From: Candidatus Peribacteraceae bacterium
GTDB taxonomy: Bacteria; Patescibacteriota; Gracilibacteria; Peribacterales; Peribacteraceae
Reading direction: 5' to 3'
Assembly: GCA_028699155.1 (NCBI GenBank)
Contig: JAQVVD010000006.1
Coordinates: 1-53,874, forward strand
Length of the DNA stretch: 53,874 nucleotides
The notes beneath the pieces were generated by a model, which did not search any database, was not told where the DNA came from, and was given only the letters and a program-made list of their open reading frames with translations. Positions 1 to 53,874 of the stretch are shown here, in pieces. Every line of letters starts with the position of its first letter. Positions within the stretch are counted from its first letter, which is position 1. The position numbers and the translations under genes were made by a program.

Positions 1-1365
1 GCACTCCTCGCTCATCTGCACGATGCCATCGCCGCACTTGGTGTGCGTACACGCGTTGCTGCACTCGTCCGCCTCGCTGTCATTGCCATCGTCGCATTCT
101 TCGCCAGACTGCACGTATCCGTCGCCGCAGAATGCGTTCTCGCAATGGTGCGTACAAGCATCCGTGTCATCGTCATTCCCGTCATCGCACTCCTCGTCCC
201 CCTGCACGTATCCGTCTCCGCAGACGGGCAAGCGGCAGAGAACCGTACAGCCATCCGCATTATCCTCGTTGCCATCGTCACACTCCTCACCCTCATCCTG
301 CACGCCGTCGCCGCAACGCGGCATGGAGCAGTTTAAGCGGCATGAGTCCGGTTCTGTATCGGAATTCCTCTCCCCGTTATCGCACGCTTCGTACTTCTGC
401 AGCACGCCGTCTCCGCACATCGTGAGCCTGCAGTCATTATTGCAGTAGTCGGCGTTATCCGTATTGCCGTCATCGCACTCTTCCATGCCTTCGCGAATTC
501 CGTCGCCGCAAACCGGAGAACGGCAGGTATTGGGGCATGCATCGAAGTGGATGTAATTGCCATCGTCACAGTCTTCCCCTGCTTCCACAATCCCGTTGCC
601 GCAGCGCGAAGGGGTCGCCTGTACGATGTCGGGAGCCGTGGAGGGCTGAGCAAAAACTGCCGGAGGAGATGTGAGCGCAGCGCCCGTCCCCTCCTGCACC
701 TGTTCCGGCGTATTCTGTTGCACCTCTGGCGCCGCCTCGTGCACAGCAACTGTGTCATCCGCGCTTGCGGCAGGGAGCGATGGGATCGAAGAAGTCGGCT
801 CCTCACGCTGCACGTCCGTGACGGGAATCGGCACCGTGGTCGTCACACGCACCGTTGAGGGTGCTGTCTGGGAATCCTCCGTGCATGCGGGCAGGAACTT
901 CCTCTTGCAGCCACCGGAACACTGTCCTGCCTCCGTGCACACCGGTGGCTCGCAAATACCGCCACAAGTCTGCACGATGTACCGCGCCTCCCGTATGATG
1001 CCTCCCGTCACGGGATCCGTAGCGTAGTACTCTTCCCGAAGCGGTTCGCACTCCTCCCCGAGATACGGCGAAACGACCCTGTCTCCGCAGTAGAGGATCC
1101 TGCACGCCTCCGTGCAGTTGGTGAGCCCGTTGAATCGCCCCAGATCACACTCCTCTTCCTCCTGAACGACGCCGTCCCCGCACTGCGGAGGAATCGTCTC
1201 CGTTTCGCTCTCATCATCGAGAATCGGGCATCCGGGCGTCCCGTAAGGCTTCCCGATACACTCCTCCCACTCCGCGCTGGCTGTTCCTCCGCTCCACCCA
1301 AACGCGAGCAGCGCACAGAGAGCTGCGATCTTCCACGGCAGTGCGTTGGTGATATTTCTGTCCAT
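1..1365 (-). CDS. Secreted Cys-rich repeat protein (DUF4215 / Myxococcus Cys-rich type), 3' end cut off
   Basis: The frame is open from an ATG at 1365 to the window edge (455 codons seen, C-terminus missing). Residues 1-31 form a signal peptide (charged start, hydrophobic 14-23, cleavage near TASA-E). One degenerate Cys module lies near residues 55-100, followed by a Thr/Ser/Pro/Ala-rich linker. From about residue 245 onward there are tandem modules of about 30 residues of the form CGDGxxxxxEECDDGNxxxxDxCxxxC; seven are visible and the last is cut. The family is extracellular, with disulfide-rich and probably metal-binding modules of unknown partner. TATAAT lies 11 nt before the ATG, so the mRNA leader is very short. 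It lies downstream of rsmH and the FtsL-like gene on the same strand. The exact role is unknown. Confidence 0.85.
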   Translation of the reverse strand, partial: MDRNITNALPWKIAALCALLAFGWSGGTASAEWEECIGKPYGTPGCPILDDESETETIPPQCGDGVVQEEEECDLGRFNGLTNCTEACRILYCGDRVVSPYLGEECEPLREEYYATDPVTGGIIREARYIVQTCGGICEPPVCTEAGQCSGGCKRKFLPACTEDSQTAPSTVRVTTTVPIPVTDVQREEPTSSIPSLPAASADDTVAVHEAAPEVQQNTPEQVQEGTGAALTSPPAVFAQPSTAPDIVQATPSRCGNGIVEAGEDCDDGNYIHFDACPNTCRSPVCGDGIREGMEECDDGNTDNADYCNNDCRLTMCGDGVLQKYEACDNGERNSDTEPDSCRLNCSMPRCGDGVQDEGEECDDGNEDNADGCTVLCRLPVCGDGYVQGDEECDDGNDDDTDACTHHCENAFCGDGYVQSGEECDDGNDSEADECSNACTHTKCGDGIVQMSEEC

Positions 1366-1409
1366 TTACAATATATATTATAGCACAAATACCCTTCAAT
1401 TTCTACTCC

Positions 1410-1775
1410 TTATTCCCGGGTGGCGATCGTGGATTCTTCCTGGGTGTACAGAACCTTTTTTGGCTGTACCATCGCTTCTATCTGATGATCCCCTTCCAGA
1501 ATGGAGAGGGATTGCTCCTGCGCCAATTGCATCTTGAGAACCTCCTCGTCCAGGAGCAGCTGGGACCGTTCCCGCTCCAGCGTACGCAGCATGTACCCCT
1601 TGGTGGCATTCGCGTTCTGGTGGAAGAGAATGAGCAATGCCAGAACCAGAATGAGTGAACCGATGCAGAGCATGAGGAGAATCGTGCTCTGAGTAATCAG
1701 ATCACCGAGCGACGACCGCCGCGGCAACGCCGGACTGGAGTGGACGGAAGACAAGGTCGGCACGGAGTATAGCAT
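1410..1775 (-). CDS. FtsL/DivIC-like septum protein
   Basis: 121-residue single-pass membrane protein. It has a cytoplasmic N-terminus of about 30 residues with basic residues, one strong transmembrane helix (about 30-51, TILLMLCIGSLILVLALLIL), then a Glu/Leu/Gln-rich segment (about 60-95) that reads as a coiled coil, and a short tail. This topology and length match FtsL, which joins FtsB/FtsQ (DivIC/DivIB) at the division site. It begins 24 nt after the stop of rsmH, which is the position ftsL has in the dcw cluster. FtsL sequences diverge too much for a motif-based call, so the assignment rests on architecture and position. Confidence 0.65.
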   Translation of the reverse strand: MLYSVPTLSSVHSSPALPRRSSLGDLITQSTILLMLCIGSLILVLALLILFHQNANATKGYMLRTLERERSQLLLDEEVLKMQLAQEQSLSILEGDHQIEAMVQPKKVLYTQEESTIATRE

Positions 1776-1799
1776 AGAATGTCGAATCGGGCGGAAGGA

Positions 1800-2696
1800 T
1801 TACGCGCGGAGGATCGCGCGCAGTTTGGCGCTGCGGCTGCGGGGATTGCGCTGCTGCTCTTCAGCATCCGGAAGGATCGGTTTCCTGGTGAGCAGTACGA
1901 AATCCGCCTCTCTGCTCACGGCGCCCGTCCACTCGTCTTTCTCCGGCGTGCAGAGCGCGCGGAACGCCCGCTTGACCGGGCGATCCTCGAGGGAATGGTA
2001 CGTGATGATTCCCATGCGTCCGCCGGATTTGAGGAGGCGCGGCCCTGCCTGCAGCAGAACATCGATCGCTTCTATCTCATGGTTCACCGCTATCCGCAGC
2101 GCCTGGAAGACCTGCGGCAGTTTGGAAGGCGCGCGGAATCCGTACACTTCCTCCGCGCACTGCCTGAGGGCGAACGTGGTCGCGGCACCCCGCTGCTTTG
2201 CCTTCTTTGCAAGCAGGAGGGCGCGGTCCAGTTCCCCGTACTCGCGGAAGATGCGGGCGAGCGCCCGCTCGTCGGACTGCACGATGTATGCCGCGGCATC
2301 CACGCCGCTTTCTCTGTCATATCGCAGATCGAGCGGCGCATCGGTGCGGAAGGAGAATCCCCGCTCAGGATCATCGACGTGCGGAGAGCTCAAGCCCAGA
2401 TCCGCAAAGAGAATATCCACGCTCGGCAAATCGAGTTCCGGCAGCTGCAGGAAGTTCGCGTGGATGCACGTTGCCGTGCCGGGCAACTTGCTGAGCCGTT
2501 CCTGCGCGCTGTGCAGGTTCTGCGCATCGGCATCGATGCTGATGAGCGTTCCCCGCGCTCCTATCCGCTCCAGGAATGCGGCGGCGTGCCCGCCGAGCCC
2601 GAGCGTGACATCCAGCACCGTCTCCCCCGGCTGCGGTTGCAGGAACTGCAGTGTTTCCTGCAGGAGCGCCGGCGTGTGTGCGTGCTGTGCATTCAC
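1800..2696 (-). CDS. rsmH: 16S rRNA (cytosine1402-N4)-methyltransferase RsmH (MraW)
   Basis: 298 residues, the usual family length. It methylates N4 of C1402 in the decoding centre of 16S rRNA using S-adenosylmethionine. Seen: SAM-binding segment TVLDVTLGLGGHAAAFLE (about 26-43), acidic ribose-binding IDAD, the family block ILFADLGLSSPHVDDPERGFSF (about 94-115) and GIITYHSLEDRPVKRAF near 230-250. The start is a GTG at 2696; the next in-frame Met options would remove part of the N-terminus. An AT-rich stretch at 2740-2810 is the likely promoter region. It is first of three same-strand genes (rsmH, FtsL-like, Cys-rich protein), a shortened dcw-type arrangement. Confidence 0.95.
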   Translation of the reverse strand: MNAQHAHTPALLQETLQFLQPQPGETVLDVTLGLGGHAAAFLERIGARGTLISIDADAQNLHSAQERLSKLPGTATCIHANFLQLPELDLPSVDILFADLGLSSPHVDDPERGFSFRTDAPLDLRYDRESGVDAAAYIVQSDERALARIFREYGELDRALLLAKKAKQRGAATTFALRQCAEEVYGFRAPSKLPQVFQALRIAVNHEIEAIDVLLQAGPRLLKSGGRMGIITYHSLEDRPVKRAFRALCTPEKDEWTGAVSREADFVLLTRKPILPDAEEQQRNPRSRSAKLRAILRA

Positions 2697-2860
2697 ACTG
2701 CCATTCTCACTTCAAAATAGAAGAGTGCAAGCAAATGACATTGCATCCTGATGAGAATATATCTGTATAAAATATGTATTCAAATATCTGTGTTTGAAAC
2801 TGCTAGCCCTCCAGGAATCGATTGCCTATACTTGCCTCCGTGGAGAGGTGCCCCACCTTC

Positions 2861-2876
2861 GTCAGCCGCGGCTGAC
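2861..2876. repeat. Perfect 16-bp palindrome upstream of tRNA-Ser(GCU)
   Basis: GTCAGCCGCGGCTGAC is a perfect palindrome 57 bp before the tRNA gene. It has no T-tract. A similar Pro/Gly-type GC hairpin occurs beside tRNA-Pro (28026-28042). Function not known; a processing or termination hairpin is possible. Confidence 0.5.
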
Positions 2877-2933
2877 TACGGCGGGCAGGCAGACTCCTTC
2901 CTCTCCCATGGTCATTCCCTGCTGCCAGGAAAT

Positions 2934-3023
2934 GGAGAGGTGCCAGAGTGGTCGAATGGGACACACTGCTAATGTGTTAACCCCGCAAGGGGTTCGCGGG
3001 TTCGAATCCCGCCCTCTCCGCCA
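2934..3023 (+). tRNA. tRNA-Ser (anticodon GCU)
   Basis: Acceptor GGAGAGG (2934-2940) pairs with CCTCTCC (3013-3019). The anticodon stem ACACA/TGTGT encloses loop CTGCTAA, giving anticodon GCT. A long variable arm (AACCCCGCAAGGGGTT) marks it as a class II tRNA, and the T-loop is TTCGAAT. CCA is encoded at 3021-3023. It reads Ser AGC/AGU codons. A palindrome begins within the CCA. Confidence 0.97.
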
Positions 3024-3044
3024 CGCCTCACATGTGAGGCGTGG
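3021..3044. repeat. 24-bp palindrome fused to the 3' end of tRNA-Ser(GCU)
   Basis: The palindrome starts in the encoded CCA and its arms CCACGCCTCA and TGAGGCGTGG are perfect complements. It could fold as a hairpin right after the mature tRNA end (terminator or processing signal), although only a C-run follows, not a T-run. The block 3020-3052 matches 31 of 33 positions with the sequence 3' of the other tRNA-Ser gene (12996-13028, minus strand). Confidence 0.7.
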
Positions 3045-3090
3045 CTCCGCCCCCCCCATCCGAAGCCCTCGTCCGCCCGCAAAAAAATCT

Positions 3091-3495
3091 TCACTTGTCC
3101 TGCGGTGTCGTATTCTTGGCGAATACATGCCGCAAAAGACCCCTCACAGAACTCCCAATCCTCTGCACCATCGTTTGATCCAATTTTGCAGTGAGTCCAA
3201 ATTCTTTGCAGACGGCGAGAACAGCCTCTGGAGAGATATTTGTTGTGTCAAAACAAACAGAACGTACGTTTTGGTCCTGTTCTGTGATTCCTGGTAATGT
3301 TCTAAAATCTATGTTGTGTCTCTGCAAGTAATTTTGCAATTCAAAAGTAGATGGCGGACCTAATGGGAAATACAGTTTTACTGTGGCCCAATTCGCTGGT
3401 ACATCATCTTCGGGTCTGGTGGATCTGGAGGATCCGCCCTCTCTTCTACGATCAAGACTGTATTGTGCGGCAATGATGGGAGCGATTCCTGCCAT
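3091..3495 (-). CDS. Hypothetical protein, 134 aa
   Basis: Open frame of 134 codons with no recognisable family. It is soluble and mixed-charge, with a disordered Arg/Ser/Asp-rich N-terminal third (residues 15-35) and a C-terminal half that could form a small alpha/beta domain (LQNYLQRHNIDFRTLPGIT...). No transmembrane segment or signal peptide. Base composition is somewhat more AT-rich than the flanking genes. There is no good Shine-Dalgarno sequence at the ATG (3495), and the gene stands alone between tRNA-Ser and the P-ATPase. It is kept because nothing else explains the interval and no longer frame competes. Confidence 0.5.
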   Translation of the reverse strand: MAGIAPIIAAQYSLDRRREGGSSRSTRPEDDVPANWATVKLYFPLGPPSTFELQNYLQRHNIDFRTLPGITEQDQNVRSVCFDTTNISPEAVLAVCKEFGLTAKLDQTMVQRIGSSVRGLLRHVFAKNTTPQDK

Positions 3496-3556
3496 AAGAT
3501 ATTTGTGTGAAGAATGTAAAGAATTAGTTATATTTTAAATTAAATTAATAGAATTG

Positions 3557-6049
3557 TCAAATTCTCGCCGGAATGAATTTCATCGATTCAAAAACGATGA
3601 AGCCCGCCACCGCCAGACCGATTGCGAGCACCCAATCGAAGAGCGTGAGCGGCACAAGGTGGAAGAGCATATTGAGCGGCGTGTAGACGATGAGGAACTG
3701 GAGCGCAAAGGACACTCCTGTCGCCCACAGGAGCCACCGGTTGCTGAAGAACCCAATCGTGGCGAGCGGTTTGCGCGACCGCACGGTATGCGCGAGCAGC
3801 AGCTCGAACATAATCGCCATCATGAGCGTCACGGAGCGTACTTCCTCCAGGGGCTTGCCCATGTGCAGCAGAGAGACGAAGAGCCCGAACGTCAATCCGT
3901 ACGCCAGGAGAGCTGCGAAGACAAGTTTCCCCCACTCGCCCGCGAGAATGGATTCGCCCGTCGGTCTGGGCTTGCGCTGCATGATATCCGGCTCCGCCTC
4001 CTCCATGCCGAGCGCGAGCGCGGGGAAACTATCCGTCATCAGGTTGATCCACAGGATGTGGATGGGCAGGTACGGGAGCGGGAGATCGAGCGCGAGCGTC
4101 GTCGTAATGAGGAGGATCTCGTCGAAGTTCGCTCGCAGGAGGAAGAGCACGAACTTCCGTATGTTGTCGTAGATTCTCCTGCCCTCCCGGACAGCACTCA
4201 CCATGGTGGAGAAATGATCGTCCGCCAGCACGACGCTGGAAGCCTCACGCGCGACCTGCGTCCCCATCTTGCCCATGGAGATCCCGACGTGCGCGCCCTT
4301 GAGCGCCGGCGCATCGTTCACGCCGTCGCCGGACATGGCGACAATTTCGCCGTTCTCCTGCAGGGCGCGGAGGATCTTGAGCTTGTGTACAGGCGATACC
4401 CTCGCGTACACGCCGATCTCTCCCACGCGCTCCCTCAGGCGCTTCGGCGTCATCGCATCCACATCATGCCCGCTGATGACGTCCCCCTCTATACCGACCT
4501 GTGCGGCAATCGCGCGCGCCGTCTCCATATTATCTCCGGTGATCATGATGGAACGGATGCCGGCCTGCCTGGCCTCGCGTATCGCCGCCCGGACGCTCGA
4601 GCGCGGCGGATCCTCCATGCCGATCAGTCCCACGAACCGCGTCTTCCCGCGTTGCGTGATCGCGAACCCGAGTACGCGCAAACCGCTCCGGGCCAGCTGC
4701 ACTTCCTCCTGCAGGACATCCTCTCTGGAAACCTGGTCGCACAGTTCGACGATCTTCTCCGGCGCCCCCTTGAGGAACGAGACGTTGCCGTGTCTGGTCT
4801 GCATGTACTTCTTCTCGGAAGAGAACGGTACTTCTTCCTCGTCGAACCCGAGCCTCTTCACGCCCTTCTCCTCCGCGTACTCCAGCAGACCCAGCTCCGT
4901 CGGGTCGCCGAAGTCCGGGAGCTTTGCCCTGTTGCACGATGCCGCAATCTGCAGGAGCAGCGTATCGTCTCCTTTCTTTGCCCCCTGCGGCACCCATGCC
5001 TCCTTCACGCGCATGCGATTCTCCGTAATCGTCCCCGTCTTGTCGCTGCAGATGACTGTCACGCTCCCAAGCGTCTCTAAGGAATCGAGCTTACGGACAA
5101 TCGCATTCTTCTTCACCATGCGCTTGACTCCCATCGCGAAACAGACAGTCACGACCGCCGGCAATCCCTCCGGCACTGCGGAGACTGCGAGACTGACTGC
5201 GATGAGAAGTACTTCGAAGAATGTACGGTCGTGCCACCACCCGAGAATCATCACTACGCTACAGAGCGCGAGAACTACGATGCCCAGCACGCCCCCCAAC
5301 TTCTTCATGCGCGTCTGCAGCGGCGTCTCGGGAATCTCCGTCTCAGAGACGAGCTTCGCGATCTTCCCGATCTCCGTGTGCGCGCCCGTCGCCGTCACGA
5401 CGTACTCGCCGGAACCGCTGCCGACGAGCGTCCCGGCAAACACCATGTTGTACTGGTCTCCAACCGGATGCTGCTTGCGCAGCACTCTCGTCTCCTTCCC
5501 CTCCAGATTCGATTCCCCGGTCAGGCTCGACTCGTTCGTCCGCAGGTGAGAGACGACAACCAGCCTCCCGTCTGCGGCAATGCGGTCGCCCGCCTCCAGC
5601 AGGACGATATCTCCGGGCACTAGTTCTTTGGATGGGAGAATCCGTTCCACGCCGTCCCGGCGCACGCGCACCCTGGGCGCGGTGAGCTGCTCGAGCATCT
5701 CTATGGCAGATTCCGCTTTGAATTCCTGCACGAATCCGAGCAGAGCATTCAGGAGGAGGATTGCGAGGATCGCGAACGCATCCAGGAAATTCTTCGCCTG
5801 TACGCCATCGCCCTCCAGAAACGGCATTGCAACCGAGAGCGCGAGTGCGCCCAGCAGGATGTAGACGAGCACATTCTGGAACTGCCGGAGGAAGAGGAGC
5901 GCGAGCGACCGTTTCTTCCGCGGCAGCTCATTCGGCCCGTACTTCTCCTGCAGGCGCGCAATATCCTCCCCCCGAAGGCCGTTCAGGGAAGTGTGGAATT
6001 GCTCTAAGACTTCCTCCACGGTGCTGAGCGAATACGAATGCAGGGTCAC
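3557..6049 (-). CDS. P-type cation-transporting ATPase, Ca2+ (type IIA/PMR1-like)
   Basis: 830-residue full-length pump. It exports cations, most likely Ca2+, across the membrane using ATP. Seen in order: N-terminal actuator segment, M1-M2 (about 50-110), TGES (177-180, dephosphorylation), M4 PEGLP (293-297), phosphorylation motif DKTGT (Asp336), KGAPE (427-431), TGDN (504-507), hinge GDGVNDAP (574-581), then six C-terminal helices. Ion-site residues of SERCA/PMR1 pumps are retained: Glu in PEGLP, Asn641/Glu644 in M5 and NLMTD (669-673) in M6, which argues for Ca2+ over Na+/K+ or heavy metals. The start is a GTG at 6049 with TATGCT at 6058-6063, 8 nt upstream, so the mRNA is probably leaderless. 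Confidence 0.93.
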
Positions 6050-6088
6050 GGATGCATAGCATACGTGCTGCTCTGCGCTCCTGACAAA

Positions 6089-6628
6089 TCACGCGACTCT
6101 CGACGGGTTCCTGAGATACTGGTCCGCGGCGAATGTCCCGCTCAGGTACGGTTTCGCTTCCTCCGCATACTGCGCATCGTAGTGCAGGTCCTTATCGAGC
6201 CAGAGTCGCGTGAACTCGGTCACGTCCATCGCGCCGTCATAGCCGTTCGCTCTGTTCTGCACCACGCCACTTTTCAGAACCTTGTACGTCCAATGTAGGT
6301 GCGGACCGGTGGAAGCGCCGCTCGATCCGCTCCTGCCGATAGGGTCGCCCTGGTAGACCTCCTGCCCCGACTGCACGTCCGCTGCGGAAAGGTGCGCGAG
6401 CAGGCTCCTCCTCTTCTCGTGTTCAATCACCACGTGCAGGCCGTAACCGCTCGCGCCGCTATTGACGACAGTCGCTTTCCCATCGTGCGGCGCATAGACG
6501 GTCGTCCCTTCTGCAACGCCGAAATCAATCCCGTTATGCCCCGCGAGCCCGTAGGCCGCATACATGTCCGGGTTCTGCCCGAACCCCTGGGTGATGAGCG
6601 GCGTATCCGCAATGGGAGAGAAGATCAT
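6089..6628 (-). CDS. M23 family metallopeptidase (LytM domain), small
   Basis: About 179 residues that are almost wholly a LytM domain. These zinc endopeptidases cleave peptide cross-links in peptidoglycan. Zinc ligands are in GHNGIDFG (His31, Asp35) and HLHW (His112), with the general-base His79 in LLAHL. No signal peptide or membrane segment is visible, which is odd for a wall hydrolase, so export is unexplained. The ATG at 6628 is chosen over a TTG six codons upstream because TACAAT ends 6 nt before this ATG and overlaps the upstream candidate, implying a leaderless message. The closest alternative is a regulatory, catalytically weak LytM protein, but all ligands are present. Confidence 0.88.
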   Translation of the reverse strand: MIFSPIADTPLITQGFGQNPDMYAAYGLAGHNGIDFGVAEGTTVYAPHDGKATVVNSGASGYGLHVVIEHEKRRSLLAHLSAADVQSGQEVYQGDPIGRSGSSGASTGPHLHWTYKVLKSGVVQNRANGYDGAMDVTEFTRLWLDKDLHYDAQYAEEAKPYLSGTFAADQYLRNPSRVA

Positions 6629-6659
6629 GCGCCTATTGTAGAACAATCATCCGGTGCGC

Positions 6660-7028
6660 TCACCATGTTTCACCATCATCGATCGTGATGCTGCTCTTCC
6701 CTCCTTCCCAGAGCCTGTTTCGCACGACAGCTACGATCTGTATGACAGTCACATCCAGCAGCTTCGGCACCAGAGTCGCCTGATCCTCCGGCGGTTCACC
6801 CGGCTGGGGGTCGACGCCGGGGAGGACGATGCAAAAATCATCCAGCGAGAGGAGCATCCGCATTCTCTGGGCAAACGATGCCAAACCCATACGCAAATTT
6901 TCTTCTTCCACCCGTAATTCTCTGAGGGCAGTATCCTCCCGGATCGCTCCTCTCCGCACCCCAAATGTTGCTGCGAGCGCATCGCACACTTCGTCATACA
7001 GCCCGTCTCCCGTTGGCACAGAGTGCAT
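6660..7028 (-). CDS. Hypothetical protein, possibly ACP-like fold without the carrier serine
   Basis: 122 residues, soluble, no clear family. The pattern DEVCDALAATFGV..GAIREDTALRELRVEEENL followed by a second amphipathic helix and LDVTVIQIV resembles the helix order of an acyl-carrier protein, but the phosphopantetheine site DSL is replaced by VEEENL, so it could not carry the prosthetic group. This is a weak structural guess. The ATG at 7028 is preferred: TACCCT lies 9 nt upstream and a TTGACA sits about 18 bp further up (near 7062). It precedes the M23 peptidase and follows gnd on the same strand. Confidence 0.6.
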   Translation of the reverse strand: MHSVPTGDGLYDEVCDALAATFGVRRGAIREDTALRELRVEEENLRMGLASFAQRMRMLLSLDDFCIVLPGVDPQPGEPPEDQATLVPKLLDVTVIQIVAVVRNRLWEGGKSSITIDDGETW

Positions 7029-7074
7029 AAGAGACACAGGGTACTGCGTCCTGCATCGCTATGTCAATAATACG

Positions 7075-8481
7075 TTACAATTGCCAATCGGCATGGAACT
7101 TCCCCTCCTTATCCGTTCGTTCGAAGGTGTGTGCGCCGAAGAAGTCGCGCTGCGCCTGGATCAGATTCTGCGGCAGCCTCGCCGCGCGGTACGCATCGTA
7201 GGCATGCAGGCTCGCGCTCAGCGCAGGCGCGGGAATGCCGCGGCTTGCCGCATAGGTGACTGCGCGGCGCCAGTCGCGCTGCTTCTCCCCGGCGAAACGC
7301 TGCATGAGCTGCTCCGTTGCGGCGACCGTATCGCCACTTCCGTACTGCGCCTGAAAGAGCGGCAGGAACGCGGAACGAATGATGCATCCCCCCCTCCAGA
7401 TGCGCGCCACTTCACTGAGATCTACCTTCCACCCTTCTTCCTCCGATGCCCGTTCGATGAGGTCAAACCCCTGCCCGTACGTGCAGAGCGCGGCGAGCTC
7501 GAACGCGTTGCGGACAATCGAACGCAGCTTCTCCGGCGGAGGCACGGGATCCTGCTCATTCGTATCCGCCGGCAGTGAGCGGTGCGCCGCGCGCTTCTCC
7601 GCACTGCCGGAGAGAATGCGCGCATCCACCGCCGCATTGATGGTGGGAATGGCAACGCCGTACGTCATCGCCGCTTCGGTGGTCCACTTGCCCGTCCCCT
7701 TCTGCCCTGCACTGTCTGCGATGAGATCGATCAGGTCTCCTCCCGTTTCCTCGTCTTTCTTCGTGAAGATCTTCGCGGTGATCTCCAGGAGGAAGGAGCT
7801 GAGATCCGCATCGTCATTCCACGCGGCAAATGTCTCTGCCAGCTGCTCATTGCTGAATCCCCCTGCATTCTTGAGCAGCGCGTAGCTCTCTGCGAGCAAC
7901 TGCATGATGCCGTACTCGATTCCGTTATGGACCATCTTCACGAAGTGCCCCGCGCCCCCCTCTCCTATAGAGGAGATGCACTTGCCCCCCTCGCCGTCGT
8001 CCGCCGCCATCTTCGTGAGGAGCGGCGCGACTGTCTGGTACGCCTTCGCATTTCCCCCCGGCATCATGCTGGGACCACTGAGCGCCCCTTCCTCTCCCCC
8101 GGAAATCCCCATGCCGATGAAGTGGATGCCCTGCGCCGCCAGTTCCTCCGTACGCCGCTGCGTATCGGGGTAGTGGCTGTTGCCGCCATCGATAATGGCA
8201 TCTCCCTTCAGGAGCAACGGCAGCAGGTCCCGCAGGACGGCGTCCACCGCTTCTCCCGCCTTCACCATGAGGAGAATGGCTCTGGGATGGTCTAAAGATT
8301 GAACAAATTCTTTGTACGATTTGCAGCCTTTCATCTTCCCCTCCGCCCCGTGCTCCTCCAGGAATTTCTGCGTCACCTGCGCCGTGCGGTTGTAGACGGA
8401 AACAGCGGCGCCGTTGCGCGCAGCATTGCGGGCGAGGTTCGCCCCCATGGTTCCCAGGCCGATGACACCGAGCTGCTGCAT
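7075..8481 (-). CDS. gnd: 6-phosphogluconate dehydrogenase (decarboxylating)
   Basis: 468 residues, the usual length of the long dimeric form. It oxidatively decarboxylates 6-phosphogluconate to ribulose 5-phosphate and makes NADPH. Seen: Rossmann motif GVIGLGTMGANLARN at the N-terminus, DGGNSHYPDTQRR, GISGGEEGA near 130, catalytic segment KMVHNGIEYGIMQL (Lys and Asn of the active site) and DSAGQKGTGKWT near 260. The ATG lies 1 nt after the stop codon of the transaldolase gene, so the two are co-transcribed. Together with the transketolase 2 kb away this gives a near-complete pentose-phosphate branch; a glucose-6-phosphate dehydrogenase is not in the window. Confidence 0.97.
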   Translation of the reverse strand: MQQLGVIGLGTMGANLARNAARNGAAVSVYNRTAQVTQKFLEEHGAEGKMKGCKSYKEFVQSLDHPRAILLMVKAGEAVDAVLRDLLPLLLKGDAIIDGGNSHYPDTQRRTEELAAQGIHFIGMGISGGEEGALSGPSMMPGGNAKAYQTVAPLLTKMAADDGEGGKCISSIGEGGAGHFVKMVHNGIEYGIMQLLAESYALLKNAGGFSNEQLAETFAAWNDDADLSSFLLEITAKIFTKKDEETGGDLIDLIADSAGQKGTGKWTTEAAMTYGVAIPTINAAVDARILSGSAEKRAAHRSLPADTNEQDPVPPPEKLRSIVRNAFELAALCTYGQGFDLIERASEEEGWKVDLSEVARIWRGGCIIRSAFLPLFQAQYGSGDTVAATEQLMQRFAGEKQRDWRRAVTYAASRGIPAPALSASLHAYDAYRAARLPQNLIQAQRDFFGAHTFERTDKEGKFHADWQL

Positions 8482-8482
8482 A

Positions 8483-9127
8483 TTATTTCTTCTTGATGCT
8501 CTCCCAATCCTTCATGAACCGGTCGAGACCGCTCTCCGTGAGGGGGTGGAGCGGCAATTTGACGAAGACATCGTACGGGATCGTACAGATGTGCGCGCCG
8601 AGCTGCGCCGCCTCTGCAATATGGCGCGGGTGGCGCGTCGACGCGACGAGCACTTCCGTTTCGAAATCGTAGTTCTCCCATGCGCGCATGATCTCCGCAA
8701 TGAGCTCCATGCCATCCTGCCCGGCATCATCCAGGCGCCCGATGAACGGGCTGATGATGGACGCGCCCGCTTTTGCCGCGAGGATCGCCTGATTCACAGA
8801 GAAGACGAGCGTAGTATTCGTGCGGATTCCCTTCTTTTTGCAGTAGGTCAACGTCTTGAGTCCTTCGGTCGTCATGGGCACTTTCACAACCACGTGCTTG
8901 TGCCACCCTGCGTACTCATCCGCCTGTTTTCTCATTCCTGCAGCATCCGTTGCCGTGACCTGCGCGCTCACGTTCGGGACGAGTTTGCACATCTCGAGCA
9001 CCGTCTTCTGAAAGTCTTTCCCCTCTTTGGCGACGAGCGTCGGATTGGTGGTGACGCCGTCTAAAATGCCCCAAGAGGCGATCTCAGCAACGTGCGCAAC
9101 ATTCGCAGTATCGAGGAAGAGTTTCAT
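8483..9127 (-). CDS. tal: Transaldolase (small TalC/FSA-type)
   Basis: 214 residues, the length of the compact TalC/fructose-6-phosphate aldolase subfamily. It transfers dihydroxyacetone units between sugar phosphates in the pentose-phosphate pathway. Seen: MKLFLDTAN start, GVTTNPTLVAKEG (15-40), VVVKVPMT with the Schiff-base Lys of the KVP motif (about 86), GIRTNTTLVFS, and SPFIGRLDD. Whether it acts as transaldolase or as an aldolase cannot be told from the sequence alone; the operon with gnd favours transaldolase. The ATG at 9127 follows a pyrimidine-rich leader (TTTTCTCCTCTTCT) with no Shine-Dalgarno sequence. It is divergent from the C39-like gene. Confidence 0.93.
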   Translation of the reverse strand: MKLFLDTANVAHVAEIASWGILDGVTTNPTLVAKEGKDFQKTVLEMCKLVPNVSAQVTATDAAGMRKQADEYAGWHKHVVVKVPMTTEGLKTLTYCKKKGIRTNTTLVFSVNQAILAAKAGASIISPFIGRLDDAGQDGMELIAEIMRAWENYDFETEVLVASTRHPRHIAEAAQLGAHICTIPYDVFVKLPLHPLTESGLDRFMKDWESIKKK

Positions 9128-9208
9128 AGAAGAGGAGAAAAGTGTTCCCAGTATGCCTCGCTTAGCGCATTCTATCCAGGTCGAATGGCAGACTTCTCCA
9201 CTTCTCCC

Positions 9209-9919
9209 ATGATGCGCGTACCAACAACCGACGTCTTCGCCTCTACAGGAATCCTTACGGCGCTCCTCTTCTGTGCCTGTTCGCCACAACCTCCTCCTCC
9301 CGAAATCATGGTGCTCCCCCGGGAGACGGAAGCGGAACTTCCCCGGAAAGTGAACCTCGACGTTCCGTTCTCCACCCAGGCTCCTTTCGCAGACTGGGAG
9401 GATCCGCGGCAGCAGGAAGGGTGCGAGGAGATGTCGCTCCTCATGGTGCACCACTACCTGGAGGGAACGGATCTGGAACCGCAGCAGGCACTCGATGAGC
9501 TCATGGCGCTCTCCGATTGGGAGAAGCAACACGGGTATACCCTGGATGTAACACTCACAGAACTGGCGCGCATTGCGGAGGAGTACTACGGACACGAGAC
9601 CACCGTGATCGAGGATGTGAGCGTTGACACCATCAAGCGGCTCCTGGCGAGCGGTCATCCCGTGATCGTTCCCGCAGCCGGCCGGAAGCTCGGGAACCCG
9701 TACTTCAGCGGCGAAGGCCCGTGGTACCACATGCTCGTACTCACCGGGTACGATGGGAAACGTTTCATTACCAACGATCCCGGGACACGCCGCGGGAAAG
9801 GCTACGAGTACACGTACGATGTCCTCCTCGGGGCGATCCATGACTGGACAGGAGTGAAGGAGGAAATCTCTACGGGACAGAAGCGTTTACTGATACTTGA
9901 CAAAACTGGACAACTATAA
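9209..9919 (+). CDS. Secreted C39-like cysteine protease family protein
   Basis: About 236 residues. N-terminal signal sequence with hydrophobic FASTGILTALLFCAC, possibly a lipoprotein although the lipobox is imperfect. The mature part is a peptidase_C39_2-like domain: LDVPFSTQAPFADWEDPRQ then QEGCEEMSLLMV (catalytic Cys), GHPVIVPAAG, and WYHMLVLTGYDGKRFITNDPG (catalytic His and Asp/Asn), the Q-C-H-D order of papain-like domains. It probably acts at or outside the cell surface. Start uncertain: ATG ATG at 9209/9212 gives the best signal peptide; an ATG at 9185 with a weak AGG before it would add eight residues. Confidence 0.8.
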   Translation: MMRVPTTDVFASTGILTALLFCACSPQPPPPEIMVLPRETEAELPRKVNLDVPFSTQAPFADWEDPRQQEGCEEMSLLMVHHYLEGTDLEPQQALDELMALSDWEKQHGYTLDVTLTELARIAEEYYGHETTVIEDVSVDTIKRLLASGHPVIVPAAGRKLGNPYFSGEGPWYHMLVLTGYDGKRFITNDPGTRRGKGYEYTYDVLLGAIHDWTGVKEEISTGQKRLLILDKTGQL

Positions 9920-9940
9920 TCAAAAGTCTACTATGCCGTT

Positions 9941-10417
9941 ATGGCACGCAAACGCAACGAAATCGGAGGAATTTCATACGATTCCGCTGCAGCATACGCA
10001 AGCATTCCCGAGAATCGTGAGCGTATTCTCGCGCATGCAGCAGATCTGCATGCGAATCTCGGTAGTGCATTTGCACGAAGGCATTTAGCGTGCAGCAAGA
10101 TCACTTGGGAGGAATTCCAGGCGTACCTTGCAACCCGGAATGGCAATGGAGAACGGCGGCACTCCGATGCTCTGCCTTCCCTGCAGGAGCGCCTCGCTAC
10201 TTCGATCATGGACATCCTGCCTGTGCGCATACATGAACCGCTCTTCTCCAAAGGAATCCTGATCGTTGCAGATCTGCACGGCAAGCCTGACAGCTTCCTC
10301 CGCACGATCTCGTGCATAGCGGCGGGGACAGTGCGTTTGATCAATACAATCCTGCTCGAGAAACTCTCCCTCAGACGAAATCCTGACGGCACGCTGGAGG
10401 ACTGCAACGGCGCTTAG
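9941..10417 (+). CDS. Hypothetical protein, 158 aa
   Basis: Soluble protein with no recognised family. Mostly helical prediction in the first 100 residues (AAAYASIPENRERILAHAAD, WEEFQAYLATRN), then a strand-like ILIVADLHGK and a hydrophobic C-terminal helix with TVRLINTILLEKL. The start is supported by a promoter: TGGACA, 16-bp spacer, TACTAT, then 6 nt to the ATG. The message would therefore be leaderless. It overlaps by 4 nt the end of a small convergent gene on the other strand. An opposite-strand frame of the same length was rejected on composition. Confidence 0.65.
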   Translation: MARKRNEIGGISYDSAAAYASIPENRERILAHAADLHANLGSAFARRHLACSKITWEEFQAYLATRNGNGERRHSDALPSLQERLATSIMDILPVRIHEPLFSKGILIVADLHGKPDSFLRTISCIAAGTVRLINTILLEKLSLRRNPDGTLEDCNGA

Positions 10418-10518
10418 AACGAGCTCCTCGCCATCACCAGGAAGAGTGAGAGGAAAATGATGGCTGTGATGTTCAGCTTCACGAGCAGGAAACTACGGGG
10501 CTTAGCTGTTCGATTCAT
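10414..10518 (-). CDS. Small single-pass membrane peptide, 34 aa
   Basis: Basic N-terminus (NRTAKPR) followed by one hydrophobic helix (VKLNITAIIFLSLFLVM) and a short Arg/Ser tail, stop TAA. The pattern of a tiny anchored peptide recurs in this window (15411-15521, 18970-19059, 31763-31897). GTACCT precedes the ATG by 8-9 nt. Its 3' end overlaps the convergent gene by 4 nt. No homology can be asserted; chance is possible at this length. Confidence 0.4.
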   Translation of the reverse strand: MNRTAKPRSFLLVKLNITAIIFLSLFLVMARSSF

Positions 10519-10673
10519 AGAAATTGGAGGTACGGCGGGGCACTGTAGCAGCACCCCTCGAACCGGCAAGCACCACAACTTGACAGTCCCACTCCATACA
10601 AGTATTCCTCATGACTTTACGATCTCACCGCTGCCCCATACACTGCTCCCAACGCATCTTCTCTCCGCATCCT

Positions 10674-12962
10674 ATGCATGTAAATCGTCCCGAACCAAAG
10701 TCGCTGATCGGTCAAGATCAGTCCGTTGTGCCACTCTCCGTTCAACGGGTGCTCAAGAGTGCCCAGAAGATCTCCACAGCTTGGATCGGCCCTGAGGAAT
10801 CGCCGGAACTCTCCCCAGAGGATGCGCGCGCCTACGAACTGGCGCACACGATCATGAAGCACATTGCAATCGAGGCGCCCCGCGTGCACAAATCGGGGCA
10901 TCCCGGCGGGTCGCTCTCCGCGTTCACCTTCTGCTACGGATTGCTGCGCCGCAGGAATCCGAAGGAAGATGCGGCGCTGCGCATGAGTGCCGGGCACCTC
11001 TCCCTGCTCGCCTACGGTCTGCAGTACCTGGGAGGGCGCGGACAGGATGATCCGCGCCTCGCATCGCCGCAGGCGATCATCGCTGAATTCCGTACGCCCA
11101 AGGGGCTCCCCGGGCACAGCGAAGCCGGCATCGGCGACATCCCCTTCGGATTCGGCCCGCTCGGAAAGGGCTTAAGCAACGGTCTGGGATACGCGCTCGG
11201 GAAGAAGATGCTGAAGAGAGACGGCGTCACCGACGTGATGATCGGAGACGGCGACGCGCAGGAAGGGCAGATTATAGAAGCCGCACGCCTGGCATCGTAT
11301 CTGGCACTCGATCACCTGATTGCGCACATCGACATGAATGACATCCAGCTGAGCAGCATGCCCTCGCACACGGTCGCCGCGGATCTCGCCGCGCTCTTCC
11401 ATGCCATAGGCTGGGCGGTGATCGAAGTGCAGAACGGCAATGATCCCGCGCAGGTGGAAGCGGCGCTCACCGCCGCGGATGCCCTCGTCGGCAAAGGGAA
11501 ACCCATCTGCGTCTGCTACTACACCACGATGGGGTACGGGGTGGAGACGATGGAAGCGGCGGCGAACAGAGGGTCGGCTTCCTTCCACGGTTCACCCATG
11601 AAAGATGAGGATGCGGCGAAGGAACTCGCCAAACTCACGCCGCTCGAAGAAGTGGTAAAGGAGTACGAGCCGTTCCGCAAAGCACTCGCCTCGCGCTACG
11701 AGGGGGCACCACCCGCATCGGAAATACTGCCTGCGCCGAAGAAGCTGAAACGGGCGGTGACGGCGGAGAAGGGAGCGGCGCGCAGGGACTTCGGCACCGT
11801 GCATGTTGCGCAGCTCATGGCGCAGGATCCGCGCGTGATCGTCCTGCACGGCGACCTTGCCGGGAGCGGCGGGTTCGATGCGGTGGAGAAGGAATTCCCC
11901 GGGCGCGTGATCAACTGCGGCGCGGCGGAAGCCAACATGTACATGATGGCATCGGGCTTGCGCCAGGCGGGGATGCTCCCGATCACCTACACCTTCGCCG
12001 CATTCGGCACCAATGAAGCCCGCGCGAACGCGCGCCTGATCGACATCAATTCCGGTCATGTCCCCTGCTCCGTGCTGCACGATTGCACCCACACGGGATT
12101 GAGCGTGGGCGAGGACGGAGAGACGCATCAGGAACGCAACTACGCGAATATCCCGCTCGACCGTACGCAGGTCTGGTGCACGGCGGATAGTAACCAATCC
12201 GCGGCCATCCTCGAACGCGGAATGGAGCTCGTTGCCCAGGGCAGGGAGAGCGCGTACGTCTTCATGCCGCGCTCTGGCCACGAGCAGCTCAAGAGCCCGA
12301 GCGGAGAAGTGATCTACGGAGCCGGGTACCGGTTCGATGGGCGCGCTGACCTGATCCGCGGGAACGGCGACACCTCCGACCAGCTCACCATCGTCGCGAC
12401 GGGCATTGCCGTTCACGATGCGATGGCTGCCGCAGATGCGCTGCGCGAAGGCTCGGAGCAGCTGCACATCCGCGTCCTCAATATCGCGTGCATTCGTCCG
12501 ATCGATGCGGCCGCAATTCTCCAGGCCGCACTGGAAACGCGGCACCTCCTGGTCGTGGAGGATCACCACAGTGAAGGCGGCCTCGCCTCGCAGGTTGCGG
12601 ATGTCATCGCCGATTTCTCACTCCCCTGTTCCCTGCGCCGCCTGGGCGTGGACCACTACTTCCCGTCCGCTCCGGCCAAAGACCTCAAGCTCCTCGCAGG
12701 GCTGGACACCGAGAGCATCATCGATGCAGTGCTGGACGAAGTGCGCGCAGAAGTCCGCGGCGGCGAAGATGCCTTCGTAACTGCGGTGAGCGAGCTGGCC
12801 CACAATCTGCAGCACAGCAGATTCCGCGAGACGGCTCAAGTCTTCGCCAAGAAACTCAAAGAAGAGAAAGGGTACATAGACGCGTTGCGGCAATTCTGGG
12901 CGAGTAAGGAATGCCCCAAGGCGAAGTTGCCGAAGAACGAGGATCTAATGGAGCAATTATAA
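10674..12962 (+). CDS. tkt: Transketolase
   Basis: 762 residues, somewhat longer than the usual 620-670. A thiamine diphosphate enzyme that transfers two-carbon ketol units between pentose and hexose phosphates. Seen: substrate/TPP His in HKSGHPGGS, FGPLGKGLSNGLG, the TPP-Mg motif GDGDAQEGQIIEAA...MNDIQ, and the pyrimidine-binding domain with GAAEANMYMMASG, the C-terminal transketolase domain IRVLNIACIRPID and VVEDHHSEGGLASQVAD. The ATG at 10674 gives a natural N-terminus; an upstream in-frame ATG at 10611 overlaps a TTGACA-type promoter (10580-10585). The leader is pyrimidine-rich. It completes the non-oxidative branch with the tal-gnd pair encoded nearby on the other strand. Confidence 0.95.
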   Translation: MHVNRPEPKSLIGQDQSVVPLSVQRVLKSAQKISTAWIGPEESPELSPEDARAYELAHTIMKHIAIEAPRVHKSGHPGGSLSAFTFCYGLLRRRNPKEDAALRMSAGHLSLLAYGLQYLGGRGQDDPRLASPQAIIAEFRTPKGLPGHSEAGIGDIPFGFGPLGKGLSNGLGYALGKKMLKRDGVTDVMIGDGDAQEGQIIEAARLASYLALDHLIAHIDMNDIQLSSMPSHTVAADLAALFHAIGWAVIEVQNGNDPAQVEAALTAADALVGKGKPICVCYYTTMGYGVETMEAAANRGSASFHGSPMKDEDAAKELAKLTPLEEVVKEYEPFRKALASRYEGAPPASEILPAPKKLKRAVTAEKGAARRDFGTVHVAQLMAQDPRVIVLHGDLAGSGGFDAVEKEFPGRVINCGAAEANMYMMASGLRQAGMLPITYTFAAFGTNEARANARLIDINSGHVPCSVLHDCTHTGLSVGEDGETHQERNYANIPLDRTQVWCTADSNQSAAILERGMELVAQGRESAYVFMPRSGHEQLKSPSGEVIYGAGYRFDGRADLIRGNGDTSDQLTIVATGIAVHDAMAAADALREGSEQLHIRVLNIACIRPIDAAAILQAALETRHLLVVEDHHSEGGLASQVADVIADFSLPCSLRRLGVDHYFPSAPAKDLKLLAGLDTESIIDAVLDEVRAEVRGGEDAFVTAVSELAHNLQHSRFRETAQVFAKKLKEEKGYIDALRQFWASKECPKAKLPKNEDLMEQL

Positions 12963-12990
12963 AAAAAACCCTGCGCCGAACGAGGGCTTT
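12961..12990 (-). terminator. Rho-independent terminator after tRNA-Ser(UGA)
   Basis: On the minus strand CCCTCG...CGCAGGG forms a short hairpin directly followed by eight T (12968-12961). It sits about 40 bp past the tRNA-Ser(UGA) gene and abuts the stop codon of the convergent transketolase gene. Confidence 0.65.
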
Positions 12991-13005
12991 GGTGAGGGCG
13001 GAGCT

Positions 13006-13025
13006 ACGCCTCATATGTGAGGCGT
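13006..13025. repeat. Palindrome fused to the 3' end of tRNA-Ser(UGA)
   Basis: Arms ACGCCTCA and TGAGGCGT are perfect complements around a 4-nt centre. It touches the encoded CCA. It is nearly identical to the palindrome at 3021-3044, with similarity reaching into GCTCCGCCC beyond the hairpin. Confidence 0.7.
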
Positions 13026-13114
13026 GGCGGAAGGGGTGGGATTCGAACCCACGAGACCCTTGCGGGCCTAACGGTTTTCAAGACCGTCGCCATCGACCAC
13101 TCGGCCACCCTTCC
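13025..13114 (-). tRNA. tRNA-Ser (anticodon UGA)
   Basis: Acceptor GGAAGGG (13114-13108) pairs with CCCTTCC (13035-13029). The anticodon stem ACGGT/ACCGT encloses CTTGAAA, anticodon TGA. It has a long variable arm (class II) with stem GGCCC..GGGTC, and T-loop TTCGAAT. CCA is encoded. It reads UCN codons, chiefly UCA/UCG. Confidence 0.97.
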
Positions 13115-13224
13115 TTCCGTACCTATTGTAGCTCTGATGCGAGCCGAACTAAAGATGCCGCACTCCCGAGTGAGGTGTGCCGGGTATAGTGTACATAAAT
13201 TAGTTTTTATTATATAATATACTT

Positions 13225-13608
13225 ATGGGAATCCGTGGAGAAATCGGCAACGCATGGGAAGGTACCAAGCGCACGTTCGCGAATTCCGGGAGGGAAACGT
13301 GGGATGCCGCCAAGAAATTGGATGTACCCGCCTTCTTCTGGAACCTTGGCATCGAACAGCCCGCCAAGGTGGGTTTGAACATCCTTGCCATCAGCACGAA
13401 GACCGCGCTCAAGATCTCCGGGCTGCTCCTCTGGAGAACCATGAAAACAGGCGCGAAAACTCTCACCATGCTTCCGCTCATTCCCATCGAAGCCGAGCGA
13501 AGGAGTTTCGATGCGCAGAACTATGCCGCTATGGCACGGGAGGCACCCGTTGCCATGCGGATTCCGGAGCATCCATCGCAGCAGGAACCGCTCCCGCAAG
13601 CAGCGTAA
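13225..13608 (+). CDS. Hypothetical protein, 127 aa
   Basis: No known family. The N-terminal 50 residues are amphipathic and charged (GNAWEGTKRTFANSGRETWDAAKKLD), the middle has a moderately hydrophobic stretch (VGLNILAISTKTALKISGLLLW) that could be membrane-associated, and the C-terminus is Pro/Gln-rich. TATAAT (13213-13218) ends 6 nt before the ATG, so translation probably starts at the very 5' end of the mRNA. It precedes the flavokinase gene on the same strand with a 30-nt gap. Confidence 0.65.
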   Translation: MGIRGEIGNAWEGTKRTFANSGRETWDAAKKLDVPAFFWNLGIEQPAKVGLNILAISTKTALKISGLLLWRTMKTGAKTLTMLPLIPIEAERRSFDAQNYAAMAREAPVAMRIPEHPSQQEPLPQAA

Positions 13609-13638
13609 ACGATTTGCCCTCTCGCCTGCTTTGGGTGC

Positions 13639-14013
13639 ATGCTCATAGCAATGCTCTCTTTCACAGCTGCAACCACCACGGGAGCCGGGCGCGGCAAGGG
13701 GCTTGGAACTCCGACAATCAACCTGAACCTTGAGCAAATCCCCGCCGCATTGGGAGAAGGAATCTATGCGTGTATCGCCAACGACCAGCCCGCGGTGATG
13801 CACTACGGACCGAGACCCGTCTTCCGCGACAGTACAACCTGCGAAGTGCATTTTCTCGATGCGGAGCCTGCGAAAGGCCTCGCATCGCTCACCGTCACCG
13901 TAGTGGAGAAGATCCGCGACGTGCGGGATTTTCCCAGCCCCGATGCACTCAAGGAACAAATAGAGGAGGATATTCTCTGTACAAGAGAAATACTTGAAAA
14001 TGGGAAATGGTAA
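13639..14013 (+). CDS. Stand-alone riboflavin kinase domain protein
   Basis: 124 residues, matching only the C-terminal flavokinase half of bifunctional RibF. It would phosphorylate riboflavin to FMN. Seen: GRGKGLGTPTINLNL (residues about 17-31, the ATP-binding PTxN signature), EGIYACIA, YGPRPVFRDSTTCEVHFLD (GxRPTF-EVHLLD motif), and the C-terminal IRDVRDFPSPDALKEQIEEDI helix typical of the family. The FAD synthetase half is absent, so FAD must come from another enzyme or from uptake. The match is clear in the order of motifs though short; loss of activity cannot be excluded. Confidence 0.8.
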   Translation: MLIAMLSFTAATTTGAGRGKGLGTPTINLNLEQIPAALGEGIYACIANDQPAVMHYGPRPVFRDSTTCEVHFLDAEPAKGLASLTVTVVEKIRDVRDFPSPDALKEQIEEDILCTREILENGKW

Positions 14014-14059
14014 ATGGAAAATTGCTTCATTTCCCATTTTCAATTTTCAATTTTCCATT
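13996..14059 (+). other. Two interleaved inverted repeats (pseudoknot-like) between flavokinase and MurE-like genes
   Basis: Stem 1: 14-bp perfect complement between 13996-14009 and 14028-14041. Stem 2: 12-bp perfect complement between 14013-14024 and 14048-14059. The arms alternate, so in RNA the two cannot nest and would form an H-type pseudoknot or compete. The segment is AT-rich and covers the flavokinase stop codon. Confidence 0.55.
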
Positions 14060-14092
14060 CACGGAAACGTGCATTTGCTATACTTCTCGCAC

Positions 14093-15385
14093 ATGCTCAG
14101 CTCACTGAAGCGCCTGATCGGCAATAGGAATCCACTGCGTCTGTGGTACCACCGCATGCGGGGTATTCTCGCGGTGCTGCTCTACGGTTTCCCAGCGCGG
14201 AACCTGACCGTGATCGGGGTGACCGGCACGGATGGAAAGACGACGACCGTCGGGATGGTCGCGCACATTCTCACCGCATCCGGCATTTCGTGCGGAGCCC
14301 TATCTACAGCCTTTTTTCAGGTGAAGGACTCTATCGTTTGGAACGCGACGCAGAAGACCTCTCCCTCACCGTTCATCGTGCAGAAATTCCTGCGGCGGCT
14401 CAAGAAGGAAGGCTGCACCCACGCCGTACTGGAATACTCATCCCACGGGCTCGTGCAAGGGAGGATGACGTGCACCTGGCCCAAGGTTGCCGCCATCACC
14501 AATACGTCCATGGAGCACCTGGATTACCACGGCACCATGGAGCAGTACAGGAAGGACAAGGCGCTGCTCTTCCGGCAGGCAAAGGAGGTACATGTCCTGA
14601 ATGCGGATGACGAAACATATCCCACGTACAAGAAACTCTCCGCCGAGAAGACGCTCGCGTATTCACGGCATCCGTTAGGGAAAGGAGCCATCGGCTTCTG
14701 GCTCTCCGGCATCGCGGCGACTCCGGGGGAAACCTCCGCTAAACTCCACGGCTCGTACTTTACCGAGACATGGGATCTGACAGTGCGTATCCCCGGGATC
14801 TTCAACCTGGAGAATGCGCTCTGCGCCATCGCTGCCGCACACGCTGTCGGCGTGCCGGTCGAGCGGTGCGCTGCCGCACTCTCCTCGTTTCGCGCAGCTG
14901 CCGGACGCATGGAACGCATTGACGAAGGGCAGCCGTTCTCCGTCTACATTGATTTCACCGTCACACCCAATGCGTATCGCAAGACGCTCACCGCGCTGCG
15001 CGAGATGATCGAACCGGGCAGGCGCATCCTCGTGCTCGCAGGCAGCTGCGGCGACCGCATGAGGGAGAAACGCCCGGAGGTCGGGAAGATTTGCAGTGAG
15101 CTTGCAGACATCGTCGTCATCGCGAACGAAGATCCCTACACGGAAGACCCGCAGAAGATCATCGAGGAAGTCTGGGCAGGAGTAGACCAGTCGCAAACAG
15201 AGGCACACCGGATCTCTGACCGCAGAGAAGCAATTGCATTCCTCTTGAAAGCAGCGCAGCCGGGTGATGCCGTTCTGCTCTGCGGCAAGGGCTCCGATAC
15301 AACCATGATGACCGCGGAAGGGCAGATCCCGTGGGATGAGCGCGAGGTCGTGAGAGAGATGTTAAAGGAAGCCGCCCATCCGTGA
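14093..15385 (+). CDS. MurE-like UDP-MurNAc-peptide ligase
   Basis: 430 residues, Mur ligase family, slightly shorter than typical MurE (about 490) and lacking most of the N-terminal substrate domain. It adds an amino acid to a UDP-MurNAc-peptide using ATP. Seen: P-loop GVTGTDGKTTTVGMVAHIL (about 43-61), SSHGL, NTSMEHLDYHGTMEQYRKDKALLF, IPGIFNLENALCAIAAAHA, YIDFTVTPNAYRKTLTAL and AGSCGDRMREKRPEVG, NEDPYTEDP near the C-terminus. The diaminopimelate signature DNPR is replaced by NEDPY-TEDP, as in several MurE proteins that accept other residues or MurT-like enzymes, so the donor amino acid is unclear. TATACT (14079-14084) lies 8 nt before the ATG. In-frame codons upstream to 13994 lie in the hairpin region and are not taken. 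Confidence 0.85.
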   Translation: MLSSLKRLIGNRNPLRLWYHRMRGILAVLLYGFPARNLTVIGVTGTDGKTTTVGMVAHILTASGISCGALSTAFFQVKDSIVWNATQKTSPSPFIVQKFLRRLKKEGCTHAVLEYSSHGLVQGRMTCTWPKVAAITNTSMEHLDYHGTMEQYRKDKALLFRQAKEVHVLNADDETYPTYKKLSAEKTLAYSRHPLGKGAIGFWLSGIAATPGETSAKLHGSYFTETWDLTVRIPGIFNLENALCAIAAAHAVGVPVERCAAALSSFRAAAGRMERIDEGQPFSVYIDFTVTPNAYRKTLTALREMIEPGRRILVLAGSCGDRMREKRPEVGKICSELADIVVIANEDPYTEDPQKIIEEVWAGVDQSQTEAHRISDRREAIAFLLKAAQPGDAVLLCGKGSDTTMMTAEGQIPWDEREVVREMLKEAAHP

Positions 15386-15410
15386 GGAGAGACGGCTCGG
15401 GTGCTCAGGA

Positions 15411-15521
15411 CTACTTCCGGTTGCGCCAGCGCTCTACAAGAGACGCAACGACGCAGTAGAGGAGAACCCCGACGATGCACGTGAGGTGCATCCACCCTTC
15501 TTCTTGCAGGAATTCTTCCAT
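15411..15521 (-). CDS. Small single-pass membrane protein, 36 aa
   Basis: Acidic N-terminus (EEFLQEEGW), one hydrophobic helix (LTCIVGVLLYCVVASLV) and a basic tail (ERWRNRK, stop TAG), an N-out/C-in type arrangement by charge. Unusually for this window it has a clear Shine-Dalgarno GGAAGG 7 nt before the ATG and a full promoter (-35 TAGACA at 15603-15598, 17-bp spacer, -10 TATAAT at 15580-15575). These signals make it a convincing real gene despite its size. Function unknown. Confidence 0.65.
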   Translation of the reverse strand: MEEFLQEEGWMHLTCIVGVLLYCVVASLVERWRNRK

Positions 15522-15574
15522 GATGAACCCTTCCTTTCTTGGGACATCGGATGGCCCCCCTGCAAGATATTTAT

Positions 15575-15603
15575 ATTATAAAATAGTATATATGATTTGT
15601 CTA
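15575..15603 (-). promoter_or_regulatory. Promoter of the 36-aa membrane protein; AT-rich divergent region
   Basis: TAGACA - 17 bp - TATAAT on the minus strand, inside an AT-rich stretch (15565-15640) between this small gene and rnhB. The stretch probably also holds the rnhB promoter (TATATG-type hexamers on the plus strand). Confidence 0.6.
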
Positions 15604-15641
15604 TATGTAGATGTGTCGTATTTCCTCCATGCTGCTTTCCG

Positions 15642-16226
15642 ATGTCCGAACGACAGAGAACCACCATCGCCGGCATCGATGAAGCGGGGCGGGGCGCACT
15701 GGCGGGTCCCGTCGTGGCTGCCGCCTGCATCCTGCCGGAACGGAAGAACCTGCACCCGCTCATCCGCGACAGCAAGCAGCTCACTCCTCAGGATCGGCTG
15801 GAAGCATACGCATGGATCTGCTCCTGCTGCCAGTACGGCATCGGCTCTTCCCTGGCATCCTTCATCGACAGCGACGGCATCCTTGCCGCAACGGAGAAGG
15901 CTATGCAGGATGCAGTTGCCGCACTCGCCACATCCGTCACGCCTACGTACCTCCTCGTCGACGGTCGCGACAAGTTCTGGTTTGACTACCCGCACAGTTC
16001 CATCATCCGCGGAGACGAGAGCGAACCGTGCATCAGCGCCGCATCGATCCTCGCCAAGGTCACGCGCGACCGCATGATGGAAGCATACGCAGCAGAGTTT
16101 CCCGCGTACGGATTCGATGCCCACAAGGGATACGGTACCGCCGAGCATTTCCTCGCACTCCGGCACCATGGGGAGTGCCCGCTGCACCGGCGCTCGTTCC
16201 TGAAGAGCATTGCAGTGAAGACGTGA
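15642..16226 (+). CDS. rnhB: Ribonuclease HII
   Basis: 194 residues, normal length. It cleaves the RNA strand of RNA-DNA hybrids and starts removal of misincorporated ribonucleotides. Seen: GIDEAGRGALAGPVVAAA (catalytic Asp and Glu), RDSKQLTPQDR, LLVDG (catalytic Asp), SAASILAKVTRDRMM (Asp) and HKGYGTAEH near the C-terminus, the full DEDD set. The ATG at 15642 (MSERQ...) is preferred over in-frame codons to 15597, which would add a Cys-rich, non-family extension. Its stop codon is 1 nt from the stop of convergent lgt, and both lie in a shared hairpin. Confidence 0.96.
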   Translation: MSERQRTTIAGIDEAGRGALAGPVVAAACILPERKNLHPLIRDSKQLTPQDRLEAYAWICSCCQYGIGSSLASFIDSDGILAATEKAMQDAVAALATSVTPTYLLVDGRDKFWFDYPHSSIIRGDESEPCISAASILAKVTRDRMMEAYAAEFPAYGFDAHKGYGTAEHFLALRHHGECPLHRRSFLKSIAVKT

Positions 16227-16241
16227 GCTATGCCTCACGTC
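16220..16241. terminator. Hairpin between convergent rnhB and lgt
   Basis: GACGTGAG (16220-16227) and CTCACGTC (16234-16241) are perfect complements with a 6-nt loop. The hairpin spans the stop codons of both genes. There is no T-tract, so it may block or process both transcripts rather than act as a canonical intrinsic terminator. Confidence 0.5.
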
Positions 16242-17019
16242 TCCTCGCCCATATCCACAGCGCGATGCCGGCAAGGAAGAGCGGGATTGTCAGAAGCTGC
16301 CCGCGCGAGAGCGTGAGCACACCCAAGTCGGTCAGCCCGTGCGCCTGCACGCGGAGGTACTCCAGCAGGAACCGCAGCGCGCCGTACAGCATGAAGAAGA
16401 GAGCCAGCCCCCTGCCCGGCACAGGCGGCCTGCTCCTGTAGAGGTACAGGCAGCAGAGCAGTGCAATGAGCACATCTTTCGCGACCGCGTAGAGCTGCGT
16501 CGGGTGCCGCAATCCCTCCACTTCGGGAATGGCAATCCCCCACGGCAGCGTCGTGACGGTTCCGTAGAGTTCCTGGTTGATGAAGTTGCCGATGCGCCCG
16601 AAGGAGAGGCCGATCGCAACCGGCACCACGAGGATGTCCGCTACGGCGAGGAAGGAGAGGCCGCGTTTCCGAATGGCGTAGAACAGGAGCGCCGTCACGC
16701 CGATGAATCCTCCGTGCGACGACATGCCTCCTCTCCAGATCGCAGGGATCTCGAGCGGGTGCTGCAGGAAGTACGCGGGTTCGTAGAAGAGCACGTACCC
16801 CAGCCTGCCTCCGAGAATGACGCCGATCACCCCCCATGTCAGCAGGGAGGACCACTCATCTCCGGAGAGCGAGAGACCGCGCTGCTTCTGCAGGATGCGC
16901 ACCAGGAAGAACGTGAGCAGGAACGCGAGCAGGTACATGATGCCGTACCAGTGCACGGCAAAACTTCCGATTGCAAGCGCGACCGTGCGGGATGGGAAGA
17001 ATTGCACCATTGCGTGCAT
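16228..17019 (-). CDS. lgt: Prolipoprotein diacylglyceryl transferase
   Basis: 263 residues, polytopic. It transfers diacylglycerol from phosphatidylglycerol to the lipobox Cys of prolipoproteins, the first step of lipoprotein maturation. Seen: VHWYGIMYLLAFL, GGRLGYVLFYEP, the family signature RGGMSSHGGFIG, and IGLSFGRIGNFINQELYGTVT with the essential Arg and Asn, then HPTQLYA. About seven hydrophobic segments. The ATG at 17019 has AGG 4-6 nt upstream; Met at 17010 is an alternative. It follows the sortase gene by 22 nt. Its presence fits the several lipobox proteins in this window. Confidence 0.95.
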   Translation of the reverse strand: MHAMVQFFPSRTVALAIGSFAVHWYGIMYLLAFLLTFFLVRILQKQRGLSLSGDEWSSLLTWGVIGVILGGRLGYVLFYEPAYFLQHPLEIPAIWRGGMSSHGGFIGVTALLFYAIRKRGLSFLAVADILVVPVAIGLSFGRIGNFINQELYGTVTTLPWGIAIPEVEGLRHPTQLYAVAKDVLIALLCCLYLYRSRPPVPGRGLALFFMLYGALRFLLEYLRVQAHGLTDLGVLTLSRGQLLTIPLFLAGIALWIWARRREA

Positions 17020-17041
17020 TCTACCTGCTTCAGGGCACCGA

Positions 17042-17851
17042 TCAACCTGCGTTCGCCTGCACGGCAGTGACCACCCATCGCTCCTTCGTCGTCCCGATGG
17101 GATAGCAGGTGATGAGTTTGAGGACGGACTGCCTGCTCTGCTGCTCCAGGATTCCTGTTGCGTTGGCGGATACCACGGCAATGGACTCAACCGTGTAATC
17201 CACGAAATTCTCCCCGCGCAGAATGCTGATCGTGTCGCCCTCCTCCAATGCAGGCAGCTTGCGGAAGAGCTGCCCGTACGCGCTCTGTTGGGCGCGTGCA
17301 TCCGGCGGGCTGCTGTGCCCAGCGATAATAGCAGTCCCTCTCCTGCCAGGCTGCACGGAATGCGGGTAGGCAACCGCGCCGTAACTCAGGCCCACCTGCA
17401 TCTGTTCCTCCAGCAGATTCCATTCCATCCGGTCCCAGTACGTCCGCGCAGGTTGGAAGACAGAGGTGCGTACTCCTATCTTCGGAATGGAGAGCGTATA
17501 GACGGAGGTGAGTCCCCACTCCTGCAATTCCGTTTCCTCCTCGGATACAACAGCCGGCACTTCCTCACTGGGAGCAACGGGCGCAGAAGTATGACCAGGA
17601 CTCGGTTGCTGCTGATTGCTGGAATCGGATTCCTGTGTGAGCAGCGAAGCAGTGACAGGCATCGGATGCGATTGCCCCTGCATCTGCGTATCCCGGAGAG
17701 CCGCGATGCCGCCCTGCGTTCCTGCGGATGCAGAGACGTACCACTGCGTCACCACCCATGTCCAGAAACCGAACGACAGAATGATTGCGCAGATCGCACA
17801 GAGGTACGACCATGTATGCAGTTTTTGAATAGTGTCCGTCGTTCTTTGCAT
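17042..17851 (-). CDS. Sortase family transpeptidase (class D/E-like)
   Basis: 269 residues. N-terminal membrane anchor (about 15-36, YLCAICAIILSFGFWTWVV), a Gln/Ser/Pro/Glu-rich linker (about 55-110), then the sortase beta-barrel: SIPKIGVRTSVF, GTAIIAGHSS (catalytic His179), and LKLITCYPIGTTKERWVV (catalytic Cys249, Arg258). It would join surface proteins bearing a sorting signal to a wall or other nucleophile. No LPXTG-type protein is obvious in the window. TATAAT lies about 27 nt upstream of the ATG. It is divergent from tsaD and in front of lgt. Confidence 0.92.
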   Translation of the reverse strand: MQRTTDTIQKLHTWSYLCAICAIILSFGFWTWVVTQWYVSASAGTQGGIAALRDTQMQGQSHPMPVTASLLTQESDSSNQQQPSPGHTSAPVAPSEEVPAVVSEEETELQEWGLTSVYTLSIPKIGVRTSVFQPARTYWDRMEWNLLEEQMQVGLSYGAVAYPHSVQPGRRGTAIIAGHSSPPDARAQQSAYGQLFRKLPALEEGDTISILRGENFVDYTVESIAVVSANATGILEQQSRQSVLKLITCYPIGTTKERWVVTAVQANAG

Positions 17852-17923
17852 TGTGTGTGTTTCTGGTAATTGATGATATTATACAATATTTTTATACTTT
17901 TTACAATCTGCTAGGATACCGCC
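17852..17923. promoter_or_regulatory. Divergent promoter region between sortase and tsaD
   Basis: AT-rich 72-bp gap. Minus strand: TATAAT about 27 nt before the sortase ATG. Plus strand: TACAAT near 17902 and TAGGAT ending 6 nt before the tsaD GTG; the latter would give a leaderless tsaD mRNA. Confidence 0.5.
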
Positions 17924-18964
17924 GTGTACTTACTGGGAATCGAAACATCGTGCGATGAGACATCTGCCGCCATTGTGCAGGACGGACGGCGCGTCCTGAG
18001 CAATGTGATCGCGAGTTCGCGTGATTTATTCGCTACGTCCGGCGGAGTGATACCCGAAGAAGCCGCACGCAAGCAGGTCGAATGCTTCCTCCCGGTGCTC
18101 CACGCCTGCCTGGAGCAGGCGGGCATTGCGCGCGATGCCATTGATGCGATTGCCGTCACGAAAGGTCCCGGGCTCCTGGGGTCGCTGCTCGTGGGAACTG
18201 TGAGCACCAGAGCGCTCGGCGCTCTCTGGCGCAAACCCGTCCTCGGCATCCACCACACGCTCGGGCACCTCTCCTCCGCATGGCTCGCCCCCCCGGGTGA
18301 AGAGCCGGAGACGATTGATTTCCCCCTCCTCGCGCTCTCCGCTTCCGGCGGGCACACCGATCTGTGGCTCAGGGAATCGCACACCCGCTGCACGCTCCTG
18401 GGGAAAACCCGCGATGACGCAGCAGGAGAAGCGTTCGACAAAGGAGCGAGCTTACTCGGACTCCCCTACCCCGGCGGCCCTTCCCTTGCCAAAGCCGCCG
18501 AAGACGGAGACGAGACCGCATTCGATTTCCCTCTGCCGTTCCAGGGTGAACCGCACCTCGATTTCAGTTTCTCGGGCTTGAAGACCTCCCTCAAGTATAC
18601 CCTGCGCGATGCGCTCGAATCCGGGCAGCGCCTTGCAGACATTCTCGCTGACCTCAGTGCTTCCTACCAAATGGCCATCTGCAGGCACCTCTCTGACCGG
18701 ATGCATCGGTCGCTCGCGCAGCACCCGGAAATCCGGGAAGTGCAGATCGTCGGCGGCGTTTCTGCGAATACGCGCCTGCGCGCGCTCCTGCGGGAGCGCG
18801 CCGGAACCATTCCTGTCCGCGCGCCGCGCACCATTGCCTACTGCACGGACAACGCCGCGATGATCGCAGGCGCCGCTTACTTCCTCGTGCAGGAACGCGG
18901 CATGAGCGCGTACGACACCTGGGAAACAGAGGCATCCCTCCCGCTCAGCGCAGAGGCCTGGTGA
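17924..18964 (+). CDS. tsaD: tRNA N6-adenosine threonylcarbamoyltransferase TsaD
   Basis: 346 residues, normal size. It transfers threonylcarbamoyl from TC-AMP to A37 of ANN-reading tRNAs, acting with TsaB/TsaE. Seen: GIETSCDETSAAIV at the N-terminus, KGPGLLGSLLVGT, the metal-binding HHTLGHLSSAW (the family usually has HHxEGH; both metal His are kept), LSASGGHTDLW, DDAAGEAFDKGA, GGVSANTRLRALL and TDNAAMIAGAAY. The start is a GTG at 17924; the protein begins with YLLGIETSCDE as in homologues. It is convergent with a 29-residue membrane peptide gene. Confidence 0.96.
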   Translation: MYLLGIETSCDETSAAIVQDGRRVLSNVIASSRDLFATSGGVIPEEAARKQVECFLPVLHACLEQAGIARDAIDAIAVTKGPGLLGSLLVGTVSTRALGALWRKPVLGIHHTLGHLSSAWLAPPGEEPETIDFPLLALSASGGHTDLWLRESHTRCTLLGKTRDDAAGEAFDKGASLLGLPYPGGPSLAKAAEDGDETAFDFPLPFQGEPHLDFSFSGLKTSLKYTLRDALESGQRLADILADLSASYQMAICRHLSDRMHRSLAQHPEIREVQIVGGVSANTRLRALLRERAGTIPVRAPRTIAYCTDNAAMIAGAAYFLVQERGMSAYDTWETEASLPLSAEAW

Positions 18965-18969
18965 TGCCT

Positions 18970-19059
18970 TCAGAAGGCGGAGATCATCGGGAGCAGCGCC
19001 CCGAGCGCAATCCCGACGACTCCGATGATCGCAATGATGCGTATGTGGCGTTTCTTCAT
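18970..19059 (-). CDS. 29-residue membrane peptide translationally coupled to the PKD protein
   Basis: The ATG (19059-19057) overlaps the TGA of the upstream PKD gene in an ATGA arrangement. The peptide starts with a basic patch (KKRHIR) followed by one long hydrophobic helix (IIAIIGVVGIALGALLPM) and ISAF. The tight stop-start overlap, the clean basic-hydrophobic design and the stop TGA within a short palindrome argue for a real gene. Peptides of this type (MKKRHxxII...) occur as uncharacterised short proteins in candidate-phylum genomes, as far as I recall; no function is known. Translation likely depends on ribosomes finishing the PKD gene. Confidence 0.65.
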   Translation of the reverse strand: MKKRHIRIIAIIGVVGIALGALLPMISAF

Positions 19060-21113
19060 GGTGCGTCAACGGTAATGGTTACTGTCGCATCACTCACGTT
19101 CCCATTGGCATCCTTGATATCAAGCTTCACCGTATAGATCCCCGGATCATCGAAGGAGTGGATGGGATCGCGCTCATCCGTACTCGCTCCGTCGCCGAAA
19201 TCCCACGCGATTTCCGCAGGAGTTCCCGTCGTGCAGGACATCGTGAACTTCACGCCGAGCGGCGCCGTGCCCCTGATGCGGCTCGCCGTGAAGCACGCAT
19301 CGAGCAGCGGCGGGCGCACGACGATCGTCCGGCTCTCCTCATGTACATTGCCCTCCGACGTCCGCGCCAGCAACCTGACCGTGTACGTTCCCGGCTTCGT
19401 GTACGTATAACGCATGACCGCACTCCCGGGCTTCGGACCGACCCCTTCCGTCTCCTCCCCGAAGTACCACTCGAATCCTGCGATATTCTCATTGGGAATC
19501 CTGGTATCCGACGCATCGAATGCCACCTCGAGCGGCGCGACTCCCCCCTCCGGTTCCATGAGGATGGATATCTGCTTGGCCGGGGGACTCACCTCCACGC
19601 GAAGCGGCAGGCGCATCGCATGACCCGATGCATCTTCTGCGAGCAGGACAACCGTGTACGTATCCGCCCTGCGGTAGATCGCCTGCAACGTCGTCTCTGT
19701 GGAGCCGACAGACGTCGCATCCGGCGCTTCCCAGTGGTACTCGAGGAGCGGCAGGCTGGACCGCGGCGTCAGATTGAGCGTGAGGGGAACTTCCCCCGTG
19801 ATGATCCGGCTCTTGAGATCAACCGATGGTGTACCGGAGAACGTGAGATCGGGAATGTTCAACTGGTCCACGACGCGCACGAGTTTGGTGAGTTTCGCAA
19901 TGTCCCCGCTCCCAGACTTCACGTTCACCGTCACCATGTAGTTTCCCTTCTTCGTGAAGGTATGGCCCACCCGCTCTCCTTCGCGCTCCTCACCGTCCCC
20001 GAAATCCCACTTCACCTCCCGGATCGGCTCCTCGGTCTGGATGCGGAAAATCGTCTGGAAGGGCGGAGGACTGACCAGGATGGAAGGCTCTGACACAATG
20101 CGCACCTCGAAGGGGAGCGGCGCGGGGTTGTTCACGACAATCTCCCGCTCCAGCTTCTGCTGCGACTGGTTCTGCTTGATGATCACCGCTGAGACCATCT
20201 TCGGACCCGTGCGCACGAACGTATGCACGACTTCCAGCTCGCTGTTCACGATATCCACGGTGCCATCCGACTCGAAATCCCACTGCACTTCCTTCACCTC
20301 CTCCGGCAGATCGACCATGTGCGCAACGCTGAACTTGACCGGCTCATCCACGATCGGCTGCATGGGCGTGATCTGGAACACCTCCTTCTCGATCGAGAGC
20401 CGGTAGGAGATCTTCCGCGGTTTCCCGTCGTTCGTCTCGATGCCAACCGCGACGTTGTAGAGATTTTTGCGCGAGTAGAGAGCGGTGGCGGTCGGAACAA
20501 CCGTCAGCTCATTCTCCACGCCGTCACCGTCGAAGTCCCAGTGGTAGGCAATAGGCTGTACCCCTCTGCGCATGAGGATCTCTGCCGCACTCTCCACGCT
20601 GAACGTCACAGCGACCGGGGCAACCATCTGCACCGTTGATGTCGGCTCGATAACCGTCATCCACAAGCGGGGTTCCGCGGAGATGATGAAGGGAACCATC
20701 GCACCGATCGCAATGCCGGGAACAAGCGCGATCACCACCCGCAGGACGCTCATGATGAGCTGCGGCGGAAGCAATCCCTCCTTTTTCTGCAGGATGCGCA
20801 TCGTCGCCATTCCTCCCAGCAGGAGCAGAGCAGCCGCACCGCCCATCGCCACGGCAGATCCAATCGGTATCAGCGCCTCATACCCCCCAGTCGGATCGGG
20901 CAGCACCGCCATGAGGAAGAAACACCATCCGAGGAATACCGTGTACGGAATGCCGAAGAAGACGAGCAGGAACACCTTCAGCTGCCTGCGCTGCACCCCG
21001 GGAATATCCTGCGCGACCTCCCCCGATTCGGGTGCGGCCGCAGCAGGCGTCTGCTGCACCGGAGCATCCGAAGGCGCCTGCGTAATTCCGTCGACTGGCT
21101 TTGGCTGCTCCAT
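19056..21113 (-). CDS. Membrane-anchored multi-PKD-domain protein
   Basis: 685 residues. An Ala/Pro/Gln-rich cytoplasmic start (1-40), three transmembrane helices (about 47-70, 80-103, 120-143), then an extracellular stack of about six PKD/Ig-like domains. Typical PKD signatures are seen repeatedly: YHWDFDGDG, VQWDFESDG, VKWDFGDGEE, EYHWEAPD, FEWYFGEE and IAWDFGDGAS, each followed by a YTV/YMVTV strand. PKD stacks serve as rigid extracellular spacers or protein/polysaccharide contacts. It starts 9 nt after the lipoprotein gene and ends overlapping the 29-residue peptide, so these form a surface-protein operon. Confidence 0.88.
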   Translation of the reverse strand: MEQPKPVDGITQAPSDAPVQQTPAAAAPESGEVAQDIPGVQRRQLKVFLLVFFGIPYTVFLGWCFFLMAVLPDPTGGYEALIPIGSAVAMGGAAALLLLGGMATMRILQKKEGLLPPQLIMSVLRVVIALVPGIAIGAMVPFIISAEPRLWMTVIEPTSTVQMVAPVAVTFSVESAAEILMRRGVQPIAYHWDFDGDGVENELTVVPTATALYSRKNLYNVAVGIETNDGKPRKISYRLSIEKEVFQITPMQPIVDEPVKFSVAHMVDLPEEVKEVQWDFESDGTVDIVNSELEVVHTFVRTGPKMVSAVIIKQNQSQQKLEREIVVNNPAPLPFEVRIVSEPSILVSPPPFQTIFRIQTEEPIREVKWDFGDGEEREGERVGHTFTKKGNYMVTVNVKSGSGDIAKLTKLVRVVDQLNIPDLTFSGTPSVDLKSRIITGEVPLTLNLTPRSSLPLLEYHWEAPDATSVGSTETTLQAIYRRADTYTVVLLAEDASGHAMRLPLRVEVSPPAKQISILMEPEGGVAPLEVAFDASDTRIPNENIAGFEWYFGEETEGVGPKPGSAVMRYTYTKPGTYTVRLLARTSEGNVHEESRTIVVRPPLLDACFTASRIRGTAPLGVKFTMSCTTGTPAEIAWDFGDGASTDERDPIHSFDDPGIYTVKLDIKDANGNVSDATVTITVDAP

Positions 21114-21122
21114 ATGCTGCGA

Positions 21123-22169
21123 TCAAGGAAGAGATGGCATCGTTCCTCCGCCGAGGAACTGCTGCAGGAACTCCTGCTGCTCCTGGGGCGTCATTGCATC
21201 AAAACGATCGAATGCTCCCTCTCCTGTATCCTCGGTTGCCGGCAGGAGATCCTCCGGCGAAGGGGATGTTCCTGCATCCACATCGCCTCCGAGCAGTACG
21301 AACGGGGAGAACAGTTCTGCGCGTTCGGGCAGGGTGATCGGATCGGCTTTGTTGTGGTCGCGCATGTTCATCCTGAACACAACCGTCACTTGCGCACCCC
21401 GATCATCCGCAGGATCCTGCTCGATCTTCCATTCCAGTTTGCGCACGTGGTAGGTGTCTGCATCAATCCAGAGCTCCCCTTCCATCCGCATCCGCTCGAC
21501 GGACTTGCGTACCTCCGCTTCGTCGAACGATTCCCCTTTCTCCTCTGCAACCTTCCGCAGGAATGTCATGAGCAGTTCGGGGTCCATCGTCACGTCATAG
21601 TGGAATACCTGAGCCCCATCGAGCGTCCTGATGCCATACTCCCTGGTCACCTTGACCACTTCCACCTGTGCCTGCAGCAGTCCGGGGTCTGGAGTGATCG
21701 GCACGCTGCCGCTGGGCTGCTGCGCAGGGATCCTCCACCAGGTTCCTGCAATCTTCCCCACCGCTTCCGGATTGAAGAACGACTGCTCCTCACCTGCTTC
21801 CAACGAGTGAAGGAAGAAGAACGTGTCACTGCCTCCTGCGGTAATCAGCTCTACTTTCCCTTCTCCGCTCACGGGGCGTTCCTCTGTTCCGCCTGCCACG
21901 GACCCCTCTACGGTGACATGCACCTGCTGTCCGGCATCCTGCAGAGCGCCAGCCAATGCCAGATAACTGACAATCGTTCCGGATTCGGGCGCCCGCACCG
22001 TGATGTCCGCCGAACCATCGAACGACGCAGACTGCAGAACCCTGCTCGCCTCCGCGCTGCGACGGAGCACCTCTTCCGGCGCAACAGACGACGCACCATT
22101 CCTCCCCGGAACACAGGAAACGAGCAGACATGCCCCCAGGAAGACGCCGATGGATGAGTGTATGCGCAT
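21123..22169 (-). CDS. Lipoprotein, LppX/LolA-like fold candidate
   Basis: 348 residues with a type II signal peptide ending LLVSC (Cys19 lipidated). The mature part has alternating beta-strand patterns (SASFDGSADITVRAP, QVHVTVEGSV, KVELITAGGSDTFFFL, TWWRIPAQ, HYDVTMDPELLMTFL, GELWIDADTYHVRKLEWKIEQD) like the half-barrel of LolA/LppX/DUF6612-type outer-surface lipoproteins. The C-terminus is acidic and Gln-rich. The substrate is unknown. The ATG at 22169 gives the ideal short signal; an ATG at 22205 would add 12 residues and has slightly better upstream purines. It lies between the hypothetical secreted protein and the PKD gene on the same strand. Confidence 0.72.
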   Translation of the reverse strand: MRIHSSIGVFLGACLLVSCVPGRNGASSVAPEEVLRRSAEASRVLQSASFDGSADITVRAPESGTIVSYLALAGALQDAGQQVHVTVEGSVAGGTEERPVSGEGKVELITAGGSDTFFFLHSLEAGEEQSFFNPEAVGKIAGTWWRIPAQQPSGSVPITPDPGLLQAQVEVVKVTREYGIRTLDGAQVFHYDVTMDPELLMTFLRKVAEEKGESFDEAEVRKSVERMRMEGELWIDADTYHVRKLEWKIEQDPADDRGAQVTVVFRMNMRDHNKADPITLPERAELFSPFVLLGGDVDAGTSPSPEDLLPATEDTGEGAFDRFDAMTPQEQQEFLQQFLGGGTMPSLP

Positions 22170-22272
22170 GGGGGCAACGAGAGGATGACCAAACAGTACG
22201 CGCATCAGTGTGCCACCAATACGTTCGCCTGTCAGGGAGCGGCGCACACTCAGGATTGACTTGTTTGCATCT

Positions 22273-23226
22273 TCACTGCGCAATCTCTCCTCGCCTCCTC
22301 GCCGAACGCGCGATGACGTCCGAGGGTTCCTCGACGGTGAAACGGACGGTCTTGCGGCTGCTCGCACGCACATCCGCGCGCAGTTCGAGCACGCGCTCCT
22401 GCCCCGGGGAAAGAAGGAGCGGCGGATCGAAGACCATGGACGCGCTGTCATCCTCCATTGCGGCCGCAACGCGCGAGACGCGTGTGCTGGTACTCGTCAT
22501 GACGGAGAGATTCTGCAGGTCCCTCCCGCTCGCGGATCCCTGGTTGGTGAACCGGATGGCACGGACCTCCTGCCACTCGCTCCCCCGCGCAGAGAGGAGG
22601 AACCGCGCGACCCTGCGCTGATCTCCGTAGGAGATGCGCTGGGAGAGATCGAGCATCGAAACATGCACGCTGCCGCGGACGCTCCCCACGGTCCTGCGCA
22701 CGAGCGGCACATCCGTCTCCTGTACCGTCACGGATGCATTCCCCGCATCCACCGGAAACATGGGCGCCAGGAGCATTCGGTGTTCGCCTGCGATCGCAGC
22801 ATCCGGAGAGAAATCCACGAGGATCTGCACGGTGCGCATCCCGCAGGCGGGAACGGTGAAATTGCGCAGACGCAACTGCACGCTGCCGTCACGCGAATCA
22901 ATGGTGCGCGCACTGCTCAGCCTGCGCCCACCCTCCTCGGCGTAGACCGCCTGAATGTCCGCATGCGCACCCAAGCCGCTGCGCACGACGGTGAGTGCAG
23001 TGACTGGCACATCCGCCTCACAGGAAGCCGCCAGGTTCACCGAGAGCATCGGCACGCGCTGGCTGCCGGCAGCGACGCCGGAAAACAGCGCCGCATCTTC
23101 CGCGTGCACAGAGAGCGCGCCTGTACGCTGCTCGGCAACAATCTCATTCGCAGGAACGACCGCTGCCCCCTTCTGGAGCAGAATCTGATGCAGGAAGAGC
23201 GATACCAGCGCAGACGAAACAATCAT
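22273..23226 (-). CDS. Secreted or anchored hypothetical protein, 317 aa
   Basis: N-terminal hydrophobic segment (SSALVSLFLHQILL) that may be a signal anchor. The remainder is strand-rich with Ser/Val/Arg and no catalytic motif: LSVNLAASCEADVPVTALTVV, VQLRLRNFTVPACGMRTVQILVDF, and FLLSARGSEWQEVRAIRFTNQGSASGRDLQNLSV, which read like immunoglobulin-fold modules. TATACT (23241-23236) is 9 nt upstream of the ATG. It is first of a likely operon with the lipoprotein, PKD protein and 29-residue peptide. A long open frame on the opposite strand (22210-23454) is antisense to it. Confidence 0.7.
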   Translation of the reverse strand: MIVSSALVSLFLHQILLQKGAAVVPANEIVAEQRTGALSVHAEDAALFSGVAAGSQRVPMLSVNLAASCEADVPVTALTVVRSGLGAHADIQAVYAEEGGRRLSSARTIDSRDGSVQLRLRNFTVPACGMRTVQILVDFSPDAAIAGEHRMLLAPMFPVDAGNASVTVQETDVPLVRRTVGSVRGSVHVSMLDLSQRISYGDQRRVARFLLSARGSEWQEVRAIRFTNQGSASGRDLQNLSVMTSTSTRVSRVAAAMEDDSASMVFDPPLLLSPGQERVLELRADVRASSRKTVRFTVEEPSDVIARSARRRGEIAQ

Positions 23227-23319
23227 GAGAGCATGAGTATACCAGAGAATCCCAACCGCTCTATGAGCGAAGACACGGGGACGATTGCCGTGGCAGCAGA
23301 AGTAGCGCAGGAAACCGCC

Positions 23320-24240
23320 CTACCACCGCCCCCCTGCCCCGCCGCCTCCGAAAGACCCTCCGCCGAACCCGCCGAATCCTCCGCCTGTTCCACCACCGCC
23401 AAACCCTCCGCCACCGAATCCCCCGCTGTGCCAGCGGCGGCTGCGCCTGCCTGACTGCCTGCTGCGTTGGAAGTACTTGGAAACCACGTAATCGAAGGCC
23501 CATCCAATGATCGCCAGTACGGGGATGCTCATCCACCATCCGTACAGCAGCGCGAGCGGGGTTCCCACCACCGCTCCGAGCACTCCGCCCAACCACCAGG
23601 ACTTCGTTCGCCCAAGCAGAATGAACAGAAAGTCCGCCAGAAAGAATGCGAAAAAGAGGAATGCGATGAACGAGAAACTCGGCTCTTCGGTTTCCCCCGC
23701 AGCATACCGATCTGCGGCGTACTCTCCGCCGATGTGCCTGGTGAGCGACTCGACCGCCGCCTGCAATCCCTCGAAGTATTCTCCATCGCGGAATGCCGGC
23801 ACGATGTCCTTCTCCACGATGCCCTTCGCCACGATATCGGGCACGGCGCCCTCCAGACCGTATCCCGTCGCGATGAACACTTCCCGATCATCGTAACTCA
23901 TCAGGATCAGAATGCCGTTGTCATTCTCCTCTGTGCCAATCCCCCACTTTCTCCCGACATCCACCGCCGCGTCGGCAATCGCCTCTCCCCCGAGCGACCG
24001 CAGGATGAGAATGGCGATTTCATTGCTCGTCTCCTCGCGGTACACACCCAAGCGATCCTCGAGAGCCTGCTGCTGCTCCTGCGTCAGGACTCCCGCCTCA
24101 TCGGTCACGAACCCGTCATTCGGCGGAACGGTGAGTGCGCCGGCGCCGGCGGGGAGAAGAACCACGAGACAGGAACCAAGAACCAATGTCTTCCAACACG
24201 ATTTGGTTCTTGCGTTCTTGCGTTCTCGGTTCTTCATCAT
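23320..24240 (-). CDS. TPM-domain protein (YgcG family) with Gly-rich tail
   Basis: 306 residues. Signal peptide (TLVLGSCLVVLLPAGAGA), then a TPM domain (about 37-160: VTDEAGVLTQEQQQALEDRL, SNEIAILILRSLGG, GIGTEENDNGILILMSYDDREVFIATGYGLEG), two membrane segments (about 200-250) and a tail of GGFGGGG repeats ending GGRW. TPM proteins are extracytoplasmic and are often encoded with LemA, as here. Roles in photosystem repair and membrane stress are known for some members; here the role is unknown. ATG ATG at 24240/24237 follows LemA by 10 nt. Confidence 0.92.
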   Translation of the reverse strand: MMKNRERKNARTKSCWKTLVLGSCLVVLLPAGAGALTVPPNDGFVTDEAGVLTQEQQQALEDRLGVYREETSNEIAILILRSLGGEAIADAAVDVGRKWGIGTEENDNGILILMSYDDREVFIATGYGLEGAVPDIVAKGIVEKDIVPAFRDGEYFEGLQAAVESLTRHIGGEYAADRYAAGETEEPSFSFIAFLFFAFFLADFLFILLGRTKSWWLGGVLGAVVGTPLALLYGWWMSIPVLAIIGWAFDYVVSKYFQRSRQSGRRSRRWHSGGFGGGGFGGGGTGGGFGGFGGGSFGGGGAGGRW

Positions 24241-24250
24241 AGGAGGAAAT

Positions 24251-24820
24251 TTAGAATGCAACACGCGGTGCATCTGCCGCCGCCTCATCGCTCGCGAAGA
24301 ACGCGGCGGGCTCATACCCGAACATGCCGGCAAGTACATTGCGCGGGAAGATTGTCGTGTACACGTTGAATATCCGGACTTCTTCGTTGTAATCCCTGCG
24401 CGCAGTCGCGATGCGATTCTCCGTGCCTTCCAGCTGCGTCATGAAGTCGCGGAATGCCTCTGTTGCCTTGAGGGTGGGATACGCCTCCACCGTGACGAGC
24501 AACCGCGAGAGAGCGGACTCAAACCCGTTCACTGCCGCTACTTTCTCCGTGCGGGTTTCCGCCGTCTGCCACTGCGTCCGTGCGGCTGTGACCGCCGTGA
24601 AGGTTTCCTGCTCAAAATCGGCGGCTCCCTGCACCGTCGCCTGCAGATTAGGAATCAGATCGAAACGGCGCTGGTACTGCGTCTCTACCTGCGCCCATGA
24701 CGTATCGAGCCCTGCTTTCGCCCGGACGAGACCGTTGTACGTCGTCCACGTCCAGACGCCGAGGAGTAGGACAATGCCAAGGAGAATGAGGAGAACAGCC
24801 TTGGATCGCGAGAGTGCCAT
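24251..24820 (-). CDS. lemA: LemA family protein
   Basis: 189 residues, the standard length. N-terminal transmembrane helix (AVLLILLGIVLLLGVWTW), then the LemA helical domain: YNGLVRAKAGLDTSWAQVETQYQRRFDLIPNL, VTAARTQWQ, SRLLVTVEAYPTLKATEAFRDFMTQLEGTENRIATARRDYNE, and the C-terminal FNVYTTIFPRNVLAGMFGYEPAAFF. Function is not defined in the family. The ATG at 24820 is chosen over the upstream alternative (24874) because the family starts just before the membrane helix. TAGAAT lies about 30 nt upstream. It is co-transcribed with the TPM gene. Confidence 0.95.
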   Translation of the reverse strand: MALSRSKAVLLILLGIVLLLGVWTWTTYNGLVRAKAGLDTSWAQVETQYQRRFDLIPNLQATVQGAADFEQETFTAVTAARTQWQTAETRTEKVAAVNGFESALSRLLVTVEAYPTLKATEAFRDFMTQLEGTENRIATARRDYNEEVRIFNVYTTIFPRNVLAGMFGYEPAAFFASDEAAADAPRVAF

Positions 24821-24911
24821 GGGGAAGATTGGGAAAACGTAACGTATTCTAGCGCAAACACGTAGAGAGACCAACCGGTTCCGCTCGCAAGGGCACTACT
24901 TTTTCCAGACG

Positions 24912-25415
24912 CTACACCAGGATGAACCGGTACGGCTTCGCCGCCCATTCCTGCGCGTACGCGACGCCGATGCGCGGGGCGCGCCTGATGCGTTCGGCAT
25001 CGATGCGTTCTCCACGGTCTTCTATCCAGAGGCCTGTTTCCTCCGCCGCGCTGAGCCCGTTGAATCGCCTGTCAATTTTCAGGTGCTTCGTGAGTTTTCC
25101 CGGACCATCCAAATCCCCGACTCCGCGAATGAGCACTGCCGCAGGATACCCATCCTCCCCCGTTACGATATTGAGCATCCAGTACATGCCGTAACAGAGG
25201 TAAATGTACCAATGGCCGGATGGTCCGAACATCGGTTCCGTCCGTTTGGTTCGCCCCCTGCTCGCATGGCACGCGAGATCCTGCGGACCGTCGTAGGCTT
25301 CCACTTCGATGATACGAAACGCCTGCCCCGCGCAGCAGAGGTACTTGCCCAGCAGCTCCTGCGCGACCGTGAGGACGGGGCGATCAAAGAATGGCGGCAG
25401 TAGAACTGTGTTCAT
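24912..25415 (-). CDS. 3-methyladenine DNA glycosylase (AAG/MPG family)
   Basis: 167 residues, slightly shorter than the usual 190-200. It excises alkylated and deaminated purines to start base-excision repair. Seen: LLGKYLC, IIEVEAYDGPQDLACHA (catalytic Glu in EVEAY), RTKRTEPMFGPSGHWYIYLCYGMYWMLNIV (the family GxxYVYxxYGxxxxxN block), AAVLIRGV and GPGKLTKHLKI. TATGCT (25429-25424) lies 8 nt before the ATG (25415), so the mRNA is probably leaderless. It stands alone between lemA and a membrane protein. Confidence 0.93.
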   Translation of the reverse strand: MNTVLLPPFFDRPVLTVAQELLGKYLCCAGQAFRIIEVEAYDGPQDLACHASRGRTKRTEPMFGPSGHWYIYLCYGMYWMLNIVTGEDGYPAAVLIRGVGDLDGPGKLTKHLKIDRRFNGLSAAEETGLWIEDRGERIDAERIRRAPRIGVAYAQEWAAKPYRFILV

Positions 25416-25521
25416 TCATAGTGAGCATAGCAACAATTGCTGCATTGCTACATTGTTCTATTGCTCGCAAGCGGAACACATATTCTCTGTAGCAATGGAA
25501 CAATTGAACAATACGTTCAAT

Positions 25522-25815
25522 TTACTTCTTCCCCCACCGCCACTTGAGCGGCTCCTTCATCTTCTTCTCGAAGAGGTAGGAAGAGACGCCCGCGATGAGC
25601 AGGACATCGAGCAGGAACCGCATGCCCTGCGCCGTCGTTACGCGCGCAGCGGCGTAGGGACTCCCGGTCTCCGGATCCAGGAAGAAGAGACCATCCGCGT
25701 ATGCCGCTACTGCCAGGAGCACGACCATCAGGAGCGTGACTGCCCAGCCTTCCCAGGAGATGGGGAAGAAACCGTACCCGTAGCGCTTGGGTTTGAACCA
25801 GTATTTTTTCGCCAT
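25522..25815 (-). CDS. Hypothetical two-helix membrane protein, 97 aa
   Basis: Aromatic, basic N-terminus (KKYWFKPKRYGYGFFPISW), a first helix (WAVTLLMVVLLAVAAYADGLFF), a loop with PETGSPYAAARVT, a second hydrophobic stretch (GMRFLLDVLLIAGVSSYLF) and a Lys/Trp-rich tail (EKKMKEPLKWRWGKK). The design resembles the small YGFxPxSWEGW membrane proteins seen in candidate phyla; function unknown. TATGCT lies 7 nt before the ATG (25815). A downstream 106-bp gap carries several overlapping AT-rich inverted repeats (GAACAAT/ATTGTTC, CATTGCTAC/GTAGCAATG). Confidence 0.75.
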   Translation of the reverse strand: MAKKYWFKPKRYGYGFFPISWEGWAVTLLMVVLLAVAAYADGLFFLDPETGSPYAAARVTTAQGMRFLLDVLLIAGVSSYLFEKKMKEPLKWRWGKK

Positions 25816-25845
25816 GTGGATCAGCATACCCGATGCGCAGCGAGA

Positions 25846-26937
25846 TCACAATGATACTTTGCCCCCGCGCAGCACATGCTCGCGTGCGCGGTTGTAGGGA
25901 GGAATGTGCAGTTCCATCGTCGTGCCCTTGCCGACGCTGCTCATGCACTTCACCTCCCACCCGAGCGCACCCGCCGCCATCTTCACAATGTACAACCCCA
26001 GACCGGACCCTCCTGGATGCAGCGCGTACGCATTGGAACCGCGGACGTACTTCTCGAAGATCGTCGGCTGTTCCTCCAACGGAATGCCGATGCCGTTATC
26101 GGTGCAGCGCAGAATGACAGACCCGTCGCTCGTACCGCTCCATGTGACGGCGACCTGTCCTTCGTCGGGCGCCGTGTACTGCGCCGCGTTCAGGATGATC
26201 CTGCGCAGCACATGCACCAGCAGCACGCGCTTCGTCGTGACACGCAACTCCTGGTCGCCGTCGCTCCTGTAGGCGCGGTCCGGATACAGGCGCTCCGCCT
26301 CCGCGAAGAGAGCACCCACTACTTCGGCAAGGACAATCTCCTCATCGGGATACTGCATGGCAACCTCGACGCCCGTGAGCGCGAGGAGGTCGTCGAGCAG
26401 CAGGTCGGCATGCTCTTCTTTTCCATAGTGCTGCGAGAGCTGCGCGAGCCGTTCCACAGAGAGCTTCCCCGATTCGAGCAACCACCCCCTGGGCCACTGC
26501 ACGCGGGACTGCACGAGCCGCCCTTCCACTTCGCGCATGATCTCCTCGCGCTTCTGTTCATCTTCCACATCGAACTCTATCCCAAGGAAGAATGCCGGCT
26601 TCCCCTCTGCATCCACAATCGGGATGATGTGCACTTCCTGCCAGTAGCTGCGCCCATCCTTCGTGCGGTTGAACATCACGCCGATGAACGACTGGCCGTG
26701 GTCCCGGAGCACTTTCCACATCGCCGCGTAGAAGGGCTGCGACATGTGTCCTCCCCAGAGCTCTCCCGGCTTCCTGCCAACCATCTCCTGCTCAGAGAAC
26801 CCCGTGCGCCGCTCCGCCGCCGCATTGCAGAAGAGAATCAGGCCGGCTGCATCCGTCACGACGACATGATCCTTCGCGCGCCGCACCGCTTCCTGCAGAA
26901 TGCGCAATTCCTCCGGCAGTGCGACTCCTTTCTTCAT
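25846..26937 (-). CDS. PAS-domain sensor histidine kinase, orphan
   Basis: 363 residues, cytosolic. PAS domain (about 10-125: AKDHVVVTDAAGLILFCNAAAERRTGFSEQEMVGRKPGELW, YWQEVHIIPIVDAEGKPAFFLGIEFDV), a linker, and a HATPase_c domain with N-box ILRRIILNAAQY, G1 CTDNGIGIP, F-box IFEKYVRG and G2 GGSGLGLYIVK. The region that should hold the dimerisation/phosphoacceptor helix (about 125-195) has no recognisable H-box (F-x-x-x-x-S-H-E-L-R type); candidate His residues are in LSQHYGKEEHAD. No response regulator is nearby. TACACT (26950-26945) is 7 nt before the ATG. Confidence 0.87.
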   Translation of the reverse strand: MKKGVALPEELRILQEAVRRAKDHVVVTDAAGLILFCNAAAERRTGFSEQEMVGRKPGELWGGHMSQPFYAAMWKVLRDHGQSFIGVMFNRTKDGRSYWQEVHIIPIVDAEGKPAFFLGIEFDVEDEQKREEIMREVEGRLVQSRVQWPRGWLLESGKLSVERLAQLSQHYGKEEHADLLLDDLLALTGVEVAMQYPDEEIVLAEVVGALFAEAERLYPDRAYRSDGDQELRVTTKRVLLVHVLRRIILNAAQYTAPDEGQVAVTWSGTSDGSVILRCTDNGIGIPLEEQPTIFEKYVRGSNAYALHPGGSGLGLYIVKMAAGALGWEVKCMSSVGKGTTMELHIPPYNRAREHVLRGGKVSL

Positions 26938-27013
26938 CCTACGGAGTGTAGCCGCACACCATGCCATGGACAATCGCACGCCTGACCACTCCGGCAAAGA
27001 AATGCGTGCACGA

Positions 27014-27964
27014 TCACAAAAGTTCGTTGAACGCGTAGCCGATCAGGATGAGCCCAAGCGTGACGATCCCGAAGAACGCCGCAAGGAGCGGCAGCTTCAT
27101 CACGCGCTTGAGCATCATCGCCTCCGGGAAGGAAAGCCCCACGATCGCCATCATGAATGCCAGGCCCGTGCCGAGGGGAATGCCTTTCGCAATGAGCGCC
27201 TGGACAATGGGGATCACGCCGCTCGCATTGGAGTAGAGCGGCACGCCGACGAGCACCGCAAGCGGAACAGCAAAGACGCTGTGCACATTGAGCGACTGCG
27301 CGAAGAACTCATCCGGCACCTGGCCATGGATGACTGCGCCAATCGCGACGCCGACGAGCACGTACGGCAGTACTTTCACAAAAATCTGCCAGCCATCGGC
27401 AAAGGAGGCTCGCAGAATACTCCTCGATGGAAGCGTTCCATTGCAGCTGCAGGAAGATTTCTGAGTGAAGAGTGTCGTATCTACGAAGCGTTCCATGTTG
27501 AGTTTCTGCAAGAGGAAACCGCCCGCCATACCGATGAGAATTCCCGCTGATACATAGAGCATCGTCACGTTCCACCCGAAGAGACTGATGAGGAGACCGA
27601 TTGCGATCTCATTGACCAAGGGGGACGTGATGAGGAACGCCGAAGAAACGCCCAGTGGAATGCCCGCATCCAGGAACCCGATGAAGAGCGGGATAGAGGA
27701 GCACGAGCAGAACGGCGTGATGGCGCCGAAGAACGTTGCAAGGAAGTAATCGAACCCATACCAGTTCCTCCCCGCGAGGATTGCACGGATACGTTCTATG
27801 GGGAGATACATATGCAGCAAGCTCATCGCCTGCGTAATGAGGAAGAGCAGCAGCAGGATCTTGACGCTGTCGTAGACGAAGAACGCTGTGACTTCTGCCG
27901 CTCCCGTCCCGGGCGTATGGCGGAGGAGATCGAAGGTGACCCACTGAGCGAAGGATTGGAGCAT
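27014..27964 (-). CDS. ArsP-like permease (COG0701/DUF318)
   Basis: 316 residues, about eight to ten membrane helices in two homologous halves. Members export organic or inorganic arsenic species or related substrates; ArsP exports trivalent methylated arsenicals. Signature TPFCSCSSIPLFIGFLDAGIPLG near residues 80-102, AFLITSPLVNEIA, and in the second half VGVPLYSNASGVIPIVQALIAKGIPLGT. The central loop has an extra Cys motif (SSCSCNG) that could bind metal. It has the same length as the second copy at 36268-37218 but no ArsR next to it. TACTCT is 8 nt before the ATG. It lies downstream of tRNA-Pro on the same strand. Confidence 0.88.
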   Translation of the reverse strand: MLQSFAQWVTFDLLRHTPGTGAAEVTAFFVYDSVKILLLLFLITQAMSLLHMYLPIERIRAILAGRNWYGFDYFLATFFGAITPFCSCSSIPLFIGFLDAGIPLGVSSAFLITSPLVNEIAIGLLISLFGWNVTMLYVSAGILIGMAGGFLLQKLNMERFVDTTLFTQKSSCSCNGTLPSRSILRASFADGWQIFVKVLPYVLVGVAIGAVIHGQVPDEFFAQSLNVHSVFAVPLAVLVGVPLYSNASGVIPIVQALIAKGIPLGTGLAFMMAIVGLSFPEAMMLKRVMKLPLLAAFFGIVTLGLILIGYAFNELL

Positions 27965-28025
27965 GGGAGAGGAGAGTACTGTGCTTCCGGAAGATATGAT
28001 GAGACGCGAATTTGGCTCGCCATGA

Positions 28026-28042
28026 GTCCGCCGCAGGCGGAC
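28026..28042 (-). terminator. GC hairpin 3' of tRNA-Pro(CGG)
   Basis: GTCCGCC and GGCGGAC arms around a 3-nt loop, 4 nt after the encoded CCA. No T-tract follows. It probably marks the 3' end of the tRNA precursor. Confidence 0.5.
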
Positions 28043-28045
28043 GAA

Positions 28046-28122
28046 TGGTCGGGGTGGCGAGACTCGAACTCGCGACCTCGCGCACCCGAAGCGCGCGCTC
28101 TAGCCAACTGAGCTACACCCCG
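28046..28122 (-). tRNA. tRNA-Pro (anticodon CGG)
   Basis: Acceptor CGGGGTG (28122-28116) pairs with CACCCCG (28056-28050). D-arm GCTC/GAGC; anticodon stem CGCGC/GCGCG encloses TTCGGGT, anticodon CGG; T-arm GCGAG-TTCGAGT-CTCGC; CCA encoded. It reads CCG. Its first 21-22 nt recur twice upstream in a tandem array. Confidence 0.97.
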
Positions 28123-28396
28123 AACCCACCTACTCTACAAACGTCCCACGCTCGTGGCTAGAGCGCGAGCGAGTTTTTCTATGGTTCGTATCGCCAAGGC
28201 GATACTCAACAGCCAACTGAGCTACACCCCGAACCCACCTACTCTACAAACGTCCCACGCTCGTGACTAGAGCGCGAGCGAGTTTTTCTATGGTTCGTAT
28301 CGCCAAGGCGATACTCAACCCAACTGAAGCTTCCCCGAACCCACCTACTCTACAAACGTCCCACGCTCGTGACTAGAGCGCGAGCGAGTTTTTCTC
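28102..28396 (-). repeat. Three tandem copies (106-109 bp) carrying the tRNA-Pro 5' end and its upstream region
   Basis: The unit contains, in tRNA direction, a region with TAGAGT 9 nt before the tRNA start, then the first 21-22 nt of tRNA-Pro. In copy 1 (28102-28210) this continues into the real tRNA. In copy 2 (from 28211) and copy 3 (from 28320) the tRNA part is cut off and followed by a perfect hairpin (GTATCGCC/GGCGATAC at 28188-28205 and 28297-28314). Copies 1 and 2 are almost identical; copy 3 has a 2-nt loss and a degraded tRNA part. Each unit also holds GCTCG...CGAGC followed by GAGTTTTTCT, an intrinsic-terminator-like element on the plus strand. Confidence 0.9.
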
Positions 28397-28409
28397 CTGT
28401 GCATCGTCC

Positions 28410-28802
28410 TCATGCCGTCTGCTCCGTGTTGTGGAATGCCAGCTCCGCAGACTGCTCCGGAAATTCGGCAATCCGCTCCCCCCTTGGGGAAAGGTGCTGC
28501 GGATGCGCGGCAATGAAGAGCCTCGCAGCATCCTCCTCGCAGAACCGTACGCCCGTCGGCCGCATGCCGAGGTAGAAAGCCCCGTTGCGCTCGTCCTGCG
28601 GCATCGACTGCCATGTGAATGCGCTCAGCACTTCCTCTGCCAGCTGTTTGCACCCGTGCTGCTGCAGACATGCGACTACATCCCCGATGCGGAGGCGGTT
28701 CTGCTGCGCGAGCGCCTGCAGCGCGCCGCGCACGTTGTCGCAGAATGGCTTTGCCTCCACGTTTCCTTCCTGCCGATGCATGTCTTGTCCGCTTTCTCTC
28801 AT
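28410..28802 (-). CDS. Hypothetical protein, 130 aa
   Basis: Soluble, mainly helical. Seen: FCDNVRGALQALAQQNRLRIGDVVACLQQHGCKQLAEEVLSAF, then WQSMPQDERNGAFYLGMRPTGVRFCEEDAARLFIAAHPQHL. The first half looks like a helix-turn-helix-sized bundle, but no family is recognised. The start is uncertain: ATG at 28802 or ATG at 28781 (MHRQEG), the latter with GAGAGAAAGCGG before it. It lies downstream of the queuosine-transporter gene on the same strand, and the tandem tRNA-Pro repeats begin just after its stop. Confidence 0.65.
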   Translation of the reverse strand: MRESGQDMHRQEGNVEAKPFCDNVRGALQALAQQNRLRIGDVVACLQQHGCKQLAEEVLSAFTWQSMPQDERNGAFYLGMRPTGVRFCEEDAARLFIAAHPQHLSPRGERIAEFPEQSAELAFHNTEQTA

Positions 28803-28885
28803 GATGGGAATGCCAGGAAAAAAGCCGGACCATTCTACACGCCATCTGCTCGATTTCAATGCTCTAAGAGCCATTTTCCCCGGTT

Positions 28886-29599
28886 TTATCCGACCGTCAT
28901 GCGAAACGGATTGAAGTCCGTTTTCCGATCGTAGTAATCCTCCTGCTCCACGGCTTTGAGGAATCCAACTGCCTTGTACGTCACGGGCGTGAGGAGCACC
29001 TCGATACCTACTTTGAAAATGTAGTTCGCCACGATAAGGCTGAGGGCTATTGCCCATGGGAACACGCCGAAGATGCAGGCAATCAGAATAAATGTAACAG
29101 TATCCAATCCCTGCCCCACGAGCGTAGAGCCGATGGTGCGCATCCAGAGGTGGCGTCCCTGCATCCGGACCTTCATCCTCGCGAGGATGTACGAGTTGCT
29201 GAATTCTCCGAGGAAGTACGCGGCGAGACTCGCCACGATGATCCCGCCGGAACTCACGCCGCCCAAGATCGCCAGGAATGCGCCATCCCCCGCATATTCC
29301 TGCCACATGGCTTCGCCTGGCATCCATTGCACCAGCGCCAGGAAACCGCTCATGAGTGCAGACATGGAAAATCCCACCCAGATCACCCGCCTCGCACGCG
29401 CGTATCCGTACACTTCCGTCAGCACATCGCCGAAAATATAACTGACCGGGAAAACGAGCGTCCCCGCATCGAACGCCAGGCGAAGTCCGAAGAAGGATAG
29501 GTGCCAATCAATGATCTTGGCAGATGATGCGATGTTGCTCAGGAGGAGTACTGAGACGAATACGGCCATCACAAGATCGTAGTACCGGTACGATTTCAT
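28886..29599 (-). CDS. VUT/YhhQ family queuosine-precursor transporter
   Basis: 237 residues with about six membrane helices. It imports a precursor of queuosine (preQ0/preQ1 or similar) for tRNA modification. Seen: the family pattern LLLSNIASSAKIIDW, DAGTLVFPVSYIFGDVLTEVYGYARARRVIW, AMWQEYAGDGAFLAILGG, and LGEFSNSYILARMKVRMQGRHLWMRTIGSTLVGQGLDTVTFILIAC. This is the COG1738 arrangement. TATACT (29611-29606) ends 6 nt before the ATG. It implies salvage rather than synthesis of the base; no tgt gene is in the window. Confidence 0.93.
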   Translation of the reverse strand: MKSYRYYDLVMAVFVSVLLLSNIASSAKIIDWHLSFFGLRLAFDAGTLVFPVSYIFGDVLTEVYGYARARRVIWVGFSMSALMSGFLALVQWMPGEAMWQEYAGDGAFLAILGGVSSGGIIVASLAAYFLGEFSNSYILARMKVRMQGRHLWMRTIGSTLVGQGLDTVTFILIACIFGVFPWAIALSLIVANYIFKVGIEVLLTPVTYKAVGFLKAVEQEDYYDRKTDFNPFRMTVG

Positions 29600-29663
29600 G
29601 CGCGGAGTATAGCAGAGATCAGTAACTGATTTCTGATCTCTGATTTCTATCCTCTGCCAATTC

Positions 29664-29691
29664 TTGACATCAATTCATTCGAACGTATGAT
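29664..29691 (+). promoter_or_regulatory. Promoter of the cimA attenuator leader
   Basis: -35 TTGACA (29664-29669), 16-bp spacer, -10 TATGAT (29686-29691). The start codon of the leader peptide (GTG 29699) lies 7 nt after the -10, at the expected transcription start. The same geometry is seen before serA. Confidence 0.75.
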
Positions 29692-29698
29692 ACGCCCA

Positions 29699-29752
29699 GT
29701 GAGAAACTTCTCTATTCGCATCAGCATCATTATTATCCCGCGCCTGGCGTGA
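29699..29752 (+). CDS. Isoleucine-rich attenuator leader peptide
   Basis: Codons give MRNFSIRISIIIIPRLA (GTG start, stop TGA at 29750-29752). Six of 17 residues are Ile, four in a row (ATC ATT ATT ATC at 29726-29737). No other amino acid is enriched. The gene downstream makes citramalate, the first committed precursor of isoleucine by the pyruvate route. An in-frame ATG at 29687 lies inside the -10 box and is therefore probably upstream of the transcript start. The peptide likely has no function besides sensing charged tRNA-Ile through ribosome stalling. Confidence 0.8.
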   Translation: MRNFSIRISIIIIPRLA

Positions 29753-29813
29753 GGAACTGATTGCTGACTGCCACTTCGTTTCCCCTCCCGCCAGAAAGAA
29801 GAAGGCGGGTTTT
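29744..29813 (+). promoter_or_regulatory. Antiterminator/terminator pair of the cimA attenuator
   Basis: Terminator: CCCGCC (29787-29792), 11-nt loop, GGCGGG (29804-29809), then TTTT. Antiterminator: CTGGCGTGAGG (29744-29754, overlapping the last leader codons and the stop) pairs with CCTCCCGCCAG (29784-29794) over 11 positions with one mismatch, using the 5' arm of the terminator. The two folds exclude each other. A ribosome at the stop codon would cover the first antiterminator arm and let the terminator form. A ribosome stalled at the Ile codons would leave it free. Confidence 0.8.
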
Positions 29814-29834
29814 CTGTATCTACTCCCCTTTCCC

Positions 29835-31475
29835 ATGATGAAACCCCAAGTTGAACTCTACGACGCAACGGACCGCGACGGTGACCAGACGCTCGGCGTC
29901 AGCCTCTCTGCCGCACAGAAACTCACGATCGCGCAAGCCGACGACCGGTTCGGCATCCCCCTGGTGGAGGTTGGGTTCCCAGAATCGAACGCCGTGGACG
30001 ATGCGGTCTTCGCCGCCCTGCGCGGGCAGCCCCTGCAGCGCGCAAAGTACGCGGCATTCGGCAAGACCCGCAGAAAGGGCGTGCGCCCGGAGGATGACCC
30101 GGGACTGCGGTCGCTCCTGGCGACGCAGGCACCCGTTCTCACGGTGGTAGGAAAGAGTTCCCCGCGCCACGTCGTAGAGGGCCTGCGCGCGACAACGCAG
30201 GAGAACCTGCGCATGATCACGGATTCCGTCCGATTCCTGGGGCAGGAGGACGCCCGGGTGATCTACGACGCGGAGCACTTCTTCGACGCGTACTGCTCCG
30301 AGGGCGCCGAGGGGAGAGGGTACGCGATGAGGACGCTCCGTGCCGCCGCGGATGGCGGCGCACGCACGCTCGTGCTCTGCGAGACGAACGGCGGGCAGCC
30401 GCCTGAGCGCGTCGCGGAAGCCGTCGCCGCCGTCTGCGGGGAGTTCCACGATCTGCTCATCGGCATCCACGCGCACAACGACAGAGGGATGGCAACGGCA
30501 AATTCGCGCGCTGCCGTCCTCGCAGGCGCGCGCCACGTGCAGGGAACGTGGAACCGGACAGGAGAGCGCACGGGGAATGCAGACCTCGTGGAAGTGATCG
30601 GCAACCTGCACCTCGATGGATACGCAACCGGTGCGGATGGGAATATGTGCAGGCTCAAGCAACACGCGGAGGAGATTGCACGCATCCTGCGACAGCCCAA
30701 GATCCCCAACCAGCCGTTCGTCGGGGAACGGGCATGCGCACACAAAGGAGGCATGCACGCCAGCTGCTACCCGCTCTATGAGTTCACAGATCCGGGAACA
30801 TTCGGGAACAGGCGCCTGATCGTCGGCTCCAAGCAGGCGGGGCTCTCCAATATCCGGGAACTCGTGGCGCATGCGAAGATGCTGGAGGACGACTTGCGAG
30901 CCCGCGTGCTCGCCGATCCGCAATTGCAGCGCAAGATCCTCGCGGAGATCAAGCGGCTGGAGGAACAGGGCTACCGGTTCGACCGTGCAGATGCTTCTCT
31001 GGAGCTCCTCCTACTACGCACACTCGATGCGTTCGAACCAAAAATACGTGAAGTATGCCCTCCTGTCGTCCATGACGTGCTCGGCGGGGAAACATCTGCG
31101 ACGATCAAAGTCCAGATCAACGGCACGCAGGAGGTCTACCACGACGTCTGTGAGGGAGACGGACCGTTGGGCGCACTCTCCAATGCGCTGCAGAAGGCGC
31201 TACGCAGGAAGTACGCATCCCTCGAGCAGTTTCGACTGATTGATTACCGTATGGAGATAGCGCCGGGGCAGGAGGGCACCGGTTCCATCGTCGATGTGTA
31301 CGCAGAATTCACCGACGGGGAGGATACGTGGGTCACCACAGCAGCCAGCGTGGACTCCATCGAGGCGGGCTGGAAATCCGTCGTGGATGGCATCGAGTAC
31401 AAACTGCTCAAAGATGAGCGTTCCCGCCTCAGGCAGCGTGCATCTGCACCCGAGGACGGTGCAGCGGAATCCTGA
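29835..31475 (+). CDS. cimA: (R)-citramalate synthase
   Basis: 546 residues, the length of the TIGR00977-type citramalate/2-isopropylmalate synthase family. It condenses pyruvate and acetyl-CoA to citramalate, the precursor of 2-oxobutanoate for isoleucine. Seen: N-terminal HMGL-like barrel with VELYDATDRDGDQTLGVSLS (Arg-Asp of the active site), EVGFPESNAVDD, CETNGGQPP, and the metal motif GIHAHNDRGMATANS, GNADLVEVIGNL, then AHKGGMHAS, and a C-terminal LeuA-dimer domain (about 410-525) that usually binds the feedback amino acid. The Ile-rich leader upstream independently supports citramalate over isopropylmalate synthase. No Shine-Dalgarno; pyrimidine-rich CTACTCCCCTTTCCC precedes the ATG. 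No other Ile genes are adjacent. Confidence 0.88.
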   Translation: MMKPQVELYDATDRDGDQTLGVSLSAAQKLTIAQADDRFGIPLVEVGFPESNAVDDAVFAALRGQPLQRAKYAAFGKTRRKGVRPEDDPGLRSLLATQAPVLTVVGKSSPRHVVEGLRATTQENLRMITDSVRFLGQEDARVIYDAEHFFDAYCSEGAEGRGYAMRTLRAAADGGARTLVLCETNGGQPPERVAEAVAAVCGEFHDLLIGIHAHNDRGMATANSRAAVLAGARHVQGTWNRTGERTGNADLVEVIGNLHLDGYATGADGNMCRLKQHAEEIARILRQPKIPNQPFVGERACAHKGGMHASCYPLYEFTDPGTFGNRRLIVGSKQAGLSNIRELVAHAKMLEDDLRARVLADPQLQRKILAEIKRLEEQGYRFDRADASLELLLLRTLDAFEPKIREVCPPVVHDVLGGETSATIKVQINGTQEVYHDVCEGDGPLGALSNALQKALRRKYASLEQFRLIDYRMEIAPGQEGTGSIVDVYAEFTDGEDTWVTTAASVDSIEAGWKSVVDGIEYKLLKDERSRLRQRASAPEDGAAES

Positions 31476-31593
31476 AATGATCCGTCTCCCCCCGCCGCAA
31501 AGAAGTTTCACTGGGAAATACCGCCCGACCGGCCGCCCGACCTCATAGAGAAGCACAATGTGCTCAAGAAACACCTGCTGAAGCGGTATAAAC

Positions 31594-31612
31594 TGAACAA
31601 ATTTTTTGTTCA
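31594..31612 (+). terminator. A/T-rich hairpin downstream of cimA
   Basis: TGAACAAA and TTTGTTCA arms with a 3-nt T loop, 120 nt after the cimA stop. The stem is perfect but AT-rich, and the T-run is inside the hairpin, so termination is possible but weakly supported. The rest of 31476-31762 contains no recognised gene, apart from the in-frame extension described under findings. Confidence 0.35.
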
Positions 31613-31762
31613 ATTGTCTTCCCAACCGCCCCAAAGTATTTCGTAGTAGTTTTCCTCTTCTGCAAGCCAAAAAATAGACATTTTTCCCGGAATGTTGCTG
31701 AACACATAATCTACTCAAAGAACACTGGACAATACTTTCGCCATCCGTACACTGCCGCGCCT

Positions 31763-31897
31763 ATGCAACCGACCCCTATCATGAAAGACGTGAAATCCAA
31801 TTCACACTCTGTTCCTTCACCAGTCGTGCTCTGGCACGCATGCCTCATCGCAGCATTCACGGTACAGCTGCTCATGCGGTATCCCGTCTTCGGGTAA
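31763..31897 (+). CDS. Small single-pass membrane protein, 44 aa
   Basis: Polar N-terminal half with Ser/Pro (KDVKSNSHSVPSP) and a hydrophobic segment (VVLWHACLIAAFTVQLLM) ending RYPVFG, stop TAA. A promoter fits well: TGGACA (31726-31731), 16-bp spacer, TACACT (31748-31753), 9 nt to the ATG. Function unknown. It could also be a long leader for the structured region that follows, but it is not enriched in one amino acid. Confidence 0.5.
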   Translation: MQPTPIMKDVKSNSHSVPSPVVLWHACLIAAFTVQLLMRYPVFG

Positions 31898-32160
31898 GTG
31901 AAGCTCCATCACTTGCTTGGGTACAGTCGCTCAAACCGCCCAACGCAAGAATGAAGCGGAATCCGCCGTAGCGCCTAGACGTCACTCAGAAACAAACTCG
32001 CGAAGGCGGATGAAGGACCGTAACGCCTGACAACAATCAGTCCTTGTCAGGAGCGGAGAGGGTCGGCACACACAGCGCAGAAGGAATGCAAATCTGCGCC
32101 ACCACCACTTCCTCCCACCGCGCGAAAGCGCACCGGGGGCGAGAGGGGTCCTTTGGAACC
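31898..32160 (+). ncRNA. Candidate structured RNA or structured untranslated region upstream of serA
   Basis: About 260 nt with no convincing reading frame but several perfect helices: ATCCGCC/GGCGGAT (31961-31967 with 32005-32011), CCTGACAA/TTGTCAGG (32026-32033 with 32044-32051), GCGCAGA/TCTGCGC (32075-32081 with 32093-32099), and GCGC-GAAA-GCGC (32120-32131) with a GNRA tetraloop. It lies between the 44-residue gene and the separate serA-leader promoter, so it is not the serA leader itself. I do not recognise RNase P, SRP RNA, tmRNA, 6S or T-box landmarks. Confidence 0.4.
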
Positions 32161-32167
32161 TCCGCGC

Positions 32168-32195
32168 TTGACGGCGCTCCCCGGAGGGCTACGAT
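32168..32195 (+). promoter_or_regulatory. Promoter of the serA attenuator leader
   Basis: -35 TTGACG (32168-32173), 16-bp spacer, -10 TACGAT (32190-32195), 7 nt to the leader ATG (32203). Identical spacing to the cimA leader promoter. Confidence 0.75.
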
Positions 32196-32202
32196 AGAGG
32201 CA

Positions 32203-32259
32203 ATGAATTCAGCCTACGTCCTCAACTGCTCCCCCGTTTCCTCCTGGTCCTCCCTCTAG
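32203..32259 (+). CDS. Serine-rich attenuator leader peptide
   Basis: Codons give MNSAYVLNCSPVSSWSSL, stop TAG at 32257-32259. Six of 18 residues are Ser (one TCA, five TCC), four of them in the last six residues, plus one Cys, which is made from Ser. The gene downstream is phosphoglycerate dehydrogenase, the first step of serine synthesis. The ATG sits 7 nt after the -10 hexamer, so the leader mRNA would itself be leaderless. Longer in-frame readings begin upstream of the promoter and are not expected to be transcribed from it. Confidence 0.8.
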   Translation: MNSAYVLNCSPVSSWSSL

Positions 32260-32260
32260 A

Positions 32261-32337
32261 GGGGGTGAAGCAGGTTGCATAGCAGATACGAGAACGTTTC
32301 GCACTTCACCCTCGAAATTTGCGCGAGGGCTTTTTTT
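32261..32337 (+). promoter_or_regulatory. Antiterminator/terminator pair of the serA attenuator
   Basis: Terminator: CCCTCG (32309-32314), 9-nt loop, CGAGGG (32324-32329), then seven T (32331-32337). Antiterminator: GGGGGTGAAG (32261-32270, 2 nt after the leader stop) pairs with CTTCACCCTC (32304-32313) over 10 positions with one G-U pair, consuming the terminator's 5' arm. The folds are mutually exclusive. With Ser in plenty the ribosome reaches the stop and masks the first arm, so the terminator forms. Confidence 0.82.
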
Positions 32338-32363
32338 GTATTTCCTTTCCCCTGTTCACCCCC

Positions 32364-33662
32364 ATGAATCCCACAGAGACACCCTCCCCAGTTCACTACG
32401 TCGGAGACCTCACAGAAGACGGCATACAACCGTTCCGGGTTGCGGCGCCCGACGGGTTCGATGCCGATGCCGTCACCGCAATCGCTACAACGCCCGGCAT
32501 GGAATTCCAAGCGGGCATCAAGAATGCCGCAGATGCACCGGATGCGCAGGGCATGCTCATCCGCAGTGCAACCAAGTTCAAAGATGCCGCGGCATTTGAG
32601 CGCCATCAGATGCTCCTGTACCTGATTCGCAGCGGCGTGGGTTACGACAATATCGATGTCACACTCGCCTCGCGCGCAGGCGTTGCGACGCTCAACACTC
32701 CCGGCGCCAGCACTACGCCCGTCGCCCGCAGGACGCTCACGCTGGTGAGCGCGTGGGCTGCGCGCATCGTGCCGGGAACCGACTCGCTGCGCGCCGGCAA
32801 ATGGGAGAAGAAGAACCCCCAAGTCGAACCGATCGACCTCACGGAGAAGACGCTCGGCATCGTGGGCTACGGCAGGATCGGCAAGGAAACGCAGCGCCTG
32901 GCGAAGGCACAGGAACTCTTTAAGGGCGTCCTTCATTACGATGTCTTGGGCGGCAATAGCAATACGCCGATCGAGGAACTCGTGGCGAAAGCCGATGTCA
33001 TGACGCTTAGCGCGGGAGGAAAGGATGAAATCCTCACGCCGGAACTCCTGAAGAACGTGAAGCCGGGCACGCTCATCGTGAATACCGGCCGCGGAGGGAA
33101 TATCAATAAGGAGGCGATTCTCGCCGCCATGGACCGCGGCGTGCACTTCGCGACCGATGTCTTCTGGGAGGAAGGGCCCAAGATGTTCGACGATCCGGTT
33201 ACCGCGCAGATCGTGGCGCATCCCAACTTCTTCGGTACGCCGCACACCGCCGCCTCCGATGAAGTCACGCAGCGGCAGCTCGGCACGGAAGGCTCCACGC
33301 GCATGATCGAGTTCGCCACGCAGGGCATCGTGAATCCGCACGATATCCCCGGCCACACGCTCGGCCGTTTCGACCTGGGCCGCAGGGAAGCCCCGGGCGT
33401 GCGCGGCATCGTGACGCACCAGAGCGTCCCCGGGAAACTGGAGGCGATCTCCGGCGCGCTCCACGGCAAAGGAATGAACATCGTCCGCGTGCAGAACGCG
33501 GAGGGCGGCATCAACGGCGGGCACAGGCTCGCCATGACGCAGTTTGACCTGGATCACACCGTGGAACCGGAGCAGGCCGTTGCCGTCATGCGGGATATCG
33601 CACGGCAAGTGGAAGCGTACCGGACACGGTTGCTCCTGTTCGCGAAGGAAAGCAACGCCTGA
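32364..33662 (+). CDS. serA: D-3-phosphoglycerate dehydrogenase with C-terminal ACT domain
   Basis: 432 residues, the short ACT-containing form of SerA. It oxidises 3-phosphoglycerate to 3-phosphohydroxypyruvate with NAD+, the first step of serine synthesis. Seen: substrate segment RSGVGYDNIDV (about 93-103), NAD motif LGIVGYGRIGKETQRLAK (about 168-185), NTGRGGNINKEAILAAM (active-site Arg), ATDVFWEEGP (Glu), FFGTPHTAAS (catalytic His), and an ACT domain (about 350-430) that usually binds serine for feedback inhibition. The ATG at 32364 follows the attenuator terminator by 26 nt with a C/T-rich leader and no Shine-Dalgarno. Control would thus act at both transcription (Ser-rich leader) and enzyme level. 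Confidence 0.93.
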   Translation: MNPTETPSPVHYVGDLTEDGIQPFRVAAPDGFDADAVTAIATTPGMEFQAGIKNAADAPDAQGMLIRSATKFKDAAAFERHQMLLYLIRSGVGYDNIDVTLASRAGVATLNTPGASTTPVARRTLTLVSAWAARIVPGTDSLRAGKWEKKNPQVEPIDLTEKTLGIVGYGRIGKETQRLAKAQELFKGVLHYDVLGGNSNTPIEELVAKADVMTLSAGGKDEILTPELLKNVKPGTLIVNTGRGGNINKEAILAAMDRGVHFATDVFWEEGPKMFDDPVTAQIVAHPNFFGTPHTAASDEVTQRQLGTEGSTRMIEFATQGIVNPHDIPGHTLGRFDLGRREAPGVRGIVTHQSVPGKLEAISGALHGKGMNIVRVQNAEGGINGGHRLAMTQFDLDHTVEPEQAVAVMRDIARQVEAYRTRLLLFAKESNA

Positions 33663-33663
33663 C

Positions 33664-34167
33664 TCACCGTTTCTTTTCGACGAGAGTACCCTCAGCCACC
33701 CGAACATTCGGCTGGGGGTTTCCGTCGTCTACCTCGCGCGTCACGATCACGTTCGTGTACGCGCGCAGGTCATCCGCCGATTCGTAGGTGAGCGAGTGCC
33801 GCGCATCGCCGAAACGGCTGTGCAGCTGCCCGGCAGAAACAATGACCGGATCGCCCTCCTTGGCGAGCCACACCTGGTAGAACTCGCCGTCCTTCGCCCG
33901 CTCGATATTGAGCTGCAGCTCCATGCGGTACATGCCGCTCTGGAAGAAGTGCGCCTGTGCAACGCCATTCGCATTCACCCCAGAGACGCCCGCGAGCGCG
34001 CCGATCGCGAACCACGTTTCCCTCCCCTGCACGGGATCCACGTACTTCTGGTCGCCCGCCGGCACTTCGTAGTCCAGACTCTGCTCCCTGGGCGGCTCCT
34101 GCGGAAGTTTGGCGCACGCGGTGAGGAGGAGGGATGAGAGGAGCAGCGGGAGGAGGGAGTGTTTCAT
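33664..34167 (-). CDS. Lipoprotein with RskA/anti-sigma-K-like beta domain
   Basis: 167 residues. Signal peptide with lipobox LLTAC; the mature part is strand-rich with GETWFAIGALAGVSGVNANGVAQ, YRMELQLNIERAKDGEFYQVWLAKEGDPVIVSAGQL and TNVIVTREVDDGNPQPNVRVAEGTLV. The YQVWLAxEG...G pattern resembles the extracytoplasmic part of anti-sigma-K factors and DUF4397-like adhesion domains, but there is no cytoplasmic anti-sigma part, so it is a plain surface lipoprotein. ATG ATG at 34170/34167. It is convergent with serA; the stop codons are nearly adjacent. AT-rich spacer upstream. Confidence 0.75.
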   Translation of the reverse strand: MKHSLLPLLLSSLLLTACAKLPQEPPREQSLDYEVPAGDQKYVDPVQGRETWFAIGALAGVSGVNANGVAQAHFFQSGMYRMELQLNIERAKDGEFYQVWLAKEGDPVIVSAGQLHSRFGDARHSLTYESADDLRAYTNVIVTREVDDGNPQPNVRVAEGTLVEKKR

Positions 34168-34235
34168 CATGCAAAAAGGTACACGGTTCGCGGCCCTTAT
34201 TTAAGTAAAAAATGAAAAATAAAAAGTGAAAAACG

Positions 34236-36230
34236 TCACCAAAGGTATCCTGACTTCCTGCCTTTGAGCCGCTCCTGCTCCATCCGGGCATTCAGTTCCG
34301 CCTTGGCGCCGATCACCGCGTACCGGGGCTCATCTTCCGGGTACAGCACTGCGAGCGTCTGCAGGAGCGAAAGGAATTCCGGCACGTTGCCGGAGAGCGC
34401 GATGTAGTGCGCGTTTCGTTCGATCGCCTCCCCGTAGAGCACGGTGAGCGCATCGAACTCCTCTCTCCGTGCATCAATCTCCTCCTTCCTCCCCGCATCG
34501 CGCAGCGTCCCGATGAGCGCATGCAGCACGTCCACGCCGTTGTAGCGAATGAGCGCGTACGCCTTCTCATAATTCATGATGGCGCACTCCCAATCCCTCT
34601 GCGCACGGCACACATCGCCCCGCAGCTTCCACGCGCGTCCGTCCTCGCCGTTCTGCGCGAAGTAGTCACTGAGCGCGCTGCTCGCCCGATCCACATCCTC
34701 CATCTCCAGGAAAACATGTGCGCGGCTCAGGTGCATGTCGCGCGTATACTTCTGCGCCCTGGACGCCTCGTACCACTTGGTTGCAGTGGCGTAGTCCTGG
34801 CGCGCTTCCGCATGCCTCCCGAGGGAAGAGAGGAGCATGTGCCGCCCCTCCACGACCGCCACGACCATCAGCACCGTGACGAGCACGACCTCCACCGTCC
34901 GCGCCACGTTCTTCGGCACCAGAATCCCGCGCAGCGGAATGTCATTGGAGAGGATGCCGAAGAATGCCCAGAGCGGCAGCGCGATCCCCACGAACTGGAG
35001 GTTAAAATCAATCATGTTGTGCGCAATCACGCCCACTGCCCCCACGAACATCGCCTCACGGATCTCCAGCGTGCGCTTCCCGCCCTCCGTGTTGCGCAGC
35101 GACCTGAGGAAGGAGGAACTAAAGAGCAGGAGGAGAAATCCTGCGAAGAGCGCCGCAGGCACGAGCCCGCGCTCCGCTGCGTACTTGAGGATGACGTTGT
35201 GCGCATGGTCGGAGGTCGCGAGGATGGCATCCTGCATGCGCGGCTGCAGGAACCGGTAGCTATAGGGTCCCCACCCGAAGAACGGGCGCTCCAATGCAAG
35301 CGTGGTGGCGTCCTGCCAGAAGTTGTTGCGCTCCGTGATGGAGGATGTCCCCTCTGCCGCAGTGAAGGTGATCTTCTCCGCCGCGGACTGCACAGCGTAG
35401 AACTGCGACCGCATGCTGTTGATGCCGGCGAAGGCGATGAGCGCCACCGCGAAGACCGCCGCGGCTTCCGCGAGCGGGCGTTTCCATCCCCTCTTCATCT
35501 CGCGGCGGCTGAGCAGGTAGCCCCACAGCCCCAGCTGGAGCAGGAACGCGATGGATCCCCCGCGGGAGTACGAGAGCAGGAGCGATCCGAAGAGCGCGCC
35601 GATGATCACGTTGGACATGAGCGTCTCCGCCCACGGGTACCGCTCCTTCTTCCACGATGCCACAACCCGTTCCGCCCACAGCGCCGTGAGCGGCCACACG
35701 AGCAGCAGGTACTCCGCCCAGGCGTTGGGCCAGTAGTCCGTGTGGAACCGATAATCGAAGAACGTTCCCACGAACCGCTCTACCGGCTGCAGTACGTAGA
35801 CCACCCACCCCACGCCGCACGCCACGAACGTCGCGACCGCAATCGTGCGCATCATCGTGCTCTCCAGTGCGCCCGACCCGTCCGCGGCGCGCCTGCGCAC
35901 CCAGAGGAGCATGAGCACCAGCGCACCCGTGCGCAGCACCTCATCCAGTCCGTAGTTCCCCGTTGCGGTATTCAGGTAACTCACGAACGTCCACGCGACG
36001 AAGAGCATCAGGATGCCCCACAGCCACAGCGGTTCGCGTGCGCCCTCCTTACTGTCCGTCTTCCAGAACTGGTACGTGCAGATCCATGCCAGCACGGTGA
36101 GGAGCCACGTTGCTTCCAGCGGCTTGCCGCCCTTCCAGAGCAGGAAGAACGCGAGTGCGCCAAGGAAGCTTGCGAGGGCAAGCCGCCTCCATTGGTCGGC
36201 GGTGGGAACGAGTTTCCGGAGGAAAGGCAC
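34236..36230 (-). CDS. O-antigen ligase / polymerase family protein with TPR tail
   Basis: 664 residues. About 12 membrane helices over residues 1-430, including the Wzy_C/WaaL core: YHLxxWP-like region FLTDYWPNAWAEYLLLVWP, LLLSYSRGGSIAFLLQLGLWGY (the SRGG segment), ERPFFGWGPYSYRFLQPRMQDAILATSDHAHNVILKYAAERGLV (the WGxGxxxF...HNxxL segment with the key His). Residues about 460-660 are TPR-like helices (DYATATKWYEASRA, CAIMNYEKAYALI). It would join or polymerise surface glycans. The start is a GTG at 36230, lying inside the 29-bp direct repeat that recurs at 37911-37939. Confidence 0.88.
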   Translation of the reverse strand: MPFLRKLVPTADQWRRLALASFLGALAFFLLWKGGKPLEATWLLTVLAWICTYQFWKTDSKEGAREPLWLWGILMLFVAWTFVSYLNTATGNYGLDEVLRTGALVLMLLWVRRRAADGSGALESTMMRTIAVATFVACGVGWVVYVLQPVERFVGTFFDYRFHTDYWPNAWAEYLLLVWPLTALWAERVVASWKKERYPWAETLMSNVIIGALFGSLLLSYSRGGSIAFLLQLGLWGYLLSRREMKRGWKRPLAEAAAVFAVALIAFAGINSMRSQFYAVQSAAEKITFTAAEGTSSITERNNFWQDATTLALERPFFGWGPYSYRFLQPRMQDAILATSDHAHNVILKYAAERGLVPAALFAGFLLLLFSSSFLRSLRNTEGGKRTLEIREAMFVGAVGVIAHNMIDFNLQFVGIALPLWAFFGILSNDIPLRGILVPKNVARTVEVVLVTVLMVVAVVEGRHMLLSSLGRHAEARQDYATATKWYEASRAQKYTRDMHLSRAHVFLEMEDVDRASSALSDYFAQNGEDGRAWKLRGDVCRAQRDWECAIMNYEKAYALIRYNGVDVLHALIGTLRDAGRKEEIDARREEFDALTVLYGEAIERNAHYIALSGNVPEFLSLLQTLAVLYPEDEPRYAVIGAKAELNARMEQERLKGRKSGYLW

Positions 36231-36247
36231 GCCCTATCTTTGCACAA
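36219..36247. repeat. Left copy of 29-bp direct repeat flanking the ars-like cassette
   Basis: 28 of 29 positions match 37911-37939 in the same orientation (core GGCACGCCCTATCTTTGCAC). This copy covers the GTG start and promoter-side sequence of the O-antigen ligase gene. A further GGGAAC is shared 14-15 bp outside the core. Confidence 0.8.
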
Positions 36248-36267
36248 AAATATGGAGACAGCCAACA

Positions 36268-37218
36268 CTACTGCAACGCGTTGAACAGGTACCCGATGAT
36301 CACAATCCCCACTCCGACAATCCCGAAGAAGATGGCAAGGAGTTTCGTTGTCATTACGCGCCGCAGCATGATGCCCTCGGGCAGGGAAAGCCCCGATACG
36401 GCCATCAGGAACGCGAGGGCGGTGCCCAGTGGAATGCCCTTCAGCACGAATGCAAAAATGACGGGAACCAGGGAGGAACAGCCCGCGTAGATGGGGATGC
36501 CAATCAGAACGGCAACGGGAACGGCGAGGAAGCTCCCCGTTCCGAGGTACTTCTCGAAGAACTCCTGCGGGACGTAGCCATGGATGGCTGCGCCGAGCGC
36601 GACGCCAATGGCGATGACCCACCAGAGCTTCCTGAACATCGCAATCCCCTCCCGGAGTGCATGCTGCATCTTGCCTTCGAAGGATTTCGGAAGATAGGGA
36701 AGGTCAAGCGCCTCCCCGCTCATGCCGCCGTTCAGGATGATTTCCTTCTCCAAGCCCATCTTCCCGATGACCACTCCCGCAATCGTGCCGAGGGCTATGC
36801 CAGAAAGCGAGTAGAGGAAGGCTATGCGCCAGCCGAAGAGTCCCCCCATGAGCACGAACACCACCTCGTTCACGAGCGGAGAAGTAATAATGAATGAGAA
36901 CGCGATCCCAAGCGGAATGCCCGCTTCCAGGAACCCGATGAAGAGCGGTATGGAGGAGCAGGAACAGAATGGGGTGACCGCTCCGACTCCCGAGGCCAGG
37001 ACATTGCCGGCGCCGAAGCGCTGCCTGGAAAGAGCGCGGCGGATGGTTGCCGGCGAGAGGAAGGTCCGCAGAAAACCCACGGCGGTAAGCACCGTGAAGG
37101 TGAGGAGGTAAATTTTCACCGTGTCATACACGAAGAAGTTGACGCTGCTCCCAAGCCTCGATGCGGCATCCAAACCGAGGAGGGAAAAAACAAACCAGTC
37201 TGCAAACGCTTGAAGCAT
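36268..37218 (-). CDS. ArsP-like permease, second copy
   Basis: 316 residues, same length and order as the permease at 27014-27964 and clearly paralogous: N-terminus MLQAFADWFVFSLL, signature TPFCSCSSIPLFIGFLEAGIPLG, IITSPLVNEVV, GIPIYAGCSSLVPVIFAFVLKGIPLGT. About eight to ten helices. Predicted export of (organo)arsenicals or a related toxic species. It lacks the Cys-rich loop of the other copy but has an extra Cys-Ser-Ser in the second half. The ATG at 37218 is chosen by alignment with the paralogue. It follows the zinc-ribbon gene by 8 nt; both are downstream of an ArsR operator. Confidence 0.9.
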   Translation of the reverse strand: MLQAFADWFVFSLLGLDAASRLGSSVNFFVYDTVKIYLLTFTVLTAVGFLRTFLSPATIRRALSRQRFGAGNVLASGVGAVTPFCSCSSIPLFIGFLEAGIPLGIAFSFIITSPLVNEVVFVLMGGLFGWRIAFLYSLSGIALGTIAGVVIGKMGLEKEIILNGGMSGEALDLPYLPKSFEGKMQHALREGIAMFRKLWWVIAIGVALGAAIHGYVPQEFFEKYLGTGSFLAVPVAVLIGIPIYAGCSSLVPVIFAFVLKGIPLGTALAFLMAVSGLSLPEGIMLRRVMTTKLLAIFFGIVGVGIVIIGYLFNALQ

Positions 37219-37226
37219 GATCGGAG

Positions 37227-37502
37227 TTAGGAACAGCAGGAACTCGAAGATGATCCCCCGCAACAGTTCTTCTCCCCTTGCTTGGGGCCCCCACAGCAGG
37301 AGCCGCCTTCACAGCATCCCTTCGTTTCCCTGGCGAATACGTTCCCGAGGAAACTGCCGATGGAAAACACTTTCTTCGTGGCATTCGAATGGCAGGATGG
37401 ACAGGCGAACTTCGCGGCGTTCCCTTCCTCCATTTCCCGAATGGTTGCCTGCACGTTGAAACGGGCAGAACAGCTGTTGCATCTAAAGTTGTAGGTTGGC
37501 AT
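37227..37502 (-). CDS. FmdB-like zinc-ribbon protein with Cys-pair-rich tail
   Basis: 91 residues. N-terminal FmdB-type ribbon: PTYNFRCNSCSARFNV and FACPSCHSNATKKVFSIGSFLG (two CxxC pairs that bind zinc). The C-terminal third has four CC pairs (GCCEGGSCCGG, NCCGG, SSSSSCC), unusual for FmdB proteins and suited to binding a soft metal or metalloid. The ATG at 37502 matches the family start (MPTYxxRC) and is 8 nt after TATGAT; another ATG lies two codons upstream. It is co-transcribed with the ArsP-like permease and controlled by the palindrome at 37513-37534. A metal or As chaperone role is inference. Confidence 0.8.
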   Translation of the reverse strand: MPTYNFRCNSCSARFNVQATIREMEEGNAAKFACPSCHSNATKKVFSIGSFLGNVFARETKGCCEGGSCCGGPKQGEKNCCGGSSSSSCCS

Positions 37503-37510
37503 AGGCATAA

Positions 37511-37538
37511 ATCATATCAACCTTATTTGATATGTAAA
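37511..37538 (-). promoter_or_regulatory. ArsR-type operator overlapping the promoter of the zinc-ribbon/ArsP operon
   Basis: Promoter on the minus strand: TTTACA (37538-37533), 16-bp spacer, TATGAT (37516-37511). The spacer and part of the -10 are covered by a perfect palindrome with 8-bp arms CATATCAA (37513-37520) and TTGATATG (37527-37534), 6-nt spacer. This ATCAA-N6-TTGAT form is the common operator of ArsR-family repressors. Binding would block the promoter until the inducer is present. Confidence 0.8.
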
Positions 37539-37548
37539 GAGAGATTCT

Positions 37549-37872
37549 TCAGCATGCTCTCTTCCTCTCCGGAGCCTCAAGGATGCCTTTGATGGCCTTG
37601 CCCACATGCACAAGGAGTTTCCTGTTCAGGCTGTAATACACCCACTTCCCTTCCCTCCTTGCATGAATCACTCCGTGTTCACGGAGGATGCCAAGATGGT
37701 GTGAAATGAGGTTCTGCGGAAGTTCAAGTTCCTTGAAGATGGTGCAAACACACTGCTCTCCCGCGGCAATTTCCTGCACAATGCGCATACGAGTCTTATT
37801 GCCGAGTATCTGGAAGAGTGCGGCAACTCCTTGCTGATCCGTTGCCTTCCCGGGCTTGGGAGATGCTCTCAT
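37549..37872 (-). CDS. ArsR/SmtB family metalloregulator
   Basis: 107 residues, winged helix. Seen: VAALFQILGNKTRMRIVQEIAAGEQCVCTIFKELELPQNLISHHLGILREHGVIHARREGKWVYYSLN, the full ArsR HTH plus wing. The CVC motif in the metal-sensing helix matches the As(III) site of ArsR (ELCVCDL type). It should repress the adjacent operon through the palindrome at 37513-37534. The ATG at 37872 is chosen because TATACT (37884-37879) lies 6 nt upstream and the family starts shortly after; the long upstream extension would run through the duplicated ligase promoter region. Confidence 0.92.
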   Translation of the reverse strand: MRASPKPGKATDQQGVAALFQILGNKTRMRIVQEIAAGEQCVCTIFKELELPQNLISHHLGILREHGVIHARREGKWVYYSLNRKLLVHVGKAIKGILEAPERKRAC

Positions 37873-37910
37873 GACTACAGTATAGCTGCTCCCCACGGGA
37901 ACCAGCCAGT

Positions 37911-37939
37911 GAGGAAAGGCACGCCATATCTTTGCACAA
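37911..37939. repeat. Right copy of 29-bp direct repeat flanking the ars-like cassette
   Basis: 28 of 29 positions match 36219-36247. Here the copied GTG start opens a frame of only 15 codons (MPFLTGWFPWGAAIL, stop TAG), a dead copy of the ligase gene start. Together the copies bound a 1.66-kb segment holding ArsP, zinc ribbon and ArsR. Confidence 0.8.
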
Positions 37940-38030
37940 GTCGCCCTCCTCCGTATACTCCTTTCTGCGCTTTCACTTGTCCTTTGGAAATCTTCGTTTC
38001 TTCCGAGCGTCTGCCTGCATATTGCCCTGG

Positions 38031-38052
38031 CACGTCGCTCGTGAGCGACGTG
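38031..38052. repeat. Palindrome abutting the 5' end of tRNA-Leu(CAG)
   Basis: Arms CACGTCGCTC and GAGCGACGTG are perfect complements around 2 nt; the last base is the first base of the tRNA. A hairpin here could direct 5' processing. Confidence 0.6.
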
Positions 38053-38138
38053 CCGATGTGGCGGAACTGGTAGACGCGCACGCTTCAGGAGCGTGTAGGA
38101 GCAATCCTGTGAGAGTTCGAGTCTCTCCATCGGCACCA
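38052..38138 (+). tRNA. tRNA-Leu (anticodon CAG)
   Basis: Acceptor GCCGATG pairs with CATCGGC (38128-38134). The anticodon stem CACGC/GCGTG encloses TTCAGGA, anticodon CAG. Class II with variable arm GTAGGAGCAATCCTGT, T-loop TTCGAGT. CCA encoded at 38136-38138. It reads CUG. It borders an AT-rich island to its right. Confidence 0.97.
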
Positions 38139-38173
38139 TATATCGGTTTCTAAATCAGATATACTTAATTTTT

Positions 38174-38845
38174 ATGGGAATTAATCCGGAGAAAGACAAT
38201 TGGCTCTTTCATGCCCAAGGCTATTTAAAACTGGCAAGACTTTGCTGCCAGGAATTACTTAAACCAAGTCATCATTGGAGCGAAGGTAATTCAAGGGTTC
38301 CGTCCGACTGGCATGAGAGTTTCCCCGTGGGCTATAACACCTCAGATTTGCTTCCCGGAATTCTCTTCACAATTAAACATGGTATCGAACTTTTCCTTAA
38401 ATCAGCATTGATTGATTTGGGTGTCCCCAATTTTACCAGTCATGACACAATCGAATTGTTCAAAACAATTAAAAAAATCATCCTGACAACAAAGTGGAAG
38501 CCAGTTTACTTGGATACTGGACAATGCGAGTTAAGCGAGGAAGAAATAATGAGAATTTCAGATGAAGTTGTACCTCGTTTGGAACATTTAATTATCTCGC
38601 TCAGAGAAAATCAGATACTTAATGAGAAGCTAGGGATCGCCCCTGTTCCCGATCCTAAAAATCAGTTATTTAGATATCCACAGATCACGCGTGGAAATCA
38701 GTATGATTTTGCAACCTTGGTGACAAATATTTCGGAAGAAGACATAAAAGGCATAATTCTACTAATTGATGAATTGTACGAGCATTTAAATGATATTGGA
38801 TTCATGTTTGCGGTTGATGCTCGTCACAAACCTCGTGAAAAATGA
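38174..38845 (+). CDS. AT-rich hypothetical protein, HEPN-like features
   Basis: 223 residues, helical and soluble. The block FHAQGYLKLARLCCQELL followed by ILFTIKHGIELFLKSALIDLG resembles the helices of HEPN/abortive-infection-type proteins (K-H-x-x-E-L-x-L-K), but the RxxxxH catalytic motif is not visible. Codon use and base composition are clearly more AT-rich than neighbours (many AAA, TTA, ATT codons), pointing to horizontal acquisition beside tRNA-Leu. TATACT (38160-38165) lies 8 nt before the ATG. Function unknown; a defence role is only a guess. Confidence 0.75.
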   Translation: MGINPEKDNWLFHAQGYLKLARLCCQELLKPSHHWSEGNSRVPSDWHESFPVGYNTSDLLPGILFTIKHGIELFLKSALIDLGVPNFTSHDTIELFKTIKKIILTTKWKPVYLDTGQCELSEEEIMRISDEVVPRLEHLIISLRENQILNEKLGIAPVPDPKNQLFRYPQITRGNQYDFATLVTNISEEDIKGIILLIDELYEHLNDIGFMFAVDARHKPREK

Positions 38846-38952
38846 GGATGATAATATAGAATTCAGTAACTCCCTCGCTACCATCCTTTCTCAGTTGTAG
38901 CCCCAAAGAACCGCTCTTAGCTTCTTTGTTCTGCGCATCTCTACCGCTGTTG

Positions 38953-39621
38953 CTAGCTTCGTGCCTTCTTTGCAAAATATTGCATTGTTTGGCTAGGATC
39001 TGTGTGTTTGTAAAAATGCATACGCAAGACTCCACTGTCTTCGTAAACGCTTGCAACATGTTGAGGATAATGACGCCAAACATGTCCTCTACCCCATTTT
39101 GAAATAACATATTGCCCATCCACTTTTCCCGAATGAATATGACATTCCTTTCCCTGTTTGAGCTGATAGTAGAGAACTAAATTTGCATCTTGCATGATTG
39201 CAACCTTTTGAATTAGACCATGACCTTCTAGGTCTTCAAAGATTGCACAGTGTCGTAGAGTAGGATAAATCGGAAATACTTTTTCTTTTTGAAAAAAAAT
39301 ATCTGAATCTTGTGGCACACCAAATGTATAGAGATGGCAAATGTAGCTATCATCCCAACCAGTGCAATCCTGCACTAATTCAACACTTAGGCTGGGTTCA
39401 GCCTTTCGGAATGCTTCTATTTGTTCTACATGGGTTCGCCTGTCGGTACAATCAATCTCGTTAAGCCGCTTTCGAATTTCTGCATCGTTCATTTTGTTTA
39501 CCCTACAAGCTGATGTGTAACAATCTGAACACATCGCCCACCAAAATGCAATCTTGCTCGCCATCCGTGGCGTAGCAAGAACCCAAGCCACACCCATGAA
39601 TATGCCTGTCAATAGCCACAT
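38953..39621 (-). CDS. AT-rich hypothetical protein with possible N-terminal anchor
   Basis: 222 residues from the ATG at 39621; a shorter version starts at ATG 39492 (MNDAEIRK...). Both starts have AGGG about 7-9 nt upstream, unlike most genes here. The extended N-terminus contains a moderately hydrophobic helix (WLLTGIFMGVAWVLATP). The main domain is unrecognised: CTDRRTHVEQIEAFRKAEPSLSVELVQDCTGWDDSYICHLYTFG, then GLIQKVAIMQDANLVLYYQLKQGKECHIHSGKVDGQYVISKWGRGHVWRHYPQHVASVY. AT-rich like its convergent neighbour. Likely part of the same acquired island. Confidence 0.55.
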   Translation of the reverse strand: MWLLTGIFMGVAWVLATPRMASKIAFWWAMCSDCYTSACRVNKMNDAEIRKRLNEIDCTDRRTHVEQIEAFRKAEPSLSVELVQDCTGWDDSYICHLYTFGVPQDSDIFFQKEKVFPIYPTLRHCAIFEDLEGHGLIQKVAIMQDANLVLYYQLKQGKECHIHSGKVDGQYVISKWGRGHVWRHYPQHVASVYEDSGVLRMHFYKHTDPSQTMQYFAKKARS

Positions 39622-39676
39622 GCATTTACCCTGATTTGAAGGGTCCTCGCGTGCGGCTATTTGGAAAAACATGACG

Positions 39677-39704
39677 AGCCGCACCCAGGAACGGGTGCGG
39701 CTTT
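39677..39704 (+). terminator. Perfect 10-bp hairpin between AT-rich island and SIMPL gene
   Basis: AGCCGCACCC and GGGTGCGGCT with a 6-nt loop, followed by TTTG. Positioned between divergent genes, so it may insulate the SIMPL promoter (TTGATG, 17 bp, TACAAT at 39734-39739) from the island. Confidence 0.45.
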
Positions 39705-39745
39705 GATGTATTGATGGCTCCCCTCCCCCGGGGTACAATCCGCCC

Positions 39746-40468
39746 ATGCAACGCAACCCCATCACCACCGCAGCCGCCATCATGGCACTGGCTATTATTC
39801 TTACAGGATCGATCGGCGTGATCGGCATCTTCCGGATGCGCTCACTCAGCGACACAATCTCCGTGACCGGTTCTGCGGAGCAGACCGTGATGTCCGATGT
39901 CGCCAAGTGGACCCTGCAACTCACGCAGTCCTCGGACCTGTACAACCTGGAAACTGCGAATACCGCCATCAGCGCCGACCTTGGCACACTGCGTGCATTC
40001 CTCTCGGAAAGAGGAATTGAACCGGACTGGATCACCGTACAGCCCGTCTCCATGAATACGAATTACGATTACAACAAGGGCGGCACACCCAGCGGATACA
40101 TGCTGATGCAGACGGTTGTCGTGGAAGGAAATGACATCGAGAAAATCAAGAGTGCGGCAGAGAACGTGAATTCCCTGCTGAACAAAGGCGCGTTGGTTTC
40201 CACCATGTCACTCGAGTACTTCTACAGCGGGCTGCAATCCATCAAGCAGGATATTCTCGCGCAGGCGACCATTGATGCACGTGAACGTGCGAGGAGGATG
40301 GTAGAGGCAGCCGGTTCCCAACTGGGCGCACTGCGCGCAGCCAGCATGGGCGTGCTGCAGGTGACCGCCGTCAATTCGGTGGAAGTTTCCGACTACGGCA
40401 TGTACGACACTTCCGCATTGGAAAAGAAGGTGACGGCGGTGGTACGGGCATCATTCGGCATCCGGTAG
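39746..40468 (+). CDS. SIMPL (DUF541) domain protein
   Basis: 240 residues. N-terminal membrane anchor or signal (ITTAAAIMALAIILTGSIGVIGIF), then the SIMPL domain: ISVTGSAEQTVMSDVAKWTLQLTQSS, LRAFLSERGIEPDWITVQPVSMNTNYDY, GYMLMQTVVVEGNDIEKIKSAAENVNSLLNKG, LQSIKQDILAQATIDARERARRMVEAAGSQLGAL, and a closing VTAVVRASFGI strand. SIMPL proteins are periplasmic or surface proteins; some bind interleukin-receptor kinases or form oligomers, and the general role is unclear. TACAAT ends 6 nt before the ATG, suggesting a leaderless mRNA. Confidence 0.92.
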   Translation: MQRNPITTAAAIMALAIILTGSIGVIGIFRMRSLSDTISVTGSAEQTVMSDVAKWTLQLTQSSDLYNLETANTAISADLGTLRAFLSERGIEPDWITVQPVSMNTNYDYNKGGTPSGYMLMQTVVVEGNDIEKIKSAAENVNSLLNKGALVSTMSLEYFYSGLQSIKQDILAQATIDARERARRMVEAAGSQLGALRAASMGVLQVTAVNSVEVSDYGMYDTSALEKKVTAVVRASFGIR

Positions 40469-40501
40469 AAATCCGCACTCTTCCTTGTTCCTCTCTCCTA
40501 T

Positions 40502-41113
40502 ATGACAGTACGCACCGTACGCATCCTTTCGCCGCTCTTCCTTCTCCTCGCCCTCTGCGCCTGCGCGCCAGCGGAGGAGAAGCTCCGCGAGGAACTCGCA
40601 GAGGCGAACCGCTGCGATTCCCCAGAAGACTGCGTTTTGATCGGGAGCGTGTGCCCGTTCGATTGCTACATCTACGTGCACAAGGATGAAGCGCAGCGCA
40701 TGAAGGCAAAACTGGATGTGTTTGAAACAGACTGCACGTACTCCTGCATCGCGAGCGAAGGAGTAGCGTGCGAAGCGAACAAATGCGTACCGATCACGGA
40801 ACCGCCGCCCGCACTGCCGGAAGGCAACGTCGGCGCAGCCTGCACCTCCTCGGAGGAGTGCCAAACGCCGGCAAGTTTCCTCGTACGCTCCGCCTGCCCG
40901 TTCGGCTCCGCCTGCATAGACGGCGCATGCGCGGTCGTCTGTCCCATCCCGTCGCAAGGCACAGATGCCGGCGGATTTACGGAACCCGTCGTCTGCACGG
41001 CAGACAGCGACTGCGACTGCAGCTCGTACCTTGCGCAGGATCTGGCAGGCTGCCTCTGCGCGGACGGATCGTGCGTCGCGGTAGTGGCAGAGGAAGCGGA
41101 AGCGAGTGAATGA
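40502..41113 (+). CDS. Cys-rich lipoprotein
   Basis: 203 residues. Signal peptide ILSPLFLLLALCAC with lipid-modified Cys near 21. The mature part has about 20 Cys in small knots: CDSPEDCVLIGSVCPFDCYIY, CTYSCIASEGVACEANKCVP, CTSSEECQTPAS, CPFGSACIDGACAVVC, CTADSDCDCSSYLAQDLAGCLCADGSC. The spacing resembles EGF- or whey-like disulfide modules found in myxobacterial and CPR surface proteins. It lies 33 nt after the SIMPL gene on the same strand and probably in one operon. A pyrimidine-rich leader (TTGTTCCTCTCTCCT) precedes the ATG. Confidence 0.82.
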   Translation: MTVRTVRILSPLFLLLALCACAPAEEKLREELAEANRCDSPEDCVLIGSVCPFDCYIYVHKDEAQRMKAKLDVFETDCTYSCIASEGVACEANKCVPITEPPPALPEGNVGAACTSSEECQTPASFLVRSACPFGSACIDGACAVVCPIPSQGTDAGGFTEPVVCTADSDCDCSSYLAQDLAGCLCADGSCVAVVAEEAEASE

Positions 41114-41183
41114 CCCGTCGCTGCGCTCAGGATGACCCGCAGAGAGTGGTCTGAGAGCTCTTTTTCTGTTACAATAGAGAGAA

Positions 41184-42188
41184 ATGGAAATCAGTGACGT
41201 GCTCCCCTCCCCGCTGGCAAAGAGGCGCGCCGCAACCAGAACGCGCGGCATGACCGTCGGCTGGTCGGCGCTCTCTGTGATGATTCTGGCGGGATCGACG
41301 ACCTCTTCCTTCGGCAAGCAGCTCACAGGCACATTCTCGCCGCTCTCCATGCTCCTGGTGAGCGAGCTCCTCATGCTGCTGTTCGCGGTCTTCTCCTTCG
41401 GGGGCATTCCTCTGGTACACAAGCTCCTCAAACAGAAGCCACACACGCTCCTCGCGCTCCTCTCCATAGGGGTGATCAACGGAGGAGTGGCGCCCTACCT
41501 GTGGTTCAGCGGGCTCTCACGCACATCCGCGATCAACACGCAGCTCTTCGGCATGACAGAGATGCTCTTCCTCATGATCTTCGCTTCCTTCTTCGCACGG
41601 GAGAAGATCACCCGCGCGCACATCGGCGGCGGGATCGTGATCTCCCTCGGCCTCCTGATCGTCACGCTCAAGGGATTCCATGAGAGCATCGCACTGAACA
41701 CCGGCGACATCTTCATCATCCTGTCCTGCCTCTCCTACAGCATCGGCGGTACCATCATCCGCAAGAAACTGCACCGCACCGCTCCCGAGCTCATCATCTT
41801 CGCACGTTCCGCCACCGCGATTCTCCTCTTCTTCCTGATCTCGCCGTTCATCTCGCACCCCTTCATTTCGGAGGTCATGGCATTCCCCCTCGCGCTCATT
41901 CCGGTGCTCCTCGCGTACGGTTTCATCTCCCGGTTCCTCCTGGTCTTCAGTTTCTACGAATCACTCAAGCACCTGCCGGTTGCGAGCGTGTCGCTCCTCT
42001 CCACAGTGGTCGTGGGAACCGCGCTGCTCTTCGCCCACTTCTACCTGGGCGAACCGATCCACTGGTACCAGGCGGCGGGCGCCGCGCTCATCATGGCCGG
42101 TGCGATCATCGTGCAATCTTCGGGGTTGCGCAAACTGGAGCAGCACCTCACGCACTACTGGATGTCACACCACCGGCAGCAGTTCTAG
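41184..42188 (+). CDS. EamA/DMT superfamily transporter
   Basis: 334 residues with about ten helices in two EamA repeats. Seen: GKQLTGTFSPLSMLLVSELLMLLFAV, VINGGVAPYLWFSGLSRTSAINTQLFGMTEMLFLMIFASFFAREKIT, then in repeat 2 AYGFISRFLLVFSFYESLKHLPVASVSLLSTVVVGTALLFAHFYLGEPIHWYQAAGAALIMAGAIIV. Members export metabolites or drugs; the substrate cannot be told. TACAAT (41170-41175) lies 8 nt before the ATG; AGAGAGAA between them could also serve as a weak Shine-Dalgarno. Confidence 0.9.
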   Translation: MEISDVLPSPLAKRRAATRTRGMTVGWSALSVMILAGSTTSSFGKQLTGTFSPLSMLLVSELLMLLFAVFSFGGIPLVHKLLKQKPHTLLALLSIGVINGGVAPYLWFSGLSRTSAINTQLFGMTEMLFLMIFASFFAREKITRAHIGGGIVISLGLLIVTLKGFHESIALNTGDIFIILSCLSYSIGGTIIRKKLHRTAPELIIFARSATAILLFFLISPFISHPFISEVMAFPLALIPVLLAYGFISRFLLVFSFYESLKHLPVASVSLLSTVVVGTALLFAHFYLGEPIHWYQAAGAALIMAGAIIVQSSGLRKLEQHLTHYWMSHHRQQF

Positions 42189-42308
42189 GAGCAAATCCTG
42201 CCTACTCTGCTTTGCACCGTGACAAGCTTCTTTTCAAAGAGCGGCGGATGTTAAAAAAGGTGTGTTGACAGCGCTGCGTCGATCCATAGCATTGGCGCAC
42301 TTTTTCCT

Positions 42309-42830
42309 ATGAAACTCCACTGGGTCGCTATCGGCACGGGGTTCCTGGTATTCCTGCTGTGCACATCACAGTTCGGGCTGGATGCCGCCACGCCCGAATC
42401 GGCTGATTTCTCCGCCGCGCCCGAGCCGAGCATCGACGCGCTGGCTATGGGCTACGTGACGGCATCCGTCCTGGATGATCCCTCCTGCGGGCAGGGCGAC
42501 TGCGACAGCCAGCTCTCCATCCGTTTCCACATTCTTGCATCGGAGAGCGATGCTCTGCACCGCTTCCTGGCGCAGGTTGCCGGCAACGCCTACGCGGGAC
42601 CGGATTTCGTGGCATTGGGGTGCATGGAAGGCGGCAGGATACGCTACCAGAACGCCTCTGATGCGCTGGGGATGCAGGAGTTCCTCCTCCCTGCCGCGTT
42701 GAGCAGTGACATCCTGCGCGCAACGCCCGCATCCCCCGTCACGCTCCGCCTCAGGAAGTTTCCCCTCAGTGCCCCGACTAGCAGCCCGGTCTGCTACTCG
42801 CACTTCGCCACCGTAGAACTCGCTGAGTGA
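42309..42830 (+). CDS. Secreted hypothetical protein, 173 aa
   Basis: Signal peptide (HWVAIGTGFLVFLLCTSQFGLDAA). The mature part is strand-rich with four Cys (DPSCGQGDCDSQ, ALGCMEGG, VCYSH) that could form two disulfides: GYVTASVLDDPSC, LSIRFHILASESDALHRFLAQVAG, MQEFLLPAALSSDILRATPASPVTLRLRKFPL. No family recognised. Promoter TTGACA, 16-bp spacer, TAGCAT, then 16 nt to the ATG. It lies between the transporter and the M23 peptidase genes. Confidence 0.68.
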   Translation: MKLHWVAIGTGFLVFLLCTSQFGLDAATPESADFSAAPEPSIDALAMGYVTASVLDDPSCGQGDCDSQLSIRFHILASESDALHRFLAQVAGNAYAGPDFVALGCMEGGRIRYQNASDALGMQEFLLPAALSSDILRATPASPVTLRLRKFPLSAPTSSPVCYSHFATVELAE

Positions 42831-42914
42831 AACCGTGATGGTAGCCTGCGGTTATCCGGTGCGACGATGGAATTGCATCCATGAAGAATGCGACCCCTAT
42901 GCAACATGTTCCAA

Positions 42915-42937
42915 AACATATAATTATATGTTATAAT
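42915..42937 (+). promoter_or_regulatory. Promoter with embedded 18-bp palindrome upstream of M23 peptidase
   Basis: AACATATAATTATATGTT (42915-42932) is a perfect palindrome that overlaps the first base of TATAAT (42932-42937), 38 nt before the peptidase ATG. It fills the usual spacer between -35 and -10, a typical operator position. A second TATAAT lies inside the palindrome. No regulator can be assigned. Confidence 0.55.
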
Positions 42938-42975
42938 GTTAGTTAATACCACACACAAACACGAGTACCGATCTG

Positions 42976-43950
42976 ATGCATGCAGCGTGGCGACGTCGTG
43001 AACGCCGCAAGACAGCCCTGTGCGGCGCAGCGGGATTCCTGCTGACGCTCGGCATCGGAGCCACCTTCCTGCAGGATAATTTCCATGCAGCCCCATCCGC
43101 CGGACACATGCAGGGAAGAACGCCGGAAGAGGCGTACGAACGCGTGGAATACGAACCGGCAGCCTCCTGGCGCCGCAGGCAAGCAACGATGCCTGTGGCC
43201 AAAGGCAGCCAGCGCCTGCCCGCTTCGCTCCTCTCTACCAAACCTGCGGAGGCATTCCCGTCGTTCGATCGCGCAGTGCTCCCTGTGACCGCCATCCCCA
43301 ACTGGGGTGCAATGCGCACGCCCGACGCGTGGGAACGGACGTACGGCCAGATGACACGCGCGGACTTCGTGCCGGTCCCCCGCTATGACATCGCGACTCT
43401 CACGCAGCCCACGGTGCTCCTCCTGAAGAACCGCGAGAAGAACGTGGGCGCCCTCACCGCCAAGCTCTTCTACTCCACGCGATTCTTCGGCGCGTACGAT
43501 CTGGATGCGGGAGAGTTCTCCGGCATACATCCGGGCGTGGACATCAAGCTGGCACTGGATACTCCCATTGGCGCAATCGGCGGCGGTCGGGTGTACCGTG
43601 TTGCAAAAGACAGGAACATGGGACTTCACGTCATCATCGAACACCGCATCCCCGACGAAGGGACGCTCTACTCCCTGTACGGGCACCTGGGCTCTGTGAG
43701 CGTGGAGGAAGGAGAAGACATTGAACCGGGCACCGTCATCGGCACGGTGGGCATGACCGGCCAATCCACCGCTCCGCACCTGCACCTGCAACTCGATCGC
43801 GGTCGGGAAACCCCGCACAAACGCTTCTGGCCGACAGGCATGCTCACCCCAGCGGAAGCGGAACGTTACACCGTCAATCCCATTGTGTTCATCGCAACGC
43901 ATGGGACGGAAGCCGTCGCCAAAGTGCGCAGCACTGCGCGCGCTTCTTAA
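42976..43950 (+). CDS. M23 family metallopeptidase, membrane-anchored
   Basis: 324 residues. Basic N-terminus (WRRRERRK), signal anchor (TALCGAAGFLLTLGIGATFL), about 130 residues of linker, then a LytM domain: GIHPGVDIKLA (His185, Asp189), YGHLGSVSV (His237), APHLHLQLD (His268, His270), all zinc and catalytic ligands present. It cleaves peptidoglycan cross-links, or acts in division or cell separation. It is one of two M23 proteins in the window; this one has an export signal, the one at 6089-6628 does not. Transcribed from the palindrome-bearing promoter upstream. Confidence 0.93.
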   Translation: MHAAWRRRERRKTALCGAAGFLLTLGIGATFLQDNFHAAPSAGHMQGRTPEEAYERVEYEPAASWRRRQATMPVAKGSQRLPASLLSTKPAEAFPSFDRAVLPVTAIPNWGAMRTPDAWERTYGQMTRADFVPVPRYDIATLTQPTVLLLKNREKNVGALTAKLFYSTRFFGAYDLDAGEFSGIHPGVDIKLALDTPIGAIGGGRVYRVAKDRNMGLHVIIEHRIPDEGTLYSLYGHLGSVSVEEGEDIEPGTVIGTVGMTGQSTAPHLHLQLDRGRETPHKRFWPTGMLTPAEAERYTVNPIVFIATHGTEAVAKVRSTARAS

Positions 43951-43992
43951 GGAACGGGAGAGCCGTTCCCCAATCGGTCTTGCTGCTGACGC

Positions 43993-46650
43993 GTGAGCGC
44001 AAGTACTGTATCTCCTGTGACGCGGAAGATACCTGCCATTGGGAAGACCCTCGCACTACTCGTCAGTACGCTGCTCTTCTGCGAGACAGCGTACGGGGCG
44101 AGCATGAGTTACAGCATGGACATTCCGCTCATCAAGACCAACTGGTCGCAGCAGGTCACTCTTCCTAAACTCCCCACCGCCTCCGGCACGCTCACGTCCG
44201 TTGCCTTCACACTCTCCTCCTCTATAGAGGGAACCCTGAAGGTCGAGAGTATCGACAGCGCGCCGAGCACCGTGACTTCCCGCCTTGCGGCGCAGCTGAC
44301 GCTCGCACGCCCGGACGGATCGGCGCTGCTCACCCATGCGCCGGAAGACACCAAGACGGATACGTTCTCCGCGTTCGACAGCACCGTGGACTACGGCGGA
44401 GATTCCGGCAGGAGCTACGACATCGCATCCGAAGGCACGGGAGACGCTGCAATAACGGAGCTTTCGGCAAATGACCTCACACTGTTTGGCGGCGCCGGAA
44501 CGGTGGCGCTGCCTCTCAGTGCAGAAGGCGTCTCCGGGTTCGACGGCGCAGGGAACCTCCAATCGGAAGCGACGCTGCTCGCCTCCAGCAAGGTAACGGT
44601 GACGTACACGTACGTTACGCCGGACATGACAATCGGCATCCAGCCGAAAGCGCAATTCTTCGTGGGTGAGCAAGGCGTGCTCCTCCTCACGGTACGCAAT
44701 AGTGGAGATGGACAAACCACGGGAGCAACGACCGTCTCTACCGTGCTGCCATCCGGCCTCTCGCTCACCGCCGCATCCGGCGGCGGCTGGTCCTGCGCCA
44801 TCTCCGGGCAATCGGTCACCTGCACGCATGTGGGAACGATCGGCGCCGGCGCCTCCGCGGACCCCATTGCACTGACCGTCGCCATCGGTTCCCATGCACT
44901 CCCCAGCGTGCTCTCTACCGCTACGGTGCAGACGCAGGGAGATAGGAATGAGAAACAGGGAAAGAATACCGCAAGCGTCACTCTTCCCGTCGTCACCATC
45001 ACGACAACCACCACGAATGGAGGCGGAGACACTGCCGCAACAACAGACAGCACGACGACGGAGAACGGGAATGGCAGCGATACGACGGAGAGCGCCCTTG
45101 CTCCGGGCGCATTCGGAGGAGGCGCTGAGGAAGGAGTCATCCCCATCGATGCGCAGGGATGCCCGATCCCCGCTTCGCTCTCGGAACCGATTGATCTCGC
45201 GGAGATCGACTCCTGCTTTGAATTCGTTGCGGACCGCGCCATCACCTTCAGCGACATCGTGCACCACCCATCGAAGGACTACATCGAACTGCTCAAAAAG
45301 ACGCGTATCCGCTCTGCGGGAGACTTCATCGTGAGCGGGCACGGCAACCACTCATCGGGCAAGCAGCAGGCGCAGTTCCGCGCGGGGACATTCCCCTTCC
45401 AGCCCGACCGTTCGCCTTCCCGCCTGGAAGTGGTGAAGATGGCGCTGATCGCCAACTGCCTGGGGATCGAGAGCGGAGACTTCTCTGCTGAGCGCACGTT
45501 CACGGACGTGCCGAAGGCGGCCAGCGGCGATGCGGCGCAGGATTTCCTGGCGCAGATTTTCTACACGGCGGCACGATACGGCATCGTTGCCGGGTATCCG
45601 GATGGCTCGGCACGCCCGATGGGGCAGGCGAACAACGCCGAGATCCTCGCCTTCCTCCTGCGCGCCTCCGGCGCCATGCCGGAAGGGTTCACCGCGCGGG
45701 AGGGATCTGCATGGTACGAGCCGTACCTGCAGTTCGCCTCCGCCAACCACTTGATCGGTCCGTCGTTCGATCCGGGAGCATCCATGGACCGCGGGAATGT
45801 AAGCGCGCTGCTGGTGCACATCATGGCGCTCGATCCCGATCCCGCCATCGCCGCGTACATCGCCCAGATCGACGTGGAAGCGCAATCGTTTACGCCGCAG
45901 GAACTCTTCTATGCGCCGCTGCCGCAACTCGGCGATCTGGAACCGGGCAGTGACACGCTCACCTGCGAGGAACGCGCGACCAGGATCAACACCTGCCTCT
46001 TTACGCCAAGTGCCGCAGGGAAACTGGTACCGGATGCGCTTCCTCCTACAGGCGCCGTGCAGGCATTCTCCCTCCTCGGCTCTACCAGCCTGCGCACAAC
46101 GGGAGACCGCGTGCTGTCTGCGGAGCAGACGACGCTGTACGGGAGCGCCTCAAGGCTGGAAGTGCTCCGCGCCGCCCTCTCTTCCCAGTGCATCCGGATT
46201 CCCCTCTCCGTCAACCGCGATGACATCCCCTTCGCAGACATTGATCCGGAAGGAGGCGGGGAGGTCACCGCCGATCTCACCGCGAGAGTGTTCACAACTG
46301 CCGCCACGGAGGAGATCATTACCGGCGGCGGGGAGAACACTGCGCGCCCTTCCGATCCCGCCACTCTCCTGGAAGCGCTGGTTATCGCACTCCGGAGCGC
46401 GGATGCCATTCCAGAAGGCTACGCTGCGAAAGATTTCTCCATCCCCAACCTTCCCGCGGGTGACCACTGGTACGATCCATACGTTTCCTTCGCACTCGCT
46501 CAGGCGTTGCTGAATGAAGAGGAGGGGGCATCGCTCTTCCTCCCCGTCACGCGTGCGCGGCTGGCACTCCTGCTCACAGATACCATGCGATTCTCCGCGG
46601 ATCCGGGCATCCGCAGTTACCGCACTGCAGTGGACGGATTGCTCAAGTAG
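43993..46650 (+). CDS. Surface protein with choice-of-anchor-type N-domain, DUF11-like domain and SLH-like repeats
   Basis: 885 residues. Signal peptide (IGKTLALLVSTLLFCETAYGA). Residues about 38-200: strand-rich domain MDIPLIKTNWSQQVTLPKLP, resembling choice-of-anchor E modules. About 210-320: DUF11/CARDB-type domain (PKAQFFVGEQGVLLLTVRNSGDGQTTGATTVSTVLPSGL). About 325-370: Thr/Gly-rich linker. From about 400 to the end: SLH-like segments with RLEVVKMALIANCLGI, FTDVP, AQIFYTAARYGIVAGYPDGSARPMG and a repeat of the same pattern near 750-870 (RLEVLRAALSSQC, FADIDP, TARVFTTAATEEIITGG). It likely binds the cell wall. GTG start; the gene follows the M23 peptidase after a GGAACGG/CCGTTCC hairpin (43951-43969). 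Confidence 0.85.
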   Translation: MSASTVSPVTRKIPAIGKTLALLVSTLLFCETAYGASMSYSMDIPLIKTNWSQQVTLPKLPTASGTLTSVAFTLSSSIEGTLKVESIDSAPSTVTSRLAAQLTLARPDGSALLTHAPEDTKTDTFSAFDSTVDYGGDSGRSYDIASEGTGDAAITELSANDLTLFGGAGTVALPLSAEGVSGFDGAGNLQSEATLLASSKVTVTYTYVTPDMTIGIQPKAQFFVGEQGVLLLTVRNSGDGQTTGATTVSTVLPSGLSLTAASGGGWSCAISGQSVTCTHVGTIGAGASADPIALTVAIGSHALPSVLSTATVQTQGDRNEKQGKNTASVTLPVVTITTTTTNGGGDTAATTDSTTTENGNGSDTTESALAPGAFGGGAEEGVIPIDAQGCPIPASLSEPIDLAEIDSCFEFVADRAITFSDIVHHPSKDYIELLKKTRIRSAGDFIVSGHGNHSSGKQQAQFRAGTFPFQPDRSPSRLEVVKMALIANCLGIESGDFSAERTFTDVPKAASGDAAQDFLAQIFYTAARYGIVAGYPDGSARPMGQANNAEILAFLLRASGAMPEGFTAREGSAWYEPYLQFASANHLIGPSFDPGASMDRGNVSALLVHIMALDPDPAIAAYIAQIDVEAQSFTPQELFYAPLPQLGDLEPGSDTLTCEERATRINTCLFTPSAAGKLVPDALPPTGAVQAFSLLGSTSLRTTGDRVLSAEQTTLYGSASRLEVLRAALSSQCIRIPLSVNRDDIPFADIDPEGGGEVTADLTARVFTTAATEEIITGGGENTARPSDPATLLEALVIALRSADAIPEGYAAKDFSIPNLPAGDHWYDPYVSFALAQALLNEEEGASLFLPVTRARLALLLTDTMRFSADPGIRSYRTAVDGLLK

Positions 46651-46673
46651 CAGTGCTTGCATCTCTTCTCTGC

Positions 46674-46701
46674 TTGACTCTCTTTTTTATCACTCTATAA
46701 T
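46674..46701 (+). promoter_or_regulatory. groESL promoter
   Basis: TTGACT (46674-46679), 16-bp spacer, TATAAT (46696-46701), about 88 nt before groES. No CIRCE inverted repeat (TTAGCACTC-N9-GAGTGCTAA) is present, so HrcA control is not indicated. The leader is pyrimidine-rich. Confidence 0.75.
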
Positions 46702-46789
46702 TTCGACTGCTAATCGGCGGTTCTGCGTGCTCGCGTTCCGCCTTCTGCAGACCTCTGCTACTTTTCTACTTCCTTTTCCCCACTTCGTT

Positions 46790-47116
46790 ATGGCAGACAA
46801 GGATCTCGCCGTGAAGATTACCCCCCTCGGAGACCGTGTCGTCGTCCGCCCGATGGAGCAGGAGCAGGTCACTGCGTCCGGCATCGTGATTCCCGATACC
46901 GCCTCCGGCGAGAAACCGCAGGAAGGTTTCGTTCTCGCACTCGGCAAAGGCGGCGTCGGCAAAGACTGCGCCAACCCCGCGGAATTCCTGAAGGTCGGCG
47001 ACAAGGTGCTCTTCGGCAAGTACGCAGGCGATGACGTCAAGCTCAAGAGCAAAGACGGGAAAGAAGTGGAGGTCAAAATCCTCCACCTGGATTCCATCCT
47101 CGGGAAAATCGCCTAA
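46790..47116 (+). CDS. groES: Co-chaperonin GroES
   Basis: 108 residues, a little longer than usual (about 95). It caps GroEL to close the folding chamber. Seen: VKITPLGDRVVVRPMEQEQVTASGIVIPDTASGEKPQEGFVLALGKG (including the mobile loop with GIVIPD), VGDKVLFGKYAGDDVKLKSKDGKEVEVKILHLDSILGKI. The ATG at 46790 begins MADKDLAVKITPLGD; the upstream in-frame extension crosses the promoter. No Shine-Dalgarno; TTCCTTTTCCCCACTTCGTT precedes the ATG. Followed 42 nt later by groEL. Confidence 0.97.
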   Translation: MADKDLAVKITPLGDRVVVRPMEQEQVTASGIVIPDTASGEKPQEGFVLALGKGGVGKDCANPAEFLKVGDKVLFGKYAGDDVKLKSKDGKEVEVKILHLDSILGKIA

Positions 47117-47158
47117 ATTCGTTACCACCTACCTCTTACACCCTACCCCTGACTCACT

Positions 47159-48793
47159 ATGGCAAAGCAACTCATCTTCAGTAATGACGCCCGCGAGAAG
47201 ATCCTCAAGGGAGTCGCGAAACTCGCGGAGGCAGTCCGCTCCACCATGGGCCCCAAGGGCCGCAACGTGCTCATAGAGAAGAGCTTCGGCGCGCCGACCG
47301 TCACCAAAGACGGCGTGACCGTCGCCAAGGAGATCGAGCTGGAAGACAAGGTAGAGAACATGGGCGCGCAGCTCGTCAAGGAAGCCGCGACGAAGACGAA
47401 TGACGCGGCGGGAGACGGCACCACGACCGCCACGGTCTTGGCACACGCCATCATGGAGGAGGGCCTCAAGCACATCACCTCCGGCTCCAACGCCATCTCC
47501 ATCAAGCGCGGCATCGACAAGGCCGTAGATGCGGTTGTCGCCGAACTCAACAAGATGAAGAAGGATGTGAAATCCAAGGAGGAGTACAAGGCCGTCGCCA
47601 CCATCTCCGCACAGGATGAGGGGATCGGCGACGTGATCGCCGAGGTGATTGATGAAGTCGGCAAGGACGGCGTGGTGACGGTGGAGGCCGGCCAGACACT
47701 CGGCATAGAGAAGGAGTACGTGGAGGGCATGCAGTTCGACAACGGCTACATCTCCCCGTACTTCATTACGGATACGCAGCGCATGGAGGCCGTGTTCGAG
47801 AACCCGTACATCCTGATCACCGATAAGAAGATCGGTTCGATCCAGGAGATCCTGCCGCTGCTGGAGCAGCTGGCGCAGAAGGGAAGGAAGGAAATCGTGA
47901 TCATCTCGGAGAACGTGGAAGGTGAGGCGCTCGCGACGCTGGTCGTGAACAAGCTCCGCGGCACCTTCTCGGCGCTCGCGGTCAAGGCTCCGGCATTCGG
48001 CGACCGCAGGAAGGAGATCCTCAAGGATATCGCCGCGCTCACCGGCGGCCGCGTGATCTCCGAGGAAGTGGGCCTCAAGCTGGAGAACGCGGGGATGGAC
48101 GACCTCGGCAAGGCGCGGCGCGTCGTCTGTACCAAGGATGACACGCTCATCGTGGACGGCGCGGGCAAGAAATCCGAGATCGAGGCGCGCATGAACCAGA
48201 TCAAGGCCGCACTGGACAAGACCACGTCCGACTTCGACCGCGAGAAGCTACAGGAGCGCCTCGCCAAGATGTCCGGCGGCGTCGCCGTCATCAAAGTCGG
48301 TGCCGCGACGGAGGTGGAGCAGAAGGAGAAGCAGCACCGCGTGGAAGACGCACTCTCCGCCACGCGCGCGGCGGCTGAGGAGGGAATCCTCCCCGGCGGA
48401 GGCGTCGCGTACCTGCGCACGCTCCCCGCGCTGGAGAAGCTCAAGGTCTCGAACAAGGATGAGCAGATCGGCGTGGACATCATCAAAGCCGCGCTGCTCG
48501 CTCCGCTCGTGAACATCGCCAACAACGCGGGCGATTCCGGCAAGGTAGTGGTGGAGAAAGTCCTGCAGAAGAAGGGCGGCGAGGGCTACAACGCCATGAC
48601 CGGCGTCTACGAAGACCTGGTCAAGGCCATGATCATCGACCCCAAGAAAGTGACGCGCTCCGCGCTGGAGAACGCAGCATCCGTCGCCTCCATGTTCCTG
48701 ACGCTGGAGGTCGCCATCAGCGAAATCCCCAAGAAGGAAGCCCCCATGCCGCCGATGCCGGGCGGAGGAGGAATGGGAGGCATGGACTTCTAA
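47159..48793 (+). CDS. groEL: Chaperonin GroEL
   Basis: 544 residues, full length. ATP-driven folding chamber of two seven-membered rings. Seen: [67 protein letters not shown] (ATP site with the catalytic Asp in GDGTTT), apical domain with YISPYFITD, the signature [17 protein letters not shown], and the C-terminal Gly-Met tail GGMGGMDF. No Shine-Dalgarno; the leader is C/T-rich (CTACCCCTGACTCACT). Ends before a strong intrinsic terminator. CPR genomes usually keep a single groESL operon, as seen here. Confidence 0.98.
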
Positions 48794-48813
48794 AAGCAGA
48801 ACAGAGCGTTCTT

Positions 48814-48843
48814 ACCGCGCCCGGTGCTACCGGGCGCGGTTTT
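48814..48843 (+). terminator. Intrinsic terminator of groESL
   Basis: ACCGCGCCCGGT (48814-48825) pairs perfectly with ACCGGGCGCGGT (48829-48840) around a 3-nt loop, followed by TTTTGTATTT. The strongest terminator in the window. Confidence 0.92.
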
Positions 48844-48890
48844 GTATTTGCAGAATGAACGCAGGAGTTTACGATACCCTCTGTCCTCCT

Positions 48891-49568
48891 ATGCGCACTG
48901 CACTCCTCCTCATCGGACTTTCCGCGCTCCTCGGCAGTTGCACGCCGACGCCGAAGACAGAGACTCCGCCGGTTGAACAGGGGCTCCGGTACAGCAATCC
49001 GGAAGCCGGATTCAGCCTCACCGTACCAGAGGGCATCCTGGTGAATCCTGCGAGCATCACCTCCAGAGAGGACCAGACATCGCTCTTCATCGAGGCAACA
49101 CGCGTGGATGATTTAGATGGTCCGGGCCTCCACTCCAGAGAGGATGCTCAGGAGAACATGGCAGCTCTCGCGAAGAAGGAATTCGGGCCCAACGTTGATT
49201 TCTTGCTCGATACGTCACGTGCGGTCGTCCCCCTCGGCTCCGATACGCATGCGAAGCAGTACATGACACTGGGGCGATTCGAAGTCTGTGATATCGCGTT
49301 CGACCGCGTCCTCCTCTTCTACAGGAACGGCTACCAAGTCATCATCACGCTCAGGGGTCCTGTCCAGCACTTCGTAGATGCGATGCCGCAGTACTTTTAC
49401 GAATCGAAGGAGAACTGCGGGGAAGGAATCCCGATTTGGAACTTCGAAGCCGAACCTCCCGCACATGATCAGTTCTATCGTGCACTGACAACCGGCAACG
49501 TTCCGCAGATCGTCCGGGATTGGTACGGGATGTTCGATGCCATCGTCACGAGCATCAGGCTGGAATGA
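48891..49568 (+). CDS. Lipoprotein, 225 aa
   Basis: Signal peptide MRTALLLIGLSALLGSC with lipobox LGSC (Cys17). The mature part: LRYSNPEAGFSLTVPEGILVNPASITSREDQTSLFIEATRVDDL, like the PsbP/DUF-type single-domain proteins that begin with a YxNPExGFSLxxP motif, then VCDIAFDRVLLFYRNGYQVIITLRGP and a C-terminal VTSIRLE strand. No enzyme motif. The ATG at 48891 gives the right signal length; TACGAT lies 15 nt upstream, followed by pyrimidine-rich CTCTGTCCTCCT. The role is unknown; probably an outer-surface binding protein. Confidence 0.8.
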   Translation: MRTALLLIGLSALLGSCTPTPKTETPPVEQGLRYSNPEAGFSLTVPEGILVNPASITSREDQTSLFIEATRVDDLDGPGLHSREDAQENMAALAKKEFGPNVDFLLDTSRAVVPLGSDTHAKQYMTLGRFEVCDIAFDRVLLFYRNGYQVIITLRGPVQHFVDAMPQYFYESKENCGEGIPIWNFEAEPPAHDQFYRALTTGNVPQIVRDWYGMFDAIVTSIRLE

Positions 49569-49616
49569 GGATGGCGGCGCAATGACATCCCCATAGTCTT
49601 GTGGTACAATAGAATT

Positions 49617-50105
49617 GTGACAGAAATCCCCGAACATCCGGAAGTACCCACTGTCCTCCGCGAGCTGGAGCGGCTCCACTGCGTGGGCGTGCGTATTCCA
49701 AAAAACAAAGAGGATGAAGCATTCTGCGACGGGAAACTGCGCAAGCGTTCTCCAGCTGATGAGAAGCACCCCTCCATCCACGAAGGAGTCTACGGCTTCA
49801 CGAGCAGCGTGCTCCCGGGCGCGAGGCTGCGGTTCCACATCGAGCGGGATCAGGCGACCGATCGCGCAGACGGCGACAGGCCGCCGCCGTACTGGGACAC
49901 GTCTCCTGTAGAGAAGATTGAACTGCTGAGCGACGGGAGTTACCGCATCACGACGGAGAGCGAAGGGTTGCACGCCGTCTACATCCTCACCGGCACGCAC
50001 TCGCACAACCGCGAAGTCATCGATGACCTCGATGCCGTAGCGCGGGGGAAACAGCGAACGCTCAGGAACCTCTGGGGTCTGCTCGGCCGTAGCGGCAACG
50101 CCTGA
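49617..50105 (+). CDS. Hypothetical protein, 162 aa
   Basis: GTG start at 49617 with TACAAT (49605-49610) 6 nt upstream and ATGACA 17 bp further up, so the mRNA is predicted to begin at the GTG. Soluble protein: TVLRELERLHCVGVRIPKNKEDEAFCDG, VLPGARLRFHIERDQATDRADGD, VEKIELLSDGSYRITTESEGLHAVYILTGTHS, REVIDDLDAVARGKQRTLRNLWGLLG. The middle is beta-rich. No known family. It heads a run of three small same-strand genes. Confidence 0.7.
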   Translation: MTEIPEHPEVPTVLRELERLHCVGVRIPKNKEDEAFCDGKLRKRSPADEKHPSIHEGVYGFTSSVLPGARLRFHIERDQATDRADGDRPPPYWDTSPVEKIELLSDGSYRITTESEGLHAVYILTGTHSHNREVIDDLDAVARGKQRTLRNLWGLLGRSGNA

Positions 50106-50137
50106 CGAACGATCCCTTCTTCTTCCCACCCAACGCC

Positions 50138-50383
50138 ATGCGCACTCCAGATGAGAACGACTACGCCGAAACCTCTGCACCGGAACACTACGACGACATT
50201 CCCCACCGTCCGAGCAACGACCCTGCGTTTACCCTGGTGCCCGGCGAACTGCAGGATTTGCACCATAAGAAATTGTATGCCCTCCTTGGACGAGGCCTCG
50301 ATCCGGTAGACGCATCCAAGGACCCGGCGGACCTGGACATGCTGGCATCGCAGACCATTGCCGATCAGCTGGAACGCGATTAG
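50138..50383 (+). CDS. Hypothetical protein, 81 aa
   Basis: Small acidic soluble protein. The N-terminal half is probably disordered (RTPDENDYAETSAPEHYDDIPHRPSNDPAF), the C-terminal half helical (ELQDLHHKKLYALLGRGLDPVDASKDPADLDMLASQTIADQLERD). It lies 32 nt after the preceding gene and is probably co-transcribed. No family recognised. C-rich leader, no Shine-Dalgarno. Confidence 0.6.
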   Translation: MRTPDENDYAETSAPEHYDDIPHRPSNDPAFTLVPGELQDLHHKKLYALLGRGLDPVDASKDPADLDMLASQTIADQLERD

Positions 50384-50435
50384 CCGGTCTTGCGGAGACT
50401 CCCAAGATCCTGCTTCTTGTACACAATATTTGTTC

Positions 50436-50810
50436 ATGGAACACAGCTCCAACACGATCGATTCTGGAATATCCGACTGGGAGAAAGACGAGTCCGCAGC
50501 CCTGACCAGGGCGGAAGACCTGCCTCCGGACGCACGGGAACTCACGCCCGAACAGAGAGCGGTCCTCGATACAGCGCTGCGCACCCTCTTCGCGCGGCAC
50601 GCCATGAACGGATCAGATGCGATACTCCGTGATGCGCGCCTGGGCTACTGCCAGAAAGTGATCGACCTGTACGGGATGCACCTCTGGACATGGTACCCCC
50701 GCGCGCAGGCTATGCTGAACGATGCCATGGCTCTGCTGCCCGATTTCCTGCGCGTCCACATTCAGCGCAGGGCGCAGAGGCTCCTCACCGACCGCGCCAC
50801 GAACGAGTAG
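50436..50810 (+). CDS. Hypothetical protein, 124 aa
   Basis: Soluble helical protein. An acidic N-terminus (EHSSNTIDSGISDWEKDESAALTRAEDLPPDARELTPEQRAVLD) then a helix-rich core (LRTLFARHAMNGSDAILRDARLGYCQKVIDLYGMHLWTWYPRAQAMLNDAMALLPDFLRVHIQRRAQRLL). The ATG at 50436 is chosen because CAATAT lies 6 nt upstream; the longer frame to 50358 overlaps the previous gene. It converges on the Clp ATPase gene. No family recognised. Confidence 0.62.
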   Translation: MEHSSNTIDSGISDWEKDESAALTRAEDLPPDARELTPEQRAVLDTALRTLFARHAMNGSDAILRDARLGYCQKVIDLYGMHLWTWYPRAQAMLNDAMALLPDFLRVHIQRRAQRLLTDRATNE

Positions 50811-50830
50811 CTCGACGAATTTCGGGGGCG

Positions 50831-53260
50831 CTAGATCTGCAGGTCGCTCCTGCGGATGAGGATCTCGTCCCCCCGCTTCACTCCGTGCTTCAGCATGTAA
50901 TCCGCGAGGTAGTTCTCGATCGTATCCACGATGGTGCGGCGCATCTCGCGCGCGCCGAATTCCCGGCTGAACCCCCTCTCTACCAGTGCCGCAACGACAT
51001 CCTCCTCTATGCGGACGCGCACGCCCCTCTTCTCCGCCATCTCCGCAATGATGCCATCGAGCATCATCATGCTCACGCGCTTCGCCTCCTCGAACGAGAG
51101 AGGCCGGAAGAGCAGCACTTCGTCGAAACGGTTCACGAACTCCGGCGTGAAGATCTTCTCTCTGAGGATCGTGTCGACGAGCACCTTCTTGAACTCGCTG
51201 TCCTGCACCGCATCGCCGTGCTTCTGCACGAAGTCCCGCACGAACAGGGCTCCCGCATTCGACGTCGCGATGATGATGCTGTTGCGGAAATCCGTCTTCA
51301 CGCCGAGGCTGTCTGTCAGCTGGCCTTCGTCCAGGATCTGGAGGAAGACGTTGAGGACTCTGGGGTGCGCCTTCTCTATCTCATCGAGCAGGATGAGGGA
51401 GAACGGCTTCTCCTGCACGCGCCGTGCGAGGTACCCCTCCGCGAGAGCGTCGCTCACGTCGGGGGAACCAACGAGCAGCTTCACTGCTTCCTCCCCGCTG
51501 TACTCGTTCATGTCCAGCCTGATGAGTTGCTCCTCCGATCCGAAGTACGATTTGGCGAGCACCTTGGCCGTCTGCGTCTTCCCAACGCCGGTCGGTCCCA
51601 GGAAGAGGAACGTCCCGAACGGCCGCCCTTCGTCATGCACGCCCATCCGTGCGCGCTTGAGCGCGTTCACGAGTGCCGCCAGCGCATCCCTCTGCCCGAT
51701 GATGTGCCGTTGCAGCTCCTGCTCGAGATTGAGCAGCTTGTCGCGCTCGCCCTCGGACACCCTGGTCACATCCATGTGCGCTTTCAGCGAGACGACTTCC
51801 CGCACGTCATCCTCTGTCACCGTATCGCTCCCACGCCTGTGCGCTGCGAGCACGGCGTCATCCATGACGGCGATCGCCTTTCCGGGGAATCCCTCATTCG
51901 CCACGTACCGCCTGGAGAGTTCCAGGATTCCCTTGAGAGAACGATACGTCATGTGCACGTCGTCGCGGTCTTCGAGCGTGAAGTAGTGCGTCATCATCGC
52001 GAGCAACGTCTCCTCATCACTCGCATCGTCGAGCAGGACCTTCTCGAACTGCTCGTCGAGCAGCGGATCTTTCTTCACGAGGACGTGGTAGTCCTGCGCA
52101 TCGGCAACCGCGATGAGCGACATGTCCGGCGACTGGAGGAACTTCATGAGCACGGCAACCGTCTCCTTGCTCTCCGACTTGAGGAGCAACGGCAGATTGT
52201 CGAGCACAAAGATGAACTTCCCCGCCTTCTGTGCGGCACCGAGGGCGGAGAGGAGGACTGCATCAGGGTGCTGCGCCCCAGAGAGGAGCTGCTCCGTGTG
52301 CAGCAGCAGGATGCGGGTGTACGGCAGTGCGTGTTCGGCTTCATGCGTGTGGATCACCGATGCAAGATTGCGCACCAGCGTCTGCTTGCCGACGCCGGGC
52401 TTGCCAAGCAGCAGCACATTCTGGCGCGAGGACCGCGAGAGGATGTGCAGCACGTCCTTGAGCTTCTGCCGGTGTGAAACGACGCGCTTCCTGGATTCGT
52501 AGCGCACAGCCTCGCTCAAGTCCGTGGAGAAGGAATCAAGCTCCTGCGTGTACCCCATCACCCAGCTGCGCCCGATCATGCCGACCGAGGCGACGAGCTT
52601 GCGCGGGCTCCATGCACGCTCGCTCTTCATCCAATCGTAGTGGAACTTCTCCCACTGCATGATGTTGCGCAGATCCCGTGCAGAGAGATCCAGTTCATTC
52701 AGCAACGCCTGCAGCTGCACATGCAGCTGGAAGAAGAGGTAGAGCACGATGTTCGCGTCCACGCGCTTCTCCCCCAGTTTCTCCGCCATCTCCCTAGCGC
52801 GCACGAGAAAATCTTCTTCCTGAATGCGATCGTTGAGCAGCACTTCGAACCGTTCGAGGAATGCGTGTTTCGTGATGCCCATCTCGCCCAGGATGAACGC
52901 GCCGCGGCTCGTGGAGAGCGCCGCTTTGAGCAACGGCAACGATCCGTTCGCTCCGGCGCGGACGAGGCTGCCCACCATTGCGGCAGAGAGGGCATCTGCC
53001 AGGTTCGGGCTCTCCCTGTCGTACGGCGCATCGCTCAGGAGGACTGACTGCAGGAAGCGGAAGAGGACGAAGAGCGTGAAGACCATGATGCCCGTCCCCA
53101 CAACCAGCATGGTACGGTCGCCGCGCAGCAGGGAAAAGTGCGCAAGTGAGGAGAAAATCAGCACGTACGCGATCCCAGCTGGCAGCGAGAAGAAGAGCTG
53201 CATCAGCTGTACGCCGCAGTAGGTGTCTGTTGCCCGAAGATTGATGTGTGTGGGCTTCAT
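50831..53260 (-). CDS. Membrane-anchored double-AAA+ Clp-type ATPase
   Basis: 809 residues. Two N-terminal transmembrane helices (about 27-43 and 50-70) replace the soluble start of ordinary ClpA/ClpC; then a helical Clp-N-like region (85-240), first AAA module with Walker A GKPGVGKQT (286-294) and altered Walker B FVLDN (Asn355 in place of the catalytic Glu), and second AAA module with GPTGVGKT (555-562), LILLDEIEKAHP (Asp626, Glu627), TSNAG sensor and the C-terminal D2-small domain (EFGAREMRRTIVDTIENYLAD). The ClpP-docking tripeptide (IGF/VGF type) is not seen in its usual place after TSNAG. The function is thus more likely unfolding or disaggregation at the membrane. Its ATG follows the upstream gene's stop without a gap. 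Confidence 0.9.
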   Translation of the reverse strand: MKPTHINLRATDTYCGVQLMQLFFSLPAGIAYVLIFSSLAHFSLLRGDRTMLVVGTGIMVFTLFVLFRFLQSVLLSDAPYDRESPNLADALSAAMVGSLVRAGANGSLPLLKAALSTSRGAFILGEMGITKHAFLERFEVLLNDRIQEEDFLVRAREMAEKLGEKRVDANIVLYLFFQLHVQLQALLNELDLSARDLRNIMQWEKFHYDWMKSERAWSPRKLVASVGMIGRSWVMGYTQELDSFSTDLSEAVRYESRKRVVSHRQKLKDVLHILSRSSRQNVLLLGKPGVGKQTLVRNLASVIHTHEAEHALPYTRILLLHTEQLLSGAQHPDAVLLSALGAAQKAGKFIFVLDNLPLLLKSESKETVAVLMKFLQSPDMSLIAVADAQDYHVLVKKDPLLDEQFEKVLLDDASDEETLLAMMTHYFTLEDRDDVHMTYRSLKGILELSRRYVANEGFPGKAIAVMDDAVLAAHRRGSDTVTEDDVREVVSLKAHMDVTRVSEGERDKLLNLEQELQRHIIGQRDALAALVNALKRARMGVHDEGRPFGTFLFLGPTGVGKTQTAKVLAKSYFGSEEQLIRLDMNEYSGEEAVKLLVGSPDVSDALAEGYLARRVQEKPFSLILLDEIEKAHPRVLNVFLQILDEGQLTDSLGVKTDFRNSIIIATSNAGALFVRDFVQKHGDAVQDSEFKKVLVDTILREKIFTPEFVNRFDEVLLFRPLSFEEAKRVSMMMLDGIIAEMAEKRGVRVRIEEDVVAALVERGFSREFGAREMRRTIVDTIENYLADYMLKHGVKRGDEILIRRSDLQI

Positions 53261-53686
53261 TCAGGAAACAATGGAATTGTAGACGAGCTGGCACCCCAGC
53301 ACCGCCAGGATCGGGAACGTGATCCAGAAGAGAAACGCCGCTGCGAAGCAGGCAACGAGCACGATCTGCACAAGGATACCGAGAAAAATCGTTCCGGTGC
53401 GCACCACCGCGCCGACAGCGCGTGCCGTGCAGTTGAGCGTGAAGACCTGCATCACCCTCCCCAGCAGCAGCATATTCTTCGGATAGGTTTCTGCGATGCT
53501 CTTCCACGGGCTCACGAGCGTCTTGAGCAGGAAGAAGATGGAGAAAATCTCACTGAATGCTGCAGCGTAGGCAACGTACGCCCTGAGGATGCGTACCGGC
53601 TGCGCCATGAAGTACCACGGCAGGAACCGCCGGAGGAAGATCCTCAGGAGCCTGAGCGGCGCGATACGCAGCAGGAGGAGGCGCAT
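53261..53686 (-). CDS. Membrane protein encoded with the Clp ATPase
   Basis: 141 residues. Very basic amphipathic start (RLLLLRIAPLRLLRIFLRRFLPWYF), then hydrophobic segments near 38-55 (AYVAYAAAFSEIFSIFFLL) and 92-135 (VGAVVRTGTIFLGILVQIVLVACFAAAFLFWITFPILAVLG), so two to four helices. Its TGA is immediately followed by the ATG of the Clp gene (TGAATG), indicating coupling and a shared task, for instance a membrane partner or adaptor. TATAAT (53712-53707) lies 20 nt upstream of the ATG. No family recognised. Confidence 0.78.
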   Translation of the reverse strand: MRLLLLRIAPLRLLRIFLRRFLPWYFMAQPVRILRAYVAYAAAFSEIFSIFFLLKTLVSPWKSIAETYPKNMLLLGRVMQVFTLNCTARAVGAVVRTGTIFLGILVQIVLVACFAAAFLFWITFPILAVLGCQLVYNSIVS

Positions 53687-53754
53687 AGTGTGCGTGTGAA
53701 TCCGTTTATTATAGCAGAAATACCGCCAGAGAGGAATCTCCGAACCTTCTGGAA

Positions 53755-53874
53755 CTAGACCAGAAGTGAGTTGGTTTTTCTTGTGAGGAGGGCGGAAAGA
53801 ACAGAGACACGAGTCTTGTAGTCGCGAATATTGTACCGAAACATGAATTCCGAAAGAAACATAGGCAGTGTTGC
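53755..53874 (-). CDS. C-terminal fragment of a probable IS1595-type transposase (runs off the right edge)
   Basis: Open frame from the window edge to a TAG at 53757-53755; 39 residues seen. The piece LPMFLSEFMFRYNIRDYK resembles the YLxEFxFRFNRR ending of IS1595/ISXO2-like DDE transposases. The first part is outside the window, so catalytic residues cannot be checked and the call is tentative. Confidence 0.42.
   Translation of the reverse strand, partial: ATLPMFLSEFMFRYNIRDYKTRVSVLSALLTRKTNSLLV

Follow-up and report, generated by a model that had tools for sequence, protein, structure and literature searches.

The cimA leader and its start

The window analysed here, a whole stretch of 53,874 nucleotides from a source genome of 1.18 Mb (96% complete), carries a gene, cimA (29835..31475), whose product is of citramalate synthase (CimA) type by its TIGR00977 score (454.3 bits against a cut-off of 450) and has HMGL-like and LeuA_dimer domains; it and all features of the window described below lie on the forward strand. 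Upstream of the gene is a promoter (29664-29691) made up of a -35 box TTGACA (29664..29669), a 16-nt spacer that recurs in the leaders of the family and a -10 box TATGAT (29686..29691), found by direct reading and by a promoter scan in which it matches 11 of the 12 consensus bases and is the best of five promoter-like sites in 11 kb. Seven nucleotides past the -10 box a GTG opens the leader peptide ORF (29699..29752, VRNFSIRISIIIIPRLA), which reads V/M-RNFSIRISIIIIPRLA-TGA: 17 codons, six of them for isoleucine (29714, 29720, 29726, 29729, 29732 and 29735, spanning 29714..29737), four of these in succession, and a stop codon at 29750-29752.

Just ahead of cimA lies a predicted intrinsic terminator (29787..29815, -10.6 kcal/mol), with a CCCGCC/GGCGGG stem at 29787-29809, a loop of 11 that placed it outside the range of a first terminator scan (loop limit 8), and a T-rich tail beginning TTTTCT. 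A competing antiterminator duplex (predicted at -19.4 kcal/mol) would pair a 5' arm at 29744..29754, overlapping the stop codon, with a 3' arm at 29784..29794, which shares 29787-29794 with the terminator. Promoter with its 16-nt spacer, 7-nt interval, GTG, six-isoleucine frame, antiterminator and overlapping terminator had all been named in the original prediction, and each was confirmed by reading, scanning or folding. Its list of parts did not include a 1:2-type hairpin at 29718..29771, seen in the minimum-energy fold, which would sequester the antiterminator arm when no ribosome is translating. That fold is mildly better than those of shuffled sequences (z -1.76, with 13 of 200 as good).

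A second arrangement of the same kind stands downstream in the window. A promoter TTGACG-16-TACGAT (32168..32195, from the promoter scan) precedes a Ser-rich leader ORF found by the genome-wide promoter-ORF search (32203..32259, MNSAYVLNCSPVSSWSSL, 6 Ser of 18), a predicted terminator with a T-run (32309..32338, stem -8.4 kcal/mol, competing antiterminator -19.7 kcal/mol) and a serA-type, phosphoglycerate dehydrogenase-like gene (32364..33662), for which TIGR01327 is the best match at 148.9 bits against a cut-off of 454 and which has 2-Hacid_dh domains. Sites combining a strict promoter with a short ORF 6-11 nt past the -10 box occur twice in the real 54 kb window, at the cimA and serA leaders, and once in 60 dinucleotide shuffles of it (3.2 Mb). 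Elsewhere in the window, beside a tRNA gene, there are three near-identical terminator-like hairpins (28149-28171, 28258-28280 and 28364-28386) with a spacing of about 107 bases, each consisting of CGCTCGTGRCTAGAGCGCGAGCG and then AGTTTTTCT.

Transcription usually begins about 6-8 nt after the -10 box. For the cimA leader the position of that box puts the start at 29697..29699, which would leave a 5' UTR of 0-2 nt. When leaders of the family were chosen by their Ile or Leu content alone and a distance of 3-15 nt from -10 box to start codon was allowed, the best promoter was found 7-13 nt before the start codon with a spacer mostly of 16 nt, so that, given the usual start 6-8 nt after the -10 box, their 5' UTRs would measure between 0 and about 5 nt. 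The promoters thus suggest that the cimA leader peptide is initiated at or near the 5' end of its mRNA, that is, in leaderless fashion. Mycobacteria are described in PMC4633059 as initiating on 5'-terminal ATG or GTG, which makes GTG acceptable as a leaderless start.

It is nevertheless conceivable, if improbable, that the attenuator is real and transcription starts further upstream, giving a leadered mRNA or a peptide begun at 29687, where the -10 box contains an ATG in frame; promoter calls are, after all, matches to a consensus. Such an upstream start fits poorly with the nearly invariable 16-nt spacer and the 7-13 nt placement of the best promoter under a search that allowed 3-15 nt, and also with the scarcity of Shine-Dalgarno-like sequences. 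Of 33 gene starts predicted in the window, one has such a sequence before it and 32 lack it; these predictions are crude, and at least one of them is a frame on the wrong strand over serA. Pyrimidine-rich tracts precede several of these predicted starts.

Conservation and predicted folding of the isoleucine leaders

Of 74 genomes of the family (40 genera), 21 gave matches in a CimA search, and two loci, L012 and L025, were dropped before counting, each being a second piece of a gene already in the count (G009 and G069). The original prediction had pointed to related genomes as the place where conservation of frame and stems should be sought, and there an Ile-rich leader ORF 7-13 nt after a -10 box is present at all 12 CimA-type genes, and in 14 of 14 Ile leaders a terminator is predicted together with an antiterminator that competes with it and is the stronger of the two. 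Examples of the peptides are MTNRSTIISIIIIQAPRR, MKRSIIIRSIIITRAPRR, MASHQIISSIIITPLRKA and MQRRAIIANIIIITPTTA; the weakest, at L003, has three Ile only (MVYVSMISSSIIPRLA), and two divergent CimA homologs (L020 and L030) are likewise preceded by Ile leaders. Across these leaders the Ile-rich frame is retained while the nucleotides vary.

Since RNAalifold found no consensus base pair in a MAFFT alignment of the 14 leaders, the search model built from them (R1) was a sequence-only one. Run over 353 genomes of the class, it reached E<1e-6 in 33, every one a member of this family; in the 279 class genomes outside the family there was no match at that threshold, the best being 1.6e-4. Nor was a comparable Ile leader with promoter and terminator seen at 18 cimA-type loci scanned as lying outside the family (L248-L265), one of which, L264, itself belongs to the family. 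Weak hydrophobic ORFs at two of these loci (L248 and L250) were not accepted as Ile leaders. A CimA homolog from another family of the class (L259) contains 24 in-frame TGA codons, as a UGA-recoded lineage should and in a manner reminiscent of the UGA-recoded Gracilibacteria; together with the size of the source genome, this suggests a CPR/Patescibacteria class.

Folding of the cimA leader with a ribosome placed at successive positions predicts a terminator probability of 0.01, 0.01 and 0.51 at Ile codons 1-3, and of 0.99 both at the stop codon and with no ribosome. The first two Ile codons are thus predicted to open the antiterminator fully and the third by half; at the last ones it does not open, the terminator being predicted to stay on at the last two. 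For 29 Ile leaders of the family the terminator probability averaged 0.94 with the ribosome on the stop codon, fell to 0.12 with it on the best Ile codon and was 0.74 without a ribosome. An Ile-dependent switch was predicted in 23 of the 29, against 44 of 348 shuffles in which the part upstream of the terminator was shuffled and the terminator kept; the six without one are L009, L011, L030, L297, L300 and L301.

Pairing between the arms was also assessed by exchanging them between genomes. In the 14 Ile leaders true arm pairs averaged -19.81 kcal/mol, arms swapped between genomes -18.05 and shuffled arms -11.43, and 5 of 5000 permutations were as low as the true pairs, a figure that sequence kinship may inflate. 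The corresponding counts were 6 of 5000 for 12 Leu leaders, in several of which the finder chose an implausible terminator, and 10 of 5000 for eight Ser leaders; for nine Phe leaders the result was weak (313 of 5000). A position-wise covariation count in the GGCG/CGCC register did not rise above permutation (657 and 2841 of 5000). Support for the pairing is for this reason energetic, coming in part from leaders whose arms differ (such as L011, L020 and L030), and the alternative pairings remain predictions.

A structured leader with a terminator in front of an amino acid gene could also be an RNA that senses without a peptide, such as a riboswitch or T-box, or a member of a known curated leader RNA family. 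We regard this as the least credible of the alternatives: the cimA leader has no Rfam match at the gathering score, and none was found at E values up to 0.1 in it and five sister leaders, and the Ile-rich frame is retained over varying nucleotides.

Leaders for other amino acids and the isoleucine pathway

The cimA attenuator appears, from sequence comparison, to be one of a set for several amino acids, of which the serine leader is a second example in the window. With the pattern TTGAC-N17-TANNNT-N6..11-RTG, 24 sites were found in the source genome and 4 in a reversed control; wider promoter spacing brought in mostly background (36 against 17) but also a Pro leader (MQRTLSSFVPCPPPPRGRR) before proB. 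Several of the sites open short frames rich in a single residue and accompanied by a terminator, among them Ser before serA, Leu before leuA and Cys-Cys-Cys before cysK, the last with a weak terminator only. A Phe leader beginning MSRQTFIFGTFQFSYF lies upstream of pheA and of aroB (the latter named by eye), and one Met, two Lys and one Ala leader precede proteins with no Pfam match. On other contigs of the source genome these leaders are found at L049 (Cys), L044 (Leu), L038 (Phe), L270 (Pro), L034 (Met), L035 and L051 (Lys) and L043 (Ala). CysK is identified at 359.5 bits, above the cut-off of 350.95; the best family match of ProB reaches 127.7 bits, below the cut-off of 186. In this genome the switch is predicted cleanly for the Ile, Leu, Met, Ala and Pro leaders, partially for Ser and the second Lys and weakly for the first Lys, and ribosome-placement folding predicted none for the Phe and Cys leaders. 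For the Ser, Pro and second Lys leaders only a wider finder located the terminators, which a stricter one had missed or misplaced. A short frame of leaderless type (VSEDRGFTAAGRR) at L053 (G000:C41:9607-9643, minus strand) precedes a gene that we take to encode a ribosomal protein L10-like product, and it is possibly, we assume, an L10 autoregulation leader.

Among relatives, a Leu-rich leader, typically MHQRNLLLGLALLLLTAEGRLRA, is present at 13 of 14 leuA-type loci, including the source genome's own (L002) and L014, where the leader has an aberrant form; L027 is without one. Ser leaders stand ahead of serA in 8 of the 13 family loci scanned (30 fetched), Phe leaders at 9 of 28 prephenate dehydratase loci, Pro leaders at 10 of 30 proB loci, Trp-Trp leaders at 3 of 30 chorismate-binding (trpE) loci and a Cys leader at one of six cysK loci, the source genome's own. 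Because CimA-type loci carry Ile leaders and leuA-type loci Leu leaders, the leaders of these related enzymes fit each enzyme's own product, and by sequence the same match between a leader's residue and what the enzyme behind it makes is seen with Ser, Leu, Phe, Pro, Cys and Trp. At five loci (L016, L017, L026, L028 and L029) the Leu leader peptides contain in-frame inserts of a recurring element, of about CCTGAGC...GTCGAAGGG and encoding ALSxVEG, at differing sites and with the control region intact.

These comparisons bear on the idea that the frame is an unrelated short hydrophobic peptide, for instance a small membrane protein, lying beside a terminator that is constitutive or otherwise controlled. 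A run of isoleucines is indeed hydrophobic, short ORFs are common and a strong terminator does lie upstream of cimA. The residue, however, varies with the enzyme, the Ser, Pro and Cys leaders are not hydrophobic runs, the arms that overlap stop codon and terminator are retained, and shuffles that keep the terminator seldom switch, so that we hold this explanation to be very improbable.

Matches to the leader model led to 30 fetched loci, of which the 16 not already known were scanned. In nine genomes the Ile leader stands before an IlvA-like gene (L278, L283, L287, L289, L293, L294, L298, L301 and L303), either directly or with a short ORF in between; for two of these proteins the best NCBIfam match is threonine ammonia-lyase, at 390.6 and 397.6 bits, short of the equivalog cut-off of 421. 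Isoleucine synthesis is classically entered through either IlvA or CimA, and the nine ilvA-leader genomes do not overlap with the 12 CimA genomes. The ilvA of G051 adjoins the lipoprotein and ligase genes found on the flanks of cimA-serA both in the window and in G069, a neighbourhood that in this one genome looks as an in-place exchange of cimA and ilvA would leave it. Of the remaining leaders, that at L286 precedes a LeuA-like gene and those at L295, L297, L300, L302, L304 and L305 stand before frames that are short or unidentified. In L283, L294, L278, L301 and L038 the leader is separated from ilvA or pheA by an ORF of roughly 105-154 codons, with no family match for that of L283 in NCBIfam or that of L038 in Pfam.

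The pathway beyond these entries appears incomplete. A search for IlvC (PF01450), which matched in 14 of 14 control genomes, found it in one of the 74 family genomes (G016) and not in the source genome (G000); ilvC was thus not found in 73 of 74, despite the presence of cimA, ilvA and leuA with matching attenuators. Without IlvC the known route from the CimA product to isoleucine is interrupted. It had been proposed that CimA opens the pyruvate route to isoleucine and so agrees with the content of the peptide; the content of the peptide fits the enzyme type, and a complete route is not supported by the IlvC search. The attenuation mechanism itself needs no complete pathway.

Proposed mechanism and known systems

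We consider it very probable that the cimA leader is a ribosome-mediated transcription attenuator that senses the supply of isoleucyl-tRNA and begins with a 5'-terminal GTG, an interpretation that the family-wide Ile leaders, the predicted terminator-antiterminator pairs and the excess of predicted switches over shuffles all support. We infer that transcription begins on the GTG at 29699 or no more than a few bases from it, and that the ribosome would initiate on this 5'-terminal codon with no Shine-Dalgarno site. With ample isoleucine, the ribosome would reach the TGA and cover 29744-29754, blocking the antiterminator; the hairpin at 29787-29809 would then form and transcription end near 29813. 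Under a shortage of Ile-tRNA it would stall at the Ile codons instead, leaving 29744-29754 to pair with 29784-29794, and this pairing would pre-empt the terminator so that cimA is transcribed. If no translation takes place, the 1:2 hairpin would keep the terminator on.

A wider proposal, to which we give about even chances, is that a reduced-genome lineage of CPR type runs its remaining amino acid genes through shared leaderless attenuators, each amino acid having its own leader (Ile, Leu, Ser, Phe, Pro, Cys, Trp and perhaps Lys, Met and Ala), and that the Ile leader has been kept while cimA and ilvA were exchanged; as it works without IlvC, its role may lie in an exchange of 2-oxo acids with a partner or in some unknown route, and not in a textbook pathway. 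Gene regulation is little known in these largely uncultured small-genome bacteria. If the proposal is true, their ribosomes would serve them as sensors of amino acid supply, translation in them would probably work largely without Shine-Dalgarno sites, and the leaders would reveal the amino acid to which a given orphan enzyme or small uncharacterised protein responds. The pattern is testable in standard in vitro transcription-translation, for which the organism need not be cultured.

In the ilv, leu and trp attenuators of proteobacteria a stalled ribosome selects the antiterminator over the terminator, and the leaders have a 5' UTR and a Shine-Dalgarno sequence. The mechanism proposed here is the same, whereas the start codon would lie at the 5' end of the RNA, with no Shine-Dalgarno sequence. 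An attenuator of ilvBNC in Corynebacterium glutamicum was reportedly described by Morbach in 2000. According to PMC11857589, that operon is transcribed from one nucleotide before the start codon of its leader, and it resembles the case predicted here in having a leader peptide of branched-chain codons without a ribosome-binding site and competing anti-antiterminator, antiterminator and terminator hairpins. Initiation of a leader peptide without a Shine-Dalgarno sequence, which the original prediction had set apart from classical leaders, is therefore not new in itself. The same source gives mixed Val/Ile/Leu codons (MTIIRLVVVTARRLP) for that leader, in an actinobacterium, whereas here the codons are nearly pure Ile, cimA or ilvA lies downstream, the leader region is shorter and the leader belongs to a family-wide set that extends to other amino acids.

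Comparative prediction of leader peptides and terminators for several amino acids has a precedent in Seliverstov 2005 (PMC1262725), where actinobacterial trp, ilvB and leuS/trpS attenuators and cys leader peptides were predicted; the present set is from another phylum, and the leuA described there has a pseudoknot (LEU element) in contrast with the Leu-rich leader and terminator found here. Leaderless Cys-rich small ORFs before cysteine genes of mycobacteria have been proposed as attenuators (PMC4633059), and in the accessible text of that paper no Ile case is described; the counterpart here, the Cys-Cys-Cys leader of cysK, occurs in the source genome only. We found no report of leader-peptide attenuators in CPR bacteria in the open-licence literature. 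Attenuation by leader peptides is classical and leaderless leader peptides are known from Corynebacterium, so that what is new here is a further variant, in a new lineage.

Follow-up and report, generated by a model that had tools for sequence, protein, structure and literature searches.

Ribosome-mediated transcription attenuation of amino-acid genes is known for trp, his, leu, thr, ilv and pheA in enterobacteria and for ilvB, trp and leuS in Actinobacteria. Here we analyze a candidate attenuator for serine, upstream of a serA-like gene in a 53,874-nt stretch of DNA (hereafter the window) from a member of Candidatus Peribacteraceae (CPR/Patescibacteria; genome G000). Its likeness to the classical amino-acid operon attenuators lies in a short open reading frame (ORF) carrying cognate codons, in mutually exclusive antiterminator and terminator stems, and in a placement of the control codons that would let a stalled ribosome free the 5′ arm of the antiterminator (strand 2). 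Serine is not mentioned in two comparative surveys of attenuators (PMC2965389, PMC1262725), and 5.39 million open papers (subscription papers lying outside this scope) yielded none on a ribosome-mediated Ser attenuator, a serine leader peptide or serA attenuation, in agreement with an earlier reading of the window from its letters alone (the sequence-only reading), which had noted that Ser-specific attenuation of serA is not known as a standard described system. One Caulobacter paper retrieved for "serine codons" concerns pausing under starvation rather than a serA leader.

The nearest described systems each share part of this design. In Paenibacillus polymyxa, serA responds to serine limitation via a Ser T-box (PMC8002221), and the Ser T-boxes of serA there and in other Firmicutes resemble the present case in that tRNA-Ser reports a shortage of serine and serA is regulated by antitermination. 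A T-box, however, binds uncharged tRNA directly and involves no translation, and we rejected a T-box riboswitch for our leader, which is only ~135 nt long and has no Rfam match at the gathering threshold (four tRNAs being the only Rfam matches in the window). In Corynebacterium glutamicum, synthesis of the ilvBNC leader peptide needs no ribosome binding site (Morbach et al. 2000, as cited in PMC10272879), and ilvBNC and the ilvB-II uORF motif share with our locus a leader peptide lacking a ribosome binding site, a conserved uORF and a terminator/antiterminator pair, but they use branched-chain codons, belong to Actinobacteria and always precede ilvB. Leader peptides of the Mycobacterium cys operons likewise carry codons for an amino acid of the serine family, but as Cys runs, with no intrinsic terminator and in another phylum (PMC1262725).

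Against the described amino-acid operon attenuators, the Peribacteraceae leader stands apart in its peptide, which is conserved beyond the control codons, and in showing no strong strand 1:2 hairpin across all members; what would be new in ribosome-mediated attenuation is the serine specificity, the predicted leaderless start of translation, the CPR host and an output gene that is exchanged. If this reading is true, ribosome-mediated attenuation extends to serine as a signal, a mini-ORF with a predicted leaderless start can act as a sensor through its translation, and the mechanism is placed in CPR bacteria—uncultured organisms with genomes of ~1.2 Mb—for which the literature searched contained no such report.

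Within the window, the leader begins on the forward strand with a sigma-70-like promoter (TTGACG-16-TACGAT, 32168..32195, from a consensus scan), of which TTGACG occupies 32168-32173 and TACGAT 32190-32195, with a 16-nt spacer read from the sequence. The ATG of the leader peptide lies at 32203, 7 nt beyond the end of TACGAT, and in 24/24 homologous leaders a -10-like hexamer ends 6-8 nt upstream of the start codon, a spacing that makes leaderless transcripts likely. The leader ORF (32203..32259, +), conserved in 24 Peribacteraceae genomes, encodes MNSAYVLNCSPVSSWSSL followed by a stop, with 18 codons that include one Cys and six Ser (codons 3, 10, 13, 14, 16 and 17), four of the latter among the final six residues. 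Codons 5-9 (TAC GTC CTC AAC TGC, 32215..32229) are constrained at both the nucleotide and the amino-acid level, and Ser13-Ser14 (TCC TCC, 32239..32244) are the presumed control codons on grounds of conservation and geometry. Next come strand 2 GGGGGTGAAG (32261..32270), identified from sequence, folding and a partner-swap test, and the 3′ arm of the antiterminator, strand 3 CTTCACCCTC (32304..32313), which together form 10 bp including one G-U; strand 3 overlaps the 5′ arm of an intrinsic terminator (32309..32337), whose stem (32309-32314/32324-32329, -8.4 kcal/mol) is followed by one C and seven T (32331-32337). The sequence-only reading had placed promoter, ORF, antiterminator and terminator correctly to the base. 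With a loop of 9, the terminator lay outside the reach of a generic terminator scan, which accepts loops up to 8 and did not report it. The folding energy of the whole leader is ordinary (z -0.16), and the support for it is conservation and covariation, not stability.

From this anatomy and its conservation, we judge that the leader quite probably works as a ribosome-mediated transcription attenuator, leaderless and with mainly Ser (TCC) control codons. Transcription would begin at the first nucleotide of the leader ATG or right next to it, with a ribosome loading straight onto the 5′ end of the RNA. With ample seryl-tRNA, the ribosome would pass the Ser codons and cover strand 2, leaving strand 3 to pair with strand 4, and transcription would end near 32337. 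With seryl-tRNA short, the ribosome would stall at about Ser13-Ser14 (or Ser10/Ser16) with its front edge at or just before strand 2, which could then pair with strand 3; this pairing would block the terminator, and the gene behind would be transcribed. In this way, read-through to the gene would probably be confined to times of serine shortage.

Using a degenerate pattern of the peptide core, we found this leader in 24 of 74 Peribacteraceae genomes, spanning 12-13 genera. The pattern gave 25 matches in the family genomes, one of which (G027) is a chance match and was discarded; the 24 leaders fall in genera g1, g7, g11, g12, g13, g17, g18, g24, g29, g33, g35 and g38, and the count of 13 includes the chance match, the listed genus labels being those used in the permutations described below. 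Across 85,000 GTDB species the pattern returned 15 matches, and the leader occurs only in Peribacteraceae: 13 of the 15 carry Peribacter, Peribacteria, Peribacteraceae, Peregrinibacteria or Patescibacteria names, and the two remaining (L062 and L063) match at the same positions as G017 and G067. The label of L063, Kiritimatiellales, is probably wrong, as it matches G067, which is placed in the window's family. In the rest of the class outside Peribacteraceae, the pattern gave only two matches (L050 and L051, from other families), both of which lie in long reading frames with no leader layout and were rejected as chance. The serA gene of G013 is preceded by a different leader, MTCQRSSSSCSCSSSSRKGCVGA (9 Ser, 3 Cys; L006:1345-1416), which has the same promoter-to-start geometry as the window leader plus a terminator and may be a diverged or independently arisen Ser leader.

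In all 24 leaders, the terminator ends in a T-rich tail and is overlapped by an alternative stem, supporting the attenuator layout proposed in the sequence-only reading. The stems vary by genus (GAGGG/CCCTC, GCGGG/CCCGC, GGGGG/CCCCC, GGGGCG/CGCCCC), and we compared the pairing of strand 2, fixed as nt 52-78 of the leader, with its own strand 3 and with the strand 3 of other genera. Pairing averaged -18.8 with the own arm vs. -13.4 with those of other genera, and own arms were better in 20,000 of 20,000 genus-level permutations, none of which matched them; the antiterminator arms co-vary, which answers the check in relatives that the earlier reading had proposed. The terminator arms showed the same swap outcome, although these arms were picked by folding and the test is biased towards it. 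RNAalifold on a MAFFT alignment of the leaders found no consensus structure because the 3′ half misaligns, and the covariation rests on the partner-swap test. Two further pairings were weakly supported by the same permutations: a protector hairpin of codons 10-16 with strand 2, which would form in the absence of translation (660/20,000), and codons 3-9 with the loop separating strands 2 and 3 (275/20,000). This weak support for a hairpin that would sequester strand 2 counts against the model.

The geometry of the leaders also fits the attenuator model. In 22/24 leaders the first base of strand 2 falls at nt 54-63; in G010 and G043 it falls at nt 69 and 71, by a less certain automatic call. If the ribosome edge is placed 15 nt beyond the start of the P-site codon, strand 2 is free in 24/24 when the A site is at codon 14 or earlier, and the first codon that masks it is codon 15-18 in 22 of the 24 leaders.

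At the level of the peptide, the 24 leaders share the core [MV]NxAY[VI]LxC[SA]PxSS, in which Tyr5, Leu7, Pro11 and Ser14 are invariant (24/24), followed by Cys9 (23/24), Ala4 and Ser10 (22/24 each) and Ser13 (21/24), so that the Ser codons on whose conservation the earlier reading depended are indeed kept in orthologous leaders. Ser14 is encoded by TCN in 24/24, and among the leader Ser codons at positions 8-18, TCC accounts for 83 of 121 vs. 27.7 expected, a bias that suggests reading of one isoacceptor; leader codon bias has been discussed by Elf and Ehrenberg in terms of selective charging of isoacceptors (PMC1183508). Wobble bases are fixed outside the Ser codons as well: codon 5 is TAC in 24/24 (14.1 expected from codon usage), codon 6 is RTC in 24/24 (7.7 expected), codon 7 is CTY in 24/24 (12.6 expected), and codon 9 is TGC in 23/24, i.e., in 23 of 23 Cys9 codons (13.7 expected). 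As the 24 leaders are related and not independent, these codon counts give a direction rather than exact odds. The fixed Tyr5, Leu7, Cys9 and Pro11 together with the wobble bases are not explained by plain Ser sensing and count against the simplest form of the model; more than Ser codon sensing may therefore be at work in codons 5-11. The Ser specificity claimed by the sequence-only reading is supported by the Ser codons and their TCC bias, and is qualified by this additional conservation.

The same conservation could reflect nascent-peptide arrest, in which the conserved core stalls the ribosome on a metabolite or drug and the Ser codons are incidental to the arrest motif, with leaders of the erm, cat and tnaC type as precedents. 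The invariance of Tyr5, Leu7, Pro11 and Ser14 (and near-invariance of Cys9) across genera, a pN/pS of 0.38 over codons 2-14, and a peptide that stays constant while the output gene varies would all be expected of an arrest peptide. On the other hand, the TCC bias and the conserved wobble bases favor codons over residues, nine of the leaders precede serA-like genes, and the G013 leader drops the peptide core yet retains its Ser codons while the rest of the peptide has changed, which favors a role for the Ser codons themselves. We therefore regard arrest as unlikely to be the main function of the leader.

Cysteine offers a different reading of these codons: Cys, or Ser and Cys jointly, would be the signal, with Cys9 and Cys15-16 as control codons and Ser sensed as the precursor of Cys. 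Besides the near-invariant Cys9, Cys occurs at codons 15-16 in most leaders, the control region of the G045 leader MNSAYVLNCSPIASCCCR has only Ser10 and Ser14 plus Cys, with up to four Cys, and leaders of this type count against a purely Ser-based model; the Cys-run leader peptides of actinobacterial cys operons (PMC1262725) would be a parallel. This reading appears quite unlikely to us, as the window leader has one Cys vs. six Ser and the G060 leader also has one Cys, a ribosome would have to move at least six codons past Cys9 before its edge meets strand 2, and the recognizable downstream genes are PGDH-like, none being a Cys gene.

The gene behind the leader in the window (32364..33662, +) encodes a divergent PGDH-like D-2-hydroxyacid dehydrogenase ("serA", 432 aa) according to profile and PDB comparison. 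Its best 12 PDB matches are all phosphoglycerate dehydrogenases (E 1e-28 and weaker), and it scores 148.9 bits against the NCBIfam PGDH model TIGR01327, below the cut-off of 454. PGDH is thus the best name by similarity for this putative enzyme, at a score far below the curated cut-off, and the earlier identification as phosphoglycerate dehydrogenase needs correcting to this extent. For serC, TIGR01364 had no match in G000 or in the single-contig genome of G028, a relative that shares the leader and serA; for serB, TIGR00338 gave only weak partial matches inside long ORFs, such as one of 812 aa. A single PF00266 (class V aminotransferase) protein is present in G000; its score resembles that of a protein which almost every relative checked also carries, and on that score it is probably a SufS-type cysteine desulfurase. 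The failure to detect serC or serB in G000 and G028 counts against the serine model, and control of serine synthesis by the leader is no more than plausible. A bona fide serB-serA-serC cluster occurs in G021 (C52:1687-4888) and G037 (C7:96163-99184), and no Ser leader was seen upstream of either.

Every leader is followed by a same-direction ORF beginning shortly past the terminator. This ORF is PGDH-like in nine of 24 genomes (G000, G012, G016, G023, G028, G058, G060, G236 and G237) and in the other 15 a small ORF (~62-182 aa), so that the statement that the leader controls serA can apply to the former group alone; the 15 non-serA outputs count against the serine model. The small ORFs had no significant match in Pfam or PHROGs and, by profile search, occur almost only behind leaders, the one addition being a weak partial match in G008. 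They evolve fast (33-56% identity) under mild coding constraint (pN/pS 0.4-0.8), and a low-confidence AlphaFold2 model (pLDDT 65) shows three strands and one helix. Examples are the small proteins at L095:5154-5408, L106:4596-4889 (-), L098:5633-5902 (-) and L100:2163-2444 (-); some end in a DLRHP-like motif, with no known family. If the serine reading is true, the leader points to a small-protein family of no known type under serine control. A pyrimidine-rich stretch (CCCCTTTCTCCC-like) precedes the gene start at 32340-32363 and at homologous loci, where no obvious Shine-Dalgarno sequence was seen.

Convergent downstream genes (lipoprotein, O-antigen-ligase-like) are common to the window and most small-ORF loci, and the congeners G065 and G237 illustrate how the gene in between can change. 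Their leaders are identical at 131 of 132 bases and the flanks on both sides are 82-84% identical, while unrelated genes lie between terminator and convergent gene, a clean replacement (L095 vs. L107 reverse complement). The leader therefore outlasts the gene it serves, and gene exchange behind a near-constant leader would be a direct route to the serine-shortage response of reduced bacteria. We entertain, tentatively and with considerable doubt, a broader reading in which the leader is a fixed serine-sensing socket at one chromosomal place in Peribacteraceae, the genes behind it are swapped—either small proteins that evolve fast or PGDH-like enzymes, the latter of at least two types—and codons 5-11 or the peptide have a second function, such as arrest or action in trans, beyond the report on serine.

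A further possibility is that selection maintains the leader because its peptide or the terminated RNA acts in trans, with read-through secondary; a trans role of this kind has been proposed for the Sinorhizobium meliloti peptide peTrpL (PMC7298713). The leader is better conserved than its surroundings in G065 and G237 even as the gene behind it is exchanged, and the small ORFs diverge rapidly, both as this view would have it. But an antiterminator held by covariation is sensible only if read-through matters, and the constant presence of a same-direction ORF just past the terminator also speaks for read-through; we consider a purely trans function very improbable.

Returning to the attenuator model, we assessed how readily its layout arises by chance with a blind scan of both strands for a sigma-70-like promoter, a start codon 5-8 nt past the -10, an ORF of 10-36 codons and a terminator within 150 nt, ignoring the residue composition of the peptides. 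The scan returned exactly two sites in the window and none in 20 dinucleotide-preserving shuffles, more than chance would give. The two sites are the Ser leader and, 2.5 kb from it, an Ile leader of like layout before citramalate synthase (29835-31475), and each peptide is rich in the amino acid of its downstream pathway. The Ile leader region (29664-29820) consists of TTGACA-16-TATGAT, 7 nt, a GTG start and a terminator, and its predicted leaderless ORF (29699-29752) encodes MRNFSIRISIIIIPRLA followed by a stop. Pathway-matched Ile leaders recur in relatives, with peptides such as MRRSRSIISTIIIPTLGARR, MRLRSTIISSIIIPALGVRR and similar, and in G032 and G066 the gene behind an Ile-type leader is apparently other than citramalate synthase.
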